A stretch of 64,000 nt of DNA, taken from positions 744,001-808,000 of the forward strand of contig NZ_RJTX01000002.1 of assembly GCF_003729955.1 (NCBI RefSeq), in the 5' to 3' direction. Of this stretch, positions 1-64,000 are shown piece by piece. Numbering within the stretch: the first letter of the stretch is position 1; each line of letters begins with the position of its first letter. The position numbers and the translations under genes were made by a program. Under the pieces are notes generated by a model, which did not search any database, had not been told where the DNA came from, and saw only the letters and a program-made list of their open reading frames with translations. This stretch comes from Chryseobacterium daecheongense (GTDB taxonomy: Bacteria > Bacteroidota > Bacteroidia > Flavobacteriales > Weeksellaceae).

Positions 1-1
1 A

Positions 2-1573
2 TTGGGCTTTGTAAGCCTAGGGATTGGAGCGTTTGCTCAAACATACTGTACACCACAATACACTTACGGCTGTGATGACGGAGATCAAATTGACAGTTTT
101 GAAATACCAAGTGCCAGTTTCAGCCATTTGAATACAGGATGTTCTACAAATGCTTATGGTGATTATACCACACAAACTATCAGCATGAATGCGGGGCTAA
201 ACTATCCGTTTTCAGTGACACACAATTATGGAAGCCAGAACATACGTATCTGGATAGATTTCAACAATGATGGAAATTTTGATGATTCCGCTCCTGAGTT
301 GGTAGCTTCTGCAAGCAGCTCCAACATCAATGGTTCGGATATTACCAACGGTGCAATCATTTTACCGGCTACTGCAACAACCGGAGTGCATCGTATGAGA
401 GTAGGGGACAGATATTCTAGTCAACCGATACCATGTAATGCAGATGGATATGGAGAAGTACACGATTATATGGTTAATATTGGAGCCGCTCCAAGCTGTC
501 TTGCTCCAAGCAATGTAACGGTAAACGGAGTGACGTCCAATTCAGCTACAATTAGCTGGGTTGCATCTCCTAGTACTGTGGGTGTAGGATATGAATATTA
601 TGTGTCTACTTCCAATACAGCCCCTACTACAACCACTAATGCAACAGGAACTGCCGGACCGTCTGCTGTTTCAGTAACTTTACCTTCTAATCTGGCTGCG
701 GCCACCAATTATTATGTGTGGGTGCGTGCTGCCTGTAGCGCTACAGATAAAAGCCAGTGGTCTATAGGAGCTACCTTCACAACGGCGTGTGCTACTATTG
801 TACCTACTTATACAAATGATTTCGCAACATTCCCACCTACATGTTGGGAACAGTTATCCGGAGGATCACCAACGGGAACTCCTCCTACAGGAACATATGG
901 ATATTGGTATGAAGACGGCTTCCTGGGTTCAGGTTCTACAGGTTCTGCAGTAATTAATCTATATACTACAGATACAGAGGGATGGTTGAAAACAGTACCT
1001 TTCAATCTGTCAGCTGGAGGATATCGTGTGAAGTTTGATTATGGTATAACCGAATATAATGGAACTGCATCTTCTGCAATGGGTTCTGATGATGTGATAC
1101 AATTTGTGGTTTCTTCGGATGGAGGAAATACCTGGACAGTGCTACAAACCTGGACTGCAGCCAATGCCCCTTCCAATACATCAACACAGTTTTCGCTTAA
1201 TCTTACATCTTACACAGGAGCCAATACGATATTTGCTTTCTACGGATCGGATGGAACAGTCAATGATACTGAGGATTATGAGTTCTTTATAGATAATTTC
1301 ACTGTGGAGCCTGCTCCTTTGGCTACTTCTGAAGTTTCTGGAACTAAAAACAATATCAAAGCATATCCGAATCCATTTACGGATGTATTGAATATCTCAG
1401 AGATCAGAAATGTGAAATCGGTATCTGTAACAGATGCAGTAGGAAGATTGATCAAGACTATTGATAATCCGGGATCAGCTCTTCATTTAGGAGATTTAAA
1501 ACAAGGAATGTACTTTATAACACTGAATCTGAAAGATGGTTCTCAGCAAACAATTAAGGCTATAAAAAAATAA
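2..1573 (+). CDS. Secreted GEVED/fibronectin III protein with T9SS type A sorting domain (5' end cut off)
   Basis: This gene runs in from the left edge, so the true start is missing. The first residues look like the end of a signal peptide with a cleavage site after AFA. Residues about 75-160 resemble a GEVED domain (IWIDFNNDGNFDD followed by a MRVGDRYS stretch). Residues about 165-260 resemble a fibronectin type III domain. A MAM/cleaved-adhesin-like beta domain follows at about 265-435. The last 75 residues match a T9SS type A sorting domain (AYPNPFTDVLNIS, then GMYFITL), which in this family directs secretion through the outer membrane and cell-surface attachment. The ligand or substrate cannot be told from sequence. 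A strong hairpin follows the stop. Confidence 0.85.
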   Translation: MGFVSLGIGAFAQTYCTPQYTYGCDDGDQIDSFEIPSASFSHLNTGCSTNAYGDYTTQTISMNAGLNYPFSVTHNYGSQNIRIWIDFNNDGNFDDSAPELVASASSSNINGSDITNGAIILPATATTGVHRMRVGDRYSSQPIPCNADGYGEVHDYMVNIGAAPSCLAPSNVTVNGVTSNSATISWVASPSTVGVGYEYYVSTSNTAPTTTTNATGTAGPSAVSVTLPSNLAAATNYYVWVRAACSATDKSQWSIGATFTTACATIVPTYTNDFATFPPTCWEQLSGGSPTGTPPTGTYGYWYEDGFLGSGSTGSAVINLYTTDTEGWLKTVPFNLSAGGYRVKFDYGITEYNGTASSAMGSDDVIQFVVSSDGGNTWTVLQTWTAANAPSNTSTQFSLNLTSYTGANTIFAFYGSDGTVNDTEDYEFFIDNFTVEPAPLATSEVSGTKNNIKAYPNPFTDVLNISEIRNVKSVSVTDAVGRLIKTIDNPGSALHLGDLKQGMYFITLNLKDGSQQTIKAIKK

Positions 1574-1589
1574 TAGTATAGACTAAACC

Positions 1590-1618
1590 AAAGAAGCCGG
1601 CTTAAAGCCGGCTTCTTT
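1590..1618. terminator. Bidirectional intrinsic terminator
   Basis: An 11-bp perfect stem (AAGAAGCCGGC with its complement) around a short TTAAA-type loop lies between two converging genes. A-rich and T-rich flanks allow termination from either side. Confidence 0.85.
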
Positions 1619-1622
1619 ATTT

Positions 1623-1781
1623 TTATTTATTTGGGACAGGTTGCAAATCTCCTGTGTTCAAATTACTGAATACGGTTGGGAAAAACATGACTAGAATAAA
1701 ATAAATAATGATCATCAATACTACTAAAGCGAATAAAATGATCACAAGGCTGTTGGGTTTGTTTTTCTTTTTTGGTTCCAT
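1623..1781 (-). CDS. Small single-pass membrane protein, 52 aa
   Basis: The likely start is the ATG at 1781, giving MEPKKKNKPNSLVIILF. A longer reading from 1844 would add an unconvincing hydrophobic leader running into the upstream gene's 3' end. The protein has a short lysine-rich N-terminus, one strongly hydrophobic segment (about residues 11-34) and a short polar tail. It lies 41 bp downstream of the K+ channel gene on the same strand with no terminator between them, so co-transcription is likely. I do not recognise a family. A role as a channel-associated small protein is only a guess from position. Confidence 0.6.
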   Translation of the reverse strand: MEPKKKNKPNSLVIILFALVVLMIIIYFILVMFFPTVFSNLNTGDLQPVPNK

Positions 1782-1822
1782 GATCTTGTTGTATTTGGTT
1801 AATAGATTAATTATAAAAAATA

Positions 1823-2650
1823 TTAAGCTAATTTCTTGCCACACTGTTTGCAGTACCTTGCATCATCATCAATATCTTCATTGCCGCACCTGTCGCAAAT
1901 CTTTTCCAGGTTTTGTCTTTTATTCCTCATTTCAGCAGTTACAATTCCTGTAGGAACAGCAATAATAGAATAACCGGCCAACATCAATATGACGGCAAAA
2001 AACTTTCCGAGCGGAGTAATCGGAGAAACGTCGCCATATCCTACGGTAGTTACCGTAACGACTGCCCAGTAAATAGATTGCGGGATACTTTCGAAACCTG
2101 GTCTTCCTCCTTCTACCATAAACATCATGGAACCGACAATAACGGAGAAAATGATTAGAAACAGAAGAAAAATATAGATTTTTCTGGAACTATTCTTTAA
2201 AGCTTTTACGATGAGGTATCCATCATTCATAAAATCCATAAGATTAAAGATCCTGAAGATCCTTAGCATTCTTAGCATTCTGAAAATAAGAAAGTACTTT
2301 GTAACAGGAAAAAATAGACTCAAATAAAAAGGAACCAGTGATAAAAAATCTATGATCCCGAAAAAGCTGAAAATATATTGTCTTTTATTTTTAACCACGG
2401 CGATACGCATGGTATACTCAATGGTAAAAAGCAGAGAGATAACCCATTCCAGAACTAAAAAAGTGATATGAAATTTTTTGTCCAGCCATGGTACACTTTC
2501 CATCATGATAATGAGCGTGCTTACCAGGATAAGAATTAATAAAACAATATCAAACAATTTTCCCAGCCTTGTATCCGAACGATTGATAACACGATATAGA
2601 AATCTTTTCCATAAAGTGTCTTCGGGAATAAGATTATGCTCTCTTTCCAT
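1823..2650 (-). CDS. Voltage-gated-type potassium channel with C-terminal zinc ribbon
   Basis: This is a six-helix ion transporter of 275 aa. The S4-like segment at 124-135 has arginines every third residue (124, 127, 130, 133). The pore loop carries the K+ selectivity filter TTVGYGD at 201-207, followed by the last membrane helix. After S6 there is a short tail with a zinc-ribbon-like CxxC...CxxC (Cys 252, 255, 267, 270) in place of a long cytoplasmic regulatory domain. It should conduct K+ across the inner membrane. The ribbon may bind metal or mediate assembly, which is inference. A -7 box (TATATTTG) lies about 48 bp upstream. Confidence 0.9.
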   Translation of the reverse strand: MEREHNLIPEDTLWKRFLYRVINRSDTRLGKLFDIVLLILILVSTLIIMMESVPWLDKKFHITFLVLEWVISLLFTIEYTMRIAVVKNKRQYIFSFFGIIDFLSLVPFYLSLFFPVTKYFLIFRMLRMLRIFRIFNLMDFMNDGYLIVKALKNSSRKIYIFLLFLIIFSVIVGSMMFMVEGGRPGFESIPQSIYWAVVTVTTVGYGDVSPITPLGKFFAVILMLAGYSIIAVPTGIVTAEMRNKRQNLEKICDRCGNEDIDDDARYCKQCGKKLA

Positions 2651-2697
2651 ACTACTTAAAATTATAACCTAAGATAAGATTTTAATGAACTAGTTTA

Positions 2698-2705
2698 CAA
2701 ATATA
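2698..2705 (-). promoter_or_regulatory. -7 promoter element of the K+ channel gene
   Basis: Read on the minus strand this is TATATTTG, a full match to the Bacteroidota TAnnTTTG box. No TTG was found at the expected -33 distance, so only the -7 half is supported. Confidence 0.5.
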
Positions 2706-2899
2706 TCTCAAAAAGCTTTTAAGGAAAAGGATGGGAGAAATTATGCTCATCAATTTGTGAATTATTTGTACTTAAAGTGTTGGTTTTCAGAATATTGATT
2801 TTAGCAATATATGTAATTTATATGACATATAAAAATAAAATTTTAACAATATATTATGGTATTCTTTGTAATTTTAATTCACAAAAAAACATTATAATC

Positions 2900-3748
2900 A
2901 TGAAAAAAATTATTACTTCAGCCCTCTTGGGGGCGTTATGCTCTTTGCTTAATGGTCAAGTAGGGATTAATACTACCAGCCCTAATGCAGCAACAGTATT
3001 GGATGTTACTTCCAATCAGAAAGGAATTCTGATTCCACGTCTTTCAGACACCGAAAGAAATACCAATTTAGCAGATAATGATCCTCTTACAGTTCCTCCA
3101 GCAGGAGTTGTCAATGCCAATCTGGCTATTGGTACCCTTATTTTTAATACTACACCAGGCGCATTCCAATATTGGGATGGTACGTTATGGAGACAGCTTT
3201 TTGTAGCTACATCTTCTCAGGCTGGTAATGATGGAGTTGTGAAAATAAACTCCGGAAATGCAGGGGTAAAACCGACTCTTAATCTTACTGCAGCGGGAAA
3301 TGGATATGGCCCGAAACAACAAGTTATATATGCTGTTCCATTGGTATTTGCTCCAAGTCCTACCACCAGTTGGCCGGAAACAACAGTGCCGTTTCCAGGT
3401 GTAACATCTAATATCTATCTTTCATCAACCAATAAATGGCGTGAAAACGAAATTAATGGTCAGGTACATATCTGGAGACTTATAGCCAATGTAAGTCCAG
3501 GGTCTAACAGCTCGGGCTCTGTGAAGGCCACTATGACGAATCCTGATTCAGGTTTTGTGGTTAATTCCATTCAGTTCTTACCAAGTGGTTCCAGCGGAGT
3601 TGGGAATGTTCTTACGTTCTATTTCTATACTATTGCAGACCCGGCAAGTTTGGATCCCGGAAAAGGATATCAGCTTTTTATGGAAGCAGATACCGGCTGT
3701 ACTGTAGTAGTGGATTCCTTTACCAGGGTATCGCTTTTCAAAGATTAA
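2900..3748 (+). CDS. Secreted protein of unknown function, 282 aa
   Basis: The start is placed at the ATG at 2900 because it opens a clean signal peptide (MKKIITSALLGALCSLLNGQ). The in-frame extension to 2777 is AT-rich and unlikely. The mature N-terminus has the VGINTTSPNAATVLDV...GILIPRLSDTERN pattern found at the front of many flavobacterial secreted proteins that resemble phage tail-fibre heads. A predicted all-beta C-terminal part follows. I see no T9SS sorting domain, so the protein may stay in the periplasm or use another route. Function unknown. Confidence 0.75.
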   Translation: MKKIITSALLGALCSLLNGQVGINTTSPNAATVLDVTSNQKGILIPRLSDTERNTNLADNDPLTVPPAGVVNANLAIGTLIFNTTPGAFQYWDGTLWRQLFVATSSQAGNDGVVKINSGNAGVKPTLNLTAAGNGYGPKQQVIYAVPLVFAPSPTTSWPETTVPFPGVTSNIYLSSTNKWRENEINGQVHIWRLIANVSPGSNSSGSVKATMTNPDSGFVVNSIQFLPSGSSGVGNVLTFYFYTIADPASLDPGKGYQLFMEADTGCTVVVDSFTRVSLFKD

Positions 3749-3837
3749 AAAATCTCATGACTATATTGGAACCCGGTTTGTGTAGGTACATGAGCCGGGT
3801 TTATAATGAAAATCTGTTTTATTTTTCATAAAATTAA

Positions 3838-3845
3838 TATCTTCG
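3838..3845 (+). promoter_or_regulatory. Probable -7 element of the nif3 operon
   Basis: TATCTTCG is one mismatch from TAnnTTTG and lies 18 bp before the nif3 ATG. No clear -33 TTG is present. Confidence 0.35.
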
Positions 3846-3863
3846 TTGCTATAAGTACATCTC

Positions 3864-4961
3864 ATGAAGCTAAAAGAAGTCATTTCCAAAATTGAGGAAA
3901 AAATAAAAATTAATCAGGCAGAAGATTTTGATAATGTTGGTTTATTGTGTGGCGTTCCGGATCGTCCTGTTTCCGGAATTTTAGTCTGCCATGACGCTTT
4001 GGAAAAAGTAGTGGAGGAAGCTATTCATAAAAGCTGCAATCTTATTGTATGTTTCCACCCCATTATTTTTTCGGGATTGAAATCGTTGACAGGTAAAAAC
4101 TATGTGGAAAGAGCTGTTTTGAAGGCTATTGAGAATAAAATTGCTATTTATGCCATTCATACAGCATTTGATAATGATTTCTTCGGAGTGAATGCAGGAA
4201 TCTGTAATCAGTTGGGATTGAAAGATCTTAAGATTCTTCAGCCTAAGAAAAATAACCTGAAGCAATTGACGGTATATGTTCCTAAAGACTATACCGAATC
4301 GTTAAAAAATGCCCTTTTTTCAGCAGGAGCAGGAAATATAGGTTTTTATGATGAATGTAGTTTCAGCATCAATGGAAATGGAACATTTAGGCCTATTGAA
4401 GGCTCTAATCCTTTTTCCGGGCGGCAACATATCCGGGAAAACGCAGATGAGGATATGATCTCGGTAATTTTTGAGGGCTATAAACAGGGACAGATCATTT
4501 CAGCGATGAAATCAGCACATCCTTATGAAGAAGTAGCTTATCAGATCTATAGTTTAGATAATGAAAACCAACACACAGGATTGGGAATGTACGGCGAGCT
4601 GGAAGAGGAGATGGATGAAAAAGATTTCCTGAAGATGGTGAAGGAAAAATTTAACCTTGAAATAATTAAGCATTCTGATTTCTTAGATAAAAAAATAAAG
4701 AGGGTAGGAGTATTAGGTGGATCCGGGGCAAGCGGAATTAAATCTGCCTTATCCCAAAAATGTGACGCTTACCTTACAGGAGATATCAAATATCATGATT
4801 ATTTCTTGGCAGAATCTCAAATGCTGATTTGTGATATTGGACATTATGAGTCTGAACAATTTGTTGTTCAACAATTATTTGAAATTTTGTCACAAAAATT
4901 TAGTACATTTGCAATCTCAAAATCTAACGAAAAAACAAACCCAGTAAATTATTTCCTTTAG
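3864..4961 (+). CDS. Nif3-like dinuclear metal centre protein
   Basis: This 365-aa protein belongs to the NIF3/YbgI/YqfO family, often annotated GTP cyclohydrolase 1 type 2-like. The family motifs for the dinuclear metal site are visible: CFHPIIFSGLKSL, then AIHTAFDN, and GDIKYHDYF plus CDIGHYESEQF near the C-terminus. The length and the middle part (about 125-230) match the longer subfamily with a PII/CutA-like insert. Biochemical function in bacteria is not settled. The next gene starts 2 bp after the stop, a gene order common in Bacteroidota, so the two are almost certainly one operon. Confidence 0.93.
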   Translation: MKLKEVISKIEEKIKINQAEDFDNVGLLCGVPDRPVSGILVCHDALEKVVEEAIHKSCNLIVCFHPIIFSGLKSLTGKNYVERAVLKAIENKIAIYAIHTAFDNDFFGVNAGICNQLGLKDLKILQPKKNNLKQLTVYVPKDYTESLKNALFSAGAGNIGFYDECSFSINGNGTFRPIEGSNPFSGRQHIRENADEDMISVIFEGYKQGQIISAMKSAHPYEEVAYQIYSLDNENQHTGLGMYGELEEEMDEKDFLKMVKEKFNLEIIKHSDFLDKKIKRVGVLGGSGASGIKSALSQKCDAYLTGDIKYHDYFLAESQMLICDIGHYESEQFVVQQLFEILSQKFSTFAISKSNEKTNPVNYFL

Positions 4962-4963
4962 AT

Positions 4964-5740
4964 ATGGCAAAAACCACCGATATTTCAGTTGAAGAGAAAT
5001 TAAGAGCTTTATACGATTTGCAGATCATTGATTCAAGATTGGATGAAATCCGAAATACAAGAGGAGAATTGCCAATTGAGGTGGAAGATCTTGAAATCGA
5101 AATTGAAGGACTTGAAAAAAGAGCTGAAAAATTTCATACGGATATCAAAGATCAGGAAGACCAGATCAAAACCAAGCATGAAGTAATCAACCACGCTAAA
5201 ACTTTAATTGAAAAATACAAATCTCAGCAAGATAATGTAAGAAACAATAAAGAGTTTGAAGCATTGGGTAAAGAAATTGAATATCAGGAGCTTGAAATTC
5301 AGCTTGCTGAAAAAAGAATTAAAGAATTCGGAGCTAAAATCGCTCACAAAAACGAAACTTTATCTGAGCTTACTACCAAGATCAATGAACTGAAAAATCA
5401 CTTGAAATTCAAAAAAGATGAGCTTGACGGTTTGATCTCTGAAACACAGAAAGAAGAAGAATATCTGTTGGAAAGATCTAAGGAATTTGCTTCCAAGATT
5501 GATGACAGATTACTGGCATCTTATAATAAGATCAGAACCAGCTCTGTAAACGGTTTAGCTGTTGTAGGATTGGAAAGAGGAGCTCCAAAAGGGTCATTCT
5601 TCACTATTCCGCCTCAAAAACAGATGGAAATCGCTCAGAGAAAGAAAATCATTATCGATGAGCATTCAGGAAAGATCCTTGTTGATGACGAATTGGTAAT
5701 GGAAGAAACAGAAAAAATGAAATCAGTAATCAAATTTTAA
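4964..5740 (+). CDS. CT398-like coiled-coil protein with degenerate zinc ribbon
   Basis: This is a 258-aa protein with a long charged coiled coil (about residues 10-190) and a C-terminal region aligned with the C4-type zinc ribbon of the CT398/HP0958 family. The framework of that ribbon is present (GGSFF-like, IPPQ, then a DEHSGKILVDDEL stretch), but no cysteine is left where the family usually has two CxxC pairs, so it should not bind zinc. It is co-transcribed with nif3. The family includes HP0958, linked to flagella or RNA in epsilon-proteobacteria. No role is established here. Confidence 0.85.
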   Translation: MAKTTDISVEEKLRALYDLQIIDSRLDEIRNTRGELPIEVEDLEIEIEGLEKRAEKFHTDIKDQEDQIKTKHEVINHAKTLIEKYKSQQDNVRNNKEFEALGKEIEYQELEIQLAEKRIKEFGAKIAHKNETLSELTTKINELKNHLKFKKDELDGLISETQKEEEYLLERSKEFASKIDDRLLASYNKIRTSSVNGLAVVGLERGAPKGSFFTIPPQKQMEIAQRKKIIIDEHSGKILVDDELVMEETEKMKSVIKF

Positions 5741-5758
5741 TACTGATTTTAAAATAAT

Positions 5759-5790
5759 AAAAAGCTGTCTCAATTTGGGACAGCTTTTTT
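5759..5790 (+). terminator. Terminator of the nif3 operon
   Basis: The stem AAAAAGCTGTC pairs with GACAGCTTTTT around a short loop and is followed by a T run. Confidence 0.85.
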
Positions 5791-5865
5791 ATGGGAATAG
5801 GTCAACTTCATGATCATAAAACAAGATGACCTATTTATCATTCTGTAGGAACCCAATCATAAAAT

Positions 5866-5892
5866 AAAAAACCGCTTAATCAAGCGGTTTTT
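5866..5892 (-). terminator. Terminator of the acyl-CoA ligase gene
   Basis: The stem AAAAACCGCTT with its complement AAGCGGTTTTT lies just past the stop of the minus-strand ligase gene. Confidence 0.8.
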
Positions 5893-5894
5893 AT

Positions 5895-7673
5895 TTATTC
5901 ATGATGATCATACATCTTATTGTACAGATCAATAAACTTTTCTTTGATAGCCTTTCTTTTCAGCTTTAACGTAGGTGTTAGAAGTCCGCTGTCTATTCCC
6001 CAGACTTCTGGAGTCAGTTCAATTTTCTTGATCTTTTCCCAGTTACCGAGATGCTCATTAATGCCTTCTATTTCTTTTTCAATTCTGTCCTTTAATTCAG
6101 GGCTTTTGGCAATTTCTTCCGGAGTGGAACCAATGCTTAAATTATTACGCATTGCCCAGCTTTTGGCAAATTCAAAATCAGGTTGGATCAGTGCACAAGG
6201 CATTTTTTCGCCATCACCTACAACCATAATCTGTTCTATGAATTTAGAAGCTTTGGCAAGGTTTTCAATGGTTTGTGGTGCAATATATTTTCCTCCTGAT
6301 GTTTTGAACATCTCTTTTTTACGATCGGTGATCTGCAAGAATCCGTCGCTATCAATATGTCCAATATCTCCAGTTTTAAAATAACCATCCTCTGTAAAGG
6401 CTTCTTTAGACATTTCTTCATTCTTAAAGTATCCTTTGAAAACAGACGGGCCTTTTACCGTAATTTCACCATCTTCCTGAATCTTCACATCAAGATTATC
6501 CAAAGGCAATCCAACAGTTCCCACTTTCATTTTTTCAAAACTGTTCACAGAAATTACTGGTGATGTTTCTGTGAGGCCATACCCTTCAAGAATAGGAATT
6601 CCCGCATTTTGAAACATTAAATTTAATCTTGTAGATAAAGCTGCGGAACCTGAAACCAGAGTAATGATTTCGCCTCCTAAACCTTCTCTCCACTTGGAGA
6701 ACACAAGTTTATCGGCTATAATTTCCTGTAGTCCGGATGGTTTGGATACTTCTTTCTTTTTAGTAATAAGATTTAATGCCCAGAAGAATATTTTCGATTT
6801 TAAACCTCCGGCAGAAGATCCTGTATTGTAAATCTTATCATATACCTTTTCTACCAATCTAGGAACAACACTCATATAATGGGGCTTTACTTCCTTCACA
6901 TTCTCGCCCATTTTCTCAATACTCTCTGCAAAATATACAGAGAAGCCATTGTATTGGAACAAATAGAACAGCATTCTTTCAAAAATGTGGCAGATCGGTA
7001 AAAAGCTGAGAACTCTTGTATCTTTATAATCTAAACTTTTCTTTCTTGGAATCCTTGGAATAGAACCTAAAACATTGGAAACAATATTGTGGTGCGTAAG
7101 CATTACGCCTTTAGGTTTTCCCGTTGTTCCTGAAGTGTAGATGATCGTTGCGAGATCTTCAGAATTGATGGTGTTAGACAGGTCTTCCACTTCAATTTGG
7201 GTAGAATCATCTTCACCAAGGTCCAGAATTTCTTTCCAGTTGGCGGCACCGGTTATATTGTCGAAAGTAAAAATACCCTGTAAAGATGGGATATTGTGCT
7301 TCACTTTCATAACTTTATTTAAAAGATCCTTATCAGAAACAAAACAGTATTTGATTTCAGCATCATTGAAAATAAATTCATAATCTTCCGGAGAAATACT
7401 TGGATATACAGGTACAGAAACTACCCCGATCTGTGAAAGCCCCAAATCCATAATGGCCCATTCTGTACGGGAATTGGTGGTGATCAATGCAATTTTATCG
7501 CCTGGCTTGATTCCCAGCTTTAATAGTCCTCTGGATATTTTATTTCCTTCATTGATAAACTCCTGAGTAGAGGTTTTCTTCCATTCTCCATGATATTTAG
7601 TGACAAACATATCATTTTTAGGATATTTCTCTAGAGCATACTGAGGTATATCAAATAATCTCTTAATCGTCAT
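5895..7673 (-). CDS. Long-chain fatty acid--CoA ligase (AMP-forming)
   Basis: This is a 592-aa adenylate-forming enzyme that activates fatty acids to acyl-CoA with ATP, at the cytoplasmic face of the inner membrane. The AMP-binding P-loop YTSGTTGKPKG is at residues 179-189. The second motif GYGLTETSP and the C-terminal hinge region (DGYFKTGDIGHIDSDGFLQITDRKKEMFKTSGGKYI, cited in parts as TGDIG and DRKKE) are intact. Length fits the FadD15/long-chain class of about 590-600 aa. It is single and flanked by its own terminator. The exact chain length it prefers is unknown. Confidence 0.93.
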   Translation of the reverse strand: MTIKRLFDIPQYALEKYPKNDMFVTKYHGEWKKTSTQEFINEGNKISRGLLKLGIKPGDKIALITTNSRTEWAIMDLGLSQIGVVSVPVYPSISPEDYEFIFNDAEIKYCFVSDKDLLNKVMKVKHNIPSLQGIFTFDNITGAANWKEILDLGEDDSTQIEVEDLSNTINSEDLATIIYTSGTTGKPKGVMLTHHNIVSNVLGSIPRIPRKKSLDYKDTRVLSFLPICHIFERMLFYLFQYNGFSVYFAESIEKMGENVKEVKPHYMSVVPRLVEKVYDKIYNTGSSAGGLKSKIFFWALNLITKKKEVSKPSGLQEIIADKLVFSKWREGLGGEIITLVSGSAALSTRLNLMFQNAGIPILEGYGLTETSPVISVNSFEKMKVGTVGLPLDNLDVKIQEDGEITVKGPSVFKGYFKNEEMSKEAFTEDGYFKTGDIGHIDSDGFLQITDRKKEMFKTSGGKYIAPQTIENLAKASKFIEQIMVVGDGEKMPCALIQPDFEFAKSWAMRNNLSIGSTPEEIAKSPELKDRIEKEIEGINEHLGNWEKIKKIELTPEVWGIDSGLLTPTLKLKRKAIKEKFIDLYNKMYDHHE

Positions 7674-7750
7674 AATTTTTTAAGCAGTTTTAAACAATTC
7701 TAAATATAAGCATTTTTATAAAAATAGCACCTATCTATATGATAAATAAC

Positions 7751-7781
7751 AAAAAAGTGACACTTCTTTTGAAGTATCACT
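7751..7781 (-). terminator. Terminator of the choice-of-anchor L gene pair
   Basis: AGTGACACTTC and GAAGTATCACT pair around TTTT with one mismatch. On the minus strand the stem is followed by a run of six T. Confidence 0.75.
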
Positions 7782-7809
7782 CTCATAAATAGGCTAATTG
7801 ATATTATTT

Positions 7810-9228
7810 TTATTCTATGATAAGTTTTTCCTGTGATGTTTCGCCTTCAGCGGTGGTAACATTTACAAGATATACTCCTTTCTTTAAATTGCCGAGCTTC
7901 AGGTTTTCTTCAAACTTTTTATCTGTGGTTTTATTATTTTCAAATGAGATCGCTTTGTTTCCGGACATATCAATAATATCAACCGTAAACTGAACATCTT
8001 TTGTTGTGGTAAACCTCATATTTAGAGTACCTGTATTATTAGGATTAGGTGAAAGTGTTAATTTACCTATAGGCCCCCCGATACGGGAACAGTATGTGGA
8101 ACATAAGGTACTTGAATAAGGAGACTCTTTGCCACCGGGGCAAATGGCTTTTACTCTCCATGTAAAGCATGGATAATTGGCACTTACTGAAAAGGAATTG
8201 GTGGAGGTTGTTGTATTGGCCAGTGCAAATGGCAGTGAAGAGCCGCAGCATCGTGTATCATTGACAATAATTTCCAAAACATAGTAAAGAGCGCCAGGTA
8301 CAGCTGCCCATGTTAAATTGGTAACACCATATTGATTTTTCTCACAGCTCAGATTAGTAGGTGAAAGAATGCTTTCACAGGCAACACAATCTGTCATTGC
8401 TTTAGCCGGAGCAATAAGCACAGGTGATGTTATAGATTTTTTTTCGATGAATAGGGCACTGTCCAGCAACATATCTTCAACATCGGCAATGGCAATGGTC
8501 ATTCGGTATGTTTCGCAACGGGTCAGATTAGAGGCAGTGGCACGCAAAACCTTCGTAAACCCATCATATTGATGAACTTTCCCGAAGCAGTTGTTTTCAA
8601 AATATGCACAGTTCATGCACCCCGTTCCTGTATTGCTGTCACATTCTGTAGAATAGCCCTCATTTACATTATTTACGCAAACCGGGCTGCTGGTTCCTGG
8701 AACCAATGAAATATTCTGAACTCCTGCAATACCAGGCCCGGAAATGAAAATACCCATCACATCATTGTACTGATCATCTACATAATTGGGATATTCTTCA
8801 GAGGCGAATACATACTTTAAAGAAATACTATTCCCTTGAGGTACTATATCAAATGAAATGACACATGCATCCATTGTAGTCCCCAGGCCTAAATTGTCAA
8901 GTAATGGTTCTCCTCCTGTTCCATTTTCTACGGTTTTTTCAGGAGAGTTGACATTGGATCCTACAGCATCACTTATTTTACCGGTAGTGAGGATTACTCC
9001 TTCATTGATTCCGAGTCCTTTATATACTGAAGCTGGATTCCCATTAGTGAAAAATCCATAGGAATGGGATGGGGTCCCATTGACCGTTATATTGCTGATC
9101 GTGACACCTGAACCTACCAATGATTGTATCAGTGGATAAAGATTCTGGCTGCCTACCTGTATTGATTGTCCAAAAGCTAATATTGGGAATATTGTAAAAA
9201 ACAATATTGTTATACATATTCTTTTCAT
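7810..9228 (-). CDS. Secreted choice-of-anchor L protein with T9SS type A sorting domain
   Basis: This 472-aa protein has a signal peptide (MKRICITILFFTIFPILAFGQ). A choice-of-anchor L domain covers about residues 25-265, with the VILTTGK and YVFASEEYPNY landmarks. A fibronectin-like domain spans about 290-385. A type A sorting domain closes the protein (LSPNPNNTGTLNMRF, then KKGVYLVNV). Two cysteine-rich loops at about 190-225 suggest disulfide bonds outside the cell. It starts 2 bp after the stop of a small secreted protein gene, so the two form an operon. The target is unknown; the domain is common in surface adhesin-like proteins. Confidence 0.85.
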   Translation of the reverse strand: MKRICITILFFTIFPILAFGQSIQVGSQNLYPLIQSLVGSGVTISNITVNGTPSHSYGFFTNGNPASVYKGLGINEGVILTTGKISDAVGSNVNSPEKTVENGTGGEPLLDNLGLGTTMDACVISFDIVPQGNSISLKYVFASEEYPNYVDDQYNDVMGIFISGPGIAGVQNISLVPGTSSPVCVNNVNEGYSTECDSNTGTGCMNCAYFENNCFGKVHQYDGFTKVLRATASNLTRCETYRMTIAIADVEDMLLDSALFIEKKSITSPVLIAPAKAMTDCVACESILSPTNLSCEKNQYGVTNLTWAAVPGALYYVLEIIVNDTRCCGSSLPFALANTTTSTNSFSVSANYPCFTWRVKAICPGGKESPYSSTLCSTYCSRIGGPIGKLTLSPNPNNTGTLNMRFTTTKDVQFTVDIIDMSGNKAISFENNKTTDKKFEENLKLGNLKKGVYLVNVTTAEGETSQEKLIIE

Positions 9229-9230
9229 GG

Positions 9231-9614
9231 TTATAGTTGATTTATTTTTTTATAAACGGATTTTAATCTGCCAGACAGGTGTAAGAAGAAAGTGTTCATC
9301 TTTTCGATAGTAAACTGTCTTTCCAACAAAGATTTTTTGTTGAAACTGATTTTCATTTGCTTGGTTTCATAGTCTCCGGATAGCGTGTAAAAGTCAAAAG
9401 ACATTACTTTGCAAAATTTCTGAAGATCTTTCTCAGATTTAAAAGTCAAATCCGGAATATCTAATGTATAGCTTTCAGAAAGTTGATCAATCTGATCAGC
9501 ATATACTGTGATGACCATATTGGGGCTCATAGTGACCTGCCCATTTTGTGAGTAATACTTTGTGAACATGCATAGGCAAATCACAATCATCAGGTTTAAA
9601 ATGTTTTTTTTCAT
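9231..9614 (-). CDS. Small secreted protein of unknown function, 127 aa
   Basis: The protein begins with a hydrophobic signal segment (MKKNILNLMIVICLCMF) followed by YYSQNGQ at the expected cleavage site. The mature part is about 100 aa and mixes polar and beta-forming residues. I recognise no domain and no sorting signal, so it may be periplasmic. It is the first gene of a two-gene unit with the choice-of-anchor L protein (2-bp gap), so a shared role is plausible. Confidence 0.7.
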   Translation of the reverse strand: MKKNILNLMIVICLCMFTKYYSQNGQVTMSPNMVITVYADQIDQLSESYTLDIPDLTFKSEKDLQKFCKVMSFDFYTLSGDYETKQMKISFNKKSLLERQFTIEKMNTFFLHLSGRLKSVYKKINQL

Positions 9615-10022
9615 AATAAATAGTTTGTAAGTATAATTTTGGATAATAGAATAAGGATGTGGGTTAATGGATCATTATTTCCGGTGGCGGGAGCTGGATT
9701 TTTGTAAGCTGGATTTTCATGGTTCATATTTTATCCAAACTTACCTATAAGTCTAAAGGCGTAAAATGAGTATTTAATAAGTGTCGGTTTTTTTCCTGTA
9801 AGTGTAATGCGATCCTAAAATGAAGGAAAGCTGTTTTCAACTAATTTAAAAACCAGAATGTGTCCCTTTTTATAGTTAAATGAAACAATATCTTATAAAA
9901 ATATGTCTCCGATATTATTTTTAAATATTGTCAGTAGGGAAGGGCTTTTGAAGGGCTTCAATTATTTTTTTTCAGGTTTCCTTAAAAAGTGTAAATTTAC
10001 GACCATCTAATTATTCAATTTT
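9615..10022. other. Gene-free stretch of 408 bp between divergent genes
   Basis: No ORF with a credible start was found. TAAATTTA at 9992-9999 is a one-mismatch -7 box for the acyl-CoA dehydrogenase gene, and the reverse complement of 9628-9635 (TATACTTA) is a similar weak box for the minus-strand pair. I see no long repeat, strong hairpin or other structure. Confidence 0.5.
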
Positions 10023-11162
10023 ATGGACTTTAATTTATCGGAAGAACAGCTGATGATTCAGCAGGCAGCAAGGGATTTTGCGCAAAACGAACTATTACCG
10101 GGAGTAATCGAAAGGGACCGCGATCAGAAATTTCCTACTGAGCAAGTAAAGAAAATGGGAGAAATGGGACTTTTGGGAATGATGGTGGATCCTAAGTACG
10201 GAGGAGCCGGTATGGATAGTGTTTCTTATGTTTTGGCAATGGAGGAGATTGCAAAAATAGATGCTTCTGCAGCTGTTGTGATGTCTGTAAACAATTCATT
10301 GGTTTGTGCAGGTCTTGAGAAATTTGCAAGCGAAGAGCAAAAGGTAAAGTATCTTACGCCTCTTGCAAGCGGTCAGGTAATCGGGGCATTTGCTTTATCT
10401 GAACCTGAAGCAGGATCTGATGCTACTTCTCAGAAGACGACTGCGGAAGATAAAGGAGATTATTATCTTTTAAATGGTATCAAGAACTGGATTACAAACG
10501 GAGGAACTGCTTCCTACTATATCGTAATTGCTCAGACTGATCCTGAGAAAAAGCACAAAGGGATCAATGCATTTATCGTAGAAAGAGGTTGGGAAGGTTT
10601 CGAAATCGGTCCAAAAGAAGATAAATTGGGAATCAGAGGTAGTGATACACATTCTTTGATCTTCAACAACGTAAAAATACCAAAAGGAAACAGAATCGGT
10701 GAAGATGGGTTTGGATTCAACTTTGCAATGGCAGTATTGAATGGGGGAAGAATCGGGATCGCTTCTCAGGCTTTAGGAATTGCTTCAGGAGCTTATGAAT
10801 TGGCTTTGAAATATGCTAAAACAAGAAAAGCTTTCAAAACTGAGATCATCAACCATCAGGCAATTGCTTTCAAATTAGCAGATATGGCTACTCAGATCAC
10901 GGCGGCAAGAATGCTTTGCTTCAAGGCTGCAACTGAAAAAGATGCCGGAAAAGATATCTCTGAAAGCGGAGCTATGGCCAAATTATATGCTTCTCAGGTG
11001 GCAATGGATACTACCATTGAAGCAGTACAGATCCATGGTGGTTATGGATACGTGAAAGAATATCACGTAGAAAGATTAATGAGAGATGCAAAAATCACTC
11101 AGATCTATGAAGGAACTTCTGAAATCCAGAAAATTGTGATTTCAAGAAGCATTGCAAAATAA
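10023..11162 (+). CDS. Acyl-CoA dehydrogenase
   Basis: This is a 379-aa FAD enzyme that makes the trans-2 double bond in acyl-CoA in fatty-acid or branched-chain amino-acid breakdown. The first family signature (GAFALSEPEAGSD) is at 121-133. The C-terminal signature includes YEGTSE, with Glu363 at the usual catalytic-base position of short-chain and butyryl-type enzymes. Length matches the short/medium-chain class. Substrate chain length is not certain. The short membrane gene 18 bp downstream may share its transcript. Confidence 0.94.
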   Translation: MDFNLSEEQLMIQQAARDFAQNELLPGVIERDRDQKFPTEQVKKMGEMGLLGMMVDPKYGGAGMDSVSYVLAMEEIAKIDASAAVVMSVNNSLVCAGLEKFASEEQKVKYLTPLASGQVIGAFALSEPEAGSDATSQKTTAEDKGDYYLLNGIKNWITNGGTASYYIVIAQTDPEKKHKGINAFIVERGWEGFEIGPKEDKLGIRGSDTHSLIFNNVKIPKGNRIGEDGFGFNFAMAVLNGGRIGIASQALGIASGAYELALKYAKTRKAFKTEIINHQAIAFKLADMATQITAARMLCFKAATEKDAGKDISESGAMAKLYASQVAMDTTIEAVQIHGGYGYVKEYHVERLMRDAKITQIYEGTSEIQKIVISRSIAK

Positions 11163-11180
11163 GCAGATTTAAACTACACT

Positions 11181-11543
11181 ATGAAATACTTGTGGATCAC
11201 TCTCGGAGTCATACTTTTGCTTTTAGGAGTCTTTGTATGGTATAAGTATTACTTCGTTTTCGGGGAAGGAGTAAAATCCGGTTACCTGAACTATGCGATG
11301 AAAAAAGGATATATTTTCAAAACATACGAAGGAAAACTGATCCAGGAAGGTTTCGGAAGAGGAAAAACAGGTACCATAACAAGCTATGAATTTGAGTTTT
11401 CTGTAGAAGATCCAAAGATCTTTCAACAACTGGAAATGAATAGCGGGAAAACCTTTGACCTTCATTATAAAGAATATAACGGAGCATTACCTTGGAGAGG
11501 AAATACTAAGTATGTTGTAGATAAAGTAGTCAATATGAAATAA
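11181..11543 (+). CDS. Small membrane-anchored protein, 120 aa
   Basis: One N-terminal hydrophobic helix (residues 4-24) is followed by a soluble part of about 95 aa with a KGYIFKTYEGKL stretch and an HYKEYNGALPWRG motif. From memory, flavobacterial homologues of this type sometimes carry a misleading 6-phosphogluconate dehydrogenase label. Nothing here looks like that enzyme: there is no nucleotide-binding fold and the protein is far too short. It is probably co-transcribed with the acyl-CoA dehydrogenase and ends at a strong terminator. Function unknown. Confidence 0.75.
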   Translation: MKYLWITLGVILLLLGVFVWYKYYFVFGEGVKSGYLNYAMKKGYIFKTYEGKLIQEGFGRGKTGTITSYEFEFSVEDPKIFQQLEMNSGKTFDLHYKEYNGALPWRGNTKYVVDKVVNMK

Positions 11544-11544
11544 C

Positions 11545-11577
11545 AAAAAGCCTTTCAGATTTTCTGAAAGGCTTTTT
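11545..11577 (+). terminator. Terminator
   Basis: The stem AAAAAGCCTTTCAGA pairs with TCTGAAAGGCTTTTT around a TTT loop. Confidence 0.9.
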
Positions 11578-11627
11578 ATTTCTAATTCTAAAAATGAAAT
11601 ACACTACCACTATCAAAAAAAAATAAT

Positions 11628-12185
11628 ATGGGAAAGTTAATTGCAGCCATCAACATGACCCTTGACGGATTTTGTGACCATACCTTAATAGCTCCGGATG
11701 ATGAAATTCATCAGCATTACACTGATCTGTTAAAGACAGCGGATATTATTCTGTATGGTAGAATAACATATCAGCTTATGGAATATTGGCGGCCATTGGT
11801 AGCTAATCCCACAGGTAATGCATCGATGGATGAATTTGCTGTTGTAATGGATGGTATTACCAAAATTGTTTTTTCCCGCACCCTTAAGCAGGTAGATTGG
11901 GAAAGTGCAAAATTAGCCGTTCGAAATATTGAAGAAGAAGCATTGGCGCTTAAACAGGAATCAGGTAAAGATATTTTAGTAGGCAGCCCCAGCTTGATTG
12001 TGGCTTTGGCAAAACTTAATTTAATAGATGAATATCAAATTTGTGTCCACCCTGTAATAGCGGGAAATGGTTTACCATTATTTAAAAATATAAGCGAAAG
12101 GATTGATCTTAAATTCATAAAGAACAAAATATTTAGTGGTGGGGCAGTGATTCTTTATTATGAGCCCGAAAATAAAAAACAATAA
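11628..12185 (+). CDS. RibD C-terminal / dihydrofolate reductase family protein
   Basis: This 185-aa protein has the fold of the RibD reductase domain and DHFR: it opens with LIAAINMTLDGF, then has ILYGRITYQLMEYW and the late motif VGSPSLIVALAKLNLIDEY. Members use NADPH, but stand-alone copies like this one are uncharacterised and are not the essential folate enzyme. It sits alone between two terminators. The reaction cannot be named from sequence. Confidence 0.85.
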   Translation: MGKLIAAINMTLDGFCDHTLIAPDDEIHQHYTDLLKTADIILYGRITYQLMEYWRPLVANPTGNASMDEFAVVMDGITKIVFSRTLKQVDWESAKLAVRNIEEEALALKQESGKDILVGSPSLIVALAKLNLIDEYQICVHPVIAGNGLPLFKNISERIDLKFIKNKIFSGGAVILYYEPENKKQ

Positions 12186-12195
12186 TCCTTATTAT

Positions 12196-12228
12196 AAAAA
12201 AGCCTTCCAGATGTTCTGAAAGGCTTTT
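12196..12228. terminator. Bidirectional terminator
   Basis: The stem AAAAGCCTTCCAGA pairs with TCTGAAAGGCTTTT (one mismatch) around TGT between convergent genes. Confidence 0.8.
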
Positions 12229-12230
12229 CA

Positions 12231-13178
12231 TTATTTATTTTGATCAGTATGATCCGGAGAGTCCTGTGTTTTTCTCTTTTTATATAGATAATATCCGATA
12301 CCAACAATGATGAATAAAGGCCAAAGAGGAAGCAAAAACAGGAAAATAGAAGTGATCACGTTCCATCCTGAAGAAATAGCGGCAAAAGATTTTTCACCGA
12401 AAGTTTCAGGCTCTTTTTTCGCAGCATAGTCTCCTTCTGTAGTTCCGTAAAGAGTAACTTCAAGATCACACATGGTATTTTCCGCGAAGTCTTGTCCTGA
12501 AACCTCAATTCCTTTATTCTCAATTTGCCCCAGATTACCAATGTCATCTATTAAGTATTCAAATTTTTGAATAGGGACTTTTACTTTCAGATAGGCAGTT
12601 TTCTTATCATCGCTGTTTAAGGAAATATTTTCGCTTTTGATGTATCCATCATATTTACGAACTTCTTCTTTTACGATTTCTTTAGCTGTTTCTGCATCGT
12701 TTACGGATAATTCCAGTGTTCCGGTTTTCATCATCCTGTTTTTAGACATATTAAGCTCGTAATTGTCATTTTTAGGTTGATCTTTATAAACAACTTTGGT
12801 TTCTTTGATCACCTTTGGAGCAGGAACATTTACTACAATTTTTTCAGGTTTCTTTTCTGTGGAGTCTTTCTTTTTTTCAGACCTGGATTCTAATTTTACA
12901 GAGGCGATTTTGTCAGAAAGAGAATCGATGCTCTTTGTGGTGGATTCTATTTTTTCTTTTATATCTTCTTTTGTTTCCTCATATTCTTTGATTTTTACAT
13001 TGGCTGAGTCTAAAATCTTATCAGCAGAATTTTGAACAGAATTTACAGTTTCGGTAGCAACGGTTGCCACACTGTCTGCAGATTTAATTGTATCTTCAAT
13101 TTGAGATTGGCTTACTTCTCCTTTTTTACACATGATAAAAGTGCTTGATACAACAGCTAACAATATGAACTTTTTCAT
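12231..13178 (-). CDS. DUF4349-like lipoprotein
   Basis: This is a 315-aa envelope protein. The N-terminus MKKFILLAVVSSTFIMC ends in a lipobox-like cysteine at residue 17. A helical, charged coiled-coil region follows (about 25-135). The DUF4349-like core at about 145-245 contains LELSVNDAETAKEIV and AYLKVKVPIQKFEYLID. A transmembrane helix at about 275-298 and a basic tail close the protein. Both a lipid anchor and a C-terminal helix is the usual design for this family. Function is unknown. Confidence 0.8.
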   Translation of the reverse strand: MKKFILLAVVSSTFIMCKKGEVSQSQIEDTIKSADSVATVATETVNSVQNSADKILDSANVKIKEYEETKEDIKEKIESTTKSIDSLSDKIASVKLESRSEKKKDSTEKKPEKIVVNVPAPKVIKETKVVYKDQPKNDNYELNMSKNRMMKTGTLELSVNDAETAKEIVKEEVRKYDGYIKSENISLNSDDKKTAYLKVKVPIQKFEYLIDDIGNLGQIENKGIEVSGQDFAENTMCDLEVTLYGTTEGDYAAKKEPETFGEKSFAAISSGWNVITSIFLFLLPLWPLFIIVGIGYYLYKKRKTQDSPDHTDQNK

Positions 13179-13353
13179 AACATTAATTTTTTTGATGAAG
13201 TAAAATTAGGAGGGAGGAGGAGGTATCCTTTGTAAATGGAAAGTATTATTCTGGTAAAATTATAAATGGAATACAATCAGATCTTTATGTTTGTTTTACA
13301 AATGATTTACAAGAGATTTTCTAAGGTTCTTGATCTTTTTCAACGAAATAAAA

Positions 13354-13384
13354 TAAAAAATCCGTGAAAAATTTTTCACGGATT
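13354..13384 (-). terminator. Terminator of prfC
   Basis: A 13-bp perfect stem, AATCCGTGAAAAA with its complement, is followed on the minus strand by a T run. Confidence 0.85.
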
Positions 13385-13406
13385 CTTATGATGATGGAGT
13401 GATCAA

Positions 13407-15002
13407 TTAACTGTTATGAAATTCGCTGATGAAATGCAGCTTTACATTCGGGAATTTTTCCTGCGTCATATGAATAGTAAAAGAAGAATCTGCCAAAAAT
13501 ACCAATTGATTGTATTTATCTCTGGCCAGGAATCTTTGCTTTAATCTTGCAAACTCTTTGAATTCTTCTGATTTCTCATCAGCTTCCACCCAACACGCTT
13601 TATGCATAGCAAGTGGTTCATATGTACATTTTGCACCATACTCATGTTCAAGACGGTATTGGATAACTTCATACTGAAGTGCCCCTACTGTTCCGATGAT
13701 CTTTCTTCCATTCATTTCAAGTGTGAATAACTGGGCAACTCCCTCATCCATCAACTGATCAATCCCTTTTGCCAGTTGTTTCGCTTTTAACGGATCATTA
13801 TTATTGATATAACGGAAGTGTTCCGGTGAGAAGCTTGGAACTCCTTTAAAGCTCAATTTTTCACCTCCCGTCAAAGTATCTCCGATTCGGAAGCTTCCGG
13901 TATCGTGAAGACCAACAATATCTCCCGGGAAACTTTCATCCACGACCTCTTTTTTATCCGCGAAGAATGCATTCGGAGATGAGAATTTCATCTTTTTACC
14001 TTCTCTTACCAATAAATAATTTTCATTTCTTTTAAAGGTTCCGGAAACAATCTTTACAAAGGCTAATCTGTCTCTGTGTTTCGGATCCATATTCGCATGG
14101 ATCTTGAATACAAATCCTGTGAATTGGTTTTCTTCCGGTCTTACAATACGAAGATCACTTTCTTTCGCCTGTGGCATAGGTGCAATTTCAATGAAAGCAT
14201 CCAGCAATTCACGTACCCCAAAGTTATTCAATGCAGATCCGAAGAAAACTGGTTGTAGTTCACCTTTCATATAATCTTCACGGTTAAATTCCGGGTAAAC
14301 GGATTGTATAAGATCAAGCTCTTCTCTTAAAGTGGCAGCAGCTTTTTCGCCAATGGCTTCGTCTATAGAAGGATCATTAATGTCATCAAAGGTAATGGAT
14401 TCACCTACTTTTTGCTTTTTTTCTTCCAGAAACAACTGGATGTTGTTTTCCCAGATATTATAAATTCCCTGGAAATCACTTCCCATTCCGATAGGAAGAG
14501 ACAAGGGGACAACACGTAATCCTAATTTTTGCTCCACTTCATCCAGCAAATCGAAGGCATCTTTCCCTTCACGGTCAAGCTTATTAATGAAAACCAGCAT
14601 CGGAATGTTTCTCATTCTACACACCTGTACCAGTTTTTCCGTCTGTTCCTCAACCCCCTTTGCTACGTCGATTACAACAATTACGGAATCAACAGCTGTT
14701 AAGGTTCTGTAAGTATCTTCAGCAAAATCTTTGTGACCCGGAGTATCCAGGATATTGATTTTATGGTCTTTATATTCAAAAGCCAATACGGAAGTTGCAA
14801 CAGAGATCCCTCTCTGTCTTTCGATCTCCATAAAGTCAGAAGTCGCTCCTTTTTTTATTTTATTGGATTTTACTGCCCCTGCTTCCTGAATAGCACCCCC
14901 GAAAAGTAGTAGTTTTTCCGTAAGAGTCGTTTTTCCGGCATCGGGGTGGGAGATAATCCCGAAAGTTTTTCTTTTCTGTATTTCTTTGATTAAATCTGAC
15001 AT
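13407..15002 (-). CDS. prfC: Peptide chain release factor 3
   Basis: This is a 531-aa translational GTPase that recycles RF1/RF2 from the ribosome after termination. The G1 P-loop SHPDAGKTTLTEK is at residues 18-30. The G3 motif DTPGHKDFAEDTYR and the G4 motif NKLD are present, and the C-terminal RF3 domain ends in PNVKLHFISEFHNS. Length and order match RF3 and exclude EF-G. It stands alone with its own terminator. Confidence 0.96.
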   Translation of the reverse strand: MSDLIKEIQKRKTFGIISHPDAGKTTLTEKLLLFGGAIQEAGAVKSNKIKKGATSDFMEIERQRGISVATSVLAFEYKDHKINILDTPGHKDFAEDTYRTLTAVDSVIVVIDVAKGVEEQTEKLVQVCRMRNIPMLVFINKLDREGKDAFDLLDEVEQKLGLRVVPLSLPIGMGSDFQGIYNIWENNIQLFLEEKKQKVGESITFDDINDPSIDEAIGEKAAATLREELDLIQSVYPEFNREDYMKGELQPVFFGSALNNFGVRELLDAFIEIAPMPQAKESDLRIVRPEENQFTGFVFKIHANMDPKHRDRLAFVKIVSGTFKRNENYLLVREGKKMKFSSPNAFFADKKEVVDESFPGDIVGLHDTGSFRIGDTLTGGEKLSFKGVPSFSPEHFRYINNNDPLKAKQLAKGIDQLMDEGVAQLFTLEMNGRKIIGTVGALQYEVIQYRLEHEYGAKCTYEPLAMHKACWVEADEKSEEFKEFARLKQRFLARDKYNQLVFLADSSFTIHMTQEKFPNVKLHFISEFHNS

Positions 15003-15098
15003 AGTGTATTTTGAAGTTGCAAAATTCGTGATTTTTTATTGAAAATGAAAACTTTCCCTACATACGAATTTCATCAGTATGATAAACCTTGATTTTTG

Positions 15099-15129
15099 TT
15101 TGACAGAATATTTTTAACGATTATATTTG
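15099..15129 (+). promoter_or_regulatory. Promoter of the kinase-like / CPBP gene run
   Basis: TTTG at 15099-15102, a 19-bp spacer and TATATTTG at 15122-15129 match the Bacteroidota promoter in both halves. The downstream ATG is at 15146. Confidence 0.7.
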
Positions 15130-15145
15130 TTTTAAATTTCTTTCC

Positions 15146-15739
15146 ATGAAGACTAAAAGATTAATTCTTGTTACTTCACCGCCTGCTTCAGGAAAAACGT
15201 ATATTTCAAAGAAAATTTCGGAAAAACTAAGACATGTGGTTTATCTTGATAAAGACACGCTGATCCCACTCAGTAAACAGATATTTGTGGTTGCAGGACA
15301 GGAGTATGACCGGAGTTCTGATTTTTTTGAAAAATATATCCGTGATTATGAATATACTGCCATTGTAGACCTGGCCTTAGAGGCTTTGCAATATGATGAC
15401 AAAGCATTGATTAATGCCCCTTTTACAAGAGAAATCCGTTCACCGGAATATATGAATAATCTTAAAGAAAAACTAAAAGATTACCATGCAAAACTTACAG
15501 TCATTTGGGTCATAACAAAACCTGAAGTTATTCATCAGCGTATGATTGAACGAAACTCTGACCGTGATACATGGAAGCTGGAAAATTGGGATCAATACAT
15601 TTCAGAAGTAGATTTTTCCATTCCTTCAACTATTGATGATAAGAATGATGATCTGGATTTCCTGGAATTTTATAACTCCTCAGAGGAAGAATATACTGAA
15701 TCTATGGAAAGAATTGTGTCATTATTGGAAAATGAATGA
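15146..15739 (+). CDS. P-loop NTPase, nucleoside/zeta-toxin kinase-like
   Basis: This is a 197-aa protein with a Walker A motif in SPPASGKTYISKK (about residues 11-23), a DKDT stretch (about 36-39) and a lid-like VIWVITKPEVIHQRMIERNSDRD region. The layout resembles small AAA/kinase proteins that phosphorylate nucleosides or small molecules. The substrate is not evident. It has its own promoter and lies 47 bp before the CPBP protease gene. Its C-terminus is highly acidic (EEEYTESMERIVSLLENE). Confidence 0.8.
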   Translation: MKTKRLILVTSPPASGKTYISKKISEKLRHVVYLDKDTLIPLSKQIFVVAGQEYDRSSDFFEKYIRDYEYTAIVDLALEALQYDDKALINAPFTREIRSPEYMNNLKEKLKDYHAKLTVIWVITKPEVIHQRMIERNSDRDTWKLENWDQYISEVDFSIPSTIDDKNDDLDFLEFYNSSEEEYTESMERIVSLLENE

Positions 15740-15786
15740 CCTATTTAGAAGTAATTACTTTATTTTTGACAAAAAATTAGAAATTA

Positions 15787-16617
15787 ATGGAAAACAGCAG
15801 ATATCCGAAGTTTACTTTTACATGGATCGGGGGGCTTGTTCTATTGGGCGGATTGTTGGCGGGAACTATATTCGTTTCCTTTTTAAACGTTTTTTGGATG
15901 TTTGTTTTTAAAGAAAATCTGCAATACAAAGAATGGTTTTTAATGCTTTCAAATGCTGCCGGTTTTCTTACAGCCATTGCCTTTTTTGATTTCTTTATTG
16001 TAAGACCCAGTACAAAGAAAAAACTGAATTTCAATTTTTCTCCCACCAATTTTTATACCTATCTCTTGGTTTTTCCCTTAATGTTGGGAATGATGTTCAT
16101 AGCAGAGTTTATCACGGCTCAGATCCCTACTACAGGACCTTTCTTTGGAAAGTTCTATGAGTTTTTCTCGGATCTGATGAACCAATTAACGGATGATAAG
16201 GCAGTAATGATCATGACGGCCGTTATTATGGCTCCGATCTTTGAAGAAATTATTTTCAGGGGGATTATACAAAAAGGATTGATTAATAAAGGAGTAAAAC
16301 CCTGGAAAGCCATCTTATATGCTTCCATTATTTTTGGAGTGGTTCATGCGAATCCGTGGCAGTTTGTAGGTGCGGTTTTATTGGGATGTGTTTTAGGATT
16401 GGTCTATTATAAAACCAAATCACTGCTGTTGCCAATGTTATTGCATGGCTTTAATAATTTATGCTCATCATTACTGATCATGTATACTAAAAATGAAAGC
16501 TTTGCAGATGCATTCAAAGTTTCCGAATGGATCATATTAGGAATCGGAATTGTAATTTTTTCACTTTTCTATTACCTGTTTATGAAAAAATATAAAGTGC
16601 ATTACGCTGAAATTTAA
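15787..16617 (+). CDS. CPBP family intramembrane glutamic protease
   Basis: This is a 276-aa multi-pass membrane protein. The CPBP/CAAX-protease motif EExxxR is at Glu153, Glu154 and Arg158 (FEEIIFRGI). The second and third motifs follow as FGVVHANPWQF and MLLHGFNN, with the catalytic histidines. These enzymes cleave within membranes or process prenylated or small peptides; bacterial substrates are mostly unknown. The rdgB gene starts 7 bp later, so the two are co-transcribed. Confidence 0.92.
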   Translation: MENSRYPKFTFTWIGGLVLLGGLLAGTIFVSFLNVFWMFVFKENLQYKEWFLMLSNAAGFLTAIAFFDFFIVRPSTKKKLNFNFSPTNFYTYLLVFPLMLGMMFIAEFITAQIPTTGPFFGKFYEFFSDLMNQLTDDKAVMIMTAVIMAPIFEEIIFRGIIQKGLINKGVKPWKAILYASIIFGVVHANPWQFVGAVLLGCVLGLVYYKTKSLLLPMLLHGFNNLCSSLLIMYTKNESFADAFKVSEWIILGIGIVIFSLFYYLFMKKYKVHYAEI

Positions 16618-16624
16618 ATAAAAA

Positions 16625-17221
16625 ATGAAAATGGATATGGAATTATTGGTTGCCACACACAACGAACATAAGAAAGAGGAAATTCAACAGATTTTAGGAA
16701 ATGATTTTATCGTTAAAAGTCTTACGGATTATGATATTCACGATGAAATTGTGGAAGATGGAGATTCTTTCAACGCCAATGCATTAATTAAAGCCAAATA
16801 TTGCTTTGAAAAAACAGGAATTCCAAGTTTAGGAGACGACAGTGGGCTAGTTGTTGAAGCGCTGGACGGAAGACCGGGGATTTTTTCCGCCCGTTATGCA
16901 GGAAATCATGATTTTGCTAAAAATATTGAAAAAGTGTTGGGCGAAATGGAAGGTGAAGAAAACAGAAAAGCGTATTTTATTACCGTTCTATGTTATTATG
17001 ACGAAAACGGGGCAAAATACTTTGAAGGTAGGGTTCATGGGAATCTGTTGACTGAAAACAAAGGCTTCAAAGGGTTCGGGTATGATCCTATTTTTGTTCC
17101 TGAAGGCTACGACAGAACCTTTGCTGAAATGAACCCCGAAGATAAAAACCAGATCAGCCACCGTAAAAGAGCACTGGATTTATTTCTGAATTACCTGAAA
17201 GTCGCTGACCAGCAACAATAA
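16625..17221 (+). CDS. rdgB: Non-canonical purine NTP pyrophosphatase (RdgB/HAM1)
   Basis: This is a house-cleaning enzyme that hydrolyses ITP, dITP and XTP to the monophosphates and keeps damaged purines out of DNA and RNA. It has LVATHNEHKKEEI near the start, SLGDDSGLVVEALDGRPGIFSARYAG in the middle and FGYDPIFVP at the metal site. Three in-frame ATG codons (16625, 16631, 16637) compete. The third puts the conserved ELLVATHN right after Met, so the start may be 12 bp later than given. Confidence 0.95.
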   Translation: MKMDMELLVATHNEHKKEEIQQILGNDFIVKSLTDYDIHDEIVEDGDSFNANALIKAKYCFEKTGIPSLGDDSGLVVEALDGRPGIFSARYAGNHDFAKNIEKVLGEMEGEENRKAYFITVLCYYDENGAKYFEGRVHGNLLTENKGFKGFGYDPIFVPEGYDRTFAEMNPEDKNQISHRKRALDLFLNYLKVADQQQ

Positions 17222-17272
17222 ATTCGGGTTTTAGGTTTTTCTGTTGTACATTTGTTATCATAAACTATTGAT

Positions 17273-18187
17273 TTGAGTACTTATTTAACGATATTAGGTT
17301 TTAATTCAGCGATACCCACGATCAATTCATCTCCCACATCACAATTGCTGGAAATGGAAGAAAGGCACTTCCTGATCGATTGCGGAGAAGGAACACAGGT
17401 ACAGCTGAGAAAAGCAAAAGCAAGGTTTTCAAAGATCAATCATATATTTATTTCTCATCTTCATGGAGATCACTGTTTCGGACTCCCAGGGCTTATTGCC
17501 TCCTTCAGGCTGTTGGGAAGGGAAAACCCTTTACACGTTTACGGGCCTAAAGGAATCAAAAATATGCTGGAAACCATTTTTACCATTACGGAAACCCATC
17601 GTGGTTTTGAAGTGGTGTATCATGAACTGGATAAAGATTACTCCGAAAAGATCTATGAAGATAACAGGGTAGAAGTATATACAATTCCTTTGGATCACAG
17701 GATCTATTGCAACGGTTATCTGTTCAAGGAAAAACCAAAAGACAGACATCTTAATATGAAGGAGATTGCGAAGTATGATGAGATTGAGGTCTGTGATTAT
17801 CATAATCTTAAGGCTGGGAAAGATTTTGTCTTAAGTGACGGATATGTTCTTAAAAATGAGGTGCTTACAGTGGAACCCACTCCATCAGTTTCTTATGCTT
17901 TTTGCAGTGATACGAGATATCTTGAAAGTGTGATCCCGATCATTAAAAATGTAACGGTTTTATATCACGAATCTACTTTTTTACATGATCTGAAGGAAAT
18001 GGCAGATTATACAGGACATTCAACGGCTCTAGAAGCTGCAAAAATTGCACAAAAGGCTGAGGTGGGGAAATTGATTTTAGGACATTTTTCCAATCGTTAT
18101 GCGGATCTTACGGTGTTTACGGATGAAGCCAGAAATGTTTTTCCGAATACATTTCTCCCGAAAGCACTGGAGTGCGTGAAAATTTAA
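17273..18187 (+). CDS. rnz: Ribonuclease Z
   Basis: This is a 304-aa metallo-beta-lactamase-fold endonuclease that cuts the 3' trailer from tRNA precursors. The zinc motif HLHGDH is at residues 62-67. Other ligands lie in SDTRYLES and GHFSNRY. It uses a TTG start at 17273. The next reading begins cleanly with STYLTILGFNSAIPT, matching the family N-terminus, so TTG is the best choice. It is 51 bp after rdgB and 7 bp before a TIGR02757 gene. Confidence 0.95.
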   Translation: MSTYLTILGFNSAIPTINSSPTSQLLEMEERHFLIDCGEGTQVQLRKAKARFSKINHIFISHLHGDHCFGLPGLIASFRLLGRENPLHVYGPKGIKNMLETIFTITETHRGFEVVYHELDKDYSEKIYEDNRVEVYTIPLDHRIYCNGYLFKEKPKDRHLNMKEIAKYDEIEVCDYHNLKAGKDFVLSDGYVLKNEVLTVEPTPSVSYAFCSDTRYLESVIPIIKNVTVLYHESTFLHDLKEMADYTGHSTALEAAKIAQKAEVGKLILGHFSNRYADLTVFTDEARNVFPNTFLPKALECVKI

Positions 18188-18194
18188 AGAAAGT

Positions 18195-18965
18195 ATGTTG
18201 AACTCTGAAGAATTGAAAAGCTTTTTGAATGAAAAAGCTGATCAATACAATAATGCAGATTTTATAGAAAATGATCCGGTGCAGATTCCGCATCGCTTTT
18301 CTATACAGCAGGATATAGAAATTGCAGGATTTTTGGCAGCAACCATTTCCTGGGGAAACAGAAAATCAATTATCAAATCAGCAGAGAAAATGCTGGATCT
18401 GATGGGGAATTCACCCTATGATTTTGTATTGAATTACTCTGAGAAAGACTTAGCCTCTATTCAGGATAAAAGTATTCACCGGACATTTAACGGGCAGGAT
18501 TTTACTTATTTTATCAGACAGTTCAATAGAATTTATAAGAATCATGGAAGTCTGGAGGATTTATTTAAGGTTGAAAAACCAGAAATCAACTTCTATCATT
18601 CTATTGAACGCTTCAGGAAGCAATTTTTAGAGTTGGAAAAACATAGAAGCCATAAGCATGTAAGTTCACCGTATAAAAATTCTTCAGCCAAAAGAATCAT
18701 TATGTTTCTGCGTTGGATGATCCGTAAAGATCAGCGTGGCGTAGATTTTGGAATCTGGAAGAATATCGATCAGAAATACCTGTCGATTCCTTTGGATGTA
18801 CATACCGGAAATATTTCAAGAAAGCTGGGATTGATTTCCAGAACGCAGAATGACTGGAAAACAGTAGAAGAATTGGATATTGCCATTAGAAAATTTGATG
18901 ATCAGGATCCGGCAAAATATGATTTTGCCTTGTTTGGATTAGGGGTTACTAAAGAACTGTTATAA
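18195..18965 (+). CDS. TIGR02757 family protein
   Basis: This is a 256-aa soluble protein of the TIGR02757 family, common in Bacteroidota and uncharacterised. Recognisable stretches are IEIAGFLAATISWGNRKSIIKSA, FNGQDFTYFIRQF and RWMIRKDQRGVDFGIW, with a conserved IPLDVHTGN. It lies 7 bp after rnz, and a DUF1003-like gene starts 8 bp later, so the three are one transcript. The link to a tRNA nuclease gives no clear function. Confidence 0.88.
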   Translation: MLNSEELKSFLNEKADQYNNADFIENDPVQIPHRFSIQQDIEIAGFLAATISWGNRKSIIKSAEKMLDLMGNSPYDFVLNYSEKDLASIQDKSIHRTFNGQDFTYFIRQFNRIYKNHGSLEDLFKVEKPEINFYHSIERFRKQFLELEKHRSHKHVSSPYKNSSAKRIIMFLRWMIRKDQRGVDFGIWKNIDQKYLSIPLDVHTGNISRKLGLISRTQNDWKTVEELDIAIRKFDDQDPAKYDFALFGLGVTKELL

Positions 18966-18973
18966 AATTAAGA

Positions 18974-19507
18974 ATGATGAAAACAGATAATGAAAAAATA
19001 GAAACTTTAGAGAAAATTGCCAACGGAATAACTTGGTGGATCGGGTCTATTCCTTCTCTTATTGCCCATACCTTATTTTTTATTATTTCGTTTCTGCTTC
19101 CTTTGCTGGGAATCGTGGAGTTCGATAAAATGCTTTTAATCCTCACCACAGTGGTTTCACTGGAAGCTATTTATCTGGCTATTTTTATTCAGATGTCAGT
19201 AAACAGGAGTCATGAAAAAATTGAAGATATCCAGGAAGATATTGAAGATATCCAGGAAGACATCGAAGAAATCAGTGAAGATATCGAGGAGATCAGCGAA
19301 GATATTGAAGAAATTAATGAAGATATTGAAGATATCCAGGAAGATATCGAAGAGATCAATGATGAGGAAGATGATGAAAACCATAGTGAAAGAGCGAAAA
19401 ATGTGATGCTAAAGAGCAATGTGAGCTCCAATAAAAACGAGATCAAAGCATTAAAAGATAAAATTCAGGAGCTTCAGGATAAAATTGATGAACTGAAAAA
19501 AGATTAG
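18974..19507 (+). CDS. DUF1003-like membrane protein with seven heptad repeats
   Basis: This is a 177-aa protein. Residues 1-20 are charged and two hydrophobic helices follow (about 23-48 and 52-73). The second ends in SLEAIYLAIFIQMSVNRS, which resembles the DUF1003 core. Residues 83-131 are seven near-identical heptads of the type IEDIQED, IEEISED and IEEINED, then a polar linker and a second coiled coil (about 155-177). The result is a membrane-anchored acidic coiled coil facing the cytoplasm. A start at the second Met (18977) is equally possible. Function unknown. Confidence 0.78.
   Translation: MMKTDNEKIETLEKIANGITWWIGSIPSLIAHTLFFIISFLLPLLGIVEFDKMLLILTTVVSLEAIYLAIFIQMSVNRSHEKIEDIQEDIEDIQEDIEEISEDIEEISEDIEEINEDIEDIQEDIEEINDEEDDENHSERAKNVMLKSNVSSNKNEIKALKDKIQELQDKIDELKKD
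19220..19366 (+). repeat. Seven tandem 21-bp repeats inside the DUF1003-like gene
   Basis: The 21-bp unit starts ATTGAAGATATCCAGGAAGA and is repeated seven times in frame with third-base differences. Each unit encodes one heptad. It is a coding repeat, not a CRISPR: there are no spacers. Repeat number could vary between strains. Confidence 0.9.
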
Positions 19508-19720
19508 TTTCGGTTCTGAAATTCAATGTTTTATATTTTTTTTAATTATTTAATATTGGGGAAATTTTCTAGATTTATGAAGTATTTCAAATAATTTATT
19601 GGCTAAAATTCAACATTGTTTGATTTAATTTGCTGGATAATCAAAAAATCACGATGTTTTATCTGATATTACTTTATTGTCTCATTTCTAAAAAATATAA
19701 CATCATATGTTTATTTTTGC

Positions 19721-19728
19721 TATTTTTG
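19721..19728 (+). promoter_or_regulatory. -7 element of choice-of-anchor L paralog 1
   Basis: TATTTTTG matches TAnnTTTG. The ATG lies 17 bp after its last base, the same distance as in the two following paralogs. Confidence 0.6.
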
Positions 19729-19744
19729 AATAAACAATGATAAA

Positions 19745-22090
19745 ATGTTACATTATAGGTTAGAAAAATACTTTTTATTTTTAGTATTACTATTAGTTTC
19801 AACGTCTGTGTTTTCTCAAACTAAGCAAAGAAAACCGCAAAGAGAGAAGATGAGTACGGAGAGTATGAAAGCAGGAGCATTTATAGATGTGAATGCTGCT
19901 TCTTATACGCCTTCCGGCTATACACCCACTCAACTTGTAAGAGATGTGCTGATCACGGGAGGAAGTACTTGTACAGTACCTAATGTGAGCAATGTTACAG
20001 TATCTCCTAACCAGCCGGTTACAGATGCTAACAGAGTTTGGGGATATTTTCATAGAGGAACTACCAATTTTCCTTTTAAAGATGGTATTATTCTGGTAAC
20101 AGGTGCAGCTAACAAGGCTGGGAATGCTTTCGAAGTCAATACTTTGAGTGATAGTCCGGGAACAGGGAGTGATGCCGATTTAGTGGCTGCTATTAACCCA
20201 TTAGCGGGACTTCATGATGCTGTTGCGCTGGAATTTGATTTCGTACCGAACAGTAACCAGGTTAAATTCAATTATTTATTTGCTTCGGAAGAGTATACTT
20301 CCAGTTTCCCATGCGGGAATTTTTCCGATGGTTTTGCCTTATTATTGAAAAAAGTAGGAGATCCTACCTATACCAATATGGCTATTTTACCAGGTGGGGC
20401 AGGACCTGTTAGTGTTACTAACATAGTACCGTCCAATTATACTTGCGGACCAATTAACGCACAGTATTTTGCAGGACAGAATACTGCTAACATTGAAACG
20501 AACTTCAACGGGAGAACAATTCCTTTAACAGCTGTTGCCGATGTAATTCCAGGGCAAACTTATCATTTCAAAATGGTATTGGCAGATGCTTCAGACTCAA
20601 GTTATAATTCTGCGGTATTTATTGAAGGAGGTTCATTTGATATAGGTATTAAAATTGTTGATGAAAATGGAGTTGTACTACCGGATACCATTAATATGTG
20701 TGATAATACACCTAAAATATTGAAAGCTCAGGTGGGCACTGTTGCAGGGATGACTTTCCAGTGGTATAAGGACGGAGTTTTGATTCCGGGAGCTACCAAT
20801 CCGATTTATACAGCTACACAACCTGGTGTATATGAAGTAAAAGTAATGGTTCCGGGAAATCAGTGTCCGGGAACAGCTAAAATCACTATTATTGGTGGAA
20901 CTACACCCGCAGCGCAGAATGCTTCATTAAAACTTTGTACTACGCCAACAGTTACCAACTTTAATTTGAATGATGCTATTCCTTCCATCACAACGACTCA
21001 AGGAGCTGTGATCAAGTTCTATGCAAACCAGGCAGATGCAACGGCACAGAATAATAACTTTATTACTAACCCTACAAGTTATAACGGAAACGATGGACAA
21101 GTGCTTTATGTGTTGGTTTCTAATGGAGGATTCTGTAGCAAAATAGTTACATTAACCTTAATAAAAGAGGCTACACCTGTTGCTCAGGTTGCTGCTTCTA
21201 AAATGAAAATATGTTTGGGGGAATCTGTAATCCTAACGGCTTCAGGAGGTTCAACTTATCAGTGGAATAATACAACAACTTCGGGAGCAACACAAACCTT
21301 AAGCCCAACTCAAACCACTACGTATACAGTATACGCAATCGGAGCAAAAGGATGTAAATCTTTACAACCTGCAACAATAACAATAGAAGTAGTTCCTGCA
21401 ATCACTTCCGGATTGAAAGGGGGAATGATCTGTATCGGTGACAAAATTACGCTAGATGCAGGAGCGGGACCAAATTATACTTATCTATGGAATAACGGAG
21501 CAACAACTCAGACAATTATCGCAGATGAAGCAGGACCTTATACTGTTACGATCAGCAACGGAGTTTGTAGCAAAGATTTTACCACTCAGGTGATCCAGGC
21601 TATTGTTCCTGAAATTACCAACGTAGACTATAATGAGAATGGGACTCTTACGATTACGGCAGTAAGTAACGGACCAATGGAATATTCTGTAGACAATGGC
21701 TTAACTTGGCAGTCTTCAAATGTATTCACCAACATTCCTAAGAATAAATTCATTCCTATCAGAGTACGAGTGAAAACTACCACTTGTGTGGGGATGTTAG
21801 ATTACTTTACGTTTGTAGTGAAAAATGTAATTACACCTAATGGAGATAATGTAAACGATATTATTGATTTCAGAGAAGTGATCAACTATAAAGAATTTAA
21901 AGCTACTATATTTGACCGTTATGGAAAAGCGGTTTACGTAGCAGAGAAAGTTAGACCATACTGGGATGGCTATTTCCAGGGTAAAAAACTTCCTACAGCA
22001 TCTTATTGGTATCAAATCTCTTATGAAGACCCAGCCAATAAAGTTACAGCAGTAAAAACAGGATGGATATTATTAAAAAATATTGAATAA
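19745..22090 (+). CDS. Choice-of-anchor L protein, T9SS type B, paralog 1
   Basis: This is a 781-aa secreted protein. A signal peptide (about 1-25, ending SVFSQ) is followed by a conserved MKAGAFIDVN segment and a choice-of-anchor L domain to about residue 300, with the FNYLFASEEY landmark. Ig-like or PKD-like modules follow (QWYKDGVLIPGA, then CLGESVILTASGG and others). The last 90 residues are a gliding-motility-type (type B) T9SS domain: NVITPNGDNVNDII, FDRYGKAVY, LPTASYWYQI. It should be a surface or released adhesin-like protein. Gliding genes themselves are not in the window. It is the first of three tandem paralogs. Confidence 0.88.
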   Translation: MLHYRLEKYFLFLVLLLVSTSVFSQTKQRKPQREKMSTESMKAGAFIDVNAASYTPSGYTPTQLVRDVLITGGSTCTVPNVSNVTVSPNQPVTDANRVWGYFHRGTTNFPFKDGIILVTGAANKAGNAFEVNTLSDSPGTGSDADLVAAINPLAGLHDAVALEFDFVPNSNQVKFNYLFASEEYTSSFPCGNFSDGFALLLKKVGDPTYTNMAILPGGAGPVSVTNIVPSNYTCGPINAQYFAGQNTANIETNFNGRTIPLTAVADVIPGQTYHFKMVLADASDSSYNSAVFIEGGSFDIGIKIVDENGVVLPDTINMCDNTPKILKAQVGTVAGMTFQWYKDGVLIPGATNPIYTATQPGVYEVKVMVPGNQCPGTAKITIIGGTTPAAQNASLKLCTTPTVTNFNLNDAIPSITTTQGAVIKFYANQADATAQNNNFITNPTSYNGNDGQVLYVLVSNGGFCSKIVTLTLIKEATPVAQVAASKMKICLGESVILTASGGSTYQWNNTTTSGATQTLSPTQTTTYTVYAIGAKGCKSLQPATITIEVVPAITSGLKGGMICIGDKITLDAGAGPNYTYLWNNGATTQTIIADEAGPYTVTISNGVCSKDFTTQVIQAIVPEITNVDYNENGTLTITAVSNGPMEYSVDNGLTWQSSNVFTNIPKNKFIPIRVRVKTTTCVGMLDYFTFVVKNVITPNGDNVNDIIDFREVINYKEFKATIFDRYGKAVYVAEKVRPYWDGYFQGKKLPTASYWYQISYEDPANKVTAVKTGWILLKNIE

Positions 22091-22113
22091 TATAAATTTT
22101 AACAGATATTTTG

Positions 22114-22140
22114 AAAGGCTAACAATTTGTTAGCCTTTTT
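22114..22140 (+). terminator. Terminator of paralog 1
   Basis: The stem AAAGGCTAACAA with its complement is followed by TTTTT. Confidence 0.85.
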
Positions 22141-22238
22141 TATGTTTTTATAAAATAGATTTGATATTTGAAAATAGATAAGTTTATATGAGTAACAATA
22201 CAATTTGTCTTGAAGTGAATTTCAATCAAAAAAAATAG

Positions 22239-22246
22239 TATTTTTG
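22239..22246 (+). promoter_or_regulatory. -7 element of choice-of-anchor L paralog 2
   Basis: TATTTTTG is a full match to TAnnTTTG and ends 17 bp before the ATG. Confidence 0.6.
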
Positions 22247-22262
22247 TTTAAAATAATATAAA

Positions 22263-25200
22263 ATGTTAAATTGTAGGACAAGAAGCTTATTTTTGGCTTT
22301 CTTTTTAGTTCTTATAGGTAACTTTACTTTTTCCCAAAGTAGAGGTAAAACCGTAACTACCCAAAAAGCGAGTGCCCAAACTATGAAAGCGGGAGCTTTT
22401 ATAGATGTTAATACTCCTGGTTATCCTGAATCAAGCTACGGTATCACCCAATTAATAAAAGATGTTCTAATCAATGGAGGTTCTACATGTTCCAGTGCCA
22501 ATGTAAGCAATGTTGTAGTCTCCCCCAACTTATCTCCGAGTGATCAAAATCGTACCTGGGGATATTTCAATAGAGGAACTACCAATTTCCCGTTTGCCAA
22601 AGGGATCATACTTACTACAGGGCATGCAAGAAAAGCAGGTAACACTTTTCAGTCTCCCCAACTGGGAGATGTTTTTGGCCACATAGGAGACCCTGATTTG
22701 GCAGCCGCTCTGGGAGTTAACAACAATTCACTGAATGATGCTACTTATATAGAATTCGACTTTGTACCTACTTCTACGGAAGTTAAGTTCAGATATTTAT
22801 TTGCTTCGGAAGAATATGAAGGAAACTTTCCTTGTACAATTACAGATGGATTTGCGTTGCTATTGAAAAAAGTAGGTGATCCTACTTATACCAATCTTGC
22901 TGTACTTCCCGGAGGAGCAGGACCTGTAAGTGTAACAAATATAGTTCCTGCGACATATGTTTGCGGACCTAAAAATGCAGCGTATTTTGGTGGGCAGAAC
23001 ACAGCTAATATAGAAACCAATTTCAGTGGGCGCACCATACCATTGACGGCGCAGGCTACTGTAATTCCGGGACAGACCTACCATTTCAAAATGGTTTTGG
23101 CGGATTATGATGACTCCAATTATGATTCCGGGGTTTTCCTGGAAGCCGGATCATTTGATATTGGGGTTCAGATTTTAAACTCCGCGGGGGTGGCGCTTCC
23201 GTCATCAATTAATGTTTGTGATAATCAGCCACAGACGTTTACGGCATCTGCACAAATTCCGAATGCTACTTATCAGTGGCTCTTTAATAACAATCCTATT
23301 CCGGGAGCCAACTCCATAAGTTATACAGCTACACAACCCGGTTTATATACAGTTCAGGTTTTCATTCCTGGGAATACATGTCCGGGAACAGCAAGTATAA
23401 CTATAGTGGGAGGAACTTCTCCCACAGTACAGGATGCTACATTAACGAGTTGCTATGTTGCAGGAAATGCCACTTTCAACTTAACTACGGCACAGCCTTC
23501 AATCAGTACCACGCCGGGAGCAACGTTCGCATACTATGCCAACCAAAGTGATGCTCAGGCTCAAAATGGAAATACAATTGCAGCTCCTACAGCTTATTCG
23601 AGTCCGGGAGCACAAACAGTATATGTACTTGTTAAAAATGGATTCTGTTCCAAAATAGCTCAACTTCATCTGGTAAAGGCACCTCAGATGACAGCTACTA
23701 TTGCAGCACCGACACCATTAACCTGTACAAATTCTCAGATCACATTAGATGCTTCGGCTTCGGTATATCCTGCAGGCTCCACTTTTAACTGGACCACAAC
23801 AGGAGGAAATATTGTTTCAGGAGGAAATACGCTTAATCCGGTAGTGAATGCAGCCGGAACGTATACTTTAACCATTTCCAATACATATCAACCGGGAAAT
23901 ATAACCTGTACTGCAACTTCAACAGTAACTGTTGTGGGTGACAGTGCACCCCCTACTACAGGGCTTACGGCTACAAAAGTTCTAATTTGTGCCGGAGAAA
24001 CTGTAACATTAACGGCATCCGGTGGGGCAACGTATAACTGGACTTCATTACCGGGTACAGGGAATACCCAAACCGTTACTCCTACAACTACAACTACTTA
24101 TACGGTAACCGCGGTAGGAGCGAATGGCTGTGTTTCTCAAAATCCAGCAACCATTACCATAGAGGTTTCTCAACCTATTACGGTACAAAATGCTTCATTG
24201 CTTAAATGTTATGAGCCGGGAAATATTACCTACGATTTAACTTCAGCTCAACCACAAATTACCACAGCAACAGGAGTAACGTTTACCTACTATGTGAATC
24301 AGGCAGATGCCCTGGCTCAGAATGGAAATACAATTGCAGCTCCAACGACTTATTCAAGCCCGGGAGGACAAACAGTCTATGTATTGGTAAAAAGTGGAGG
24401 CTGTAGTTATGTGGTTTCATTACAGTTATTAAAAACTGCAACAACTACTTTAACGATAGCTGCCCCGCAAACCATAACATGTACAACCACTCAGATTACC
24501 TTGAATGCATCTGCTTCAGTAATTCCTGCCGGATCCACCATCGCCTGGACGACTACGGGAGGAAACATTGTTTCAGGAGCTAATACATTGACACCGGTTG
24601 TGAATACGGGAGGAACATATACTTTAACAGTTCAGAATACTACTCAACCTGGAAATTTAACCTGTACTTATACAGCTACTGTAACCGTAACTGAAGATAA
24701 AGTACTTCCGGTTGCCGGACTTACATCATCACAACCACAGATCTGCGTTGGAGAATCAGTAACATTAACGGCTACAGGAGGAGCTACCTATAACTGGGGT
24801 GGTGGTTTACCTGGTAACGGAAGTACACAAGTGGTATCGCCTACGGTAACAACAACATATACAGTGTTTGCAGTAGGGGCTAACGGGTGTGTATCTGCAA
24901 ACCCAGCTACTGTAACGGTCATAGTTGGTCCTCCAACGGCTACTGTAGCTGCTTCAAAATCTAAAATATGTGCCGGTGAATCTGTTACACTAACGGCTTC
25001 TGGAGGTATTACTTATAATTGGGTCGGATTAACAGGAAATGGAAATACCCAAGTTGTTACTCCTACCACCACGACTACCTATTCAGTGTATGCATTAGGA
25101 GGAAACGGATGTAGTTCCGTAAATCCTGCTACCATTACTATAGAAGTAGTTCCGGCCATCACTTCTACTTTACACGATGTGTATGTTTGTGTCGGGGATT

Positions 25201-25850
25201 CCGGAGTTTTAGATGCAGGAGCAGGACCTGGCTATACTTATTTATGGAGTACAGGAGCAACTACTCAGACAATAACTACAAATGTTGTAGGTACGTATAG
25301 CGTGACAATAAGCAATGGAGTTTGTTCTAAAACTTTCTCTGCTCAGTTGTTGAATCCGGATCTTCCGCAGTTTACGAATGTTGTATACGAGAATCATGTT
25401 CTGACGCTTACGGCTTCTAATCCAACGGGTGGAGTTTTAGAATACTCAATTGACGGTGGTGTAACATGGCAGACATCCAATATTTTCTATAATGTATTGG
25501 ATAATACCAATTATAATATGATGGTAAGAGTAAAAGATGCCAAATGTAGCACTTCATTGAGTTATTACACATTTGTGATCAGTAATGCCATCACTCCAAA
25601 TCAGGACGGTATTAATGAAGGGATTGATTTCTCAGGGATAAGTAACTATAATAATTTTGCGGCTTCTATTTTTGACAGATATGGGGCGGAATTATTTAAA
25701 GCTACAAAATCTGAGCCTGTATGGAGAGGTTCGCTTAAAGGAATAAATCTTCCGACAGCAACGTATTGGTATAGGGTTCAGTGGGAAAATCCTGCTAGTA
25801 AGAAACTCGAGCTTCGTTCGGGCTGGATATTGCTTAAAAACAGAAACTAA
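22263..25850 (+). CDS. Choice-of-anchor L protein, T9SS type B, paralog 2 (expanded)
   Basis: This is a 1195-aa paralog of the genes on each side, with the same front (signal peptide, MKAGAFIDVN, choice-of-anchor L domain to about 302) and the same type B sorting domain at the end (AITPNQDGINEGIDF, FDRYGAELF, LPTATYWYRV). It is longer because its stalk is duplicated. Residues about 390-641 and 642-889 are a tandem repeat with a period of 252 aa, seen by the cysteines at 397 and 649 (CYVAGN, CYEPGN). A third copy of the CAGESVTLTASGG module follows. The cysteine pairs and threonine-rich linkers suggest a rigid extracellular stalk. Confidence 0.88.
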   Translation: MLNCRTRSLFLAFFLVLIGNFTFSQSRGKTVTTQKASAQTMKAGAFIDVNTPGYPESSYGITQLIKDVLINGGSTCSSANVSNVVVSPNLSPSDQNRTWGYFNRGTTNFPFAKGIILTTGHARKAGNTFQSPQLGDVFGHIGDPDLAAALGVNNNSLNDATYIEFDFVPTSTEVKFRYLFASEEYEGNFPCTITDGFALLLKKVGDPTYTNLAVLPGGAGPVSVTNIVPATYVCGPKNAAYFGGQNTANIETNFSGRTIPLTAQATVIPGQTYHFKMVLADYDDSNYDSGVFLEAGSFDIGVQILNSAGVALPSSINVCDNQPQTFTASAQIPNATYQWLFNNNPIPGANSISYTATQPGLYTVQVFIPGNTCPGTASITIVGGTSPTVQDATLTSCYVAGNATFNLTTAQPSISTTPGATFAYYANQSDAQAQNGNTIAAPTAYSSPGAQTVYVLVKNGFCSKIAQLHLVKAPQMTATIAAPTPLTCTNSQITLDASASVYPAGSTFNWTTTGGNIVSGGNTLNPVVNAAGTYTLTISNTYQPGNITCTATSTVTVVGDSAPPTTGLTATKVLICAGETVTLTASGGATYNWTSLPGTGNTQTVTPTTTTTYTVTAVGANGCVSQNPATITIEVSQPITVQNASLLKCYEPGNITYDLTSAQPQITTATGVTFTYYVNQADALAQNGNTIAAPTTYSSPGGQTVYVLVKSGGCSYVVSLQLLKTATTTLTIAAPQTITCTTTQITLNASASVIPAGSTIAWTTTGGNIVSGANTLTPVVNTGGTYTLTVQNTTQPGNLTCTYTATVTVTEDKVLPVAGLTSSQPQICVGESVTLTATGGATYNWGGGLPGNGSTQVVSPTVTTTYTVFAVGANGCVSANPATVTVIVGPPTATVAASKSKICAGESVTLTASGGITYNWVGLTGNGNTQVVTPTTTTTYSVYALGGNGCSSVNPATITIEVVPAITSTLHDVYVCVGDSGVLDAGAGPGYTYLWSTGATTQTITTNVVGTYSVTISNGVCSKTFSAQLLNPDLPQFTNVVYENHVLTLTASNPTGGVLEYSIDGGVTWQTSNIFYNVLDNTNYNMMVRVKDAKCSTSLSYYTFVISNAITPNQDGINEGIDFSGISNYNNFAASIFDRYGAELFKATKSEPVWRGSLKGINLPTATYWYRVQWENPASKKLELRSGWILLKNRN
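23430..24929 (+). repeat. Tandem duplication of a 252-aa (756-bp) stalk unit within paralog 2
   Basis: Unit 1 is about 23430-24185 and unit 2 about 24186-24929, placed from the protein alignment and so only roughly at the edges. Each unit holds three small beta modules in the same order. Confidence 0.7.
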
Positions 25851-25854
25851 ATAT

Positions 25855-25885
25855 AAAGGCGCCTCAACAGGGCGCCTTTCTTTGT
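25855..25885 (+). terminator. Terminator of paralog 2
   Basis: The stem AAAGGCGCC pairs with GGCGCCTTT around TCAACAG, then T-rich sequence. Confidence 0.8.
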
Positions 25886-25937
25886 TTTTCAATCATAAAA
25901 AAAGTTAAATATTAGTGCGATATATTCAAAAAAAATT

Positions 25938-25945
25938 TAAATTTG
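25938..25945 (+). promoter_or_regulatory. -7 element of choice-of-anchor L paralog 3
   Basis: TAAATTTG is a full match to TAnnTTTG and ends 17 bp before the ATG. Confidence 0.6.
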
Positions 25946-25961
25946 TTAAAACAAAAATATT

Positions 25962-28325
25962 ATGAATAGAAATCTACTGTTTATTTTCTTTTTATTAATT
26001 ACACCGTCCTTTTTCTTTTCTCAGAATCTTCCAAGGAAACCTCAGAAAGAACAGGCTTCGGCATTATCAATGAAAGCAGGAGCTTTTATTGATATCAATG
26101 CAGTGGGCTATAATGAATCCAATTATAGCATTACCCAATTGGTAAAAGATGTTTTAATTTCTTCAGGAACGAATTCCTGTATAACTCCGAATGTTTCCAA
26201 TGTGGTGGTAAATCCTAACCTTCCGGTAGGAAATGCCAACAGATCTTGGGGATACTTCCATAAAGGAACCACTAATTTCCCTTTTAAAGATGGGATTGTA
26301 TTATCTACAGGATATGTAGTGAAAGGAGGGAATTCTTTGAATGCAGGGACACTTGGTGATGATTTACCAACAGGGAGTGATCCGGATTTAGTAGCAGCAA
26401 CCAATCCTACTGGGACATTGAATGATGCTGTGATTCTGGAGTTTGACTTTGTACCGACTTCCAGTCAGGTGAAATTTAATTATTTGTTTGCTTCTGAAGA
26501 ATATACAGGAGGATTTCCATGTAATTTCTCAGATGCATTTGCGCTCTTACTGAAACCTGTTTCAGGAGGACCGTATGTTAATATGGCAGTACTACCTAGT
26601 GGAGCAGGACCTGTGAGTGTGACCAATATTCACCCGGCTACTCAGTTCAGTGGGGCACCGCTTAGCTGTGGAGCTGCAAATCCAACATTTTTTGGAGGAT
26701 ATAACACTGCCAATATCGAAACTAACTTTAACGGAAGAACAATTCCACTTACGGCGACAGCAACTGTAGTTCCTGGGCAGGCTTATCACTTCAAAATGGT
26801 GTTGGCTGATGCTCTTGACAGCTCTTATGACTCTGCTGTATTCCTGGAAGGTGGTTCTTTCAACATTGGTGTGGAGCTTCTTGATAATAACGGAGCTACT
26901 TTACCGGCAGAAATTAATGTTTGTGATAATGTTCCTCAGGTATTAACAGCTTCTGTGAATGACCCTGTGATGACATTCCAGTGGTTCTTTAATGGAACTC
27001 CAATACCAGGAGCTACAACAAACACAATTACAGCTGTTCAGCCAGGAACATATACAATTGAAGTAAGTGTTCCGGGAAATCCTTGTCCGGGAACAGCCTC
27101 TATTCAAATTCATGGAGGTACAACACCATTGGCTCAGGATGCAACCTTATTGCTCTGTACCACACCGGATATTACGACCTTTGATTTGACGAATGCTATG
27201 TCATCAATAAGTCCGACACCGGGAGCTGTTTTCTATTTCTATGAAAACCAGACTGATGCTCAGGCTCAGAATGGGAACTATATTCAGAATATTTTGAGCT
27301 ATAACGGTACAGACGGACAAATTTTGTATGTTGTTGTATCCAATGGCGGTTTCTGTAGCCAATTGGTTAAATTGAAATTGTTGAAAGAAGCTACACCAGT
27401 AGCTCACCTTACATCTTCCAGAATAAAAGTTTGTCCGGGTGAGACTGTAAACTTTACGGCATCAGGAGGAAACACTTATTTGTGGAGTAATTTCCCGGGT
27501 ACAGGTAATACTCAATCTGCAACACTTTATCAAACAACAACGTTTACAGTATACGCTTTAGGAGTAAAAGGATGTAAATCTTTACAGCCTGCAACTGTAA
27601 CCGTAGAGGTTACCCCTGAAATTACATCTCCTCTAAAAGATGTTGAAATGTGTATTGGAGACAGAGTTACTCTGGATGCAGGAGCAGGACCAAATTATAA
27701 ATATTTATGGAGTACCGGTGCAACAACGCAGACTATCAATGTAGATCAGTTAGGAGTATATACGGTGACTATTGACAACGGATATTGTACAAAAACGTTC
27801 ACATCGAAAGTAATGGGCGCAGCTACACCATATATTACTAATTTACAATATGGTAATAACACACTAACAGTTACTGCACAGAATACTTCGATTAATAATA
27901 TTTATGGAACCCTTGAATATTCTATTGATAACGGAATTACATGGCAAGAATCAAACGTATTCACTAACCTGTTGAATAATACAACTTACCATATTCAGGT
28001 GAGAATACAAGGTACCCACTGTACAGGAGAGATTGAATTCTATACCTTACATATCAATAACCTGATTACACCTAACCAGGATGGTGTGAATGATGTATTA
28101 GACCTTACCGCTTTTGGGGACTTTAAAAACTTCACCGGATCTATCTATGACAGATATGGAGTTGAAATGTTCAGATTCTCAAAAGAAACTCCAATCTGGG
28201 ATGGTTCAGTAGGAGGTAAGAGACTTCCGACAGCTACATATTGGTACAAGTTCAATTTTGAGTATCCTAAATCAAAAGCTCAAATGAACTGGTCCGGATG
28301 GATTATGTTGAAAAACAGAGAATAA
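25962..28325 (+). CDS. Choice-of-anchor L protein, T9SS type B, paralog 3
   Basis: This is a 787-aa protein very like paralog 1 in length and order: signal peptide (ending FFFSQ), MKAGAFIDIN, choice-of-anchor L domain (FNYLFASEEY), Ig-like modules (QWFFNGTPIPGA, CPGETVNFTASGG) and a type B sorting domain (LITPNQDGVNDVLDL, YDRYGVEMF, LPTATYWYKF). The three genes lie head to tail with their own terminators and -7 boxes, so they can be expressed separately. They probably arose by gene duplication, with paralog 2 later gaining stalk units. Confidence 0.88.
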   Translation: MNRNLLFIFFLLITPSFFFSQNLPRKPQKEQASALSMKAGAFIDINAVGYNESNYSITQLVKDVLISSGTNSCITPNVSNVVVNPNLPVGNANRSWGYFHKGTTNFPFKDGIVLSTGYVVKGGNSLNAGTLGDDLPTGSDPDLVAATNPTGTLNDAVILEFDFVPTSSQVKFNYLFASEEYTGGFPCNFSDAFALLLKPVSGGPYVNMAVLPSGAGPVSVTNIHPATQFSGAPLSCGAANPTFFGGYNTANIETNFNGRTIPLTATATVVPGQAYHFKMVLADALDSSYDSAVFLEGGSFNIGVELLDNNGATLPAEINVCDNVPQVLTASVNDPVMTFQWFFNGTPIPGATTNTITAVQPGTYTIEVSVPGNPCPGTASIQIHGGTTPLAQDATLLLCTTPDITTFDLTNAMSSISPTPGAVFYFYENQTDAQAQNGNYIQNILSYNGTDGQILYVVVSNGGFCSQLVKLKLLKEATPVAHLTSSRIKVCPGETVNFTASGGNTYLWSNFPGTGNTQSATLYQTTTFTVYALGVKGCKSLQPATVTVEVTPEITSPLKDVEMCIGDRVTLDAGAGPNYKYLWSTGATTQTINVDQLGVYTVTIDNGYCTKTFTSKVMGAATPYITNLQYGNNTLTVTAQNTSINNIYGTLEYSIDNGITWQESNVFTNLLNNTTYHIQVRIQGTHCTGEIEFYTLHINNLITPNQDGVNDVLDLTAFGDFKNFTGSIYDRYGVEMFRFSKETPIWDGSVGGKRLPTATYWYKFNFEYPKSKAQMNWSGWIMLKNRE

Positions 28326-28346
28326 TAATTAATAGATAATGCAAAT

Positions 28347-28378
28347 AAAAAAGCCTTTCAGTATTGAAAGGCTTTTTT
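28347..28378. terminator. Bidirectional terminator
   Basis: The stem AAAAAAGCCTTTCA pairs with TGAAAGGCTTTTTT between paralog 3 and convergent rsmA. Confidence 0.9.
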
Positions 28379-28386
28379 ATTTAATT

Positions 28387-29157
28387 TTATTGATTCATTT
28401 TCCAAAGATTGGTAAAATTAATAAAGTCTGCTACACTAAGTTCCTCGGCTCTTTTATCCATGAACTCATGAGTTTTTAATGCTTCCGGAATATTTAATAT
28501 TTTCAAGGCATTAGAAAGCTTTTTTCTCCTTTGATTAAAGCCTGCTTTTACAATCTGCTTGAAAAGAACTTCATTGCCTGCAAGGCCTTCTTTCGGATTT
28601 CTTGTCAGTCTGATGACTCCGGATTTTACTTTAGGAGGTGGATTAAATACATTCTCATGAACGGTGAAAAGATAAGAAGTGTCATAATAGGCCTGTACAA
28701 GGACAGAAAGAATTCCGTAATCCTTTGTTCTAGGAACGGCTGCTGTTCTTTCGGCAACCTCTTTTTGGAACATTCCCACCATTTCAGGGATCAGTTCATA
28801 ATGGTCAATGATCTGGAATAAAATCTGTGAAGAAATATTGTAAGGAAAATTACCTATAATGGCAATTTGTTCATCCTTTACAAATGAGAAATCCTGTTTT
28901 AAAAAATCTCCAACGAAGGTTTCTTCAGTAACAGCAGAATAGTTGTTCTTCAAATATTCTATGGATTCCTTATCAATTTCAGCAAGATATATTTTCTGAT
29001 CTTTTTCCAAAAGATATTTCGTGAGAACACCCATTCCGGGTCCCACTTCCATAACATTTTTATAGTTGTTGAAGCTTAACCCTTCTACAATTTTTCTAGC
29101 GATGTTTTCATCTGTCAAGAAGTGTTGACCAAGATGTTTTTTTGCCTTTACACTCAA
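28387..29157 (-). CDS. rsmA: 16S rRNA (adenine1518/1519-N6) dimethyltransferase
   Basis: RsmA/KsgA dimethylates two adjacent adenines in the 3' hairpin of 16S rRNA during 30S maturation. The 256-aa protein has GQHFLTDENIARKIV, the SAM-binding EVGPGMGVLTKYL, and the catalytic NFPYNISS (IGNFPYNIS). The start is a TTG at 29157, followed by SVKAKKHLGQHF; no ATG fits the family N-terminus. It is divergent from ftsX with 92 bp between. Confidence 0.96.
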   Translation of the reverse strand: MSVKAKKHLGQHFLTDENIARKIVEGLSFNNYKNVMEVGPGMGVLTKYLLEKDQKIYLAEIDKESIEYLKNNYSAVTEETFVGDFLKQDFSFVKDEQIAIIGNFPYNISSQILFQIIDHYELIPEMVGMFQKEVAERTAAVPRTKDYGILSVLVQAYYDTSYLFTVHENVFNPPPKVKSGVIRLTRNPKEGLAGNEVLFKQIVKAGFNQRRKKLSNALKILNIPEALKTHEFMDKRAEELSVADFINFTNLWKMNQ

Positions 29158-29249
29158 CGTTTTTTTATGATTTTGTTAACAATGATTTTCTGAATTTCGT
29201 CCCAAATTTCGGAAGTTTTTTTCTATTTTAGCCAAAAATTTTAATATTA

Positions 29250-30149
29250 ATGGCTAAATCTGTAGATGAATTTAATAAGAAAAGGCTTCGGTCCAGCAAT
29301 ATTACTGTAGTAATAAGTATTGCCTTAGTGTTATTTTTGTTGGGATTAATGGGATTGATTTTAATAAATGCTCAGAAATATTCCGACTATATCAAAGAAC
29401 AATTGGTGGTGAACGCCTACTTTGATGAAAACTATGATGCTAAAGATTCTTTGAAAATTGCTAAACTGGAGGAAGAAACTTTTAAAAAAGTACAGACTTT
29501 GGCACCCGTAAAAAAAGCGACTTACATCTCAAGGGAAATGGCGTCCCAGGAAGCCAAAAAGAGTATGGGAATTGATGCTGATGCACTATTCGAAGAGAAT
29601 ATCTTCCCGTCATCTATAGAAGTAGCTTTAAAACCGGAATATGTAGATCCGGCTAAAATTGATGAAGCCATCAAAATAATCAAATCTGTTCCGGGAATTG
29701 TAGATGTTAAAAATGACAGCACCTTAATGGTGGAAGTTTATAATAACCTGACCAAGATCCTGAGATGGATATTAGGTTTCTCCATTTTATTCCTGGTCTT
29801 AGCAGTTGTTTTAATCAACAATTCAATCCGTCTGAAAATATTCTCAAAAAGATTTATTATCAAAACCATGCAGCTGGTAGGAGCAAAAAGAAGGTTTATC
29901 TTAAAGCCTTTTATTATTGAAGCCATTGTTTTAGGTGCTATTGGTGCTGTGATCGGACTTCTTGCTTTATTCGGGGTTTGGTATTATTTCACGAATCAGA
30001 TTGGGTCTGCCTTTGTACAGAACAATCAACAATACTTCTGGTTAATTTTATTGGTACTTGGAGTGGGGATATTGATTACGGTTTTAAGTACTATTGTAGC
30101 AACCTGGAGATTCCTGAGAACAAATGTTGACGATTTATATTACTCTTAA
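29250..30149 (+). CDS. ftsX: Cell division protein FtsX
   Basis: This is a 299-aa four-helix permease that, with the ATPase FtsE, controls cell-wall hydrolases at the septum. One helix (about 18-42) is followed by a periplasmic domain (about 45-165), and three helices lie near the C-terminus (about 172-192, 225-250 and 263-287). The cytoplasmic segment FIIKTMQLVGAKRRFILKPFIIEA matches the family. FtsE is not in the window, as is usual in Bacteroidota. DUF3098 starts 2 bp later. Confidence 0.92.
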   Translation: MAKSVDEFNKKRLRSSNITVVISIALVLFLLGLMGLILINAQKYSDYIKEQLVVNAYFDENYDAKDSLKIAKLEEETFKKVQTLAPVKKATYISREMASQEAKKSMGIDADALFEENIFPSSIEVALKPEYVDPAKIDEAIKIIKSVPGIVDVKNDSTLMVEVYNNLTKILRWILGFSILFLVLAVVLINNSIRLKIFSKRFIIKTMQLVGAKRRFILKPFIIEAIVLGAIGAVIGLLALFGVWYYFTNQIGSAFVQNNQQYFWLILLVLGVGILITVLSTIVATWRFLRTNVDDLYYS

Positions 30150-30151
30150 TA

Positions 30152-30448
30152 ATGAGCAAAAAAACAAATAAATTTTCCGCTGCGGATTTCGGCACGGATA
30201 CTGAAACTCCACAAGAAAGAACCTTCTATTTCGGACAGCAGAATTTTAAATGGATGCTTATTGGTTTAGCATTTATTGTAGTTGGATTTCTTTTAATGAT
30301 GGGGCCCGATGCAAATACAGTGGAGGGGAAATTAGATCCTAACCAATGGAACGATGATATCTTCTCTGTTCGCAGAATCAGAATCGCACCGTTGTTTGTT
30401 GTTATCGGTTTTGTTATAGAAGTATATGCAATCCTAAAAAGAAAATAA
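30152..30448 (+). CDS. DUF3098 family membrane protein
   Basis: This is a 98-aa protein with two hydrophobic helices (about 33-50 and 76-94) and a conserved middle of FSVRRIRIAPLFVVIGF. The order ftsX, DUF3098, uppP is typical of Bacteroidota, which suggests an envelope or division role, but none is known. Confidence 0.9.
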   Translation: MSKKTNKFSAADFGTDTETPQERTFYFGQQNFKWMLIGLAFIVVGFLLMMGPDANTVEGKLDPNQWNDDIFSVRRIRIAPLFVVIGFVIEVYAILKRK

Positions 30449-30541
30449 TACAATTTACTTTGAAGATTAAGGAATTAAGAGATTTGGATGGTCACATTCT
30501 AAATTTCCTATTTCTTAATCTTTAAATTTTTTAGATAGAAT

Positions 30542-31360
30542 ATGGATTTAATAAAAGCAATTATTATTGCCATTATAGAAGGACTTACTGAATATTTGCC
30601 TATCTCCTCTACGGCACACATGGGGTTTACGGCAAATTTGCTGGGATTGCAGGATGATGAGTTCCTAAAAATGTTTCAGGTTTCCATTCAGTTCGGAGCC
30701 ATTCTTTCTGTGGTAGTGGCGTATTGGAAAAAATTCTTCGACTTTAACAATATCAAATTTTATTATAAACTGGGCTTCGCTGTAATACCGGCTTTAGTAT
30801 TGGGATATATCTTTGATGATAAAATAGAAGCGGTTCTTGGCAACCAGATAGCGATTTCCTCAGTATTAGTTCTAGGAGGAGTTGTTTTGTTATTTGCGGA
30901 TCAGTGGTTTAAAAATGCAAAGATCGATGACGAAAAAGGAATTACCGTAAGAAATGCAATTACTATAGGCTTTTGGCAATGTTTGGCCATGATGCCCGGA
31001 ACCAGCCGAAGCGCGGCTTCCATTATCGGAGGTATGGCGCAGGGATTGACCAGAAAAGCAGCCGCTGAATTTTCTTTCTTTTTAGCTGTTCCCACAATGC
31101 TTGCAGTTACGGTTTACTCTGTATTCCTGAAAACCTGGGGTAAGGAAACAGGAAATCCACAAAAAGGATATGAAATGATCCTTTCTTCACAAGAGCATAT
31201 CACTATTTTCATTGTAGGTAATATAGTAGCTTTTGTTGTGGCTTTGATCGCTATTAAGGCATTTATAGGAATGCTAAACAAATATGGTTTCAAACCTTGG
31301 GGATGGTACCGTATTTTTGTTGGAATTGCTTTGCTTATTTATTTCTATTTCTTTAAATAA
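30542..31360 (+). CDS. uppP: Undecaprenyl-diphosphatase
   Basis: This is a 272-aa multi-pass enzyme that dephosphorylates undecaprenyl diphosphate to recycle the lipid carrier for peptidoglycan and other surface polymers; it also gives bacitracin tolerance. The two active-site motifs are EGLTEYLPISSTAHM (about 14-28) and PGTSRSAASIIGGM. It is followed 28 bp later by truB. Confidence 0.95.
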   Translation: MDLIKAIIIAIIEGLTEYLPISSTAHMGFTANLLGLQDDEFLKMFQVSIQFGAILSVVVAYWKKFFDFNNIKFYYKLGFAVIPALVLGYIFDDKIEAVLGNQIAISSVLVLGGVVLLFADQWFKNAKIDDEKGITVRNAITIGFWQCLAMMPGTSRSAASIIGGMAQGLTRKAAAEFSFFLAVPTMLAVTVYSVFLKTWGKETGNPQKGYEMILSSQEHITIFIVGNIVAFVVALIAIKAFIGMLNKYGFKPWGWYRIFVGIALLIYFYFFK

Positions 31361-31388
31361 CGGAATTTATTACCATTATTCATCATTA

Positions 31389-32120
31389 ATGACAGCCGAA
31401 GAATTACAGTCAGGACAGATATTTTTATTGGACAAGCCATTGGATTGGACTTCATTTCAGGCGGTCAATAAAATGAAATATAAGCTTAAAAGAGAATTTA
31501 AACTTCCCAAAAAATTTAAAATAGGACATGCCGGAACACTTGATCCGAGAGCAACAGGTCTTCTCATTGTATGCTGTGGAAAATTCACTAAGAAAATCCC
31601 GGAAATTCAGGATGCCCCCAAAGAATATTGGACGGAGATCAAAATAGGCGTTCAAACAGAAAGTTACGATACAGAAAAGCCTGAAATCCTTCACCAGGAT
31701 ATTTCTCATATTTCAGAAGATTTCATCAAAGAAACCTTAACAAAATTTGTTGGAGAAATAGAACAAAAACCACCGGTATTTTCAGCCATAAAAATAGATG
31801 GTGAAAGAGCTTATAATCTGGCAAGAGCAGGAGAAGAGGTAGAGATGAAATCCAGAAAGACCACCATTTTTTATATTGAAGATATCAGAATAAACTTTCC
31901 TCACGTAAGTTTTATGGTAGGATGTTCAAAAGGAACTTATATCCGTAGTCTGGCTCATGACATTGGTCAGGAACTTGGAGTAGGAGCGTACCTTACTCAA
32001 TTGAGAAGAACCAAGATCGGAGACTACCGGATTGAGGATGCCACAGATCAGTTTCTGGATAATGATTTTAGATTTGAAAGTTTTAAAAACGAAGATCATG
32101 CAGGAGAAAACACGCATTAA
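31389..32120 (+). CDS. truB: tRNA pseudouridine(55) synthase
   Basis: TruB makes the universal pseudouridine at position 55 of tRNA. The motif with the catalytic aspartate is [16 protein letters not shown]. The start is set at the ATG at 31389 ([22 protein letters not shown]), giving 243 aa. An in-frame extension to 31284 would overlap uppP in another frame and is rejected. The rluF gene starts within its last 23 bp, so the two are translationally linked. Confidence 0.95.
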
Positions 32121-32823
32121 TAAATATCTTTCAGAAGTAGGATACTGTTCCAGAAGAGCAGCGGATAAGCTGTTGGAAGAAGGAAGAATAAAAGTAAATG
32201 GAAAAATTCCTGAACTTGGAACGAAAATTTCCGATGAAGATGTAGTGGAAGTTGATGGAAAACCGATTCGCGAGCCTCAGGAAAAAACTGTATATATTGC
32301 TTTCAATAAGCCAGTAGGGATTGTCTGTACAACGGATACTAAACGTGAAAAAAATAATATAGTAGATTACATCAACCATCCTAAAAGAATCTTCCCGATC
32401 GGAAGACTGGATAAACCCAGTGAAGGGTTGATTTTACTGACAAGCGACGGAGATATCGTCAACAAAATTCTGAGAGCCAGAAACAACCACGAAAAGGAAT
32501 ATCTGGTAAGAGTGGATAAACCTATTACGCCTAAATTTCTGGATAAAATGAGAAATGGGGTTCCCATTTTAGATACGGTAACCAGAAAATGTGAAGTGGA
32601 GAAAATTGATGAAATGAATTTCCGTATTGTTCTTACCCAAGGTCTTAATCGGCAGATCCGCAGGATGTGTGAATATTTAGGGTATGAAGTTAAGAAGTTG
32701 AAAAGAATCCGTATTATGAATATTAAATTGGATCTTCCCATTGGTAAGTGGAGAGACCTTACGGATGAAGAGCTTTTAGCTCTTAATACACTTCTCGAAG
32801 ATTCCAGTAAAACAGCAGATTAA
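32098..32823 (+). CDS. rluF: 23S rRNA pseudouridine(2604) synthase
   Basis: The 241-aa protein has an S4 RNA-binding domain at the front ([30 protein letters not shown]) and a pseudouridine synthase domain with the catalytic Asp in [16 protein letters not shown]. The stretches [26 protein letters not shown] and [19 protein letters not shown] are those of RluF, not RluB or RluE. The start is the ATG at 32098, which overlaps truB by 23 bp. An upstream in-frame start at 32032 lies deep inside truB and is rejected. Confidence 0.93.
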
Positions 32824-32834
32824 TTAACTCAAAA

Positions 32835-34082
32835 CTATTTTAAATACAACTTCATTCTCGTTTCATATTCCGGCTTTAGCTTCAAAAATTTCCAAATCTT
32901 CTTTTCATCCGGGTTACTTACTCTGTAAAAAATGATCTTATCCGCAGAATATTTAAAGTATGGGTGATTTTTTAGCCATTCTTCGGGAGCATCCAGCAAA
33001 GTATATTTTTGAACTTCTGATGCATTTAATGGGCAAATAGAAATTAATTTTTCAGCCAGTTCTTTGTCGATATTATAAGTTTCTAGAATTTGTTGTTTAT
33101 TAACAAAGCCCCCAAGTTTTCTTCTAAAACCTATTAATGAAGCTGCACTCCTTTCATCAAGCCCAAATTCTAAAAGTTGCTTAAAGGTAATTACATTCAA
33201 GTCAATTTTTGAGAAATCTGTTTTCTCCTGTTTAGTAGAAATAGAAGGAAGAGCTATCTTGATGTATGGTTTCAATTCTTCGAATTTTTCTGCAGAAATA
33301 ACGAAACATTTCTGAACGTCTTCCAGACTCTTAAAACTTCCTTTTAAGTTTCTGTCCCGATAATTAATGATAACTTTCGTCTGGTTTTGTGAAAAGCCCA
33401 AAGATTGCCATCCATCCATATCAAGAATGTTAGGATCAAAAGTATGGTATTGTATTTTTGTTGTATGGTTAGATGAATTCGTAACGTCTTTGTCTGGTAA
33501 TAGGAGATAGGGCTCTAATTGGTGGTATTTCTTTTCACTAATGATAAAGCATCCTTTAAATTTTTCTTTACTGACGAAACTTCCACCAAGATATTTTTTA
33601 TATTTTAAAATAGCCTCTGCCTGCTTTTCAGTGAAGCCCATTTGAATCCAACGATCAGCAGAAATGTGATCAGGATTAAATTTTCCGGAAAGATTAAGTG
33701 TTTTTTCAACGGGATTTTTAGGCGTATAAATGCCAGTTTTCTGTGTGTTTTCAGGAAGCAGAATGTAAGGGCTCAGCTCTTCAAATTTTTCTGCTTTAAT
33801 CGCATAGCATTTCTTTAATTGTGTCTTGGAAATAAATTTTCCGCCAATCAGCTCCTTGTAATGAAAAATGGCAGCAACCTGCTTCTCAGAAAAACCTAAT
33901 TTCTGCCATTGCTTGACATCCAGATCATTGGGATCAAATTCTGATAAGGGAACTGTACTTTCCGTAATGAACCGTACATCGGTAAAATTATCCTTCTTAT
34001 CTGTATATTTTTGAAATCCGGACAGGATAATGAGCAGCACTCCCAGAAATGCTACCTTTTGGTAATAATCTTTTTTCATCAT
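32835..34082 (-). CDS. Helix-hairpin-helix repeat protein
   Basis: This is a 415-aa protein with an N-terminal hydrophobic anchor (about 9-24). Four repeats of about 60 aa follow at 49-110, 135-196, 215-277 and 293-351. Each has a GF or GL turn, then a stretch of the type QAEAILKYKKYLGG-F and a conserved Cys or Tyr plus LxPYI, as in ComEA-type HhH motifs. A short C-terminal domain (about 360-415) follows. HhH motifs bind DNA without sequence preference, and ComEA is the periplasmic DNA receptor of competence. This protein may be that receptor or a relative, but no com genes are nearby. Confidence 0.8.
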   Translation of the reverse strand: MMKKDYYQKVAFLGVLLIILSGFQKYTDKKDNFTDVRFITESTVPLSEFDPNDLDVKQWQKLGFSEKQVAAIFHYKELIGGKFISKTQLKKCYAIKAEKFEELSPYILLPENTQKTGIYTPKNPVEKTLNLSGKFNPDHISADRWIQMGFTEKQAEAILKYKKYLGGSFVSKEKFKGCFIISEKKYHQLEPYLLLPDKDVTNSSNHTTKIQYHTFDPNILDMDGWQSLGFSQNQTKVIINYRDRNLKGSFKSLEDVQKCFVISAEKFEELKPYIKIALPSISTKQEKTDFSKIDLNVITFKQLLEFGLDERSAASLIGFRRKLGGFVNKQQILETYNIDKELAEKLISICPLNASEVQKYTLLDAPEEWLKNHPYFKYSADKIIFYRVSNPDEKKIWKFLKLKPEYETRMKLYLK

Positions 34083-34396
34083 AAGGTAAACTTAATGACA
34101 AAATTGAAAATTTCATAAAATAATGGGTAAATATTTGATTTTTAATTGGTTTTAAATAAATTAATCCCATTATGGTGATTGAAATAAATTGAATTTATAC
34201 TTTGAAAGAATTTTTTTTGTTATTCTTAAGTTGATTTGGTGACCTCTTTTTTGGTTTTTCAGAATAATCGTTCCTTGAATGTATTTTAACTCATTGATTA
34301 CCAGTTTATATTTTTCATTTAGGATTTTATTTTAGTTAAAAGTTTTTCTTAATTGTGTTAAATATAATTTGTTTTACCGTGTTTTAATGAAAAAAT
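34083..34396. other. AT-rich gene-free stretch
   Basis: No ORF with a credible start was found in 314 bp. Two single copies of the half-site TGGTGATT or TGGTGA are present (34173-34180 and 34237-34243), like the halves of the palindrome at 34397. A pair of shared half-sites by chance is possible in AT-rich DNA. Confidence 0.4.
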
Positions 34397-34414
34397 AATC
34401 ACCATTTGGTGATT
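34397..34414. promoter_or_regulatory. Palindromic operator-like site
   Basis: AATCACCA, a 2-bp spacer and TGGTGATT form a perfect 8+8 bp inverted repeat that covers the -33 box of the promoter at 34405. A bound protein here would block or help RNA polymerase. Confidence 0.55.
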
Positions 34415-34436
34415 AAATGTTTTTTTAATATTTTTG
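34405..34436 (+). promoter_or_regulatory. Promoter of a short orphan transcript
   Basis: TTTG at 34405-34408, a 20-bp spacer and TATTTTTG at 34429-34436 fully match the Bacteroidota promoter, as strongly as the rpsA promoter. Confidence 0.65.
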
Positions 34437-34441
34437 AAATA

Positions 34442-34513
34442 CTAAAACACAAATGCCAAATGATGAAAAAGGCAACAACTTAGGCTGCCTATGTGAGCAG
34501 CCTAAGTTTTTCT
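34442..34513 (+). ncRNA. Candidate small RNA or leader, about 72 nt
   Basis: This is the stretch expected between the promoter at 34405 and the terminator at 34477. The 5' end is only estimated from the -7 box. It holds a 7-codon reading frame, MMKKATT (34460-34483), whose stop lies inside the terminator stem. No normal gene follows on this strand. It could be a small RNA, a short peptide gene, or the remains of a leader. Confidence 0.35.
34477..34513 (+). terminator. Strong terminator of the orphan transcript
   Basis: A 12-bp perfect stem (AACTTAGGCTGC with its complement) around an 8-nt loop is followed by TTTTT. Confidence 0.85.
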
Positions 34514-34521
34514 CTGGTTTT

Positions 34522-34552
34522 AAAAAAATAAGCCTTCCAATTTGGAGGGCTT
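34522..34552 (-). terminator. Terminator of the merR gene
   Basis: On the minus strand AAGCCCTCC pairs with GGAAGGCTT (one wobble) around AAATT and is followed by a run of seven T. Confidence 0.75.
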
Positions 34553-34566
34553 GTTTATTATGCAAT

Positions 34567-34911
34567 TTATTCAGTATCCTTTTCTACTAATGATTCTTTA
34601 AGTTTCAGAAGTTCAGCCTTTACGAATTCAAGCCTGTCTATCAGTGTAATGGTTTCAGAAATTTTGCTGTTGGTTGTCAATGCGATACGGGCACCGTCTA
34701 AAGTATATCCCTTTTCTTTTACGAGATGATAAATGATCTGAAGGTTTTTAATATCCTCCGGAGTGAAGTAGCGGTTCCCTTTTTTATTTTTTTTAGGTTT
34801 GATGATAGGGAATTCCTGCTCCCAATAACGTATTAGTGAGGTGTTTACATCAAAAGCCTTAGCTACTTCTCCTATGGAATAATACAGTTTATCAGGTAAA
34901 TTTATCTTCAT
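34567..34911 (-). CDS. MerR family transcriptional regulator
   Basis: This is a 114-aa regulator whose N-terminal MerR helix-turn-helix reads YYSIGEVAKAFDVNTSLIRYWEQEFP, followed by the wing (KKGNRYFTPEDI) and a helix for dimerisation. It has no large effector domain. The start is the ATG at 34911 (MKINLPDKLYY); a longer reading begins with a TTG at 34932 that lies in the -7 box and so cannot be a start. Its own promoter is clear. Similar short MerR proteins are common in flavobacteria with unknown signals. Confidence 0.9.
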   Translation of the reverse strand: MKINLPDKLYYSIGEVAKAFDVNTSLIRYWEQEFPIIKPKKNKKGNRYFTPEDIKNLQIIYHLVKEKGYTLDGARIALTTNSKISETITLIDRLEFVKAELLKLKESLVEKDTE

Positions 34912-34929
34912 TTTACTAATCCTAAACTC

Positions 34930-34960
34930 CAAAGATAAAATTTTTTAAAATGTATTACAA
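34930..34960 (-). promoter_or_regulatory. Promoter of merR
   Basis: On the minus strand TTG (34960-34958), a 20-bp spacer and TATCTTTG (34937-34930) match the Bacteroidota promoter in full. This sets the downstream start codon at 34911. Confidence 0.75.
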
Positions 34961-35139
34961 CTATGAGTTTTAAATATTATTCAGAACCATATCTTATGAT
35001 GTTTTTCGCAGATAGTATTTATTTTAATTAACATAATAAAAATAACCTTATGATTTCCTTAACAAATCATGTTTTTTTGTAACTTTAGACGAAATATCCC
35101 CCTTACAATCAATATAATACAAACCTAAAATATTCAAAT

Positions 35140-37806
35140 ATGAAACGCTCTTTATTTATTATGATGCTGTTGATCCCTTTTTGGGGATTTTCACAGTGGT
35201 CTAAAACGGAACTCCGGTCCCAAAAAGTAAAAAAATCTCAGGAGAAGCTGGAATATTCAGCACTGTACTCACTTAATACAGATGAGCTGAGACAAACATT
35301 AAAAAATGCTCCAGAACGTTCATCAAATAGTAAAGGAATTATTGTTTCAATTCCTGGTGCCAGTGGTGAGGTTGAGAAATTCCAGGTTTGGGAGTCTTCT
35401 AGTATGGCTCCTGAATTACAAGCACAACATCCGGAAATCAGATCTTATGTAGGAATAGGAGTAGACGACCCATCTGCCTATTTGAGATTTAGCTTATCTC
35501 ATATTAATTTTTCATCCATGATTTCCAGATCAGGGGCTTCGGAATATATAGAACCTTATTCTGAGGATAGAAAGATCTATGCAGTTTTTGATTCAAAAGC
35601 CAGGAAAAATCAGACTGATGAACCTTTCATCTGCTCTACTATGGGTGAAGTAGAAAAGAATATTGCGAACGGAAACATTTCTACGAATAAATTGGCTGGT
35701 TATAATGTTTTCAGACTTGCTTTATCGTGTACAGCAGCTTATGGAGATTATCATCTAACTGCCGCGGGAATTCCGGGTTCAGCTACAGATGCTCAAAAGA
35801 AAACAGCTATTCTTGCGGCCATGAATGCTACCGTAACAAGGTTAAACGGCGTATTTGAAAGAGAATTGGCTTTACATTTTAACCTGATCGCCAATACCAA
35901 TGCTCTAATATTTTATACCGGTGGTACGGCAGAACCTTATACGACAGGAGGACCTGATGATGCCATAACGGGAATAACAGGTATAATTCCGTCTACAGAC
36001 TATGATCTGGGACATTTGATCGATAAACAGAATGCTAACGGGGCTGCTTATTTAGGAGTGATTTGTAGCAGTGGCCAGAAAGCAGGAGGCTGGACAGCTC
36101 ATAACTTCCCTGAAGGGGATAAATTTGATATCGATTATGTAGCTCACGAGATGGGACACCAATTGGGAGCAGGGCATACTTATACTTTTTATACTGGTCA
36201 GCTAGATCAAAGAGTAGAGCCGGGTAGTGGAAGTACCATTATGGCTTATACGGGAATTGCCGATGGAAATCTGGATGTACAATTCAACTCCAATGACTAT
36301 TATCATATTAATAGCATCAACCAGATCAGAACTAAGGTGAATTCAGTGACCTGTGGCACCAATACACCATTTACCATTGCTGCTCCGACAGTGACATTAA
36401 GTGGTAGTAGTTATACGATTCCAAAGTCAACTCCTTTTGTTATCAGAGGAACAACATCTGATGCAGGCAGCGCTTCTTATACTTACACGGTAGAACAAAC
36501 AGATCAGGCTGCTAATGCGCAGATTGGCGCCAATTCTATTGCCTATGCCGCAAAACCTACGGGACCTTTATTCAGATCTGTAAGCCCAGTAAGTACTCCG
36601 GCAAGATATTTCCCTGGTTTCAATAAAGTATTGGCAGGCGTATTAACGACTACGTGGGAATCCGTATCCAGCGTAGCAAGAACACTTAACTTCAATATGT
36701 CTGTAAGGAATAATAATCCTACACAGGCACAAATAGGTCAGGCAACCATGGCCGTAACAGTTGATGCTGTTTCCGGTCCGTTCCAGGTTACTGCACCTAC
36801 ATTTGGACAGTCATTAACTTCCGGGGCCAATACTACTGTTACTTGGAATGTCGCAGGTACTACAGCAGCTCCGGTAAGTACGGCAAATGTCAACATCAAG
36901 CTTTCTATTGACGGTGGAGCTACATTTACAACCATTGCAGCCAATACGCCTAATGACGGAACTCAGCAAGTAACTATTCCGGCAGGATCTACATCTGCTA
37001 ACGCTTATATCTTAGTTGAAGCCGTAAATAATATTTATTATGCAGTTAGCCCAAGCTTTGTGATTGATTATACCGTAACGGGAGAAAGCTGTACTACATA
37101 TACGTATAGCGGACCTGCAGTAACCATTACAGACGGACCTGGAGGAGATGCCATCTCTTCTCCTAGAGTATTAGCGCCTTTAACAATCAATAATACGGGT
37201 ACTATCACAAAAATTAAAGTGACTCCAAACATTGCACATACTTATGTTCAGGATTTAGCAGTGGGAATTGAAGCTCCTAATGGTGCTTCTGCTCTTATTT
37301 GGAACAGATCGTGTACTTCTCAGGATAATATCATAGCTGCGTTTAGTGATACGGGAGCTACAGCTACTTGTGCTACTCCGATCCAGGGAGATGTTAAATC
37401 TTATGAATCTTTAGGAATCTTTAAAGGTCAAAAGGCACAGGGAACTTGGAAATTATTTGCATCGGATAACTATGTAGGAGACCAGGGAACCATCAATTCA
37501 TGGGCTATTGAAGTATGTACTCAGACTACTCAGGCTCTAGGAGTTAATGAAGCACCTGCTGTAAATAATGACATTAAGATTTATCCTAACCCAAGTAATG
37601 GAAACTTCTTTATCAAATCAAGAAACTTATCCGGAGATGTTAAAGTAACATTGTTCGATTCAAGCGGTAGACTGATTCATTCTTCTTCTTATCAAGGAGC
37701 TGGAGACCATACCGAAGAATTTAATCTAAGCATGCCTAAAGGAGTTTATATTATCAAACTCAACTCTTCTAAAGGAGTACACAGTCAAAAGCTTATCATT
37801 AAATAA
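35140..37806 (+). CDS. Secreted reprolysin-like metalloprotease, T9SS type A
   Basis: This 888-aa secreted protease has a signal peptide (about 1-19, ending GFSQ) and a propeptide-like N-terminus up to about residue 185. The metzincin zinc site HEMGHQLGAGH is at 336-346, with the Met-turn after it (STIMAYTG). Beta-rich modules follow, then a P-domain like that of proprotein convertases (about 645-795: DLAVGIEAPNGASALIW and GTWKLFASDNYVGDQGTINSW). A T9SS type A sorting domain ends it (IYPNPSNGNFFIKS, GVYIIKL). It should digest proteins outside the cell. Confidence 0.93.
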   Translation: MKRSLFIMMLLIPFWGFSQWSKTELRSQKVKKSQEKLEYSALYSLNTDELRQTLKNAPERSSNSKGIIVSIPGASGEVEKFQVWESSSMAPELQAQHPEIRSYVGIGVDDPSAYLRFSLSHINFSSMISRSGASEYIEPYSEDRKIYAVFDSKARKNQTDEPFICSTMGEVEKNIANGNISTNKLAGYNVFRLALSCTAAYGDYHLTAAGIPGSATDAQKKTAILAAMNATVTRLNGVFERELALHFNLIANTNALIFYTGGTAEPYTTGGPDDAITGITGIIPSTDYDLGHLIDKQNANGAAYLGVICSSGQKAGGWTAHNFPEGDKFDIDYVAHEMGHQLGAGHTYTFYTGQLDQRVEPGSGSTIMAYTGIADGNLDVQFNSNDYYHINSINQIRTKVNSVTCGTNTPFTIAAPTVTLSGSSYTIPKSTPFVIRGTTSDAGSASYTYTVEQTDQAANAQIGANSIAYAAKPTGPLFRSVSPVSTPARYFPGFNKVLAGVLTTTWESVSSVARTLNFNMSVRNNNPTQAQIGQATMAVTVDAVSGPFQVTAPTFGQSLTSGANTTVTWNVAGTTAAPVSTANVNIKLSIDGGATFTTIAANTPNDGTQQVTIPAGSTSANAYILVEAVNNIYYAVSPSFVIDYTVTGESCTTYTYSGPAVTITDGPGGDAISSPRVLAPLTINNTGTITKIKVTPNIAHTYVQDLAVGIEAPNGASALIWNRSCTSQDNIIAAFSDTGATATCATPIQGDVKSYESLGIFKGQKAQGTWKLFASDNYVGDQGTINSWAIEVCTQTTQALGVNEAPAVNNDIKIYPNPSNGNFFIKSRNLSGDVKVTLFDSSGRLIHSSSYQGAGDHTEEFNLSMPKGVYIIKLNSSKGVHSQKLIIK

Positions 37807-37826
37807 TTTTTAATACCTCAATAACT

Positions 37827-37862
37827 ACAGGGATTAGCATTTTGTTAATCCCTGTTTTTTTG
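37827..37862 (+). terminator. Terminator of the metalloprotease gene
   Basis: The stem ACAGGGATTA pairs with TAATCCCTGT and is followed by a T run. Confidence 0.85.
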
Positions 37863-37918
37863 TTGGTGGTTTTGCGCCATGAAGGGCTGATTTTAATGAT
37901 AAAATAAAATCCTTTGTT

Positions 37919-37926
37919 TATTTTTG
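37919..37926 (+). promoter_or_regulatory. -7 element of the AraC-type regulator gene
   Basis: TATTTTTG ends 15 bp before the ATG at 37941. It shows that the in-frame TTG at 37914 is upstream of the transcript. Confidence 0.55.
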
Positions 37927-37940
37927 AAATAAAAAAAGAA

Positions 37941-38822
37941 ATGGATTCTATTTCGGTGCTTCATATTAATCTTTTTCAGCCTGAAAAAAATGCTTCGGAT
38001 TTCTATTTTAATACATTGAAGAATCATTTGGTTTCAAGCCACAAGCATATTGAAAACCCACACCGGCATGATTTTTATGTTACCGTTCTTTTCACCAAAG
38101 GAGTCGGAATTCACGAAATCGATTTTCAGAAGTATGACGTTTCCGAAGGAAGCCTGTTTTTTTTATCTCCGGGTCAGGTTCACAGTTGGGAACTTTCACA
38201 GGAAGCAGATGGTTATATTTTCTTTTTTTCCCAAGAGTATTATGATATGCATTATGTAAATCAGAAACTCAGGAATTTTCCGTTTTTTAATTCAGCTGCC
38301 TTTCCAAGAAAGCTCCTGTTAGAAAGGTTGGATTTGGAAAAAACGATTGCTTTATTCCGGGAAATCGAAAATGAATATAATGCACAGAACTTGATGAAAA
38401 ATGAGAGTATTCTTTCCCTTATTTCCAAGATATACATCAATGCTTCAAGAAAGTTTTCCAAAGATTATGATGCATTGGTATTGCCGGCAAGCGTTTCTTA
38501 TTTAAAGCATTATCAGGATTTTGAAAATCTATTGGAAGCGCATTTTTCTACTGAAAAATCAATTTCTCATTACGCTTCTATGATGAATGTTTCTCCTAAA
38601 CATTTAAACAGGATTACACAAACGGTAGTTCAGAAAACGGCTACAGAAGTAATTACTGAAAGACTGATGCTTGAGGCCAAAAGAATGCTGATGTATCTTG
38701 ATGAAAGTCTTGTGGAAATTGCTTTTCGCCTGGGATATGAAGAGTACTCCTATTTTGTAAGGGTATTCCGGAAAAACTCCGGAATGACACCTACCCAATT
38801 TATCAAAAAATATAAATCATAA
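37941..38822 (+). CDS. AraC family transcriptional regulator
   Basis: This is a 293-aa regulator with an N-terminal cupin-like sensor domain (about 30-110, with HRHDFYVTVLFTKG and SPGQVHSW) and a C-terminal double helix-turn-helix (about 195-293: ISHYASMMNVSPKHLNRITQ, then VEIAFRLGYEEYSYFVRVFRKNSGMTPTQF). It should respond to a small molecule. The inducer and target genes are unknown; the neighbours (a protease gene and ccoG) give no clear hint. It converges on ccoG with only 2 bp between stops. Confidence 0.92.
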   Translation: MDSISVLHINLFQPEKNASDFYFNTLKNHLVSSHKHIENPHRHDFYVTVLFTKGVGIHEIDFQKYDVSEGSLFFLSPGQVHSWELSQEADGYIFFFSQEYYDMHYVNQKLRNFPFFNSAAFPRKLLLERLDLEKTIALFREIENEYNAQNLMKNESILSLISKIYINASRKFSKDYDALVLPASVSYLKHYQDFENLLEAHFSTEKSISHYASMMNVSPKHLNRITQTVVQKTATEVITERLMLEAKRMLMYLDESLVEIAFRLGYEEYSYFVRVFRKNSGMTPTQFIKKYKS

Positions 38823-38824
38823 GA

Positions 38825-40264
38825 TTATAAAAGCAACTTAAATGGACCTTCAAATGTGGTTTCAAATGAATCTACAAGTTTTCCTTTCTCATCGAAGACA
38901 CCAATGACCATATCTTGTTTGGAGAACTTAATTTCCTTTTCAGGAAAAGAAATATTGATATTTCCTTTCAGCATCTGATCACCTTTTAATATGATCTTTT
39001 CAGCACCAAAATAAGTGATTTCTGCATTTTTAGGTGCGATCACTTTTATTATAAGGGTCTTTTTCTCATTAGACTTATTCAGAAGAGTATAAATAAAAGA
39101 GTTGGTGATTTTGCCGTTTTTCACGAAAAATGTAGAGCCTGCCGGTTTAATGAATTTTGCTTCCATTGAACCACGGTCATACATTAAAAAGCCAAGAAAT
39201 CCGATCAGTAATGCTAAAATTACGGTTGTGGCTTTCATTCTAGCCGTAAATCTGAATTTTTCCCGGTTTTCAATTTCGGCCTCTGTAGCATAACGTACCA
39301 ATCCTTTAGGCAGCCCTACCTTTTCCATTACTTCATCACAAGCATCAATACATGCGGTACAGTTTACACATTCCAATTGCTGCCCGTTTCTGATATCAAT
39401 TCCTGTAGGGCATACTACAACGCACTGATGGCAGTCAATACAGTCTCCTTTACCATTTGCTTTTCTATCCTCCCCACTTCTCCATTTGGCACGGCCTTCC
39501 CCTCTTTTAAAATCATAATATACATTGATCGTCTGTTTGTCAATCAGTACACCCTGAAGTCTTCCATAAGGGCAGATCAATGTGCAAACCTGCTCACGGA
39601 GCCATGAGAATACGAAATAGAATGCCATGGTGAAAAATATCATGATGGTAAACTTCAGTGAATTTTCTGCAGGACCTTCGCTCATAATGTGGAAAACCTC
39701 TTCATACCCTACAATGTACATAAACATGAAGTGGGAAATAATAACAGAAATCAAAAGGAATGCTGACCATTTCATCAGCCTTTTTCGGATTTTTTCTGCG
39801 TCCCATCCCTGTCTGTCAAGTTTTATCTGCTTATTTCTGTCACCTTCGATCCAATATTCAATCTTACGGAAAACCATTTCCAAAAAAAGAGTTTGCGGGC
39901 AAAACCAGCCACAGAATATTCTACCGAAAACCACGGTAAACAACATGACAAAAATGACAGACGTTACCGCTCCCAAAGCAAGGATGAAAAAATCCTGTAG
40001 ATAAAACGGCTGTCCAAGAATAAAAAATTTCCTGTCGATGATATTGATAAGCAGAAAAGGATTATGATTGATCTTTATAAAAGGCAATCCAAAAAATAAA
40101 GCCAGAAGAAGATAGCTCGTATAATTCCTGTAGTTGGTATATTTCCCTTTCGGCTTACGTGGAAAAACCCATTTTCTTTTTCCCATTTCATCCATTGTTC
40201 CCACTGAGTTACGAAAGGCTTCATTTTCTATTTCAGAAATTTTAATGTCGGGCTGTGCACTCAT
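38825..40264 (-). CDS. ccoG: Cytochrome c oxidase accessory protein CcoG
   Basis: This is a 479-aa membrane ferredoxin of the CcoG/RdxA/FixG family, which helps assemble cbb3-type cytochrome oxidase by reducing copper. It has membrane helices at about 50-65, 88-115, 165-190, 208-225 and 348-365. A pair of 4Fe-4S motifs at about 275-310 reads CIDCHQCVVVCP and CVNCTACIDACDEV. A C-terminal FixG immunoglobulin-like domain follows. In many flavobacteria it lies with ccoNOP; here none of those genes is in the window. Confidence 0.94.
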   Translation of the reverse strand: MSAQPDIKISEIENEAFRNSVGTMDEMGKRKWVFPRKPKGKYTNYRNYTSYLLLALFFGLPFIKINHNPFLLINIIDRKFFILGQPFYLQDFFILALGAVTSVIFVMLFTVVFGRIFCGWFCPQTLFLEMVFRKIEYWIEGDRNKQIKLDRQGWDAEKIRKRLMKWSAFLLISVIISHFMFMYIVGYEEVFHIMSEGPAENSLKFTIMIFFTMAFYFVFSWLREQVCTLICPYGRLQGVLIDKQTINVYYDFKRGEGRAKWRSGEDRKANGKGDCIDCHQCVVVCPTGIDIRNGQQLECVNCTACIDACDEVMEKVGLPKGLVRYATEAEIENREKFRFTARMKATTVILALLIGFLGFLMYDRGSMEAKFIKPAGSTFFVKNGKITNSFIYTLLNKSNEKKTLIIKVIAPKNAEITYFGAEKIILKGDQMLKGNINISFPEKEIKFSKQDMVIGVFDEKGKLVDSFETTFEGPFKLLL

Positions 40265-40511
40265 CGTCTTACAGATTTATTATCTTTGATTTTAATAATC
40301 TCGTATTTTATACATTGATGTCTGAAAAAAATACTTAAGATTTAATGAGTACAAAGCTCTTAATTAAACTTTTTTATAACTAATATTATCTACTTACAGA
40401 ATAGGATAATTAGGACATTTTTTTATTTTTTAATTTTTGCATCAAAATGAGAAAATAAAAATTGAATCTTATTTATCCATATCGTAAATTGCCGCTTTAA
40501 AATCATGTGGT

Positions 40512-41402
40512 ATGAAAATTATGAATAAGATATCTATGATTGGTTTGGTTTTAGCATTGGTAAACTGCCAATCAGTAAATTACAGCCATATGTTTTATGA
40601 TGTGAAACCTGAAAAAGTTTCAGGCCAGTTTAGTTTTACCGAAGGCCCTTCTTCGGATCAGGAAGGAAATGTGTATTTTACAGACCAGCCTAATGATAAA
40701 ATTTATGTTTGGGAATGGCAAACCAATAGGATCACTGAATTCTTGGATAAGACAGGAAGAGCTAACGGAACGCACTTCGATAAGGATGGAAATCTGATTA
40801 CCTGCTCTGATGATAAAGGGGAAATATGGAAAATATCAAAAGACAAAAAAATTCAGGTTTTATTAAAAGATTTTGAAGGAAAACGTCTGAATGGCCCCAA
40901 TGACCTTTGGAATGATTCCTTTGGCGGATTATATTTTACAGATCCATTATACGAAAGAGAGTATTGGGATGATTTCAAGCAGGAGATTCCACATAAGAGC
41001 CTTTATTACAGAAGCAAAGATGGAAAAGTAATTAAAATTGACACTTTTACTCAACCTAATGGAATTGTTGGGAGTGAAAAATTTAGAAAACTTTATGTTT
41101 CGGATATAGATGCCAAGAAAACTTATGTGTATGATATTTTAGATGAAGGGAAGCTTTCAGAGAGGAAACTTTTCTGTGAAATGGGTTCCGATGGAATGAC
41201 GTTGGACAAACATGGAAATCTTTACTTAACGGGAGATGGAGTACACGTTTTTAATCGCAACGGAAAAAAGATTTATCACATTCCGATCCCAGAAGACTGG
41301 ACATCCAATGTGACTTTTGGCGGTGAAAATAATGATGTACTTTTCATTACAGCTTCAAAATCGGTTTATATTTTACCCACCAAAGTAAGAGGAACAAAAT
41401 AA
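40512..41402 (+). CDS. SMP-30/gluconolactonase-like lipoprotein
   Basis: This is a 296-aa beta-propeller protein. The N-terminus MKIMNKISMIGLVLALVNC fits a lipoprotein signal with the lipid cysteine at residue 19. The SMP-30/gluconolactonase core has EGPSSDQEGNVYFTDQPNDKIY, the RLNGPNDLW region and TQPNGIVGSEKFRKLYVSDI. Such enzymes hydrolyse sugar lactones or related rings with a divalent metal. The substrate is unknown. Confidence 0.88.
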   Translation: MKIMNKISMIGLVLALVNCQSVNYSHMFYDVKPEKVSGQFSFTEGPSSDQEGNVYFTDQPNDKIYVWEWQTNRITEFLDKTGRANGTHFDKDGNLITCSDDKGEIWKISKDKKIQVLLKDFEGKRLNGPNDLWNDSFGGLYFTDPLYEREYWDDFKQEIPHKSLYYRSKDGKVIKIDTFTQPNGIVGSEKFRKLYVSDIDAKKTYVYDILDEGKLSERKLFCEMGSDGMTLDKHGNLYLTGDGVHVFNRNGKKIYHIPIPEDWTSNVTFGGENNDVLFITASKSVYILPTKVRGTK

Positions 41403-41404
41403 CT

Positions 41405-41438
41405 AAAATGGAAGTATCAGTATGCTACTTCCATTTTT
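41405..41438. terminator. Bidirectional terminator overlapping the helicase 3' end
   Basis: The stem AAAATGGAAGTA pairs with TACTTCCATTTT between convergent genes. It contains the stop and the last codons of the helicase gene. Confidence 0.75.
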
Positions 41439-42724
41439 ACTTTTTTACCTTTTAATTTTTCATTGCTTAGCTTTTTGAGAACAGCATTTACTTTATCCCT
41501 TACAACAGCAACATAGGAGGTGGTATCTTTTACTTCTATTAAGCCAATATCTTCCTTTTGCAATTCTCCTTTTTTGATCAGGTATCCCACAATGTCCACT
41601 TTATTAACCTTGTCTTTTTTACCTGCACTGATGTAGATGGTTTGAAAAGGTGTTTTTCCCGGAACCTTGTTGAAACCGGACACATTTTCTTCGGGGATAT
41701 TATTTTTAATGAATGGGAAATTTTCGTCCTCCGTCATTATTAAATAGGCGAAACCTTTGGCATTCATCCTTGCAGTACGTCCATTTCTATGAATAAAAGC
41801 ATCTTCTTTGGGAGGCAATTGATAATGAACAATAGACTCAACTTCCGGAACATCCAAACCGCGGGAAGCCAGATCAGTGGTAATCAAAATTCTGGCGGAA
41901 TCATTCCTGAATTTCAATAAGGCGCGTTCTCTTTCATCCTGTTCCATACCGCCATGGAATGTCTCTCTGTCAATCCCCTTTTGTCTTAAGAGCTCAGAAA
42001 TCCGGTCAACAGCTTCGCGGTGATTGCAGAAAATCAATGTTCTTTTATTTCCTATCTTACAGATCAGATTGAAGAGAGTATCCAGTTTTTCTTCCGGAGT
42101 GGTCATTACCTTTTTCAGCTGAATATCTGGTTTGGTTTCGTTTAGTTTTAAGAAATTAATAATCTTCTCATTCTTTAATCCGGTAAATGCCGGAATTTCA
42201 TCCATGGCAGTAGCCGAAGTCAAAATCCTTTGAGAAACATTTTTCAGGCAATTGATAATAAAATCCATATCCTCCTGAAATCCTAATTCCAGAGCTTTGT
42301 CAAATTCATCCAACACTAAAGTTCGAATTGTTTTCGGATCAAAATTGTTATTTCTTAAATGATAAACCACTCTTCCCGGAGTACCGATCAAAACCGCGGG
42401 AGCTTCTATCAGATTGTTAACTTCAATCTTTTTATCATGTCCGCCATAGCAAACAGAAACTTTAAAATCCGTTCCCATTGCTTTAAACACCTGTTCGATC
42501 TGCAAAGCCAATTCCCTTGCCGGAACTAAAATCAAAGTCTGAATACCGGAATCCTCTTTTTTAAGATTTCGGAGAACAGGGAATAGAAAAGCAAGCGTTT
42601 TTCCTGAACCGGTAGGAGAAAGCAGAATAATATCCTGATTATTTTCAGAAGCTTTATAGGTAGACTGCTGCATCTGATTCATTTCCTGAATCTGCAGTTT
42701 TTGATAAATTGATTCTAATTCCAT
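41417..42724 (-). CDS. DbpA-like DEAD-box RNA helicase with a DEFD motif
   Basis: This is a 435-aa RNA helicase. It has a Walker A motif LLSPTGSGKT (about 34-43), motif Ia PARELALQ, SAT (motif III) and motif VI HRNGRTAR. Motif II reads DEFD where DEAD is usual, in VLDEFDKALELGF; the Asp-Glu pair is kept. The last 75 residues match the DbpA RNA-binding domain (YISAGKKDKVNKVDIVGYLIKKG), which in E. coli binds 23S rRNA hairpin 92. A role in 50S assembly is the best guess. A -7 box ends 4 bp before the ATG, so the mRNA may have no leader. Confidence 0.92.
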   Translation of the reverse strand: MELESIYQKLQIQEMNQMQQSTYKASENNQDIILLSPTGSGKTLAFLFPVLRNLKKEDSGIQTLILVPARELALQIEQVFKAMGTDFKVSVCYGGHDKKIEVNNLIEAPAVLIGTPGRVVYHLRNNNFDPKTIRTLVLDEFDKALELGFQEDMDFIINCLKNVSQRILTSATAMDEIPAFTGLKNEKIINFLKLNETKPDIQLKKVMTTPEEKLDTLFNLICKIGNKRTLIFCNHREAVDRISELLRQKGIDRETFHGGMEQDERERALLKFRNDSARILITTDLASRGLDVPEVESIVHYQLPPKEDAFIHRNGRTARMNAKGFAYLIMTEDENFPFIKNNIPEENVSGFNKVPGKTPFQTIYISAGKKDKVNKVDIVGYLIKKGELQKEDIGLIEVKDTTSYVAVVRDKVNAVLKKLSNEKLKGKKVKMEVAY

Positions 42725-42728
42725 TTTG

Positions 42729-42736
42729 CAAAGGTA
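42729..42736 (-). promoter_or_regulatory. -7 element directly before the helicase start
   Basis: On the minus strand this is TACCTTTG, a full match to TAnnTTTG, with 4 bp to the ATG. No clear -33 TTG was found. Confidence 0.5.
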
Positions 42737-42803
42737 GTGATTAAGGAGCAGGAATTAAGAATCAGAAAATTGATAAATAGTTTAAAAACCTTTTGGTGAA
42801 ATT

Positions 42804-43070
42804 TTAGTTGATCTGTTCTTCATAATGTTTTACAGCGTTAGAAATAATAAAATTGATCATGTTGAAATCATACTTATCTTTGTGAAAATAGTAGATTCCC
42901 AGTTCAACCATAAGTTTTCTGTGAAAAGCTCCGAAAAACTCAATATCATTCAGCATTTGTAATGCATTATCTGCCATATACTCTTTGTACTCTTGTGATG
43001 AATAAAGTGAAAGGTTATTATTAAACCGTTTCAGTTCTTCTAATTGGGATAATGTAATCGGTTTAGCCAT
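42804..43070 (-). CDS. Small protein of unknown function, 88 aa
   Basis: This is a soluble, mostly helical protein starting MAKPITLSQLEELKRFNNNLS and ending VKHYEEQIN, with many aromatic residues (GIYYFHKDKYDFN). It has no membrane segment or signal. It is divergent from rpsA and does not overlap another gene; the start is clean. I do not recognise a family. It is likely real because of its position and ordinary codon use, but the function is unknown. Confidence 0.65.
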   Translation of the reverse strand: MAKPITLSQLEELKRFNNNLSLYSSQEYKEYMADNALQMLNDIEFFGAFHRKLMVELGIYYFHKDKYDFNMINFIISNAVKHYEEQIN

Positions 43071-43213
43071 AATAATTATTTTTTATACTTTACTTTTCAG
43101 CACTTTAAAGTTATAGATTTTTCATCAAATAAAAACCGAATGAAAAAAAATAAGATGATTTTATTGTGTTGATTGATAATGATTTAAAAGAAAAATGAAT
43201 AGAAATGGAATTA

Positions 43214-43244
43214 TTGTTTATCTCAAATAAAATTCTTATCTTTG
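43214..43244 (+). promoter_or_regulatory. rpsA promoter
   Basis: TTG at 43214-43216, a 20-bp spacer and TATCTTTG at 43237-43244 match the Bacteroidota promoter in full. Confidence 0.75.
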
Positions 43245-43249
43245 CACCC

Positions 43250-43363
43250 ACTTTTGTGGTAAAGGTCTGAAGAGTAAAATATTAATAATTAATTACTTCC
43301 GTATTTTTTAATCCGCATTTATTCAGACCATTAAAAAAGAAGGAATACAAATTTTATTAGAAA
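43250..43363 (+). promoter_or_regulatory. rpsA 5' leader with long-range inverted repeat
   Basis: GGTCTGAA at 43264-43271 can pair with TTCAGACC at 43322-43329, closing a 50-nt AT-rich loop before the ribosome entry region. S1 controls its own mRNA in E. coli, so this leader could do the same here; that is inference. Confidence 0.45.
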
Positions 43364-45148
43364 ATGTCAAAAGAGACAAATTCAGCAGAGGTTTTATTAA
43401 ACCAAAACGTAGCACCAGAACAATTTGATTGGGATTCTTTCGAATCAGGTCTTGATGCAGATGCGAGAAAAGAAAAAAGCGATTTAGAAGAAATCTACAA
43501 CGGATCTTTGAACAACCTAGACGATAATGACGTTTTAGTTGGAAAAGTTGTAAGATTAACTGACAAAGAAGCTATCGTAGACATCAACTTCAAATCAGAA
43601 GGTGTTATCTCTCTTAACGAATTCCGTTACAACCAAGGATTAAAAGTTGGTGATGAAGTAGAAGTAATGGTTGACAGAAGAGAAGACAAAACAGGTCAGT
43701 TACAGTTATCTCACAAAAAAGCCAGAACACTAAAAGCTTGGGATAAAGTAAATGAGCTTCACGAAACAGGAGAAATCGTAAACGGTTTTGTGAAATCAAG
43801 AACTAAAGGTGGTATGATCGTTGACGTACACGGAATCGAAGCATTCTTACCTGGTTCTCAAATTGACGTTAAGCCAATTAAAGATTACGATCAGTTCGTA
43901 GGGAAGACTATGGAGTTCAAAGTGGTGAAAATCAACCCTGAGTTCAAAAACGTAGTAGTATCTCACAAAGCATTGATCGAAGCAGATATCGAAGGTCAGA
44001 AAAAAGAAATCATCTCTCAATTAGAGAAAGGACAAGTTCTTGAAGGTACTGTTAAGAATATCACTTCTTACGGTGTGTTCATCGACTTAGGTGGTGTAGA
44101 CGGATTGATCCACATTACAGACCTTTCTTGGTCTAGAGTAAACCACCCATCCGAAATCCTTGAGGACGGACAAACTGTGAAAGTGGTAATCCTTGATTTC
44201 GATGATGAGAAAACAAGAATCCAATTGGGTATGAAGCAATTAGAGCCGCACCCATGGGATGCTCTTTCTGCTGACTTAAAAGTAGGAGATAAAGTAAAAG
44301 GAAAAGTAGTAGTTCTTGCTGACTATGGTGCATTCGTAGAAATCGCTCCAGGTGTTGAAGGATTAATCCACGTTTCTGAAATGTCTTGGTCTACTCACTT
44401 AAGATCTGCTGGTGATTTCGTAAAAGTAGGTGATGAAGTAGAAGCTGAAGTATTAACTTTAGATAGAGACGAAAGAAAAATTTCTCTTGGTATCAAGCAA
44501 TTGTCTAAAGATCCATGGGAAAATATCGAAGCTAAATATCCTGTAGGATCTAAGCATGTAGGAACTGTAAGAAACTTCACTAACTTTGGTGTATTCGTAG
44601 AGTTAGAAGAAGGTATTGACGGGTTAATCTACATCTCTGATCTTTCTTGGACTAAGAAAATCAAGCATCCATCTGAGTTCTGTGCAGTAGGTGATAAATT
44701 AGATGTTGTAGTTCTTGAATTAGATATCCAGGCTAGAAGATTATCTCTAGGTCACAAGCAATTGACTGAAAACCCATGGGATACATTCGAAACTAAATAT
44801 GCTGAAGGAACTATCCACGCTGGTAAAGCGGTAGAAGTTCACGATAAAGGAGCTTCTGTACAATTCGAAGATGCTGAGGTTGAAGCTTTCTGCCCTTCAA
44901 GATTATTAGAGAAAGAAGATGGATCTAAAATCAAGAAAGGAGAAGAAGCTGATTTCAAAGTAATCGAGTTCAACAAAGAATTCAAGAGAGTAGTAGTATC
45001 TCACACAGGTATCTTCAGAGATGAAGAGAAGAAAAATGCTAAAGAAGCTACTAAGAACGTTACTTCTTCTTCAAACGAAGAAAGATCAACTCTTGGAGAT
45101 ATCGATGCATTAGCAGAATTGAAAAGAAAAATGGAAGAAGGTAAATAA
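43364..45148 (+). CDS. rpsA: 30S ribosomal protein S1
   Basis: This is a 594-aa RNA-binding protein with six S1 domains. The first two are diverged and at the front (VLVGKVVRLTDKEAIVDIN; VNGFVKSRTKGGMIVDVHG), followed by three typical ones (EGTVKNITSYGVFIDLGGVDGLIHI; KGKVVVLADYGAFVEIAPGVEGLIHV; VGTVRNFTNFGVFVELEEGIDGLIYI) and a sixth near 480-550. S1 guides mRNA to the 30S subunit, including mRNAs without a strong Shine-Dalgarno, the usual case in this phylum. Codon use looks strongly biased, as for a highly expressed gene. Confidence 0.97.
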   Translation: MSKETNSAEVLLNQNVAPEQFDWDSFESGLDADARKEKSDLEEIYNGSLNNLDDNDVLVGKVVRLTDKEAIVDINFKSEGVISLNEFRYNQGLKVGDEVEVMVDRREDKTGQLQLSHKKARTLKAWDKVNELHETGEIVNGFVKSRTKGGMIVDVHGIEAFLPGSQIDVKPIKDYDQFVGKTMEFKVVKINPEFKNVVVSHKALIEADIEGQKKEIISQLEKGQVLEGTVKNITSYGVFIDLGGVDGLIHITDLSWSRVNHPSEILEDGQTVKVVILDFDDEKTRIQLGMKQLEPHPWDALSADLKVGDKVKGKVVVLADYGAFVEIAPGVEGLIHVSEMSWSTHLRSAGDFVKVGDEVEAEVLTLDRDERKISLGIKQLSKDPWENIEAKYPVGSKHVGTVRNFTNFGVFVELEEGIDGLIYISDLSWTKKIKHPSEFCAVGDKLDVVVLELDIQARRLSLGHKQLTENPWDTFETKYAEGTIHAGKAVEVHDKGASVQFEDAEVEAFCPSRLLEKEDGSKIKKGEEADFKVIEFNKEFKRVVVSHTGIFRDEEKKNAKEATKNVTSSSNEERSTLGDIDALAELKRKMEEGK

Positions 45149-45170
45149 TCTTTAACCATTATCATACATG

Positions 45171-45195
45171 AGCCACTCTTTGGAGTGGCTTTTTT
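45171..45195 (+). terminator. rpsA terminator
   Basis: The stem AGCCACTC pairs with GAGTGGCT around TTTG and is followed by TTTTT. Confidence 0.85.
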
Positions 45196-45205
45196 AATGT
45201 TAAGG

Positions 45206-45236
45206 AATCGCCTCGGGCTTTGCCCGAGGCGATTTT
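45206..45236 (+). repeat. GC-rich hairpin after the rpsA terminator
   Basis: A 13-bp perfect stem (AATCGCCTCGGGC with its complement) with a TTT loop lies 10 bp past the rpsA terminator. It could be a backup terminator or a copy of a dispersed repeat; its GC content is high for this genome. Confidence 0.6.
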
Positions 45237-45284
45237 ATTTATCTATTATACCGATGAACAGAGGAATAATATAGTCAGTTATCG

Positions 45285-45292
45285 TACCTTTG
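45285..45292 (+). promoter_or_regulatory. -7 element of the EamA transporter gene
   Basis: TACCTTTG is a full match to TAnnTTTG. It contains the TTG at 45290, so that TTG cannot be a start codon. Confidence 0.55.
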
Positions 45293-45310
45293 CTGGCTGA
45301 AAAAAGAATT

Positions 45311-46297
45311 ATGAAGAAGAAAAATATACTAAAAGGAGTGTTATTTGTTGGAATTGGGGCAAGTATATATGGGATGTTAGCAACATTCGTGAAAATGGCC
45401 TACCAGGATGGATATACTACCTCAGAGGTGACAACATCACAGTTTATATTAGGATTAATAGGGCTTTTGCTTTTAAATTTTATTCAAACCATAACCTCAA
45501 AACAAAGATTGTCATCACCAAGTCCGAAAGAAATAAGGACACTTATGCTGGCTGGAACATCAATGGGATGTACAAGTCTATTTTACTACATTGCTGTTCA
45601 ATATATCAATGTTTCTATTGCTATTGTATTGCTGATGCAATCTGTTTGGTTCAGTGTCGTAGTGGAAAGTTTTTTATCCAAAAAACTGCCTAATGCAAGA
45701 AAAATATTTGCTACGGCTGTTGTTTTGTTGGGAACTGTATTAGCAACCAATCTTATCAATGTAGAACTGGAATTAGATTGGAGAGGGATTTTCTGGGGAT
45801 TATTGGCTGCGGCATCTTATACATTAACAATGTTCACATCGAACACTCTTGCAACCCATTTACCGGTATTCAGGAAAAGCTTGATTATGCTTTCAGGGGG
45901 AGCTGTTGTAGTTTTTGTATTTTTATTCTTTGCTCAGATCGGGCCGCTTTATTTTGATGGATTAAAATCTGTTTATTTAAATTTTACGGAATATACAGAA
46001 CATATTCATTCTTTCAATTACTCTATACTTTGGAAGTATGGTTTGGTCTTAGCATTGTTTGGAACTGTTATTCCACCAATTTTATTTAATATAGGTTTTC
46101 CGAATGCAGGTTTAGGCTTAGGAAGTATAGTTTCCTCGTTAGAACTTCCTGTTTCGGTAACAATGGCTTTTGTGCTTTTAGGAGAAAAAGTCTTATTGAT
46201 TCAGTGGATAGGAATTGTATTGATTCTTTTCGCTATTGTTTTAATGAATCTCCCATCAAAGAAAACAAAGAAATATGAGGTCCCTGAATTCTCTTAA
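45311..46297 (+). CDS. EamA/DMT family transporter
   Basis: This is a 328-aa membrane protein with about ten hydrophobic helices in two related halves, as in the drug/metabolite transporter superfamily. Its C-terminal half ends in GLGSIVSSLELPVSVTMAFVLLGE, a typical EamA stretch. The start is the ATG at 45311 (MKKKNILKGVLFVGIGASIYG); a reading from the TTG at 45290 would lie in the promoter. Substrate unknown; metabolite or amino-acid export is usual for the family. Confidence 0.9.
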   Translation: MKKKNILKGVLFVGIGASIYGMLATFVKMAYQDGYTTSEVTTSQFILGLIGLLLLNFIQTITSKQRLSSPSPKEIRTLMLAGTSMGCTSLFYYIAVQYINVSIAIVLLMQSVWFSVVVESFLSKKLPNARKIFATAVVLLGTVLATNLINVELELDWRGIFWGLLAAASYTLTMFTSNTLATHLPVFRKSLIMLSGGAVVVFVFLFFAQIGPLYFDGLKSVYLNFTEYTEHIHSFNYSILWKYGLVLALFGTVIPPILFNIGFPNAGLGLGSIVSSLELPVSVTMAFVLLGEKVLLIQWIGIVLILFAIVLMNLPSKKTKKYEVPEFS

Positions 46298-46327
46298 AAT
46301 AGTATAATTTAATCATAAATAACAATG

Positions 46328-46357
46328 AAAACCACTTCTTTTGAGGTGGTTTTTTTT
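46328..46357 (+). terminator. Terminator after the EamA gene
   Basis: The stem AAAACCACTTC pairs with GAGGTGGTTTT (one wobble) around TTTT and is followed by T. Confidence 0.8.
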
Positions 46358-46379
46358 AATTTTATATAAAATTAGTTTT

Positions 46380-47372
46380 ATGAGATATATGAAAAATGTA
46401 ATGTTGGCAATACTATTGATGATACCACTTTGGATATTCTCTCAACTCAAACCTTTAGATGCAATGCTTACGAATTATCAATATCCTTTTGAAGTTCATT
46501 TTATCAGCCTGAAATCTCAAAATAATGATCTGAAAATGGCTTATATGGATGTAAAGCCTAAAATACCCAATGGAAAAACAATCATGCTTCTTCATGGAAA
46601 GAACTTTAACGGAGCTTATTGGGAACAGACCGCAAAAGATCTTTCTGAAAAAGGTTTCAGAGTTATAATTCCGGATCAGATAGGCTTTGGAAAGTCTTCG
46701 AAACCTCAAAATTATCAGTTCTCATTTGCTCAATTAGCCGTCAATACAAAAGCGATTCTGGATGAACTTAATGTGAGTAATACAATTGTTTTGGGACATT
46801 CAATGGGCGGAATGTTGGCTACGCGTTTTACATTGATGTATCCTGAGATGGTTGAAAAATTAATTCTGGAAAATCCAATAGGTTTGGAGGATTATAAAGC
46901 ATTGACAAAATATCAAACCATTGATGAAGCTTATAAATCTGAATTAAAAAATACTTACGAATCATATAAAAATTATCAACTGAAGTTTTATTATGATAAT
47001 CAGTGGAAACCAGAATATGATAAATGGCTGAATTTGCTTGCCGGTTGGACATTAAGCAAAGATTATCCGAAAGTTGCCTGGAATGCGGCTTTAACCAGTG
47101 ATATTATTTTTAATCAGCCGGTTGTCTATGAATTCAAAAATATTAAAACACCAACTTTATTGATTATCGGTACCAGAGACAGAACAGCAATAGGAAAGGA
47201 TAGAGCACCAAAAGAAATTCAGCCTTTAATGGGGCAATATCAGGAATTAGGTAAGAAAACGCAACGCGAGATTGTGGGCTCTAAATTGGTGGAATTAGAA
47301 AACGTAGGACATCTTCCACATATAGAAGTATATCCTAAATTCTTTGAGGCTTTATATAATTTTATAAAATAA
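46380..47372 (+). CDS. Secreted alpha/beta hydrolase
   Basis: This is a 330-aa protein with a signal peptide (MRYMKNVMLAILLMIPLWIFSQ), giving an exported enzyme. The fold is seen in MLLHGKNFNGAYWEQTAKDL (oxyanion strand), the nucleophile elbow VLGHSMGGML and the late LLIIGTRDRTA (acid) and GHLPHIE (His). It resembles epoxide-hydrolase or haloperoxidase-like enzymes. Substrate unknown. The start at 46380 is chosen over an upstream in-frame Met at 46341 that lies in the previous terminator; 46389 is also possible. Confidence 0.87.
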   Translation: MRYMKNVMLAILLMIPLWIFSQLKPLDAMLTNYQYPFEVHFISLKSQNNDLKMAYMDVKPKIPNGKTIMLLHGKNFNGAYWEQTAKDLSEKGFRVIIPDQIGFGKSSKPQNYQFSFAQLAVNTKAILDELNVSNTIVLGHSMGGMLATRFTLMYPEMVEKLILENPIGLEDYKALTKYQTIDEAYKSELKNTYESYKNYQLKFYYDNQWKPEYDKWLNLLAGWTLSKDYPKVAWNAALTSDIIFNQPVVYEFKNIKTPTLLIIGTRDRTAIGKDRAPKEIQPLMGQYQELGKKTQREIVGSKLVELENVGHLPHIEVYPKFFEALYNFIK

Positions 47373-47380
47373 GCAAAATA

Positions 47381-47413
47381 AAAAGAGGCTGTTCATTTGG
47401 AACAGCCTCTTTT
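47381..47413. terminator. Bidirectional terminator
   Basis: The stem AAAAGAGGCTGTTC pairs with GAACAGCCTCTTTT between the hydrolase gene and convergent rplS. Confidence 0.9.
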
Positions 47414-47436
47414 CGTATGTATTGTTGTCTGAATTT

Positions 47437-47790
47437 CTATTTCTTGAAAGCAGCATCTTTGATTCTAGCTTTTTTACCTCTAAGGTCTCTGAAGTAATAA
47501 ATTCTAGATCTTCTAACTTTACCTCTTCTGTCAACTTCAATTTTTTGAAGAGCTGGCATGTTGATAGGGAATACTCTTTCTACACCTACATCACCACTCA
47601 TTTTTCTGATTGTGAAAGTTTTTGTAGAACCAGTACCTCTTAATTGGATAACTGTTCCTTTGAAGAACTGAGTTCTTGTCTTTTGTCCTTCTTTAATTTC
47701 GTAATACACAGTAATGGTATCACCTGCTTTGAATTCAGGGAATTCTTTTTTCGCAATGTACTTGTCTTGTACGTACTTTAATAAATCCAT
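47437..47790 (-). CDS. rplS: 50S ribosomal protein L19
   Basis: This is a 117-aa protein with the L19 core FKAGDTITVYYEIKEGQKTRTQ, FFKGTVIQLRG, the FTIRKMSGDVGVERVFPI motif and the tail GKVRRSRIYYFRDLRGKKARIK. L19 sits at the interface of the two ribosome subunits. In many bacteria it lies with trmD and rimM; here it stands alone with its own promoter and leader. Confidence 0.97.
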   Translation of the reverse strand: MDLLKYVQDKYIAKKEFPEFKAGDTITVYYEIKEGQKTRTQFFKGTVIQLRGTGSTKTFTIRKMSGDVGVERVFPINMPALQKIEVDRRGKVRRSRIYYFRDLRGKKARIKDAAFKK

Positions 47791-47855
47791 TATTAATAAA
47801 ATAAAATGTTAAAGCTAAGCAACTTACACGGTTATCGTCAGAGGTTGAATAACAG
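47791..47855 (-). promoter_or_regulatory. rplS 5' leader (candidate L19 autoregulatory element)
   Basis: The leader from the expected 5' end to the ATG is about 65 nt. GTTAT at its start can pair with ATAAC 13 nt later, and a second complementary segment (CAAC with GTTG) is present. L19 leader motifs have, as I recall, been described in flavobacteria; I could not check whether this matches. Confidence 0.4.
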
Positions 47856-47859
47856 GTTG

Positions 47860-47892
47860 CAAATATACAAATTAGTTTTTGAAACTGCCAAA
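47860..47892 (-). promoter_or_regulatory. rplS promoter
   Basis: On the minus strand TTTG (47892-47889), a 21-bp spacer and TATATTTG (47867-47860) match the Bacteroidota promoter in both halves. Confidence 0.65.
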
Positions 47893-47991
47893 TATTTACT
47901 GTGTAAAAAACTATAATTTTTCAGGGAATAATGAGGCTGAAAATTAACACAACTTTTAAGTTCTCATCAAATAAGGTTTACATAAGGGTTC

Positions 47992-47999
47992 TACTTTTG
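47992..47999 (+). promoter_or_regulatory. -7 element of the acid phosphatase gene
   Basis: TACTTTTG matches TAnnTTTG and lies 66 bp before the ATG, leaving a 5' leader of about 60 nt. No clear -33 TTG. Confidence 0.45.
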
Positions 48000-48065
48000 C
48001 ACGAAATAAAATGAATTCATTTTCAATCTGTTACAAACATATAACATCCCTTAAATTATTTTACT

Positions 48066-50813
48066 ATGAAACTTAGATTATTCTTTTTCTGTTTTGTCGT
48101 CCAAATGACTTTTGGACAGACCTTGTTTCCTTATTTACAAAATCCAACCCCCAACTCTATGATTGTCAATTGGAAAACGGCTTCCAATAATGAAACAACA
48201 GTAATGTACGGAACCACCCCAACAAATCTGAACGTTACGGTTACCGGAACCACCAATGTATTTTCAGATACGGGATATAATAATAACTATTATTACCATA
48301 CTGCTAAAATCACTAACCTCCAGCCTAATACAAAATATTATTACAAAATAAAAACCGGAACCAGCGAATCTGCAGTTTACAATTTCAGAACCCTCCCTTT
48401 ACCTGGACAACCTGTTACTGCGGATGGTAAGATCCGTTTCCTGATCATGGGAGACAACCAGATTAAAGCAGAACCGAGATATGACACGCTTACTTTAAAT
48501 GCTTTTAAGAAATTGAAACAAAAGTTTGGGGCAGCTTCCGATCCTTCAGATAATGTAGCACTTACATTTATGGTAGGAGATCAGGTAGATGTAGGAACGC
48601 TGGATCACTATGAAAATGTTCACTTTAAAAAGAATACTAAATTATCCCCTTATTTACCAATTCAAACAACAGTAGGAAATCATGAAACCTACGGAAGTTT
48701 GGGAATGAACTCTTATTATGCCCACTTTTATATTGATGAAATCAGCTATAAAGGAATTACATCAGGAAATGAGAATTATTATGCTCAGCAAGCAGGAAAT
48801 GTATTATTTGTAAGTTTGAGTTCTGAACACACAGGCTCTGCACAACAAACCTGGCTTCAACAGGTTTTAAATGAGGCCAACAATGATTCTACCGTAGATT
48901 GGATCATTTCATTAAGTCACAGGCCTTATCAGGCGGAGCAATATGTAGGAGACATTTCTCCTTGGGTAAGAAACAATGCAGTTCCGCTTTTGATTACTTC
49001 AGGTAAATATTTGATGCATATAGGAGCGCACCACCATTTGTACCACAGAGGACAATTAAAGAACACTCCGAATTACCAGATTATTTCAGGTGGGACAGCT
49101 TGGGATCAGTATTGGGGAATGTCCAACGAGCAGGATTTTGATGATGTTCAGAAAACATTAACCGATTGGACATACCAAATTGTAGAAGTAGACGTAGTCA
49201 ATGGAAAAGTAGATATCGAATGCTATTCCATTGGAGGTATTTATACCAAAAAATATAATGAGCTGATAGATACCTTCCACCGGTATAAAAATCAGCCAAA
49301 ACCTGTAAAACCATCTATTACCAATACTTTTACAGGACCGGTAACTTTACCGTTAACGTTAAATGGAAGTGCATTTTCATCTTCCAACGGTGAACTTTTA
49401 AATACTACCCAATTCCTGATCAGTAAGGCTCCGGATTTCTCGGTTATCGATAAAGAATTTTACAGGGATTATGAAAACTGGTTTGGAAAAGACGGAAATG
49501 GAAACCCAGATCTTACTAAAAACCTGAATGCAGGGGTGGATATTACAAAAGCAAACTTTCCTGCCAATTCCATTTCAAACGGAACATATTATGCGAAAGT
49601 CCGTTACAGAGACAGAAACCTGGAATGGAGCGAATGGAGTGATGTAAAACAGTTTGAAGTTACAGGAAGTGTAGTTTCCAATCCTACTTTCACCTTAAAT
49701 AAAACTGAATATTTACAAAATGAACCCATTACCGCCACCTTCACGGGAGGTCCCGGAAATCAGCAGGATTGGATCGGAATCTATAAAAAAGGACAGACTC
49801 CGGCAACCACAACTTCCCAGGTATATTCTTACACCAATGGACAAACCGCAGGAACAGTGAATTTTAATAATGGATTAGCCAATAAAGGACAATACTTCGC
49901 TGGTTTCTTCGCAAATAACGGCTACACTGAAATCACTCCGAGAAAAAGCTTTTATGTAGGACCAAAGGTTCAGTTACAGGCAACTTCGGATGTCTATCCG
50001 GTGGGAGGAACTGTTATCATTAATTATAGCAATGGTCCAAACTTAGTAAAAGACTGGATCGGTATTTATAAAATGGGACAGGTTCCGGGAACCAACGCCT
50101 CTACACAATGGAGTTATGTGAATGCGGCTTCAGGAACACTTAATTTCACGGGGCTTCCCAAAGGATATTATTATGCACAATATTATCTTGAAGATGGTTA
50201 CACGCCAATCGGTGATAAAATATTCTTTAAGGTAGGAGACATTGTTACAGAACTTTGGATCAATAAACCTGTATATACACTAGGGGAAAGTATTACAGCT
50301 TCCTGGACAGATTCCCCGGGAATTATCAAAGACTGGCTGGGAATTTACCCTCAAAACATACAGATTCCGGATGATAACTTTACCTCTTATACTTATTTTG
50401 ATGGGATCACACAGGGGACTAAAACCATTACAGGAAATGTAAACGGTGTGCCAACAACACCCGGCAACTATTATATGGTTATGTTCACCAATGATTCCTA
50501 TACAGAGGTTTCCAATAGAGTACAGTTTCAGGTAACTTCATCATCTCTAGGAACAGATGAATTGAAAAACACTACGGAGAAAAATGTTATTTTGTATCCT
50601 AACCCTTCAAAACCGGGAGAGCCTACATTCATTAAAAGTGATTACCCGATCGAAAAAATAGAATTAGTATCTGCATCGGGAGAATTACTATATGAATCTA
50701 AGAATATTCATAACCAACGTTTTTCTTTAGTGAATGAAAACCTGCCAAAAGGAGTCTATTTCGTAAAAGTACATACCAGAAAGTTATTTACATTAAAATT
50801 AATCATTCAATAA
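48066..50813 (+). CDS. Secreted purple-acid-phosphatase-like protein, T9SS type A
   Basis: This is a 915-aa secreted protein with a signal peptide (about 1-18, ending TFGQ) and an N-terminal fibronectin-like domain as in purple acid phosphatases (about 20-110). The metallophosphatase domain has GDN (129-131), GDQ (171-173), GNHE (204-207) and a late GAHHHLYHRG, all metal-ligand positions. A long beta-rich stalk follows, including three repeats of the type GPGNQQDWIGIYKKGQ (about 555-820). A T9SS type A sorting domain ends it (LYPNPSKPGEPTFI, GVYFVKV). It should release phosphate outside the cell. Confidence 0.9.
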   Translation: MKLRLFFFCFVVQMTFGQTLFPYLQNPTPNSMIVNWKTASNNETTVMYGTTPTNLNVTVTGTTNVFSDTGYNNNYYYHTAKITNLQPNTKYYYKIKTGTSESAVYNFRTLPLPGQPVTADGKIRFLIMGDNQIKAEPRYDTLTLNAFKKLKQKFGAASDPSDNVALTFMVGDQVDVGTLDHYENVHFKKNTKLSPYLPIQTTVGNHETYGSLGMNSYYAHFYIDEISYKGITSGNENYYAQQAGNVLFVSLSSEHTGSAQQTWLQQVLNEANNDSTVDWIISLSHRPYQAEQYVGDISPWVRNNAVPLLITSGKYLMHIGAHHHLYHRGQLKNTPNYQIISGGTAWDQYWGMSNEQDFDDVQKTLTDWTYQIVEVDVVNGKVDIECYSIGGIYTKKYNELIDTFHRYKNQPKPVKPSITNTFTGPVTLPLTLNGSAFSSSNGELLNTTQFLISKAPDFSVIDKEFYRDYENWFGKDGNGNPDLTKNLNAGVDITKANFPANSISNGTYYAKVRYRDRNLEWSEWSDVKQFEVTGSVVSNPTFTLNKTEYLQNEPITATFTGGPGNQQDWIGIYKKGQTPATTTSQVYSYTNGQTAGTVNFNNGLANKGQYFAGFFANNGYTEITPRKSFYVGPKVQLQATSDVYPVGGTVIINYSNGPNLVKDWIGIYKMGQVPGTNASTQWSYVNAASGTLNFTGLPKGYYYAQYYLEDGYTPIGDKIFFKVGDIVTELWINKPVYTLGESITASWTDSPGIIKDWLGIYPQNIQIPDDNFTSYTYFDGITQGTKTITGNVNGVPTTPGNYYMVMFTNDSYTEVSNRVQFQVTSSSLGTDELKNTTEKNVILYPNPSKPGEPTFIKSDYPIEKIELVSASGELLYESKNIHNQRFSLVNENLPKGVYFVKVHTRKLFTLKLIIQ

Positions 50814-50944
50814 TATCAGGTTATCATAATGGACAATGCGGAGAATTTCTCCGCATTTTTTGTAAGTAAATTCAAACCGGTTGCGGAATATCCGCAGTTA
50901 CGAGAAAAATTATTAAATTTAGCGGATAGAAAATCTAATGTTTC

Positions 50945-51646
50945 ATGATAGATAAAAGAGTAAAAAATGCAAAGGAAGCCATCGAAGGAATTCAGGATGG
51001 AATGACGCTGATGTTAGGCGGATTTGGGCTTTGCGGTATCCCTGAAAACTCCATAAATGCTTTGGTAGAAAGCGATGTGAAAGATCTGACTTGTATTTCA
51101 AACAATGCAGGGGTTGATGATTTTGGATTGGGATTATTGCTTCATAAAAGACAAATCAAAAAAATGATCTCCTCTTATGTAGGAGAAAATGCTGAATTCG
51201 AAAGACAAATGCTTTCCGGGGAATTGGAAGTAGAGCTCACTCCACAGGGAACGCTTGCGGAAAAATGCAGAGCTGCACAGGCGGGAATTCCTGCGTTTTA
51301 TACTCCTGCGGGTTTCGGTACCGAAGTGGCAGAAGGTAAGGAGGTGAAAGATTTTGACGGAAAACCTCATATTTTGGAGTATGCTTATAAAGCAGATTTT
51401 TCTATCGTCAAAGCCTGGAAAGGAGATCATGCAGGAAACTTAATTTTTAAGGGATCAGCGAGAAACTTTAATTTCCCAATGGCCGGTGCCGGAAAAATCA
51501 CGATTGCAGAAGTAGAAGAACTGGTGGAGCCTGGACAATTGGATCCCAACGAAGTTCATATTCCAGGAATCATGATCCAGAGAATTTTCCAAGGGGAAAA
51601 ATTCGAGAAAAGAATAGAACAAAGAACAGTAAGAAAGAAAGAATAA
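50945..51646 (+). CDS. 3-oxoacid CoA-transferase, subunit A
   Basis: This is a 233-aa alpha subunit of a succinyl-CoA:3-ketoacid-type CoA-transferase, which moves CoA between succinyl-CoA and acetoacetate in ketone-body or butanoate use. The signature [16 protein letters not shown] is near residue 23, and [22 protein letters not shown] and [20 protein letters not shown] are typical. The B subunit gene is 2.0 kb away on the same strand, past an ABC exporter on the other strand. Confidence 0.94.
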
Positions 51647-51683
51647 TCTAAATTTCGGACTTTTCTTTAGACTAAAATAAATA

Positions 51684-51715
51684 AAAAACTCCCTAAGAAA
51701 TTTCAGGGAGTTTTT
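51684..51715. terminator. Bidirectional terminator
   Basis: The stem AAAAACTCCCT pairs with AGGGAGTTTTT between the subunit A gene and the convergent ABC gene. Confidence 0.85.
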
Positions 51716-51737
51716 ATTTGATAATATTCTGAAAATC

Positions 51738-53546
51738 TTAATTTACCGGAGCTGAAGACTCAACTTTCCGTTCTCCGATCTGCTGTCTCCACATGGCATA
51801 ATACAATCCTTTTTCTTCAATAAGATCTAAATGTGATCCTGTTTCTACAATTTGCCCACGTTCCAGTACATAAATCCGATCTGCATGCATGATCGTACTT
51901 AATCGGTGCGCAATAAGAACTGTAATTTGTTCTTTTTGTTTGGAAATTTCTTTAATTGTGGAGGTGATTTCTTCTTCAGTAATGCTGTCTAATGCAGAAG
52001 TAGCTTCATCAAAGATCAGCAAATGCGGTTTTCTCAACAAAGCTCTTGCAATAGCGATTCTTTGTTTTTCTCCCCCGCTTAGCTTTAGTCCGCCTTCACC
52101 AATAACGGTTTCTATACCATTTTCGGCACGTTGTAAAAGAGCAGTGCAGCTTGCTTTTTTAAGTGCTAATTGCAACTCTTCTTCTGTTGCAGAAGGATTC
52201 ACAAATAAAAGATTTTCTTTGATCGTTCCTGCAAAAAGCTGGGTGTCTTGGGTTACAAAACCTATTTGGTTTCTCAATTCATCAAAATCGAACTCTTTTC
52301 CATCAATTTTATTATAAAAGATACTTCCTTCCTGAGGTCTGTATAAGCCCACAAGAAGTTTTACCAATGTACTTTTCCCGGAACCGCTAGGTCCTACAAA
52401 AGCAATCGTTTCACCATTTTTTACATTGAACGCAATGGAATTAAGCGCTTTATAATGAGCGGTCTGATGCTGGAAAGAAACATTCCTGAATTCCAACTCT
52501 TCAATAGCTCCGATCTGCTTAGGAGTATCAGGCTTGGGCTCTACTGATTTTTTCATCAATCCGTCAAAATTATTGAGTGATGCCTGTGCTTCTCTGTAAG
52601 AGATAATAATATTCCCGATCTCCTGCATAGGTCCGAAAATAAAGAAACCATAAAACATCAATGATAAATATTGTCCAGGAGTGACTATATTTTTAAAAAT
52701 AAGCAACAGTAATGTGAACGTAATGATTTGCTGTAAAAAATTCACTAAAGTTCCCTGTACAAAGCTCAGAGAGCGGATACTTTTTACTTTTCTTAATTCA
52801 AGGTTCAGGATTTTATATGTATTGTTATTCAGGCGCTCCACTTCTTGATTGGTGAGCCCCATACTTTTTACAATTTCTATATTCCTAAGGCTTTCTGTGG
52901 TGCTGCCAGCAAGACTGGTAGTTTCCTTTACAATGCTTTTCTGGATGGTTTTTATTCTTTTGCTTAATAAATTGGTCACTACGGCAATAAGAATGATCCC
53001 AACTACATATACGGGCATAATAGACCAATGCAAACGGATAGCATATACGGAAACGAAGATGATGCTTACCAGGATCCCGAAAAACACATTGATGAAATTG
53101 TTGATGAATTTCACCGAATCTTCTCTTACTTTCGTTAAAATGGAAAGCGTTTCACCGCTTCTCTGATCCTCAAACTCCTGAAAAGGCAATCTCATGGAAT
53201 GCTTGAGCCCGTCAGTGAAAATCCGGGCTCCAAACTTCTGGATAATCACATTCACTACATAATCCTGGAATGCTTTTGCGATGCGGCTTACCATTGCGGT
53301 GCCGATCAACAGTCCTAAAAAGTATAATACACCATGATAAATATCAGTTCCATATAGATATTCATTCAGATTTCTCGGAATCTGTTTTTCTTTATCGAAA
53401 AAGTTAGGGTGAGTAACCAGTTTATCTAATATGTTTCCTGTAATGGCCGGAGCAAACAATGAAAAAACCTGGTTTACAGCAGCTAATATAAGTGAGGCAA
53501 CAATTAACCAGCGATAAGGTTTTAAATAATATAATAAAGTTTTCAT
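51738..53546 (-). CDS. ABC exporter, fused membrane and ATPase domains
   Basis: This is a 602-aa half-transporter with an N-terminal six-helix domain (about 15-315) and a C-terminal ATPase with the Walker A motif GPSGSGKSTLVKLL, the signature LSGGEKQRIAIARALL and the Walker B LLIFDEATSALD. This MsbA/multidrug type pumps lipids or drugs out of the cell as a dimer; the substrate is unknown. It lies on the opposite strand between the two CoA-transferase subunit genes. Confidence 0.94.
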   Translation of the reverse strand: MKTLLYYLKPYRWLIVASLILAAVNQVFSLFAPAITGNILDKLVTHPNFFDKEKQIPRNLNEYLYGTDIYHGVLYFLGLLIGTAMVSRIAKAFQDYVVNVIIQKFGARIFTDGLKHSMRLPFQEFEDQRSGETLSILTKVREDSVKFINNFINVFFGILVSIIFVSVYAIRLHWSIMPVYVVGIILIAVVTNLLSKRIKTIQKSIVKETTSLAGSTTESLRNIEIVKSMGLTNQEVERLNNNTYKILNLELRKVKSIRSLSFVQGTLVNFLQQIITFTLLLLIFKNIVTPGQYLSLMFYGFFIFGPMQEIGNIIISYREAQASLNNFDGLMKKSVEPKPDTPKQIGAIEELEFRNVSFQHQTAHYKALNSIAFNVKNGETIAFVGPSGSGKSTLVKLLVGLYRPQEGSIFYNKIDGKEFDFDELRNQIGFVTQDTQLFAGTIKENLLFVNPSATEEELQLALKKASCTALLQRAENGIETVIGEGGLKLSGGEKQRIAIARALLRKPHLLIFDEATSALDSITEEEITSTIKEISKQKEQITVLIAHRLSTIMHADRIYVLERGQIVETGSHLDLIEEKGLYYAMWRQQIGERKVESSAPVN

Positions 53547-53669
53547 TTTGACAATGGGAAAGTTCGCAATTTACAACAATTTACGAAGCAAAAAATTACC
53601 GTAAGGTAAGAACAAAAGTATTTTCATAGTTCTGAAAAATTAATTAATTTGGCAGGATAAGATTATGCT

Positions 53670-54323
53670 ATGCTAACGAAAGAACAAATTGCCAAAAGAA
53701 TTTCCAAAGAAGTAAAAGACGGGTATTATGTAAACCTGGGAATTGGAATTCCTACGCTGGTTGCCAATTATGTCCCTGAAAACCTTTCCGTAGAATTCCA
53801 GAGTGAGAACGGAGTGTTGGGAATGGGACCTTTCCCTTATGAAGGTGAAGAGGATGCGGATATCATCAATGCCGGAAAACAGACGATTACCATATTGCCG
53901 GGGGGATCATTTTTTGATTCTGCATTCAGTTTCGGGATGATCCGTAGTAAAAAAGTGGATTTAACGATTCTTGGAGCAATGGAAGTTTCAGAAAACGGAG
54001 ATATTGCCAACTGGAAGATTCCCGGAAAGATGGTAAAGGGAATGGGAGGAGCGATGGATCTGGTGGCTTCCGCTGAGAATATTATCGTTGCCATGATGCA
54101 CGTAAATAAAGCAGGAGAAAGCAAAATTCTAAAAAAATGTACACTTCCTTTAACAGGAGTGAATTGCGTAAAAAGAGTAGTGACGGAATTAGCAGTCTTA
54201 GATGTGACTCCGGCTGGTTTTAAGCTTGTTGAAAGAGCTCCAGGAGTTTCCGTGGAAGATATTGTAAAAGCAACTGAAGCAGATTTGATTATTGACGGTG
54301 AAATTCCTGAAATGCAATTCTAA
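53670..54323 (+). CDS. 3-oxoacid CoA-transferase, subunit B
   Basis: This is a 217-aa beta subunit. It has GIGIPTLVANYVPENL, then the SENGVLGMGPFP motif with the catalytic glutamate that carries CoA, GGSFFDSAFSFGMIRSKKVDLTILGAMEVS and NWKIPGKMVKGMGGAMDLV. It needs the subunit A encoded at 50945-51646. The two lie on one strand but are not contiguous, so balanced expression must come from separate promoters. Confidence 0.94.
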   Translation: MLTKEQIAKRISKEVKDGYYVNLGIGIPTLVANYVPENLSVEFQSENGVLGMGPFPYEGEEDADIINAGKQTITILPGGSFFDSAFSFGMIRSKKVDLTILGAMEVSENGDIANWKIPGKMVKGMGGAMDLVASAENIIVAMMHVNKAGESKILKKCTLPLTGVNCVKRVVTELAVLDVTPAGFKLVERAPGVSVEDIVKATEADLIIDGEIPEMQF

Positions 54324-54340
54324 TAAAAATATTTTAGTAT

Positions 54341-54377
54341 AAAAAAAGGCTGTTTTTACAATGAAAACAGCCTTTTT
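54341..54377. terminator. Bidirectional terminator
   Basis: The stem AAAAAGGCTGTTTT pairs with AAAACAGCCTTTTT between convergent genes. Confidence 0.85.
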
Positions 54378-54394
54378 ATGTTGTATCATTAAAT

Positions 54395-55192
54395 TTATTT
54401 CGCTCCGAATACCTTTTGTAAAAGGGAAGTTGTTCTTAAAGCAGGATTATTTCTGATTCCACTCTCTTTCTCTGCAATCATTTTGAAAACCCCATTGATG
54501 GTTTCAGTGGTTACATATTCATTAAGATCGGTTGTTACAGACTGTCCCGTCAATAAATTATATTTTGAAATCAAATTTTTCCAAACAGTATCAGCACCTA
54601 CTTTCCCTAATGAAGCCTTTACTTTAGGTTGGAAAGCTGTAAATAACTGATTTTGGGTTTTGGTTTGTAAATAATTGGTTGCTGCATTATTTGAACCCAG
54701 TAAAATGTTTTTTGCATCTGTAATGGTCATAGAAGTAATGGCATTGGCAAAGATAGGCGCAGAACTCGTTACAGCATCTTCGGCCGCCCTGTTCAATAGT
54801 TTTACTCCCTGGTCTGCAAGGCTTCCTAAGCCTACTGCACGAAGTTTAGTATCAATCACTCTTAATTTTTCAGGCATTAAGATTTTTACCATTTCGTTTT
54901 TATAAAAACCGTCGGTTGTACTTAATTTTTTTACCCCTTCTGTTACCCCTAAATTTAAAGCTTCTTTTAATCCTGATGAAATCTGAGTTGAGCTCAAACT
55001 GCTGAGGTTTACAGAAGAATTACTGGTAGTAGTACTTGTAGGAGTTGTGGTTGTAGAATTGGTTGCTTTTACCGGTTTGTTAAGATCAATCCCTGTTTTT
55101 TCTTTAACTGTAGATTTGATGGCCTCTAAAATTTGTGCCTGAGTAGAAACTGAAAATAATAAAAAGGAAACTAAAACAAAATTTTTTTTCAT
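54395..55192 (-). CDS. DUF4197 family secreted protein
   Basis: This is a 265-aa protein with a signal peptide (MKKNFVLVSFLLFSVSTQAQ), a threonine/serine-rich linker (about 42-65) and the helical DUF4197 core (LKEALNLGVTEGVKKLSTTDGFYKNE, then AITSMTITDAKNILLGSNNAATNYL). Function is unknown. No sorting domain is seen, so it is probably periplasmic. Confidence 0.9.
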   Translation of the reverse strand: MKKNFVLVSFLLFSVSTQAQILEAIKSTVKEKTGIDLNKPVKATNSTTTTPTSTTTSNSSVNLSSLSSTQISSGLKEALNLGVTEGVKKLSTTDGFYKNEMVKILMPEKLRVIDTKLRAVGLGSLADQGVKLLNRAAEDAVTSSAPIFANAITSMTITDAKNILLGSNNAATNYLQTKTQNQLFTAFQPKVKASLGKVGADTVWKNLISKYNLLTGQSVTTDLNEYVTTETINGVFKMIAEKESGIRNNPALRTTSLLQKVFGAK

Positions 55193-55299
55193 TGTGATAT
55201 TTTTTGCAAAATTAGATCTTTCTTTGGTGAATAAGTTAAAATTGATGAAGAAAATTTTTTAGAAAATAAGTATATTCGCCTAAATCTTAATCTAATACA

Positions 55300-57561
55300 A
55301 TGAAGCGTTGTTTACTGACCTTTCTAATTCTGGCTTCTCATATGTTTTTTACTCAATCTACCCTTAATTTAATCCCGAAACCTCAGAAAGTTGAGATGTT
55401 GAAAGGGGAATTTATTATTCCGGAAACACTCGTATTAAACAGTGACCTTCCGAAAGAAGAAACAGAATATTTCAAAAAAAGATTAAATGCTCCGCTGAAA
55501 TTCAAGTATGCTCAGAAAGGAGGTGGAATTCATTTGACCAATTCCATTATTCCAAGCTTGCCAAAAGATGATGAACAGAAAAAAGAAAATTATTCCTTAG
55601 AAATTTCACCCAAACAGATTCATATACAATCTTATACCAAACAGGGATATTTCCTGGCACTTCAAACCTTAATTCAATTGTTTGAAGAACATCAGAATGA
55701 TAAGAAAATTCCTGCTTTGAAAATTGAAGATCAACCCAAATTTGCATGGCGAGGAATGCATCTGGATGTTTGCCGCCACTTTTTCACAGTGGATGAGGTA
55801 AAGCAGTACATAGACTATCTTGCGATGTACAAAATGAATACCTTTCACTGGCATCTTACAGACGACCAGGGTTGGAGAATTGAGATCAAAAAGTATCCGA
55901 AATTAACGCAATTAGGTTCAAAAAGAAAAGAATCCATGATCGGGGCTTATGTAGATAACCAATTTGACGGGAAGCCTTATGGCCCTTATTTTTATACTCA
56001 GGAACAGATCAAAGATGTGGTGAAATATGCTCAGGAAAGACACATCACTGTTGTTCCGGAAATTGAAATGCCCGGACATGCTTTAGCGGCACTTGCAGCA
56101 TATCCTGAATTGGCCTGTACAAAAGGACCTTTCGAACCGGCAACAAAATGGGGTGTTTTTGATGATGTTTTCTGCCCGAAAGACGAAACATTTACCTTTT
56201 TAGAAAACGTATTGGATGAGGTGATTCAGCTGTTTCCGTCACCATATATCCATATTGGCGGTGATGAATGCCCGAAAACAAGATGGAAAGAATGCGCACA
56301 TTGTCAGGAATTAATCAGGAAAAATAATCTGAAAGATGAGCATGGTTTGCAGAGTTATTTTATTCAAAGAATTGAAAAATACGTTAATAAGAAAGGCAGA
56401 AAAATCATTGGCTGGGACGAAATTTTAGAAGGTGGACTGGCTCCGAATGCAGCCGTAATGAGCTGGACGGGGATTAAAGGAGGAGTTGAAGCTGCAAAAG
56501 CTAAACATTTTGCCGTAATGACACCCGGATCTTATTGTTATTTCGATCATTATCAAGGTGATCCTCAAACCGAGCCCAATGCTTTCGGAGGATATACACC
56601 ACTTGATAAAGTATATTCTTATAACCCGATTCCAGAGGAACTTAATGCAGAGCAGGCAAAGTATATTTTAGGGGTTCAGGCCAATTTATGGACGGAATAT
56701 ATTACAGATTTTAATCATGTACAGTATATGATTTTTCCAAGATTGATGGCTCTTTCAGAAGTAGCCTGGGGAACATCAGACCCGAAAAATTATAAAGAAT
56801 TTGAAAACAGGGTGATCAGCCAGTTCAAAGTGCTGGACAAAATGAAGATCAATTATGCCAGAAGCATTTACAATATTTCAGCAAAAGTAATTCCCCATAA
56901 CAACGGAATAGCTTACGAATTATCTACTTCACAAGATCCAAAAGGAATACGATATACTCTGGACGGAACAGATCCAACTGCCAATTCATCAGTCTATCAA
57001 AATCCTGTTCCTGTTTCAAAATCATTAATGGTAAAATCGGCCTATTTTGAAAACGGACAATTAAAAAGCGCTATTTCTTCACAGGAATTTTCCGTTTCAA
57101 AGGCTACAGGGAAAAGTATTACCTTAGAACACCAGCCAAGTGAAAACTATTCTTTCGGAGGAGCTTTTACTTTGGTAGACGGAATTATTGGAAATCAAAA
57201 GCAATTAGGAAAAACCTGGTTGGGCTTCCAGGGAAAAGATGTAGTAGCAACTATTGATTTGGGTCAAAAGATGAGTTTTTCTGAGGTTTATTTTAATACT
57301 TTAGAAAATAAGGGAAGCTGGATTCACCTCGCCAAGTCTGCACAGGTCTTTGTTTCTGATGACAATAAGAGCTTTAAAATGATTAAAGAAATCGGAAAAG
57401 AAGAAATTCAGAAGGCAAAAGGAAGAATCAAACTGAATGTAGGCAATCAAAATGCTAAATATATAAAGATCAAAATAGAAAATGCAGGGATTATTCCAGC
57501 AGGAAACCCTGGTGCTGATTCCAAGGCATGGCTCTTTGTAGATGAAATAGGTATAAAATAA
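55300..57561 (+). CDS. Beta-N-acetylhexosaminidase, GH20
   Basis: This is a 753-aa exported enzyme (signal peptide about 1-19) that removes terminal N-acetylglucosamine or N-acetylgalactosamine from chitin fragments and glycans. A GH20b N-terminal domain (about 25-145) is followed by the catalytic barrel; the catalytic Asp322-Glu323 pair is in HIGGDECPKTRW. A chitobiase-like domain (about 555-620) and a discoidin/F5-8-like C-terminal domain (about 625-753) follow. It has no T9SS domain, so it is likely periplasmic. A Crp-type regulator gene starts 12 bp after it. Confidence 0.94.
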   Translation: MKRCLLTFLILASHMFFTQSTLNLIPKPQKVEMLKGEFIIPETLVLNSDLPKEETEYFKKRLNAPLKFKYAQKGGGIHLTNSIIPSLPKDDEQKKENYSLEISPKQIHIQSYTKQGYFLALQTLIQLFEEHQNDKKIPALKIEDQPKFAWRGMHLDVCRHFFTVDEVKQYIDYLAMYKMNTFHWHLTDDQGWRIEIKKYPKLTQLGSKRKESMIGAYVDNQFDGKPYGPYFYTQEQIKDVVKYAQERHITVVPEIEMPGHALAALAAYPELACTKGPFEPATKWGVFDDVFCPKDETFTFLENVLDEVIQLFPSPYIHIGGDECPKTRWKECAHCQELIRKNNLKDEHGLQSYFIQRIEKYVNKKGRKIIGWDEILEGGLAPNAAVMSWTGIKGGVEAAKAKHFAVMTPGSYCYFDHYQGDPQTEPNAFGGYTPLDKVYSYNPIPEELNAEQAKYILGVQANLWTEYITDFNHVQYMIFPRLMALSEVAWGTSDPKNYKEFENRVISQFKVLDKMKINYARSIYNISAKVIPHNNGIAYELSTSQDPKGIRYTLDGTDPTANSSVYQNPVPVSKSLMVKSAYFENGQLKSAISSQEFSVSKATGKSITLEHQPSENYSFGGAFTLVDGIIGNQKQLGKTWLGFQGKDVVATIDLGQKMSFSEVYFNTLENKGSWIHLAKSAQVFVSDDNKSFKMIKEIGKEEIQKAKGRIKLNVGNQNAKYIKIKIENAGIIPAGNPGADSKAWLFVDEIGIK

Positions 57562-57573
57562 ATTATGATATAA

Positions 57574-58206
57574 ATGCAAAATACAGCTTTATCTGCCGAG
57601 TTTACCACTTCACCCGAATTGGTGGAAAAACTTCACCGTTTCGGAATCATCAAAACGTATAAAGCAGGGGATATTATTCTGGATGAAAATGCTTCTATTA
57701 GATCCATTCCTATTGTGATGAAAGGAATGATTAAGGTCATCAGAACAGAAGAGGACGGGCGAGAGATTCTATTGTATTATATCAAAGCCGGTGAAAGCTG
57801 TATTATGTCCTTTTTAGGAGGAATGCATAATGAAAAAAGTATGGTGAAGGCAGAAGTGGAAGAAGATGCGGAAATACTCTTTCTTCCGGTTGATAAAGTC
57901 TCGTTATTCATTAAAGAATACCCGGAATGGCTGGATTATATTTTCAGGCTTTACCATAAGCGTTTTGAAGAGCTTTTAGATATCGTCAATGCAATTGCCT
58001 TCAAAAAAGTAGATGAAAGACTGCTAAACCTTCTGAATAAAAAATCAGAACTTACCCAATCCAGGACTATTATTATCACTCACGAACAGCTTGCCAACGA
58101 ACTGGGTACAGCGAGAGTAGTGGTGTCAAGACTGCTTAAACAGCTTGAGGAGGATGGAAAAGTAAAATTAGGCAGAAATAAGATCATCCTCCCTGATTCC
58201 TTTTAA
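57574..58206 (+). CDS. Crp/Fnr family transcriptional regulator
   Basis: This is a 210-aa regulator with an N-terminal cyclic-nucleotide-binding-like domain (about 15-125) and a C-terminal winged HTH (THEQLANELGTARVVVSRLLKQLEEDG, about 167-193). It has a single cysteine, Cys76, in GESCIMSF, and lacks the Fnr four-cysteine cluster, so it is not a classic Fe-S oxygen sensor. From position it should control the sulfur genes downstream; the repeated 25-bp element before two of them is a likely target. A Cys76 thiol sensor for persulfide or polysulfide is an inference. Confidence 0.92.
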   Translation: MQNTALSAEFTTSPELVEKLHRFGIIKTYKAGDIILDENASIRSIPIVMKGMIKVIRTEEDGREILLYYIKAGESCIMSFLGGMHNEKSMVKAEVEEDAEILFLPVDKVSLFIKEYPEWLDYIFRLYHKRFEELLDIVNAIAFKKVDERLLNLLNKKSELTQSRTIIITHEQLANELGTARVVVSRLLKQLEEDGKVKLGRNKIILPDSF

Positions 58207-58211
58207 AATGA

Positions 58212-58236
58212 TGCTTATGTAACAAAAGTAGCTGTA
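58212..58236 (+). promoter_or_regulatory. Candidate Crp-type operator, copy 1
   Basis: This 25-bp sequence is identical to 59083-59107. Its core GTAACAAAAGTAGC is a near-inverted repeat (GTAAC and GCTAC on the other strand). It ends 18 bp before a -7-like CATTTTTG (58255-58262) that serves the TauE/SafE gene, close to a class II activator site. Confidence 0.65.
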
Positions 58237-58285
58237 GGAGCTTTTGAATCTTTTCATTTTTGTTTCAGAAATTATTTGAAAGAAA

Positions 58286-59080
58286 ATGGAAATATTAGGT
58301 TATCTGGCAGCAGTTTTAATTGGAGTTTCACTGGGACTCATAGGTGGGGGCGGAAGTATTCTTACCGTACCTGTTCTGGTTTACATTTTTGGGATTGATG
58401 CTTTACTGGCAACAGAATACTCTTTATTTATAGTAGGAATCAGCAGTGTTGCAGGTTCACTTTCCTATTTTAAGAATGGCTGGGTTGATCTTAAGACAGC
58501 CTTTATATTTGGGACACCTTCACTTATTTCTCTTTTCCTTACGAGAACATACATTTTACCGCTGATTCCTGATGAGATTTTCAGAGCAGGTCATTTTTTA
58601 CTTACTAAAGATATTTTTCTTCTTTTGATTTTTGCGGTGCTGATGATCCTGGCTTCTTATAAAATGATCAGGAAAAATGTTGAAGTGAATCCTGTTTTAA
58701 TACAGTCCAATAAAAATAATTCTCTACTGGCGGCAGGAGAAGGTTCCATCGTAGGTATTCTTACAGGTTTGGTTGGAGCCGGCGGAGGCTTTATGATCAT
58801 ACCAGCTTTGGTGAATCTTCTTAAAACTCCCATGAAAGTGGCGATCGGAACTTCTTTAGTCATCATATCATTCAATTCTTTGATAGGTTTTTTTTCTTCC
58901 ATAGGCTCTGTGAAATTACAGTGGGATCTGTTGATTACTATTTCTGCCATTGCCATATTGGGAATCATCATAGGCACTTGGCTTTCAAAAAAAATTGATG
59001 GTAAAAAACTGAAACCTGCATTTGGCTGGTTTATACTCATTATGGGTATTTATATGATTATCAAAGAAATTTTTCTTTAA
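58286..59080 (+). CDS. TauE/SafE family sulfite/anion exporter
   Basis: This is a 264-aa membrane protein with about eight hydrophobic helices and the two glycine-rich family repeats: GLIGGGGSILTVPVLVYI near the start and GLVGAGGGFMIIPALV in the middle. Members move sulfite, sulfonates or related anions. In this cluster it likely exports the product of persulfide oxidation, which is inference from its neighbours. Confidence 0.9.
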   Translation: MEILGYLAAVLIGVSLGLIGGGGSILTVPVLVYIFGIDALLATEYSLFIVGISSVAGSLSYFKNGWVDLKTAFIFGTPSLISLFLTRTYILPLIPDEIFRAGHFLLTKDIFLLLIFAVLMILASYKMIRKNVEVNPVLIQSNKNNSLLAAGEGSIVGILTGLVGAGGGFMIIPALVNLLKTPMKVAIGTSLVIISFNSLIGFFSSIGSVKLQWDLLITISAIAILGIIIGTWLSKKIDGKKLKPAFGWFILIMGIYMIIKEIFL

Positions 59081-59082
59081 AC

Positions 59083-59107
59083 TGCTTATGTAACAAAAGT
59101 AGCTGTA
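59083..59107 (+). promoter_or_regulatory. Candidate Crp-type operator, copy 2
   Basis: The same 25 bp as at 58212-58236. It lies 18 bp before a -7-like GAATTTTG (59126-59133) that serves the persulfide dioxygenase-like gene, the same spacing as copy 1. Confidence 0.65.
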
Positions 59108-59156
59108 CAACAAATAAGAAAACAGGAATTTTGAACAATAATAACAATAGAACAAT

Positions 59157-60569
59157 ATGAAAATAGAACAAATTTATACAGGATGTTTGGCTCAGGGAGC
59201 TTACTATATTTTGTCAAACGGAGAAGCGGCAATTATAGACCCGCTAAGGGAAACACAACCCTATATAGAAAAACTGAAAAAAGATGGAGTGAAGCTGAAA
59301 TATATTTTTGAAACCCATTTTCACGCTGATTTCGTAAGTGGACATCTTGATCTGAGCAGAAAAACAGGAGCACCTATTGTATATGGACCTACTGCACAAC
59401 CGGAATTTAACGCTATTATAGCTAAAGACAATGAAATATTTCAAATAGGAAATATAAGTATAAAGGTACTTCATACACCAGGGCATACTCTGGAAAGTTC
59501 TTCATATCTTCTTATGGATGAAAATGGAGAGGAAAAAGCACTTTTCAGCGGAGATACATTGTTTTTAGGAGATGTCGGCCGCCCGGATCTGGCTCAGAAA
59601 GCGGCTGGTATGACTCAGGAAGAATTGGCGGGATTATTATATGAAAGCCTGTACCAAAAGATTCTTCCCTTGCCTGATAATATTATAGTGTATCCGGCGC
59701 ATGGAGCAGGATCAGCCTGTGGAAAAAATATGCAGAAAGAGACCGTAGATAGTTTAGGGAACCAAAAAAGAACAAACTATGCTCTCCAGCAGAAAGATAA
59801 AGAAAGCTTTGTAGAGGCCGTTACAGAAGGTTTGCTTCCTCCTCCTGCATACTTTGGAATGAACGTAGCTATGAATAAAAAAGGGTACAGCAGTTTTGAT
59901 GAAACCCTGCAAAGAGGATTACATGCTTTAACTCCGGATCAATTTGAAGAAATGGCAGAACATACAGGAGCTCTGATCCTGGATGTGCGAAGTAATAATG
60001 AATTTGCCAAAGGCTTTATACCACAATCCGTCAATATCGGGTTGGATGGTGATTTCGCTCCATGGGTAGGAACACTTATTGCTGATGTAAACCAGCCGAT
60101 TCTGCTTGTTGCCGATGAGGAAAAACAGGAAGAAGCTGTTACCAGGCTTGGAAGAGTGGGCTTTGATCATATTCTTGGATATCTGGAAGGAGGCTTTGAG
60201 ACATGGAAGAAAAGTGGAAGAGATATCGATAAGATCAACCGTATTTCGGCTGAGCAATTTGAAAGTGATATCAAAGAAAAAACGGTAAAAATTATTGATG
60301 TAAGAAAAGAAAGCGAGTACAAGGCAGAACATGTGAATGATGCTTACAATAAGCCTTTAGCTTATCTTAATGAATGGATAGGCCAGATTGATCCATCAGA
60401 ACATTTTTATCTTCATTGTGCAGGCGGCTACAGAAGTATGATGGCAGCAAGTATTCTCCAGGCAAGAGGGTACAGGAATTTTTCGGAAGTAGAAGGAGGC
60501 TTTAATGCGATCAGCAAAACAAATGTCCCGAAAAGTGATTTTGTATGTCAAAGTAAAATTTTAAATTAA
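59157..60569 (+). CDS. Persulfide dioxygenase-type MBL fold protein with two rhodanese domains
   Basis: This is a 470-aa fusion protein. The N-terminal metallo-beta-lactamase domain (about 1-250) has THFHADF (His54, His56, Asp58), then TPGH (His110), SGDTLF (Asp133) and PAHGAG (His182), as in ETHE1/CstB persulfide dioxygenases, which oxidise glutathione or low-molecular-weight persulfide to sulfite. Two rhodanese domains follow: one at about 270-350 without a catalytic cysteine (VADEEKQ), and one at about 365-460 with Cys421 in HCAGGYRS. This is the CstB layout. The next gene starts 1 bp after the stop. Confidence 0.92.
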   Translation: MKIEQIYTGCLAQGAYYILSNGEAAIIDPLRETQPYIEKLKKDGVKLKYIFETHFHADFVSGHLDLSRKTGAPIVYGPTAQPEFNAIIAKDNEIFQIGNISIKVLHTPGHTLESSSYLLMDENGEEKALFSGDTLFLGDVGRPDLAQKAAGMTQEELAGLLYESLYQKILPLPDNIIVYPAHGAGSACGKNMQKETVDSLGNQKRTNYALQQKDKESFVEAVTEGLLPPPAYFGMNVAMNKKGYSSFDETLQRGLHALTPDQFEEMAEHTGALILDVRSNNEFAKGFIPQSVNIGLDGDFAPWVGTLIADVNQPILLVADEEKQEEAVTRLGRVGFDHILGYLEGGFETWKKSGRDIDKINRISAEQFESDIKEKTVKIIDVRKESEYKAEHVNDAYNKPLAYLNEWIGQIDPSEHFYLHCAGGYRSMMAASILQARGYRNFSEVEGGFNAISKTNVPKSDFVCQSKILN

Positions 60570-60570
60570 A

Positions 60571-61140
60571 ATGAATATGTTGGAAATCATAAAAGAACCT
60601 TGGTCGTGGTATGTAGCGGGACCTTTGATAGGACTTACCGTTCCCGCCTTGCTTATCCTGGGTAATAAATCTTTCGGGATAAGTTCTTCGCTGAGGCACA
60701 TTTGTGCTGCATGTGTACCGGCGAACATAAACTTCTTCAAATATGACTGGAAAAAAGAAGCCTGGAACCTGTTTTTTGTATTTGGGATTTTTCTTGGAGG
60801 AATGATGGCGGCCCGCTTTTTAATGGTCCCCGGAGAAATAAAAGTAAATCCCGAATTGAAAACTGAGCTGGCTGCCTATGGAATTACAGACTACGGTAAT
60901 CTAGTTCCTGTTCAGCTGATGAATTGGGAAAACCTTCTCACGATCAAAGGTTTTGTAACGATGATTGTAGGTGGATTTTTAGTGGGCTTTGGAACAAGAT
61001 ATGCGGGAGGCTGTACCAGTGGACATGCTATTATGGGGCTTTCCAACCTTCAGTGGCCCTCACTTATTGCAACCATAAGTTTTATGGTAGGCGGTTTTTT
61101 AGTAGCCAATTTTATTCTCCCTGTTATTCTTTCACAATAA
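60571..61140 (+). CDS. YeeE/YedE family sulfur transporter, part 1
   Basis: This is a 189-aa membrane protein with the conserved YeeE/YedE motif GGCTSGHAIMGLSNLQWPS (Cys148) and further cysteines at 45 and 48. Related YeeE proteins carry thiosulfate, and PmpA/PmpB-type pairs carry sulfur in bacterial sulfide handling. It is tightly linked to the dioxygenase gene (1 bp) and followed 16 bp later by a partner, so the two likely act together. Confidence 0.9.
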   Translation: MNMLEIIKEPWSWYVAGPLIGLTVPALLILGNKSFGISSSLRHICAACVPANINFFKYDWKKEAWNLFFVFGIFLGGMMAARFLMVPGEIKVNPELKTELAAYGITDYGNLVPVQLMNWENLLTIKGFVTMIVGGFLVGFGTRYAGGCTSGHAIMGLSNLQWPSLIATISFMVGGFLVANFILPVILSQ

Positions 61141-61156
61141 TACATTACAGCAAAAA

Positions 61157-61645
61157 ATGATAAAAGATAAAGATTTTGAGATCCGTCATCAGGATACGGT
61201 CTGTGTAAATGAAAGCGAACTTAGCCATCGGTGGTATCACCATTTAAAATACCTTATAGTAGGGGTTTTATTCGGAATTGTGTTTGTGAAAGCTGAAGTT
61301 GTCAGCTGGTTTAGAATTCAGGAAATGTTCCGTTTGCAATCCTTTCATATGTATGGGATCATTGGAAGCGCCATTCTGGTAGGAGCTGTTTCGGTGTGGA
61401 TGATTAAAAAATTCAATATCAAAACCATATATGGGGAGTCAATCAGTATTTCTCCTAAAAAGTTTAATAAAGGACAAATTTTTGGCGGACTTATATTTGG
61501 TTTCGGGTGGGCGATTACAGGAGCTTGTCCAGGGCCGCTTTTCGCCCAGATCGGAACCGGTGCTTTGGTTATAATTGTAACATTGCTGAGTGCCATCGCC
61601 GGAACTTGGGTATACGGATATTTCAGAGAAAAATTACCCCATTAA
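61157..61645 (+). CDS. YeeE/YedE-type (DUF6691-like) membrane protein, part 2
   Basis: This is a 162-aa membrane protein of the second YeeE/YedE type, with GFGWAITGACPGPLFAQIGTG (Cys124). It has four to five hydrophobic helices. Together with the previous gene it would make up the two halves of a sulfur-compound channel. The short N-terminal soluble part holds a further Cys16. Confidence 0.88.
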   Translation: MIKDKDFEIRHQDTVCVNESELSHRWYHHLKYLIVGVLFGIVFVKAEVVSWFRIQEMFRLQSFHMYGIIGSAILVGAVSVWMIKKFNIKTIYGESISISPKKFNKGQIFGGLIFGFGWAITGACPGPLFAQIGTGALVIIVTLLSAIAGTWVYGYFREKLPH

Positions 61646-61666
61646 TTTTAATTTCAATAACATCAC

Positions 61667-61698
61667 AATGGCTACAGATTGGCTTCTGTAGCCATTTT
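61667..61698 (+). terminator. Terminator of the sulfur gene cluster
   Basis: A 12-bp perfect stem (AATGGCTACAGA with its complement) is followed by T-rich sequence. Confidence 0.85.
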
Positions 61699-61748
61699 AT
61701 TTTTTTAGTCTCTGAAAAATTGCTAATTTGGACTTCATAAATCTTATC

Positions 61749-62741
61749 ATGGAAAGTAGAAGAAAATTCATAAAAAAATCCGCTGTTGCTTCTTTGGCTT
61801 TAGCGATAAATCCTCTGGACCTGATTGCCAAAGAACCTGTTGAAAGAAAAGGAATTGTAAATAAGCCTATAGTTCTTTCTACATGGAATTTCGGTTTAAA
61901 AGCGAATGAAGAAGCTTGGACGATCCTTGGAAAAAACGGAAGAGCTTTGGATGCCGTTGAAAAAGGAGTTCGCCTAGTTGAACTCGATCCCAATGAAAGA
62001 AGTGTAGGATACGGCGGACGTCCTGACAGAGATGGAAGAGTAACATTGGACGCTTGTATTATGGATGAAAACTATAATATTGGTTCTGTGGCCTGTCTGG
62101 AAAACATCAAAAATCCGATTTCCGTGGCCAGAGCCGTCATGGAAAAAACACCCCATGTTATGCTGGTAGGAGACGGAGCATTTCAGTTTGCAATTTCACA
62201 AGGTTTTAAAAAAGAAAACCTTTTGACTCCGGAATCCGAAAAAGAATGGAAAGATTGGTTAAAAACAAGCCAATATAAACCCATCGTTAATATTGAAAAC
62301 CACGATACCATTGGAATGATCGCATTAGATGCACAGGGAAATCTTTCAGGAGCGTGTACAACCAGTGGAATGGCCTTCAAAATGCATGGGAGAGTAGGGG
62401 ATTCGCCAATCATCGGAGCGGGATTATTTGTTGATAATGAAGTAGGGGCAGCAACAGCAACCGGTCATGGAGAAGAAGTGATCCGAACCGTGGGAACTCA
62501 TCTTGTGGTAGAATTAATGAGACAGGGGAGAAATCCGCAACAAGCATGTAAAGAAGCGGTAGAAAGGATTGTGAAAATCGCCCAGAGAAGAAATAAAAAC
62601 TTAAAAGACATTCAGGTTGGCTTTATTGCCTTAAATAAAAAAGGCGAATATGGTTCTTATTGTATTCAGGACGGATTTAGCTTTGCCGTTCATGATCAGA
62701 AAGGAAACAGATTGGAAAAACCTGAATTTGCTTTACAATAA
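61749..62741 (+). CDS. N4-(beta-N-acetylglucosaminyl)-L-asparaginase
   Basis: This 330-aa Ntn hydrolase cuts the GlcNAc-Asn link of glycoasparagines. The N-terminal SRRKFIKKSAVASLALAI resembles a Tat-type signal, giving a periplasmic enzyme. The precursor self-cleaves before Thr187 in HDTIGM, and the TGHGEEVIR stretch is the substrate site. This matches the well-studied enzyme of Elizabethkingia meningoseptica in length and motifs. The start is the ATG at 61749; the in-frame ATG at 61728 adds nothing sensible. Confidence 0.95.
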   Translation: MESRRKFIKKSAVASLALAINPLDLIAKEPVERKGIVNKPIVLSTWNFGLKANEEAWTILGKNGRALDAVEKGVRLVELDPNERSVGYGGRPDRDGRVTLDACIMDENYNIGSVACLENIKNPISVARAVMEKTPHVMLVGDGAFQFAISQGFKKENLLTPESEKEWKDWLKTSQYKPIVNIENHDTIGMIALDAQGNLSGACTTSGMAFKMHGRVGDSPIIGAGLFVDNEVGAATATGHGEEVIRTVGTHLVVELMRQGRNPQQACKEAVERIVKIAQRRNKNLKDIQVGFIALNKKGEYGSYCIQDGFSFAVHDQKGNRLEKPEFALQ

Positions 62742-62759
62742 TACCCTTAACAAACTCCT

Positions 62760-63317
62760 GTGAAGAAAATAATTATTGCTTCTTTATTTTGTGTCCTTTC
62801 CTGTATGGAAGATAAGAAAGGACCTATACCTCAAATACGGCCTCCATCTGTAAATAACGTTTCGGCCAATAAAACCAACGAATCTGAAGCCGCTAAAAAA
62901 TGGCTGATAAAAAACATTGAAAGTTATTTCCAGGCAGATCCGGGAAATATGGATAAGGTGATGCAAAACATCACTACCAGGGATTACTACAATTATAAAA
63001 CTGATGCCATGAATGTAGATATGGATGTAGATGGAAGCCTCACTTTAAAAGAGTTTCAGGATAAATGGAGAATGAAATTTGATGTTCAGAAAGCAGGAAT
63101 AGGGGTAGGATTTTTAATAACCGGACAGGATTGGGATGAGATAAAAGTTTCAAAATGCGATTTGATTTTGGAGACCCTTGATGATACTTATCTATTTGAT
63201 GTGATTCTCATAGATAAAAAATATGATGTAAAATATCCCATTACAATAAGCGTTATCAAAAATCAGAGCTCTTTTCTGATTGAAGATATATTACAGGAAG
63301 TACCTCAATCTAATTAA
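62760..63317 (+). CDS. Lipoprotein of unknown function, 185 aa
   Basis: The protein starts with GTG at 62760 and a lipoprotein signal (KKIIIASLFCVLSC, lipid cysteine at residue 15). The mature part is about 170 aa with an acidic DGSLTLKEFQDKW stretch that looks EF-hand-like but lies in a region with no second hand. It lies 18 bp after the glycosylasparaginase gene, so it is probably in that transcript. I do not recognise a family. Confidence 0.72.
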   Translation: MKKIIIASLFCVLSCMEDKKGPIPQIRPPSVNNVSANKTNESEAAKKWLIKNIESYFQADPGNMDKVMQNITTRDYYNYKTDAMNVDMDVDGSLTLKEFQDKWRMKFDVQKAGIGVGFLITGQDWDEIKVSKCDLILETLDDTYLFDVILIDKKYDVKYPITISVIKNQSSFLIEDILQEVPQSN

Positions 63318-63331
63318 TTATAAAAGAAAGA

Positions 63332-63994
63332 ATGTCAAAAATAGAAATAGCATGTTTCAATCCCGAATCGGCAATGATTGCCTTTGAAAATGGAGCAGAC
63401 AGAATAGAATTATGTGACGGGCTTAGTGAAGGAGGAACGACTCCCGATTTTGAAACAGCCAGAACACTCCGTGAAAAGATCAATATCCCGATTTTTGTAA
63501 TGATCCGCCCTCGTGGAGGTGATTTTACTTATTCTGATGCAGAGTTTGAACAAATGAAGGACGAATTATCTCAGTTAAAAGCTTTACAGGTAGATGGATT
63601 TGTTTTTGGGATTTTAGATGAAAATGATGAGGTAAATATCGAACAGAATAAAGCTTTAGTTGAACTGGCAAATCCTCTTCCATGTACCTTCCATCGAGCT
63701 TTTGATAGAGCAAAAGACCTTGAGATCTCTTTGGAAAAAGTAATTGACTGTGGCTTTAAAACCATCCTCACTTCCGGACAAAAACCTAATGTCTCCGAAG
63801 GAAAAGAAAACCTGAGAAAACTGGTGGAGCTTTCTAATGGAAGAATCGAAATTTTAGTGGGTGGCGGGCTTCGCTCAACCAATATAGAAGAGATCAGGGA
63901 ATTTACCAAAGCAGGATATTTTCATTCTTCTGCCATTACGGATGGTGGTGCTTTTGCCAATCCGACTGAAGTGGTTGCTTTAAAGAGTAAATAA
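63332..63994 (+). CDS. cutC: Copper homeostasis protein CutC
   Basis: This is a 220-aa TIM-barrel protein of the CutC family. It has the typical start KIEIACFNPESAMIAFENGADRIELCDGLSEGG and the stretches FVMIRPRGGDFTYSDAEF and CTFHRAFDR. CutC was linked to copper tolerance, though its reaction is not firmly known. It is 14 bp after the lipoprotein gene and ends before the window edge. Confidence 0.93.
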   Translation: MSKIEIACFNPESAMIAFENGADRIELCDGLSEGGTTPDFETARTLREKINIPIFVMIRPRGGDFTYSDAEFEQMKDELSQLKALQVDGFVFGILDENDEVNIEQNKALVELANPLPCTFHRAFDRAKDLEISLEKVIDCGFKTILTSGQKPNVSEGKENLRKLVELSNGRIEILVGGGLRSTNIEEIREFTKAGYFHSSAITDGGAFANPTEVVALKSK

Positions 63995-64000
63995 AAACAG

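Follow-up and report, generated by a model that had tools for sequence, protein, structure and literature searches.

In the available parts of three papers, the persulfide dioxygenase, SQR, TauE or YeeE/YedE genes of bacteria are reported to be controlled by CstR, SqrR/BigR and FisR, and responses of this kind are assigned to these proteins and to OxyR, with no Crp/Fnr protein being named there as a regulator (PMC7315123, PMC8148161, PMC9774590). The genes of the locus described here are of the same kinds as the targets of CstR, SqrR/BigR and FisR. However, as far as these sources go, those three regulators belong to the CsoR-like, ArsR-like and sigma-54 activator families, whereas the regulator encoded at our locus is of the Crp/Fnr type. 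It has been reported that a Crp-like protein of Acinetobacter baumannii was persulfidated after sulfide (PMC7315123, consulted in part). This protein is comparable as a Crp-type protein with a cysteine modified under sulfide stress, but it matches E. coli Crp at 50%, its cysteine lies opposite the ligand pocket, and in that part of the paper it is not reported as the regulator of a dioxygenase operon (PMC7315123). Porphyromonas gingivalis CrpPg and PgRsp, which were compared by description, are likewise Crp/Fnr regulators of Bacteroidota, and CrpPg is described as cAMP-independent; the available part of the CrpPg paper makes no mention of persulfide, TauE or GTAAC. No Crp/Fnr-type reactive-sulfur regulator of Bacteroidota was found in the open-access literature searched.

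In the family itself, E. coli CRP acts at class II promoters from sites centred at -41.5 with the spacing TGTnA-N6-TnACA and contacts cAMP through Glu72, and FNR oxygen sensors use four cysteines to hold an Fe-S cluster. The regulator studied here resembles CRP in its domains, in the predicted -41.5 centre, in the TGTnA-N6-TnACA spacing and in the apparent reading of G by Glu and of A by Val at position 7. It differs from CRP in having Met at the position of Glu72, a TGTAAC operator with an asymmetric right half, and sulfur genes as its neighbors.

The locus and its repeated element

The window, that is, the whole stretch of DNA analysed, comprises 64,000 nt of Chryseobacterium daecheongense (GCF_003729955.1, contig NZ_RJTX01000002.1, positions 744,001 to 808,000). 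The features around the element are listed below, with promoter starts predicted by the box rule in the available part of PMC9723704.

57574..58206, + strand: Crp/Fnr-type regulator, 210 aa (ORF; Pfam cNMP_binding and HTH_Crp_2; alignments)
58212..58236, + strand: candidate operator 1, core 58215-58236; half-sites GTAAC 58219-58223 and GTAGC 58228-58232; centre 58225.5
58255..58262, + strand: -7 box CATTTTTG of the TauE promoter (box rule of PMC9723704); predicted start 58267, leader 19 nt
58286..59080, + strand: TauE/SafE-type exporter, 264 aa (ORF; Pfam PF01925)
59083..59107, + strand: candidate operator 2; half-sites GTAAC 59090-59094 and GTAGC 59099-59103; centre 59096.5
59126..59133, + strand: -7 box GAATTTTG of the dioxygenase promoter (box rule of PMC9723704); predicted start 59138, leader 19 nt
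59157..60569, + strand: MBL-rhodanese-rhodanese protein, 470 aa (Pfam Lactamase_B and two Rhodanese stretches)
60571..61140, + strand: YeeE/YedE half, 189 aa (ORF; Pfam Sulf_transp)
61157..61645, + strand: YeeE/YedE second half, 162 aa (ORF; Pfam Sulf_transp and DUF6691)

The exact sequence TGCTTATGTAACAAAAGTAGCTGTA is present at both 58212-58236 and 59083-59107, with the two copies 871 bp apart and each copy separated by 18 bp from its -7 box, CATTTTTG or GAATTTTG. Searching the window with the 25-mer at up to three mismatches gave two matches against none in 100 shuffles, and the same search over the whole genome (3.83 Mb, 7 contigs) returned only these two positions, with no match for the reversed control. 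The exact 25-bp repeat at a constant distance from a -7 box, noticed in an earlier sequence-only reading, was thus confirmed, but the conserved part is about 22 of the 25 bp, the first bases differing between species.

The same reading had taken the gene just upstream of the element for a Crp/Fnr regulator, and this identification held, since the Pfam families cNMP_binding and HTH_Crp_2 (PF00027 and PF13545) both scored above their cut-offs, which places the protein in the CRP/FNR superfamily. It does not group with the cAMP-responsive CRP, as its score for the CRP equivalog was 55 bits against a cut-off of 266 and Met aligns with Glu72, nor with the FNR oxygen sensors, as Cys76 is its only cysteine. 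The MBL-rhodanese-rhodanese protein (59157..60569) is presumably of the persulfide dioxygenase type and is called the dioxygenase below; the YeeE/YedE half at 60571..61140 is probably in one operon with it. A second dioxygenase in this genome, 70% identical to that of the window, is encoded elsewhere (L229; G000 contig 3, 781463-792869, gene 5001-6407 on the minus strand), and a pattern search found no strict operator site in front of it.

Conservation of the element and its distance to the promoter

Thirty-six genomes of the genus were sampled, including the window's own, and an orthologue of the regulator (E below 1e-100) was found in 27 of them, the window's own being counted. When the 27 orthologous loci were searched with the 25-mer alone at up to six mismatches, 47 sites were obtained in 26 loci, the 27th locus being cut by a contig end. 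The sites share a consensus of about 22 bp, [CG]TTnTGTAACAAAAGTRRCnGTR, in which the right half-site is GTRRC at 45 of the 47 sites and is followed by nGTR; TTTG stands at an identical distance in 47/47, with most of the intervening bases variable. The 22-bp core was present at 0-1 mismatch in 27/27 genus genomes with the orthologue and in 0/9 without it, which is weak evidence only because the locus may have been lost in one piece. In the genus, no copy is more than about 5 kb away from the regulator, the exceptions being G001, where a contig break lies between, and one copy in G026, which precedes a rhodanese-like gene. At three loci (L076, L092 and L146) the site precedes YeeE where TauE and the dioxygenase are absent from the locus.

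The dyad that had been read from the element is weak in the genus. Of the 11 base pairs about its centre, four are complementary in most sites (45, 47, 46 and 35 of 47) and the other seven are not (0, 1, 0, 7, 1, 3 and 0 of 47). Symmetry in the genus alone was therefore dropped as evidence; it took relatives from other families to make the dyad clear. Across most of the class, GTTAC, GTCAC or GTAAC forms the right half. Because GTnAC reads identically on both strands except for its middle base, GTAAC-N4-GTAAC is a direct and an inverted repeat at once.

The dioxygenase (E up to 1e-60) was found in 247 of the 295 genomes of the class, and 120 of the matches listed were fetched, these loci being chosen by the dioxygenase only, with no pre-selection on the site. 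The pattern GTnAC-N4-G[TC]n[AG]C was found 40 nt before TTTG at 66 sites in 49 of the 120 loci; among the other offsets from 30 to 50, offset 41 had 12 sites and none of the remaining 19 had more than three (0-3, mean 1.3). The strict site at offset 40 was missing from 71 of the 120 loci. The 66 sites precede the dioxygenase (28), TauE (19), YeeE (1) and other or unassigned genes (18), some of which are rhodanese-, OsmC-, TolC- or YgaP-like by eye.

In Flavobacterium psychrophilum the sigma-A box TAnnTTTG is located at -12 to -5, according to the available part of the source (PMC9723704). As this box spans -12 to -5, the dyad centre falls at -41.5 and the genus GTR at -33 to -31, and the earlier estimate of a centre near -42 agrees with this, provided that transcription starts where flavobacterial sigma-A promoters put it (PMC9723704, in part). 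A TTG start was absent from -39 to -29 at all 47 genus sites, in keeping with the expected lack of TTG at -33, and between -34 and -31 it was found at 0/47 genus sites and 1/66 class sites. A centre at -41.5 from the predicted start, together with the missing -33 TTG, is the arrangement of a class II promoter. The GTR at -33 in the genus may be a contact of the polymerase.

When the genome collection was scanned for exact matches to TTNTGTAACAAAAGTRRCNGTR, at least 119 stretches were obtained; among the 80 matches listed, 79 were from Bacteroidota, many of them from Chryseobacterium, and one was from a Cloacimonadota MAG, where the copy lacks both TTTG and an evident promoter. A slightly looser pattern was run on 119 of these loci and three others, giving 166 copies with TTTG exactly 22 nt on in 137. 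The next gene was TauE (56), the dioxygenase (45), a divergent dioxygenase (12), YeeE (10) or another gene (38), and five copies had a DNA end or no ORF. The sequence-only reading had proposed scanning related genomes for the element before TauE/SafE, dioxygenase and YeeE genes, and 123/166 copies precede these genes. We judged 32 of the 38 other genes to be sulfur-related, with Pfam being run on ten representatives and the remainder named by likeness to those ten. The representatives were TauE, a YgaP-like TM protein, AhpC/1-Cys peroxiredoxin, Pyr_redox (which we take to be SQR-like), OsmC, two rhodaneses, DUF6132, a Pyr_redox-rhodanese fusion, and the gene at L089 with no family.

Copies at unrelated loci without the regulator had been named as what would speak against the proposal, and this was followed up in part. 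Six of the 38 other copies (L038, L089, L094, L134, L168 and L177) and the five end copies have no evident sulfur gene; these 11 of the 166 copies, which either lack an evident sulfur gene or lie where the DNA examined ends, include L035, a one-mismatch copy in another family. A regulator match was absent from the fetched DNA around 34/166 copies. Seventeen genomes were checked, comprising 16 with copies of this kind and that of L119, and all 17 encode a regulator of the subfamily (best E 1e-40 to 1e-116), of the Val type described below and with the pocket Cys in each.

Two irregularities concern SQR-like genes. Flavobacteriaceae copies at L116, L131, L138, L173 and L188 have TTTA, with other promoters having TTTG. 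At L134 (Formosa maritima, copy at 632 of the minus-strand reading), an SQR-like gene of close relatives starts ATGGCTAAA or ATGTCTAAA, and at the corresponding place here the DNA reads ATAGCTAAA, which may reflect an error in the sequence or a non-standard start.

Recognition helix and operator base

The recognition helix of the window regulator, GTARVVVSR, has Val at the position of CRP Glu181. This residue was set against base 7 of the half-sites at those loci that have a single regulator and a strict site (offset 40 or 41). In the first sample (137 loci offered, 25 counted), G at position 7 occurred with Glu at 8/8 loci and with Val at 2/17 (Fisher 4e-5); in the enlarged sample, which includes the first (227 offered, 135 with a regulator, 63 counted), the counts were 15/16 and 4/47 (Fisher 5e-10), or 20/22 and 4/62 by site, the Fisher values being inflated by relatedness of the loci. 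The strict site was absent from the fetched DNA at 54 of the 135 regulator loci, and these were left out of the 63 together with 13 duplicates, four further genus loci and one locus with two regulators. Genus rows among the 47 Val loci are L079 and L387, the latter being the window's own locus, and two of the four Val exceptions (L284 and L329) are near relatives. A tree made after masking of the trait residues showed five changes of the helix residue and nine of the G trait; the four independent pairs on supported branches were concordant in 3.6 cases on average and never opposite (p 0.125), which is too few for significance, and their number was still four after the second sample.

Classic specificity changes at Glu181 were reportedly found in the CAP mutants of Ebright in 1984, and the direction seen here, Glu with G and Val with A, would match these mutants.

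A second rule was also considered. Among Val-type regulators, those with A/V before Arg, the window's branch, had a right half GTnGC at 14/25 sites and the others (S/T) at 2/37 (Fisher 1e-5). A dependence of the fourth letter of the right half on this residue was rejected, because the residue changed once on the tree and the pattern is indistinguishable from shared ancestry.

The window's genome also encodes a second regulator of the subfamily, 53% identical and of the Glu type (L063; G000 contig 4, 499000-509000, gene from 4794), with an operator-like site at 5399, a rhodanese gene from 5468, an OsmC-like gene from 5782, and TolC-like and efflux-type genes by eye. The site, just downstream of the paralogue gene, is GTAAC-ttac-ATCAC, 40 nt before TTTG, and fits the Glu rule because ATCAC puts G at position 7; the identical site stands before a similar gene in G032 (L066). 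Another locus (L322, G327 contig 2) has four operator-like sites and two regulators, one of the Val and one of the Glu type; position 7 is not G in three of its sites, and the fourth reads GTGAC-GTCAC.

Proposed regulation and candidate signal

The element very probably serves as the binding site of the adjacently encoded regulator, as the sequence-only reading had proposed. This assignment draws on the geometry across the class, the covariation of residue and base, the regulator in 17/17 genomes, and the placement before YeeE at loci that lack TauE and the dioxygenase there. Points against it are the poorly symmetric element of the genus, the lack of a strict site at 71/120 dioxygenase loci, at L229 and in the fetched DNA of 54/135 regulator loci, the small number of independent pairs on the tree (four), and the 11/166 copies with no evident sulfur gene or at a DNA end. 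From sequence comparison, we give a probability of roughly 0.82 to the reading that the element is the operator of the upstream regulator, which would act as a class II activator of both promoters, with a regulon shared in many Bacteroidota. A dimer of the regulator would sit on TGTAAC-N4-GTnRC, centred at -41.5, in place of the absent -33 box, and would recruit RNA polymerase for class II activation of two promoters, the first serving the TauE exporter and the second the dioxygenase together with the two YeeE/YedE halves. In many Bacteroidota, the same combination of regulator and operator would run a sulfide/persulfide-handling regulon. The proposed joint control of export and persulfide oxidation is suggested by the position of the two sites.

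The likeliest signal would be reactive sulfur acting at Cys76, which would lie in the counterpart of the cAMP pocket of CRP. In an alignment with solved structures Cys76 is placed in the cassette that binds cAMP in CRP; the best sequence match among these, the Crp/Fnr-family regulator of PDB 3dv8 (E 1.1e-21), also has Cys at this position, but it is distant and its helix, REVITR, is of the Glu type. Cys76 is invariant in the ten rows of an alignment of diverse relatives and was found by a rough pattern in 139 of 142 distinct regulators; of the three misses, two seem to be due to parsing, since GESC is read in paralogues with that type of helix. Outside the window's branch, a further Cys is present six residues after Cys76 in most regulators, at a position where the branch itself mostly has Gly. 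We give even odds to the fuller proposal that an undescribed CRP/FNR activator class of Bacteroidota senses reactive sulfur via a cysteine in the former cAMP pocket, the window's branch having a single pocket Cys and an asymmetric operator (with the extra GTR at -33 in the genus) and most other branches having C-x5-C and more symmetric operators.

A less probable but substantial alternative keeps the regulator and operator as described and changes the signal, which might be NO, oxygen, a metabolite or a redox change of a general kind. Many signals are bound within the CRP/FNR family, and Cys76 is retained in paralogues too, so that it is not special to the window's locus; against this, the genes downstream mostly act on sulfide or persulfide or transport sulfur, and the one pocket cysteine is conserved. 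It is unlikely that the regulator binds these sites but represses, blocking the polymerase from -41.5 until reactive sulfur releases it. A protein covering the -33 region could do so, and the best-known regulators of reactive sulfur, CstR and SqrR/BigR, are repressors according to the parts of the papers available (PMC8148161, PMC9774590), but the rigid spacing to the -7 box and the absent -33 TTG are what an activator needs. Compared with activation at class II promoters, repression tolerates other distances. It is very improbable that the element is read by something else, for instance a different regulator or an alternative sigma factor, and that the Crp-type gene is a mere neighbor: the genus element is asymmetric and partly direct-repeat-like (GTAAC-N4-GTARC), an uncommon arrangement for the site of a dimeric Crp-type protein, but residue and base covary, symmetric forms of the site stand at the same distance elsewhere in the class, and a standard -7 box is retained. 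Recent duplication or chance identity without function, which the two exact copies 871 bp apart at one locus could suggest, is rejected by the shuffles and by conservation in the genus, where two copies persist separately with differing flanks in 21/27 loci.

With the operator reading, a large phylum would gain a candidate regulator, operator and gene list for sulfide/persulfide stress, the published reactive-sulfur regulators that we found being of other families. The residue-to-base rule at position 7 (Glu/G, Val/A) looks like a natural version of the CAP specificity mutants, and together with the fixed 40-nt distance it may make the regulon predictable in unannotated Bacteroidota genomes.
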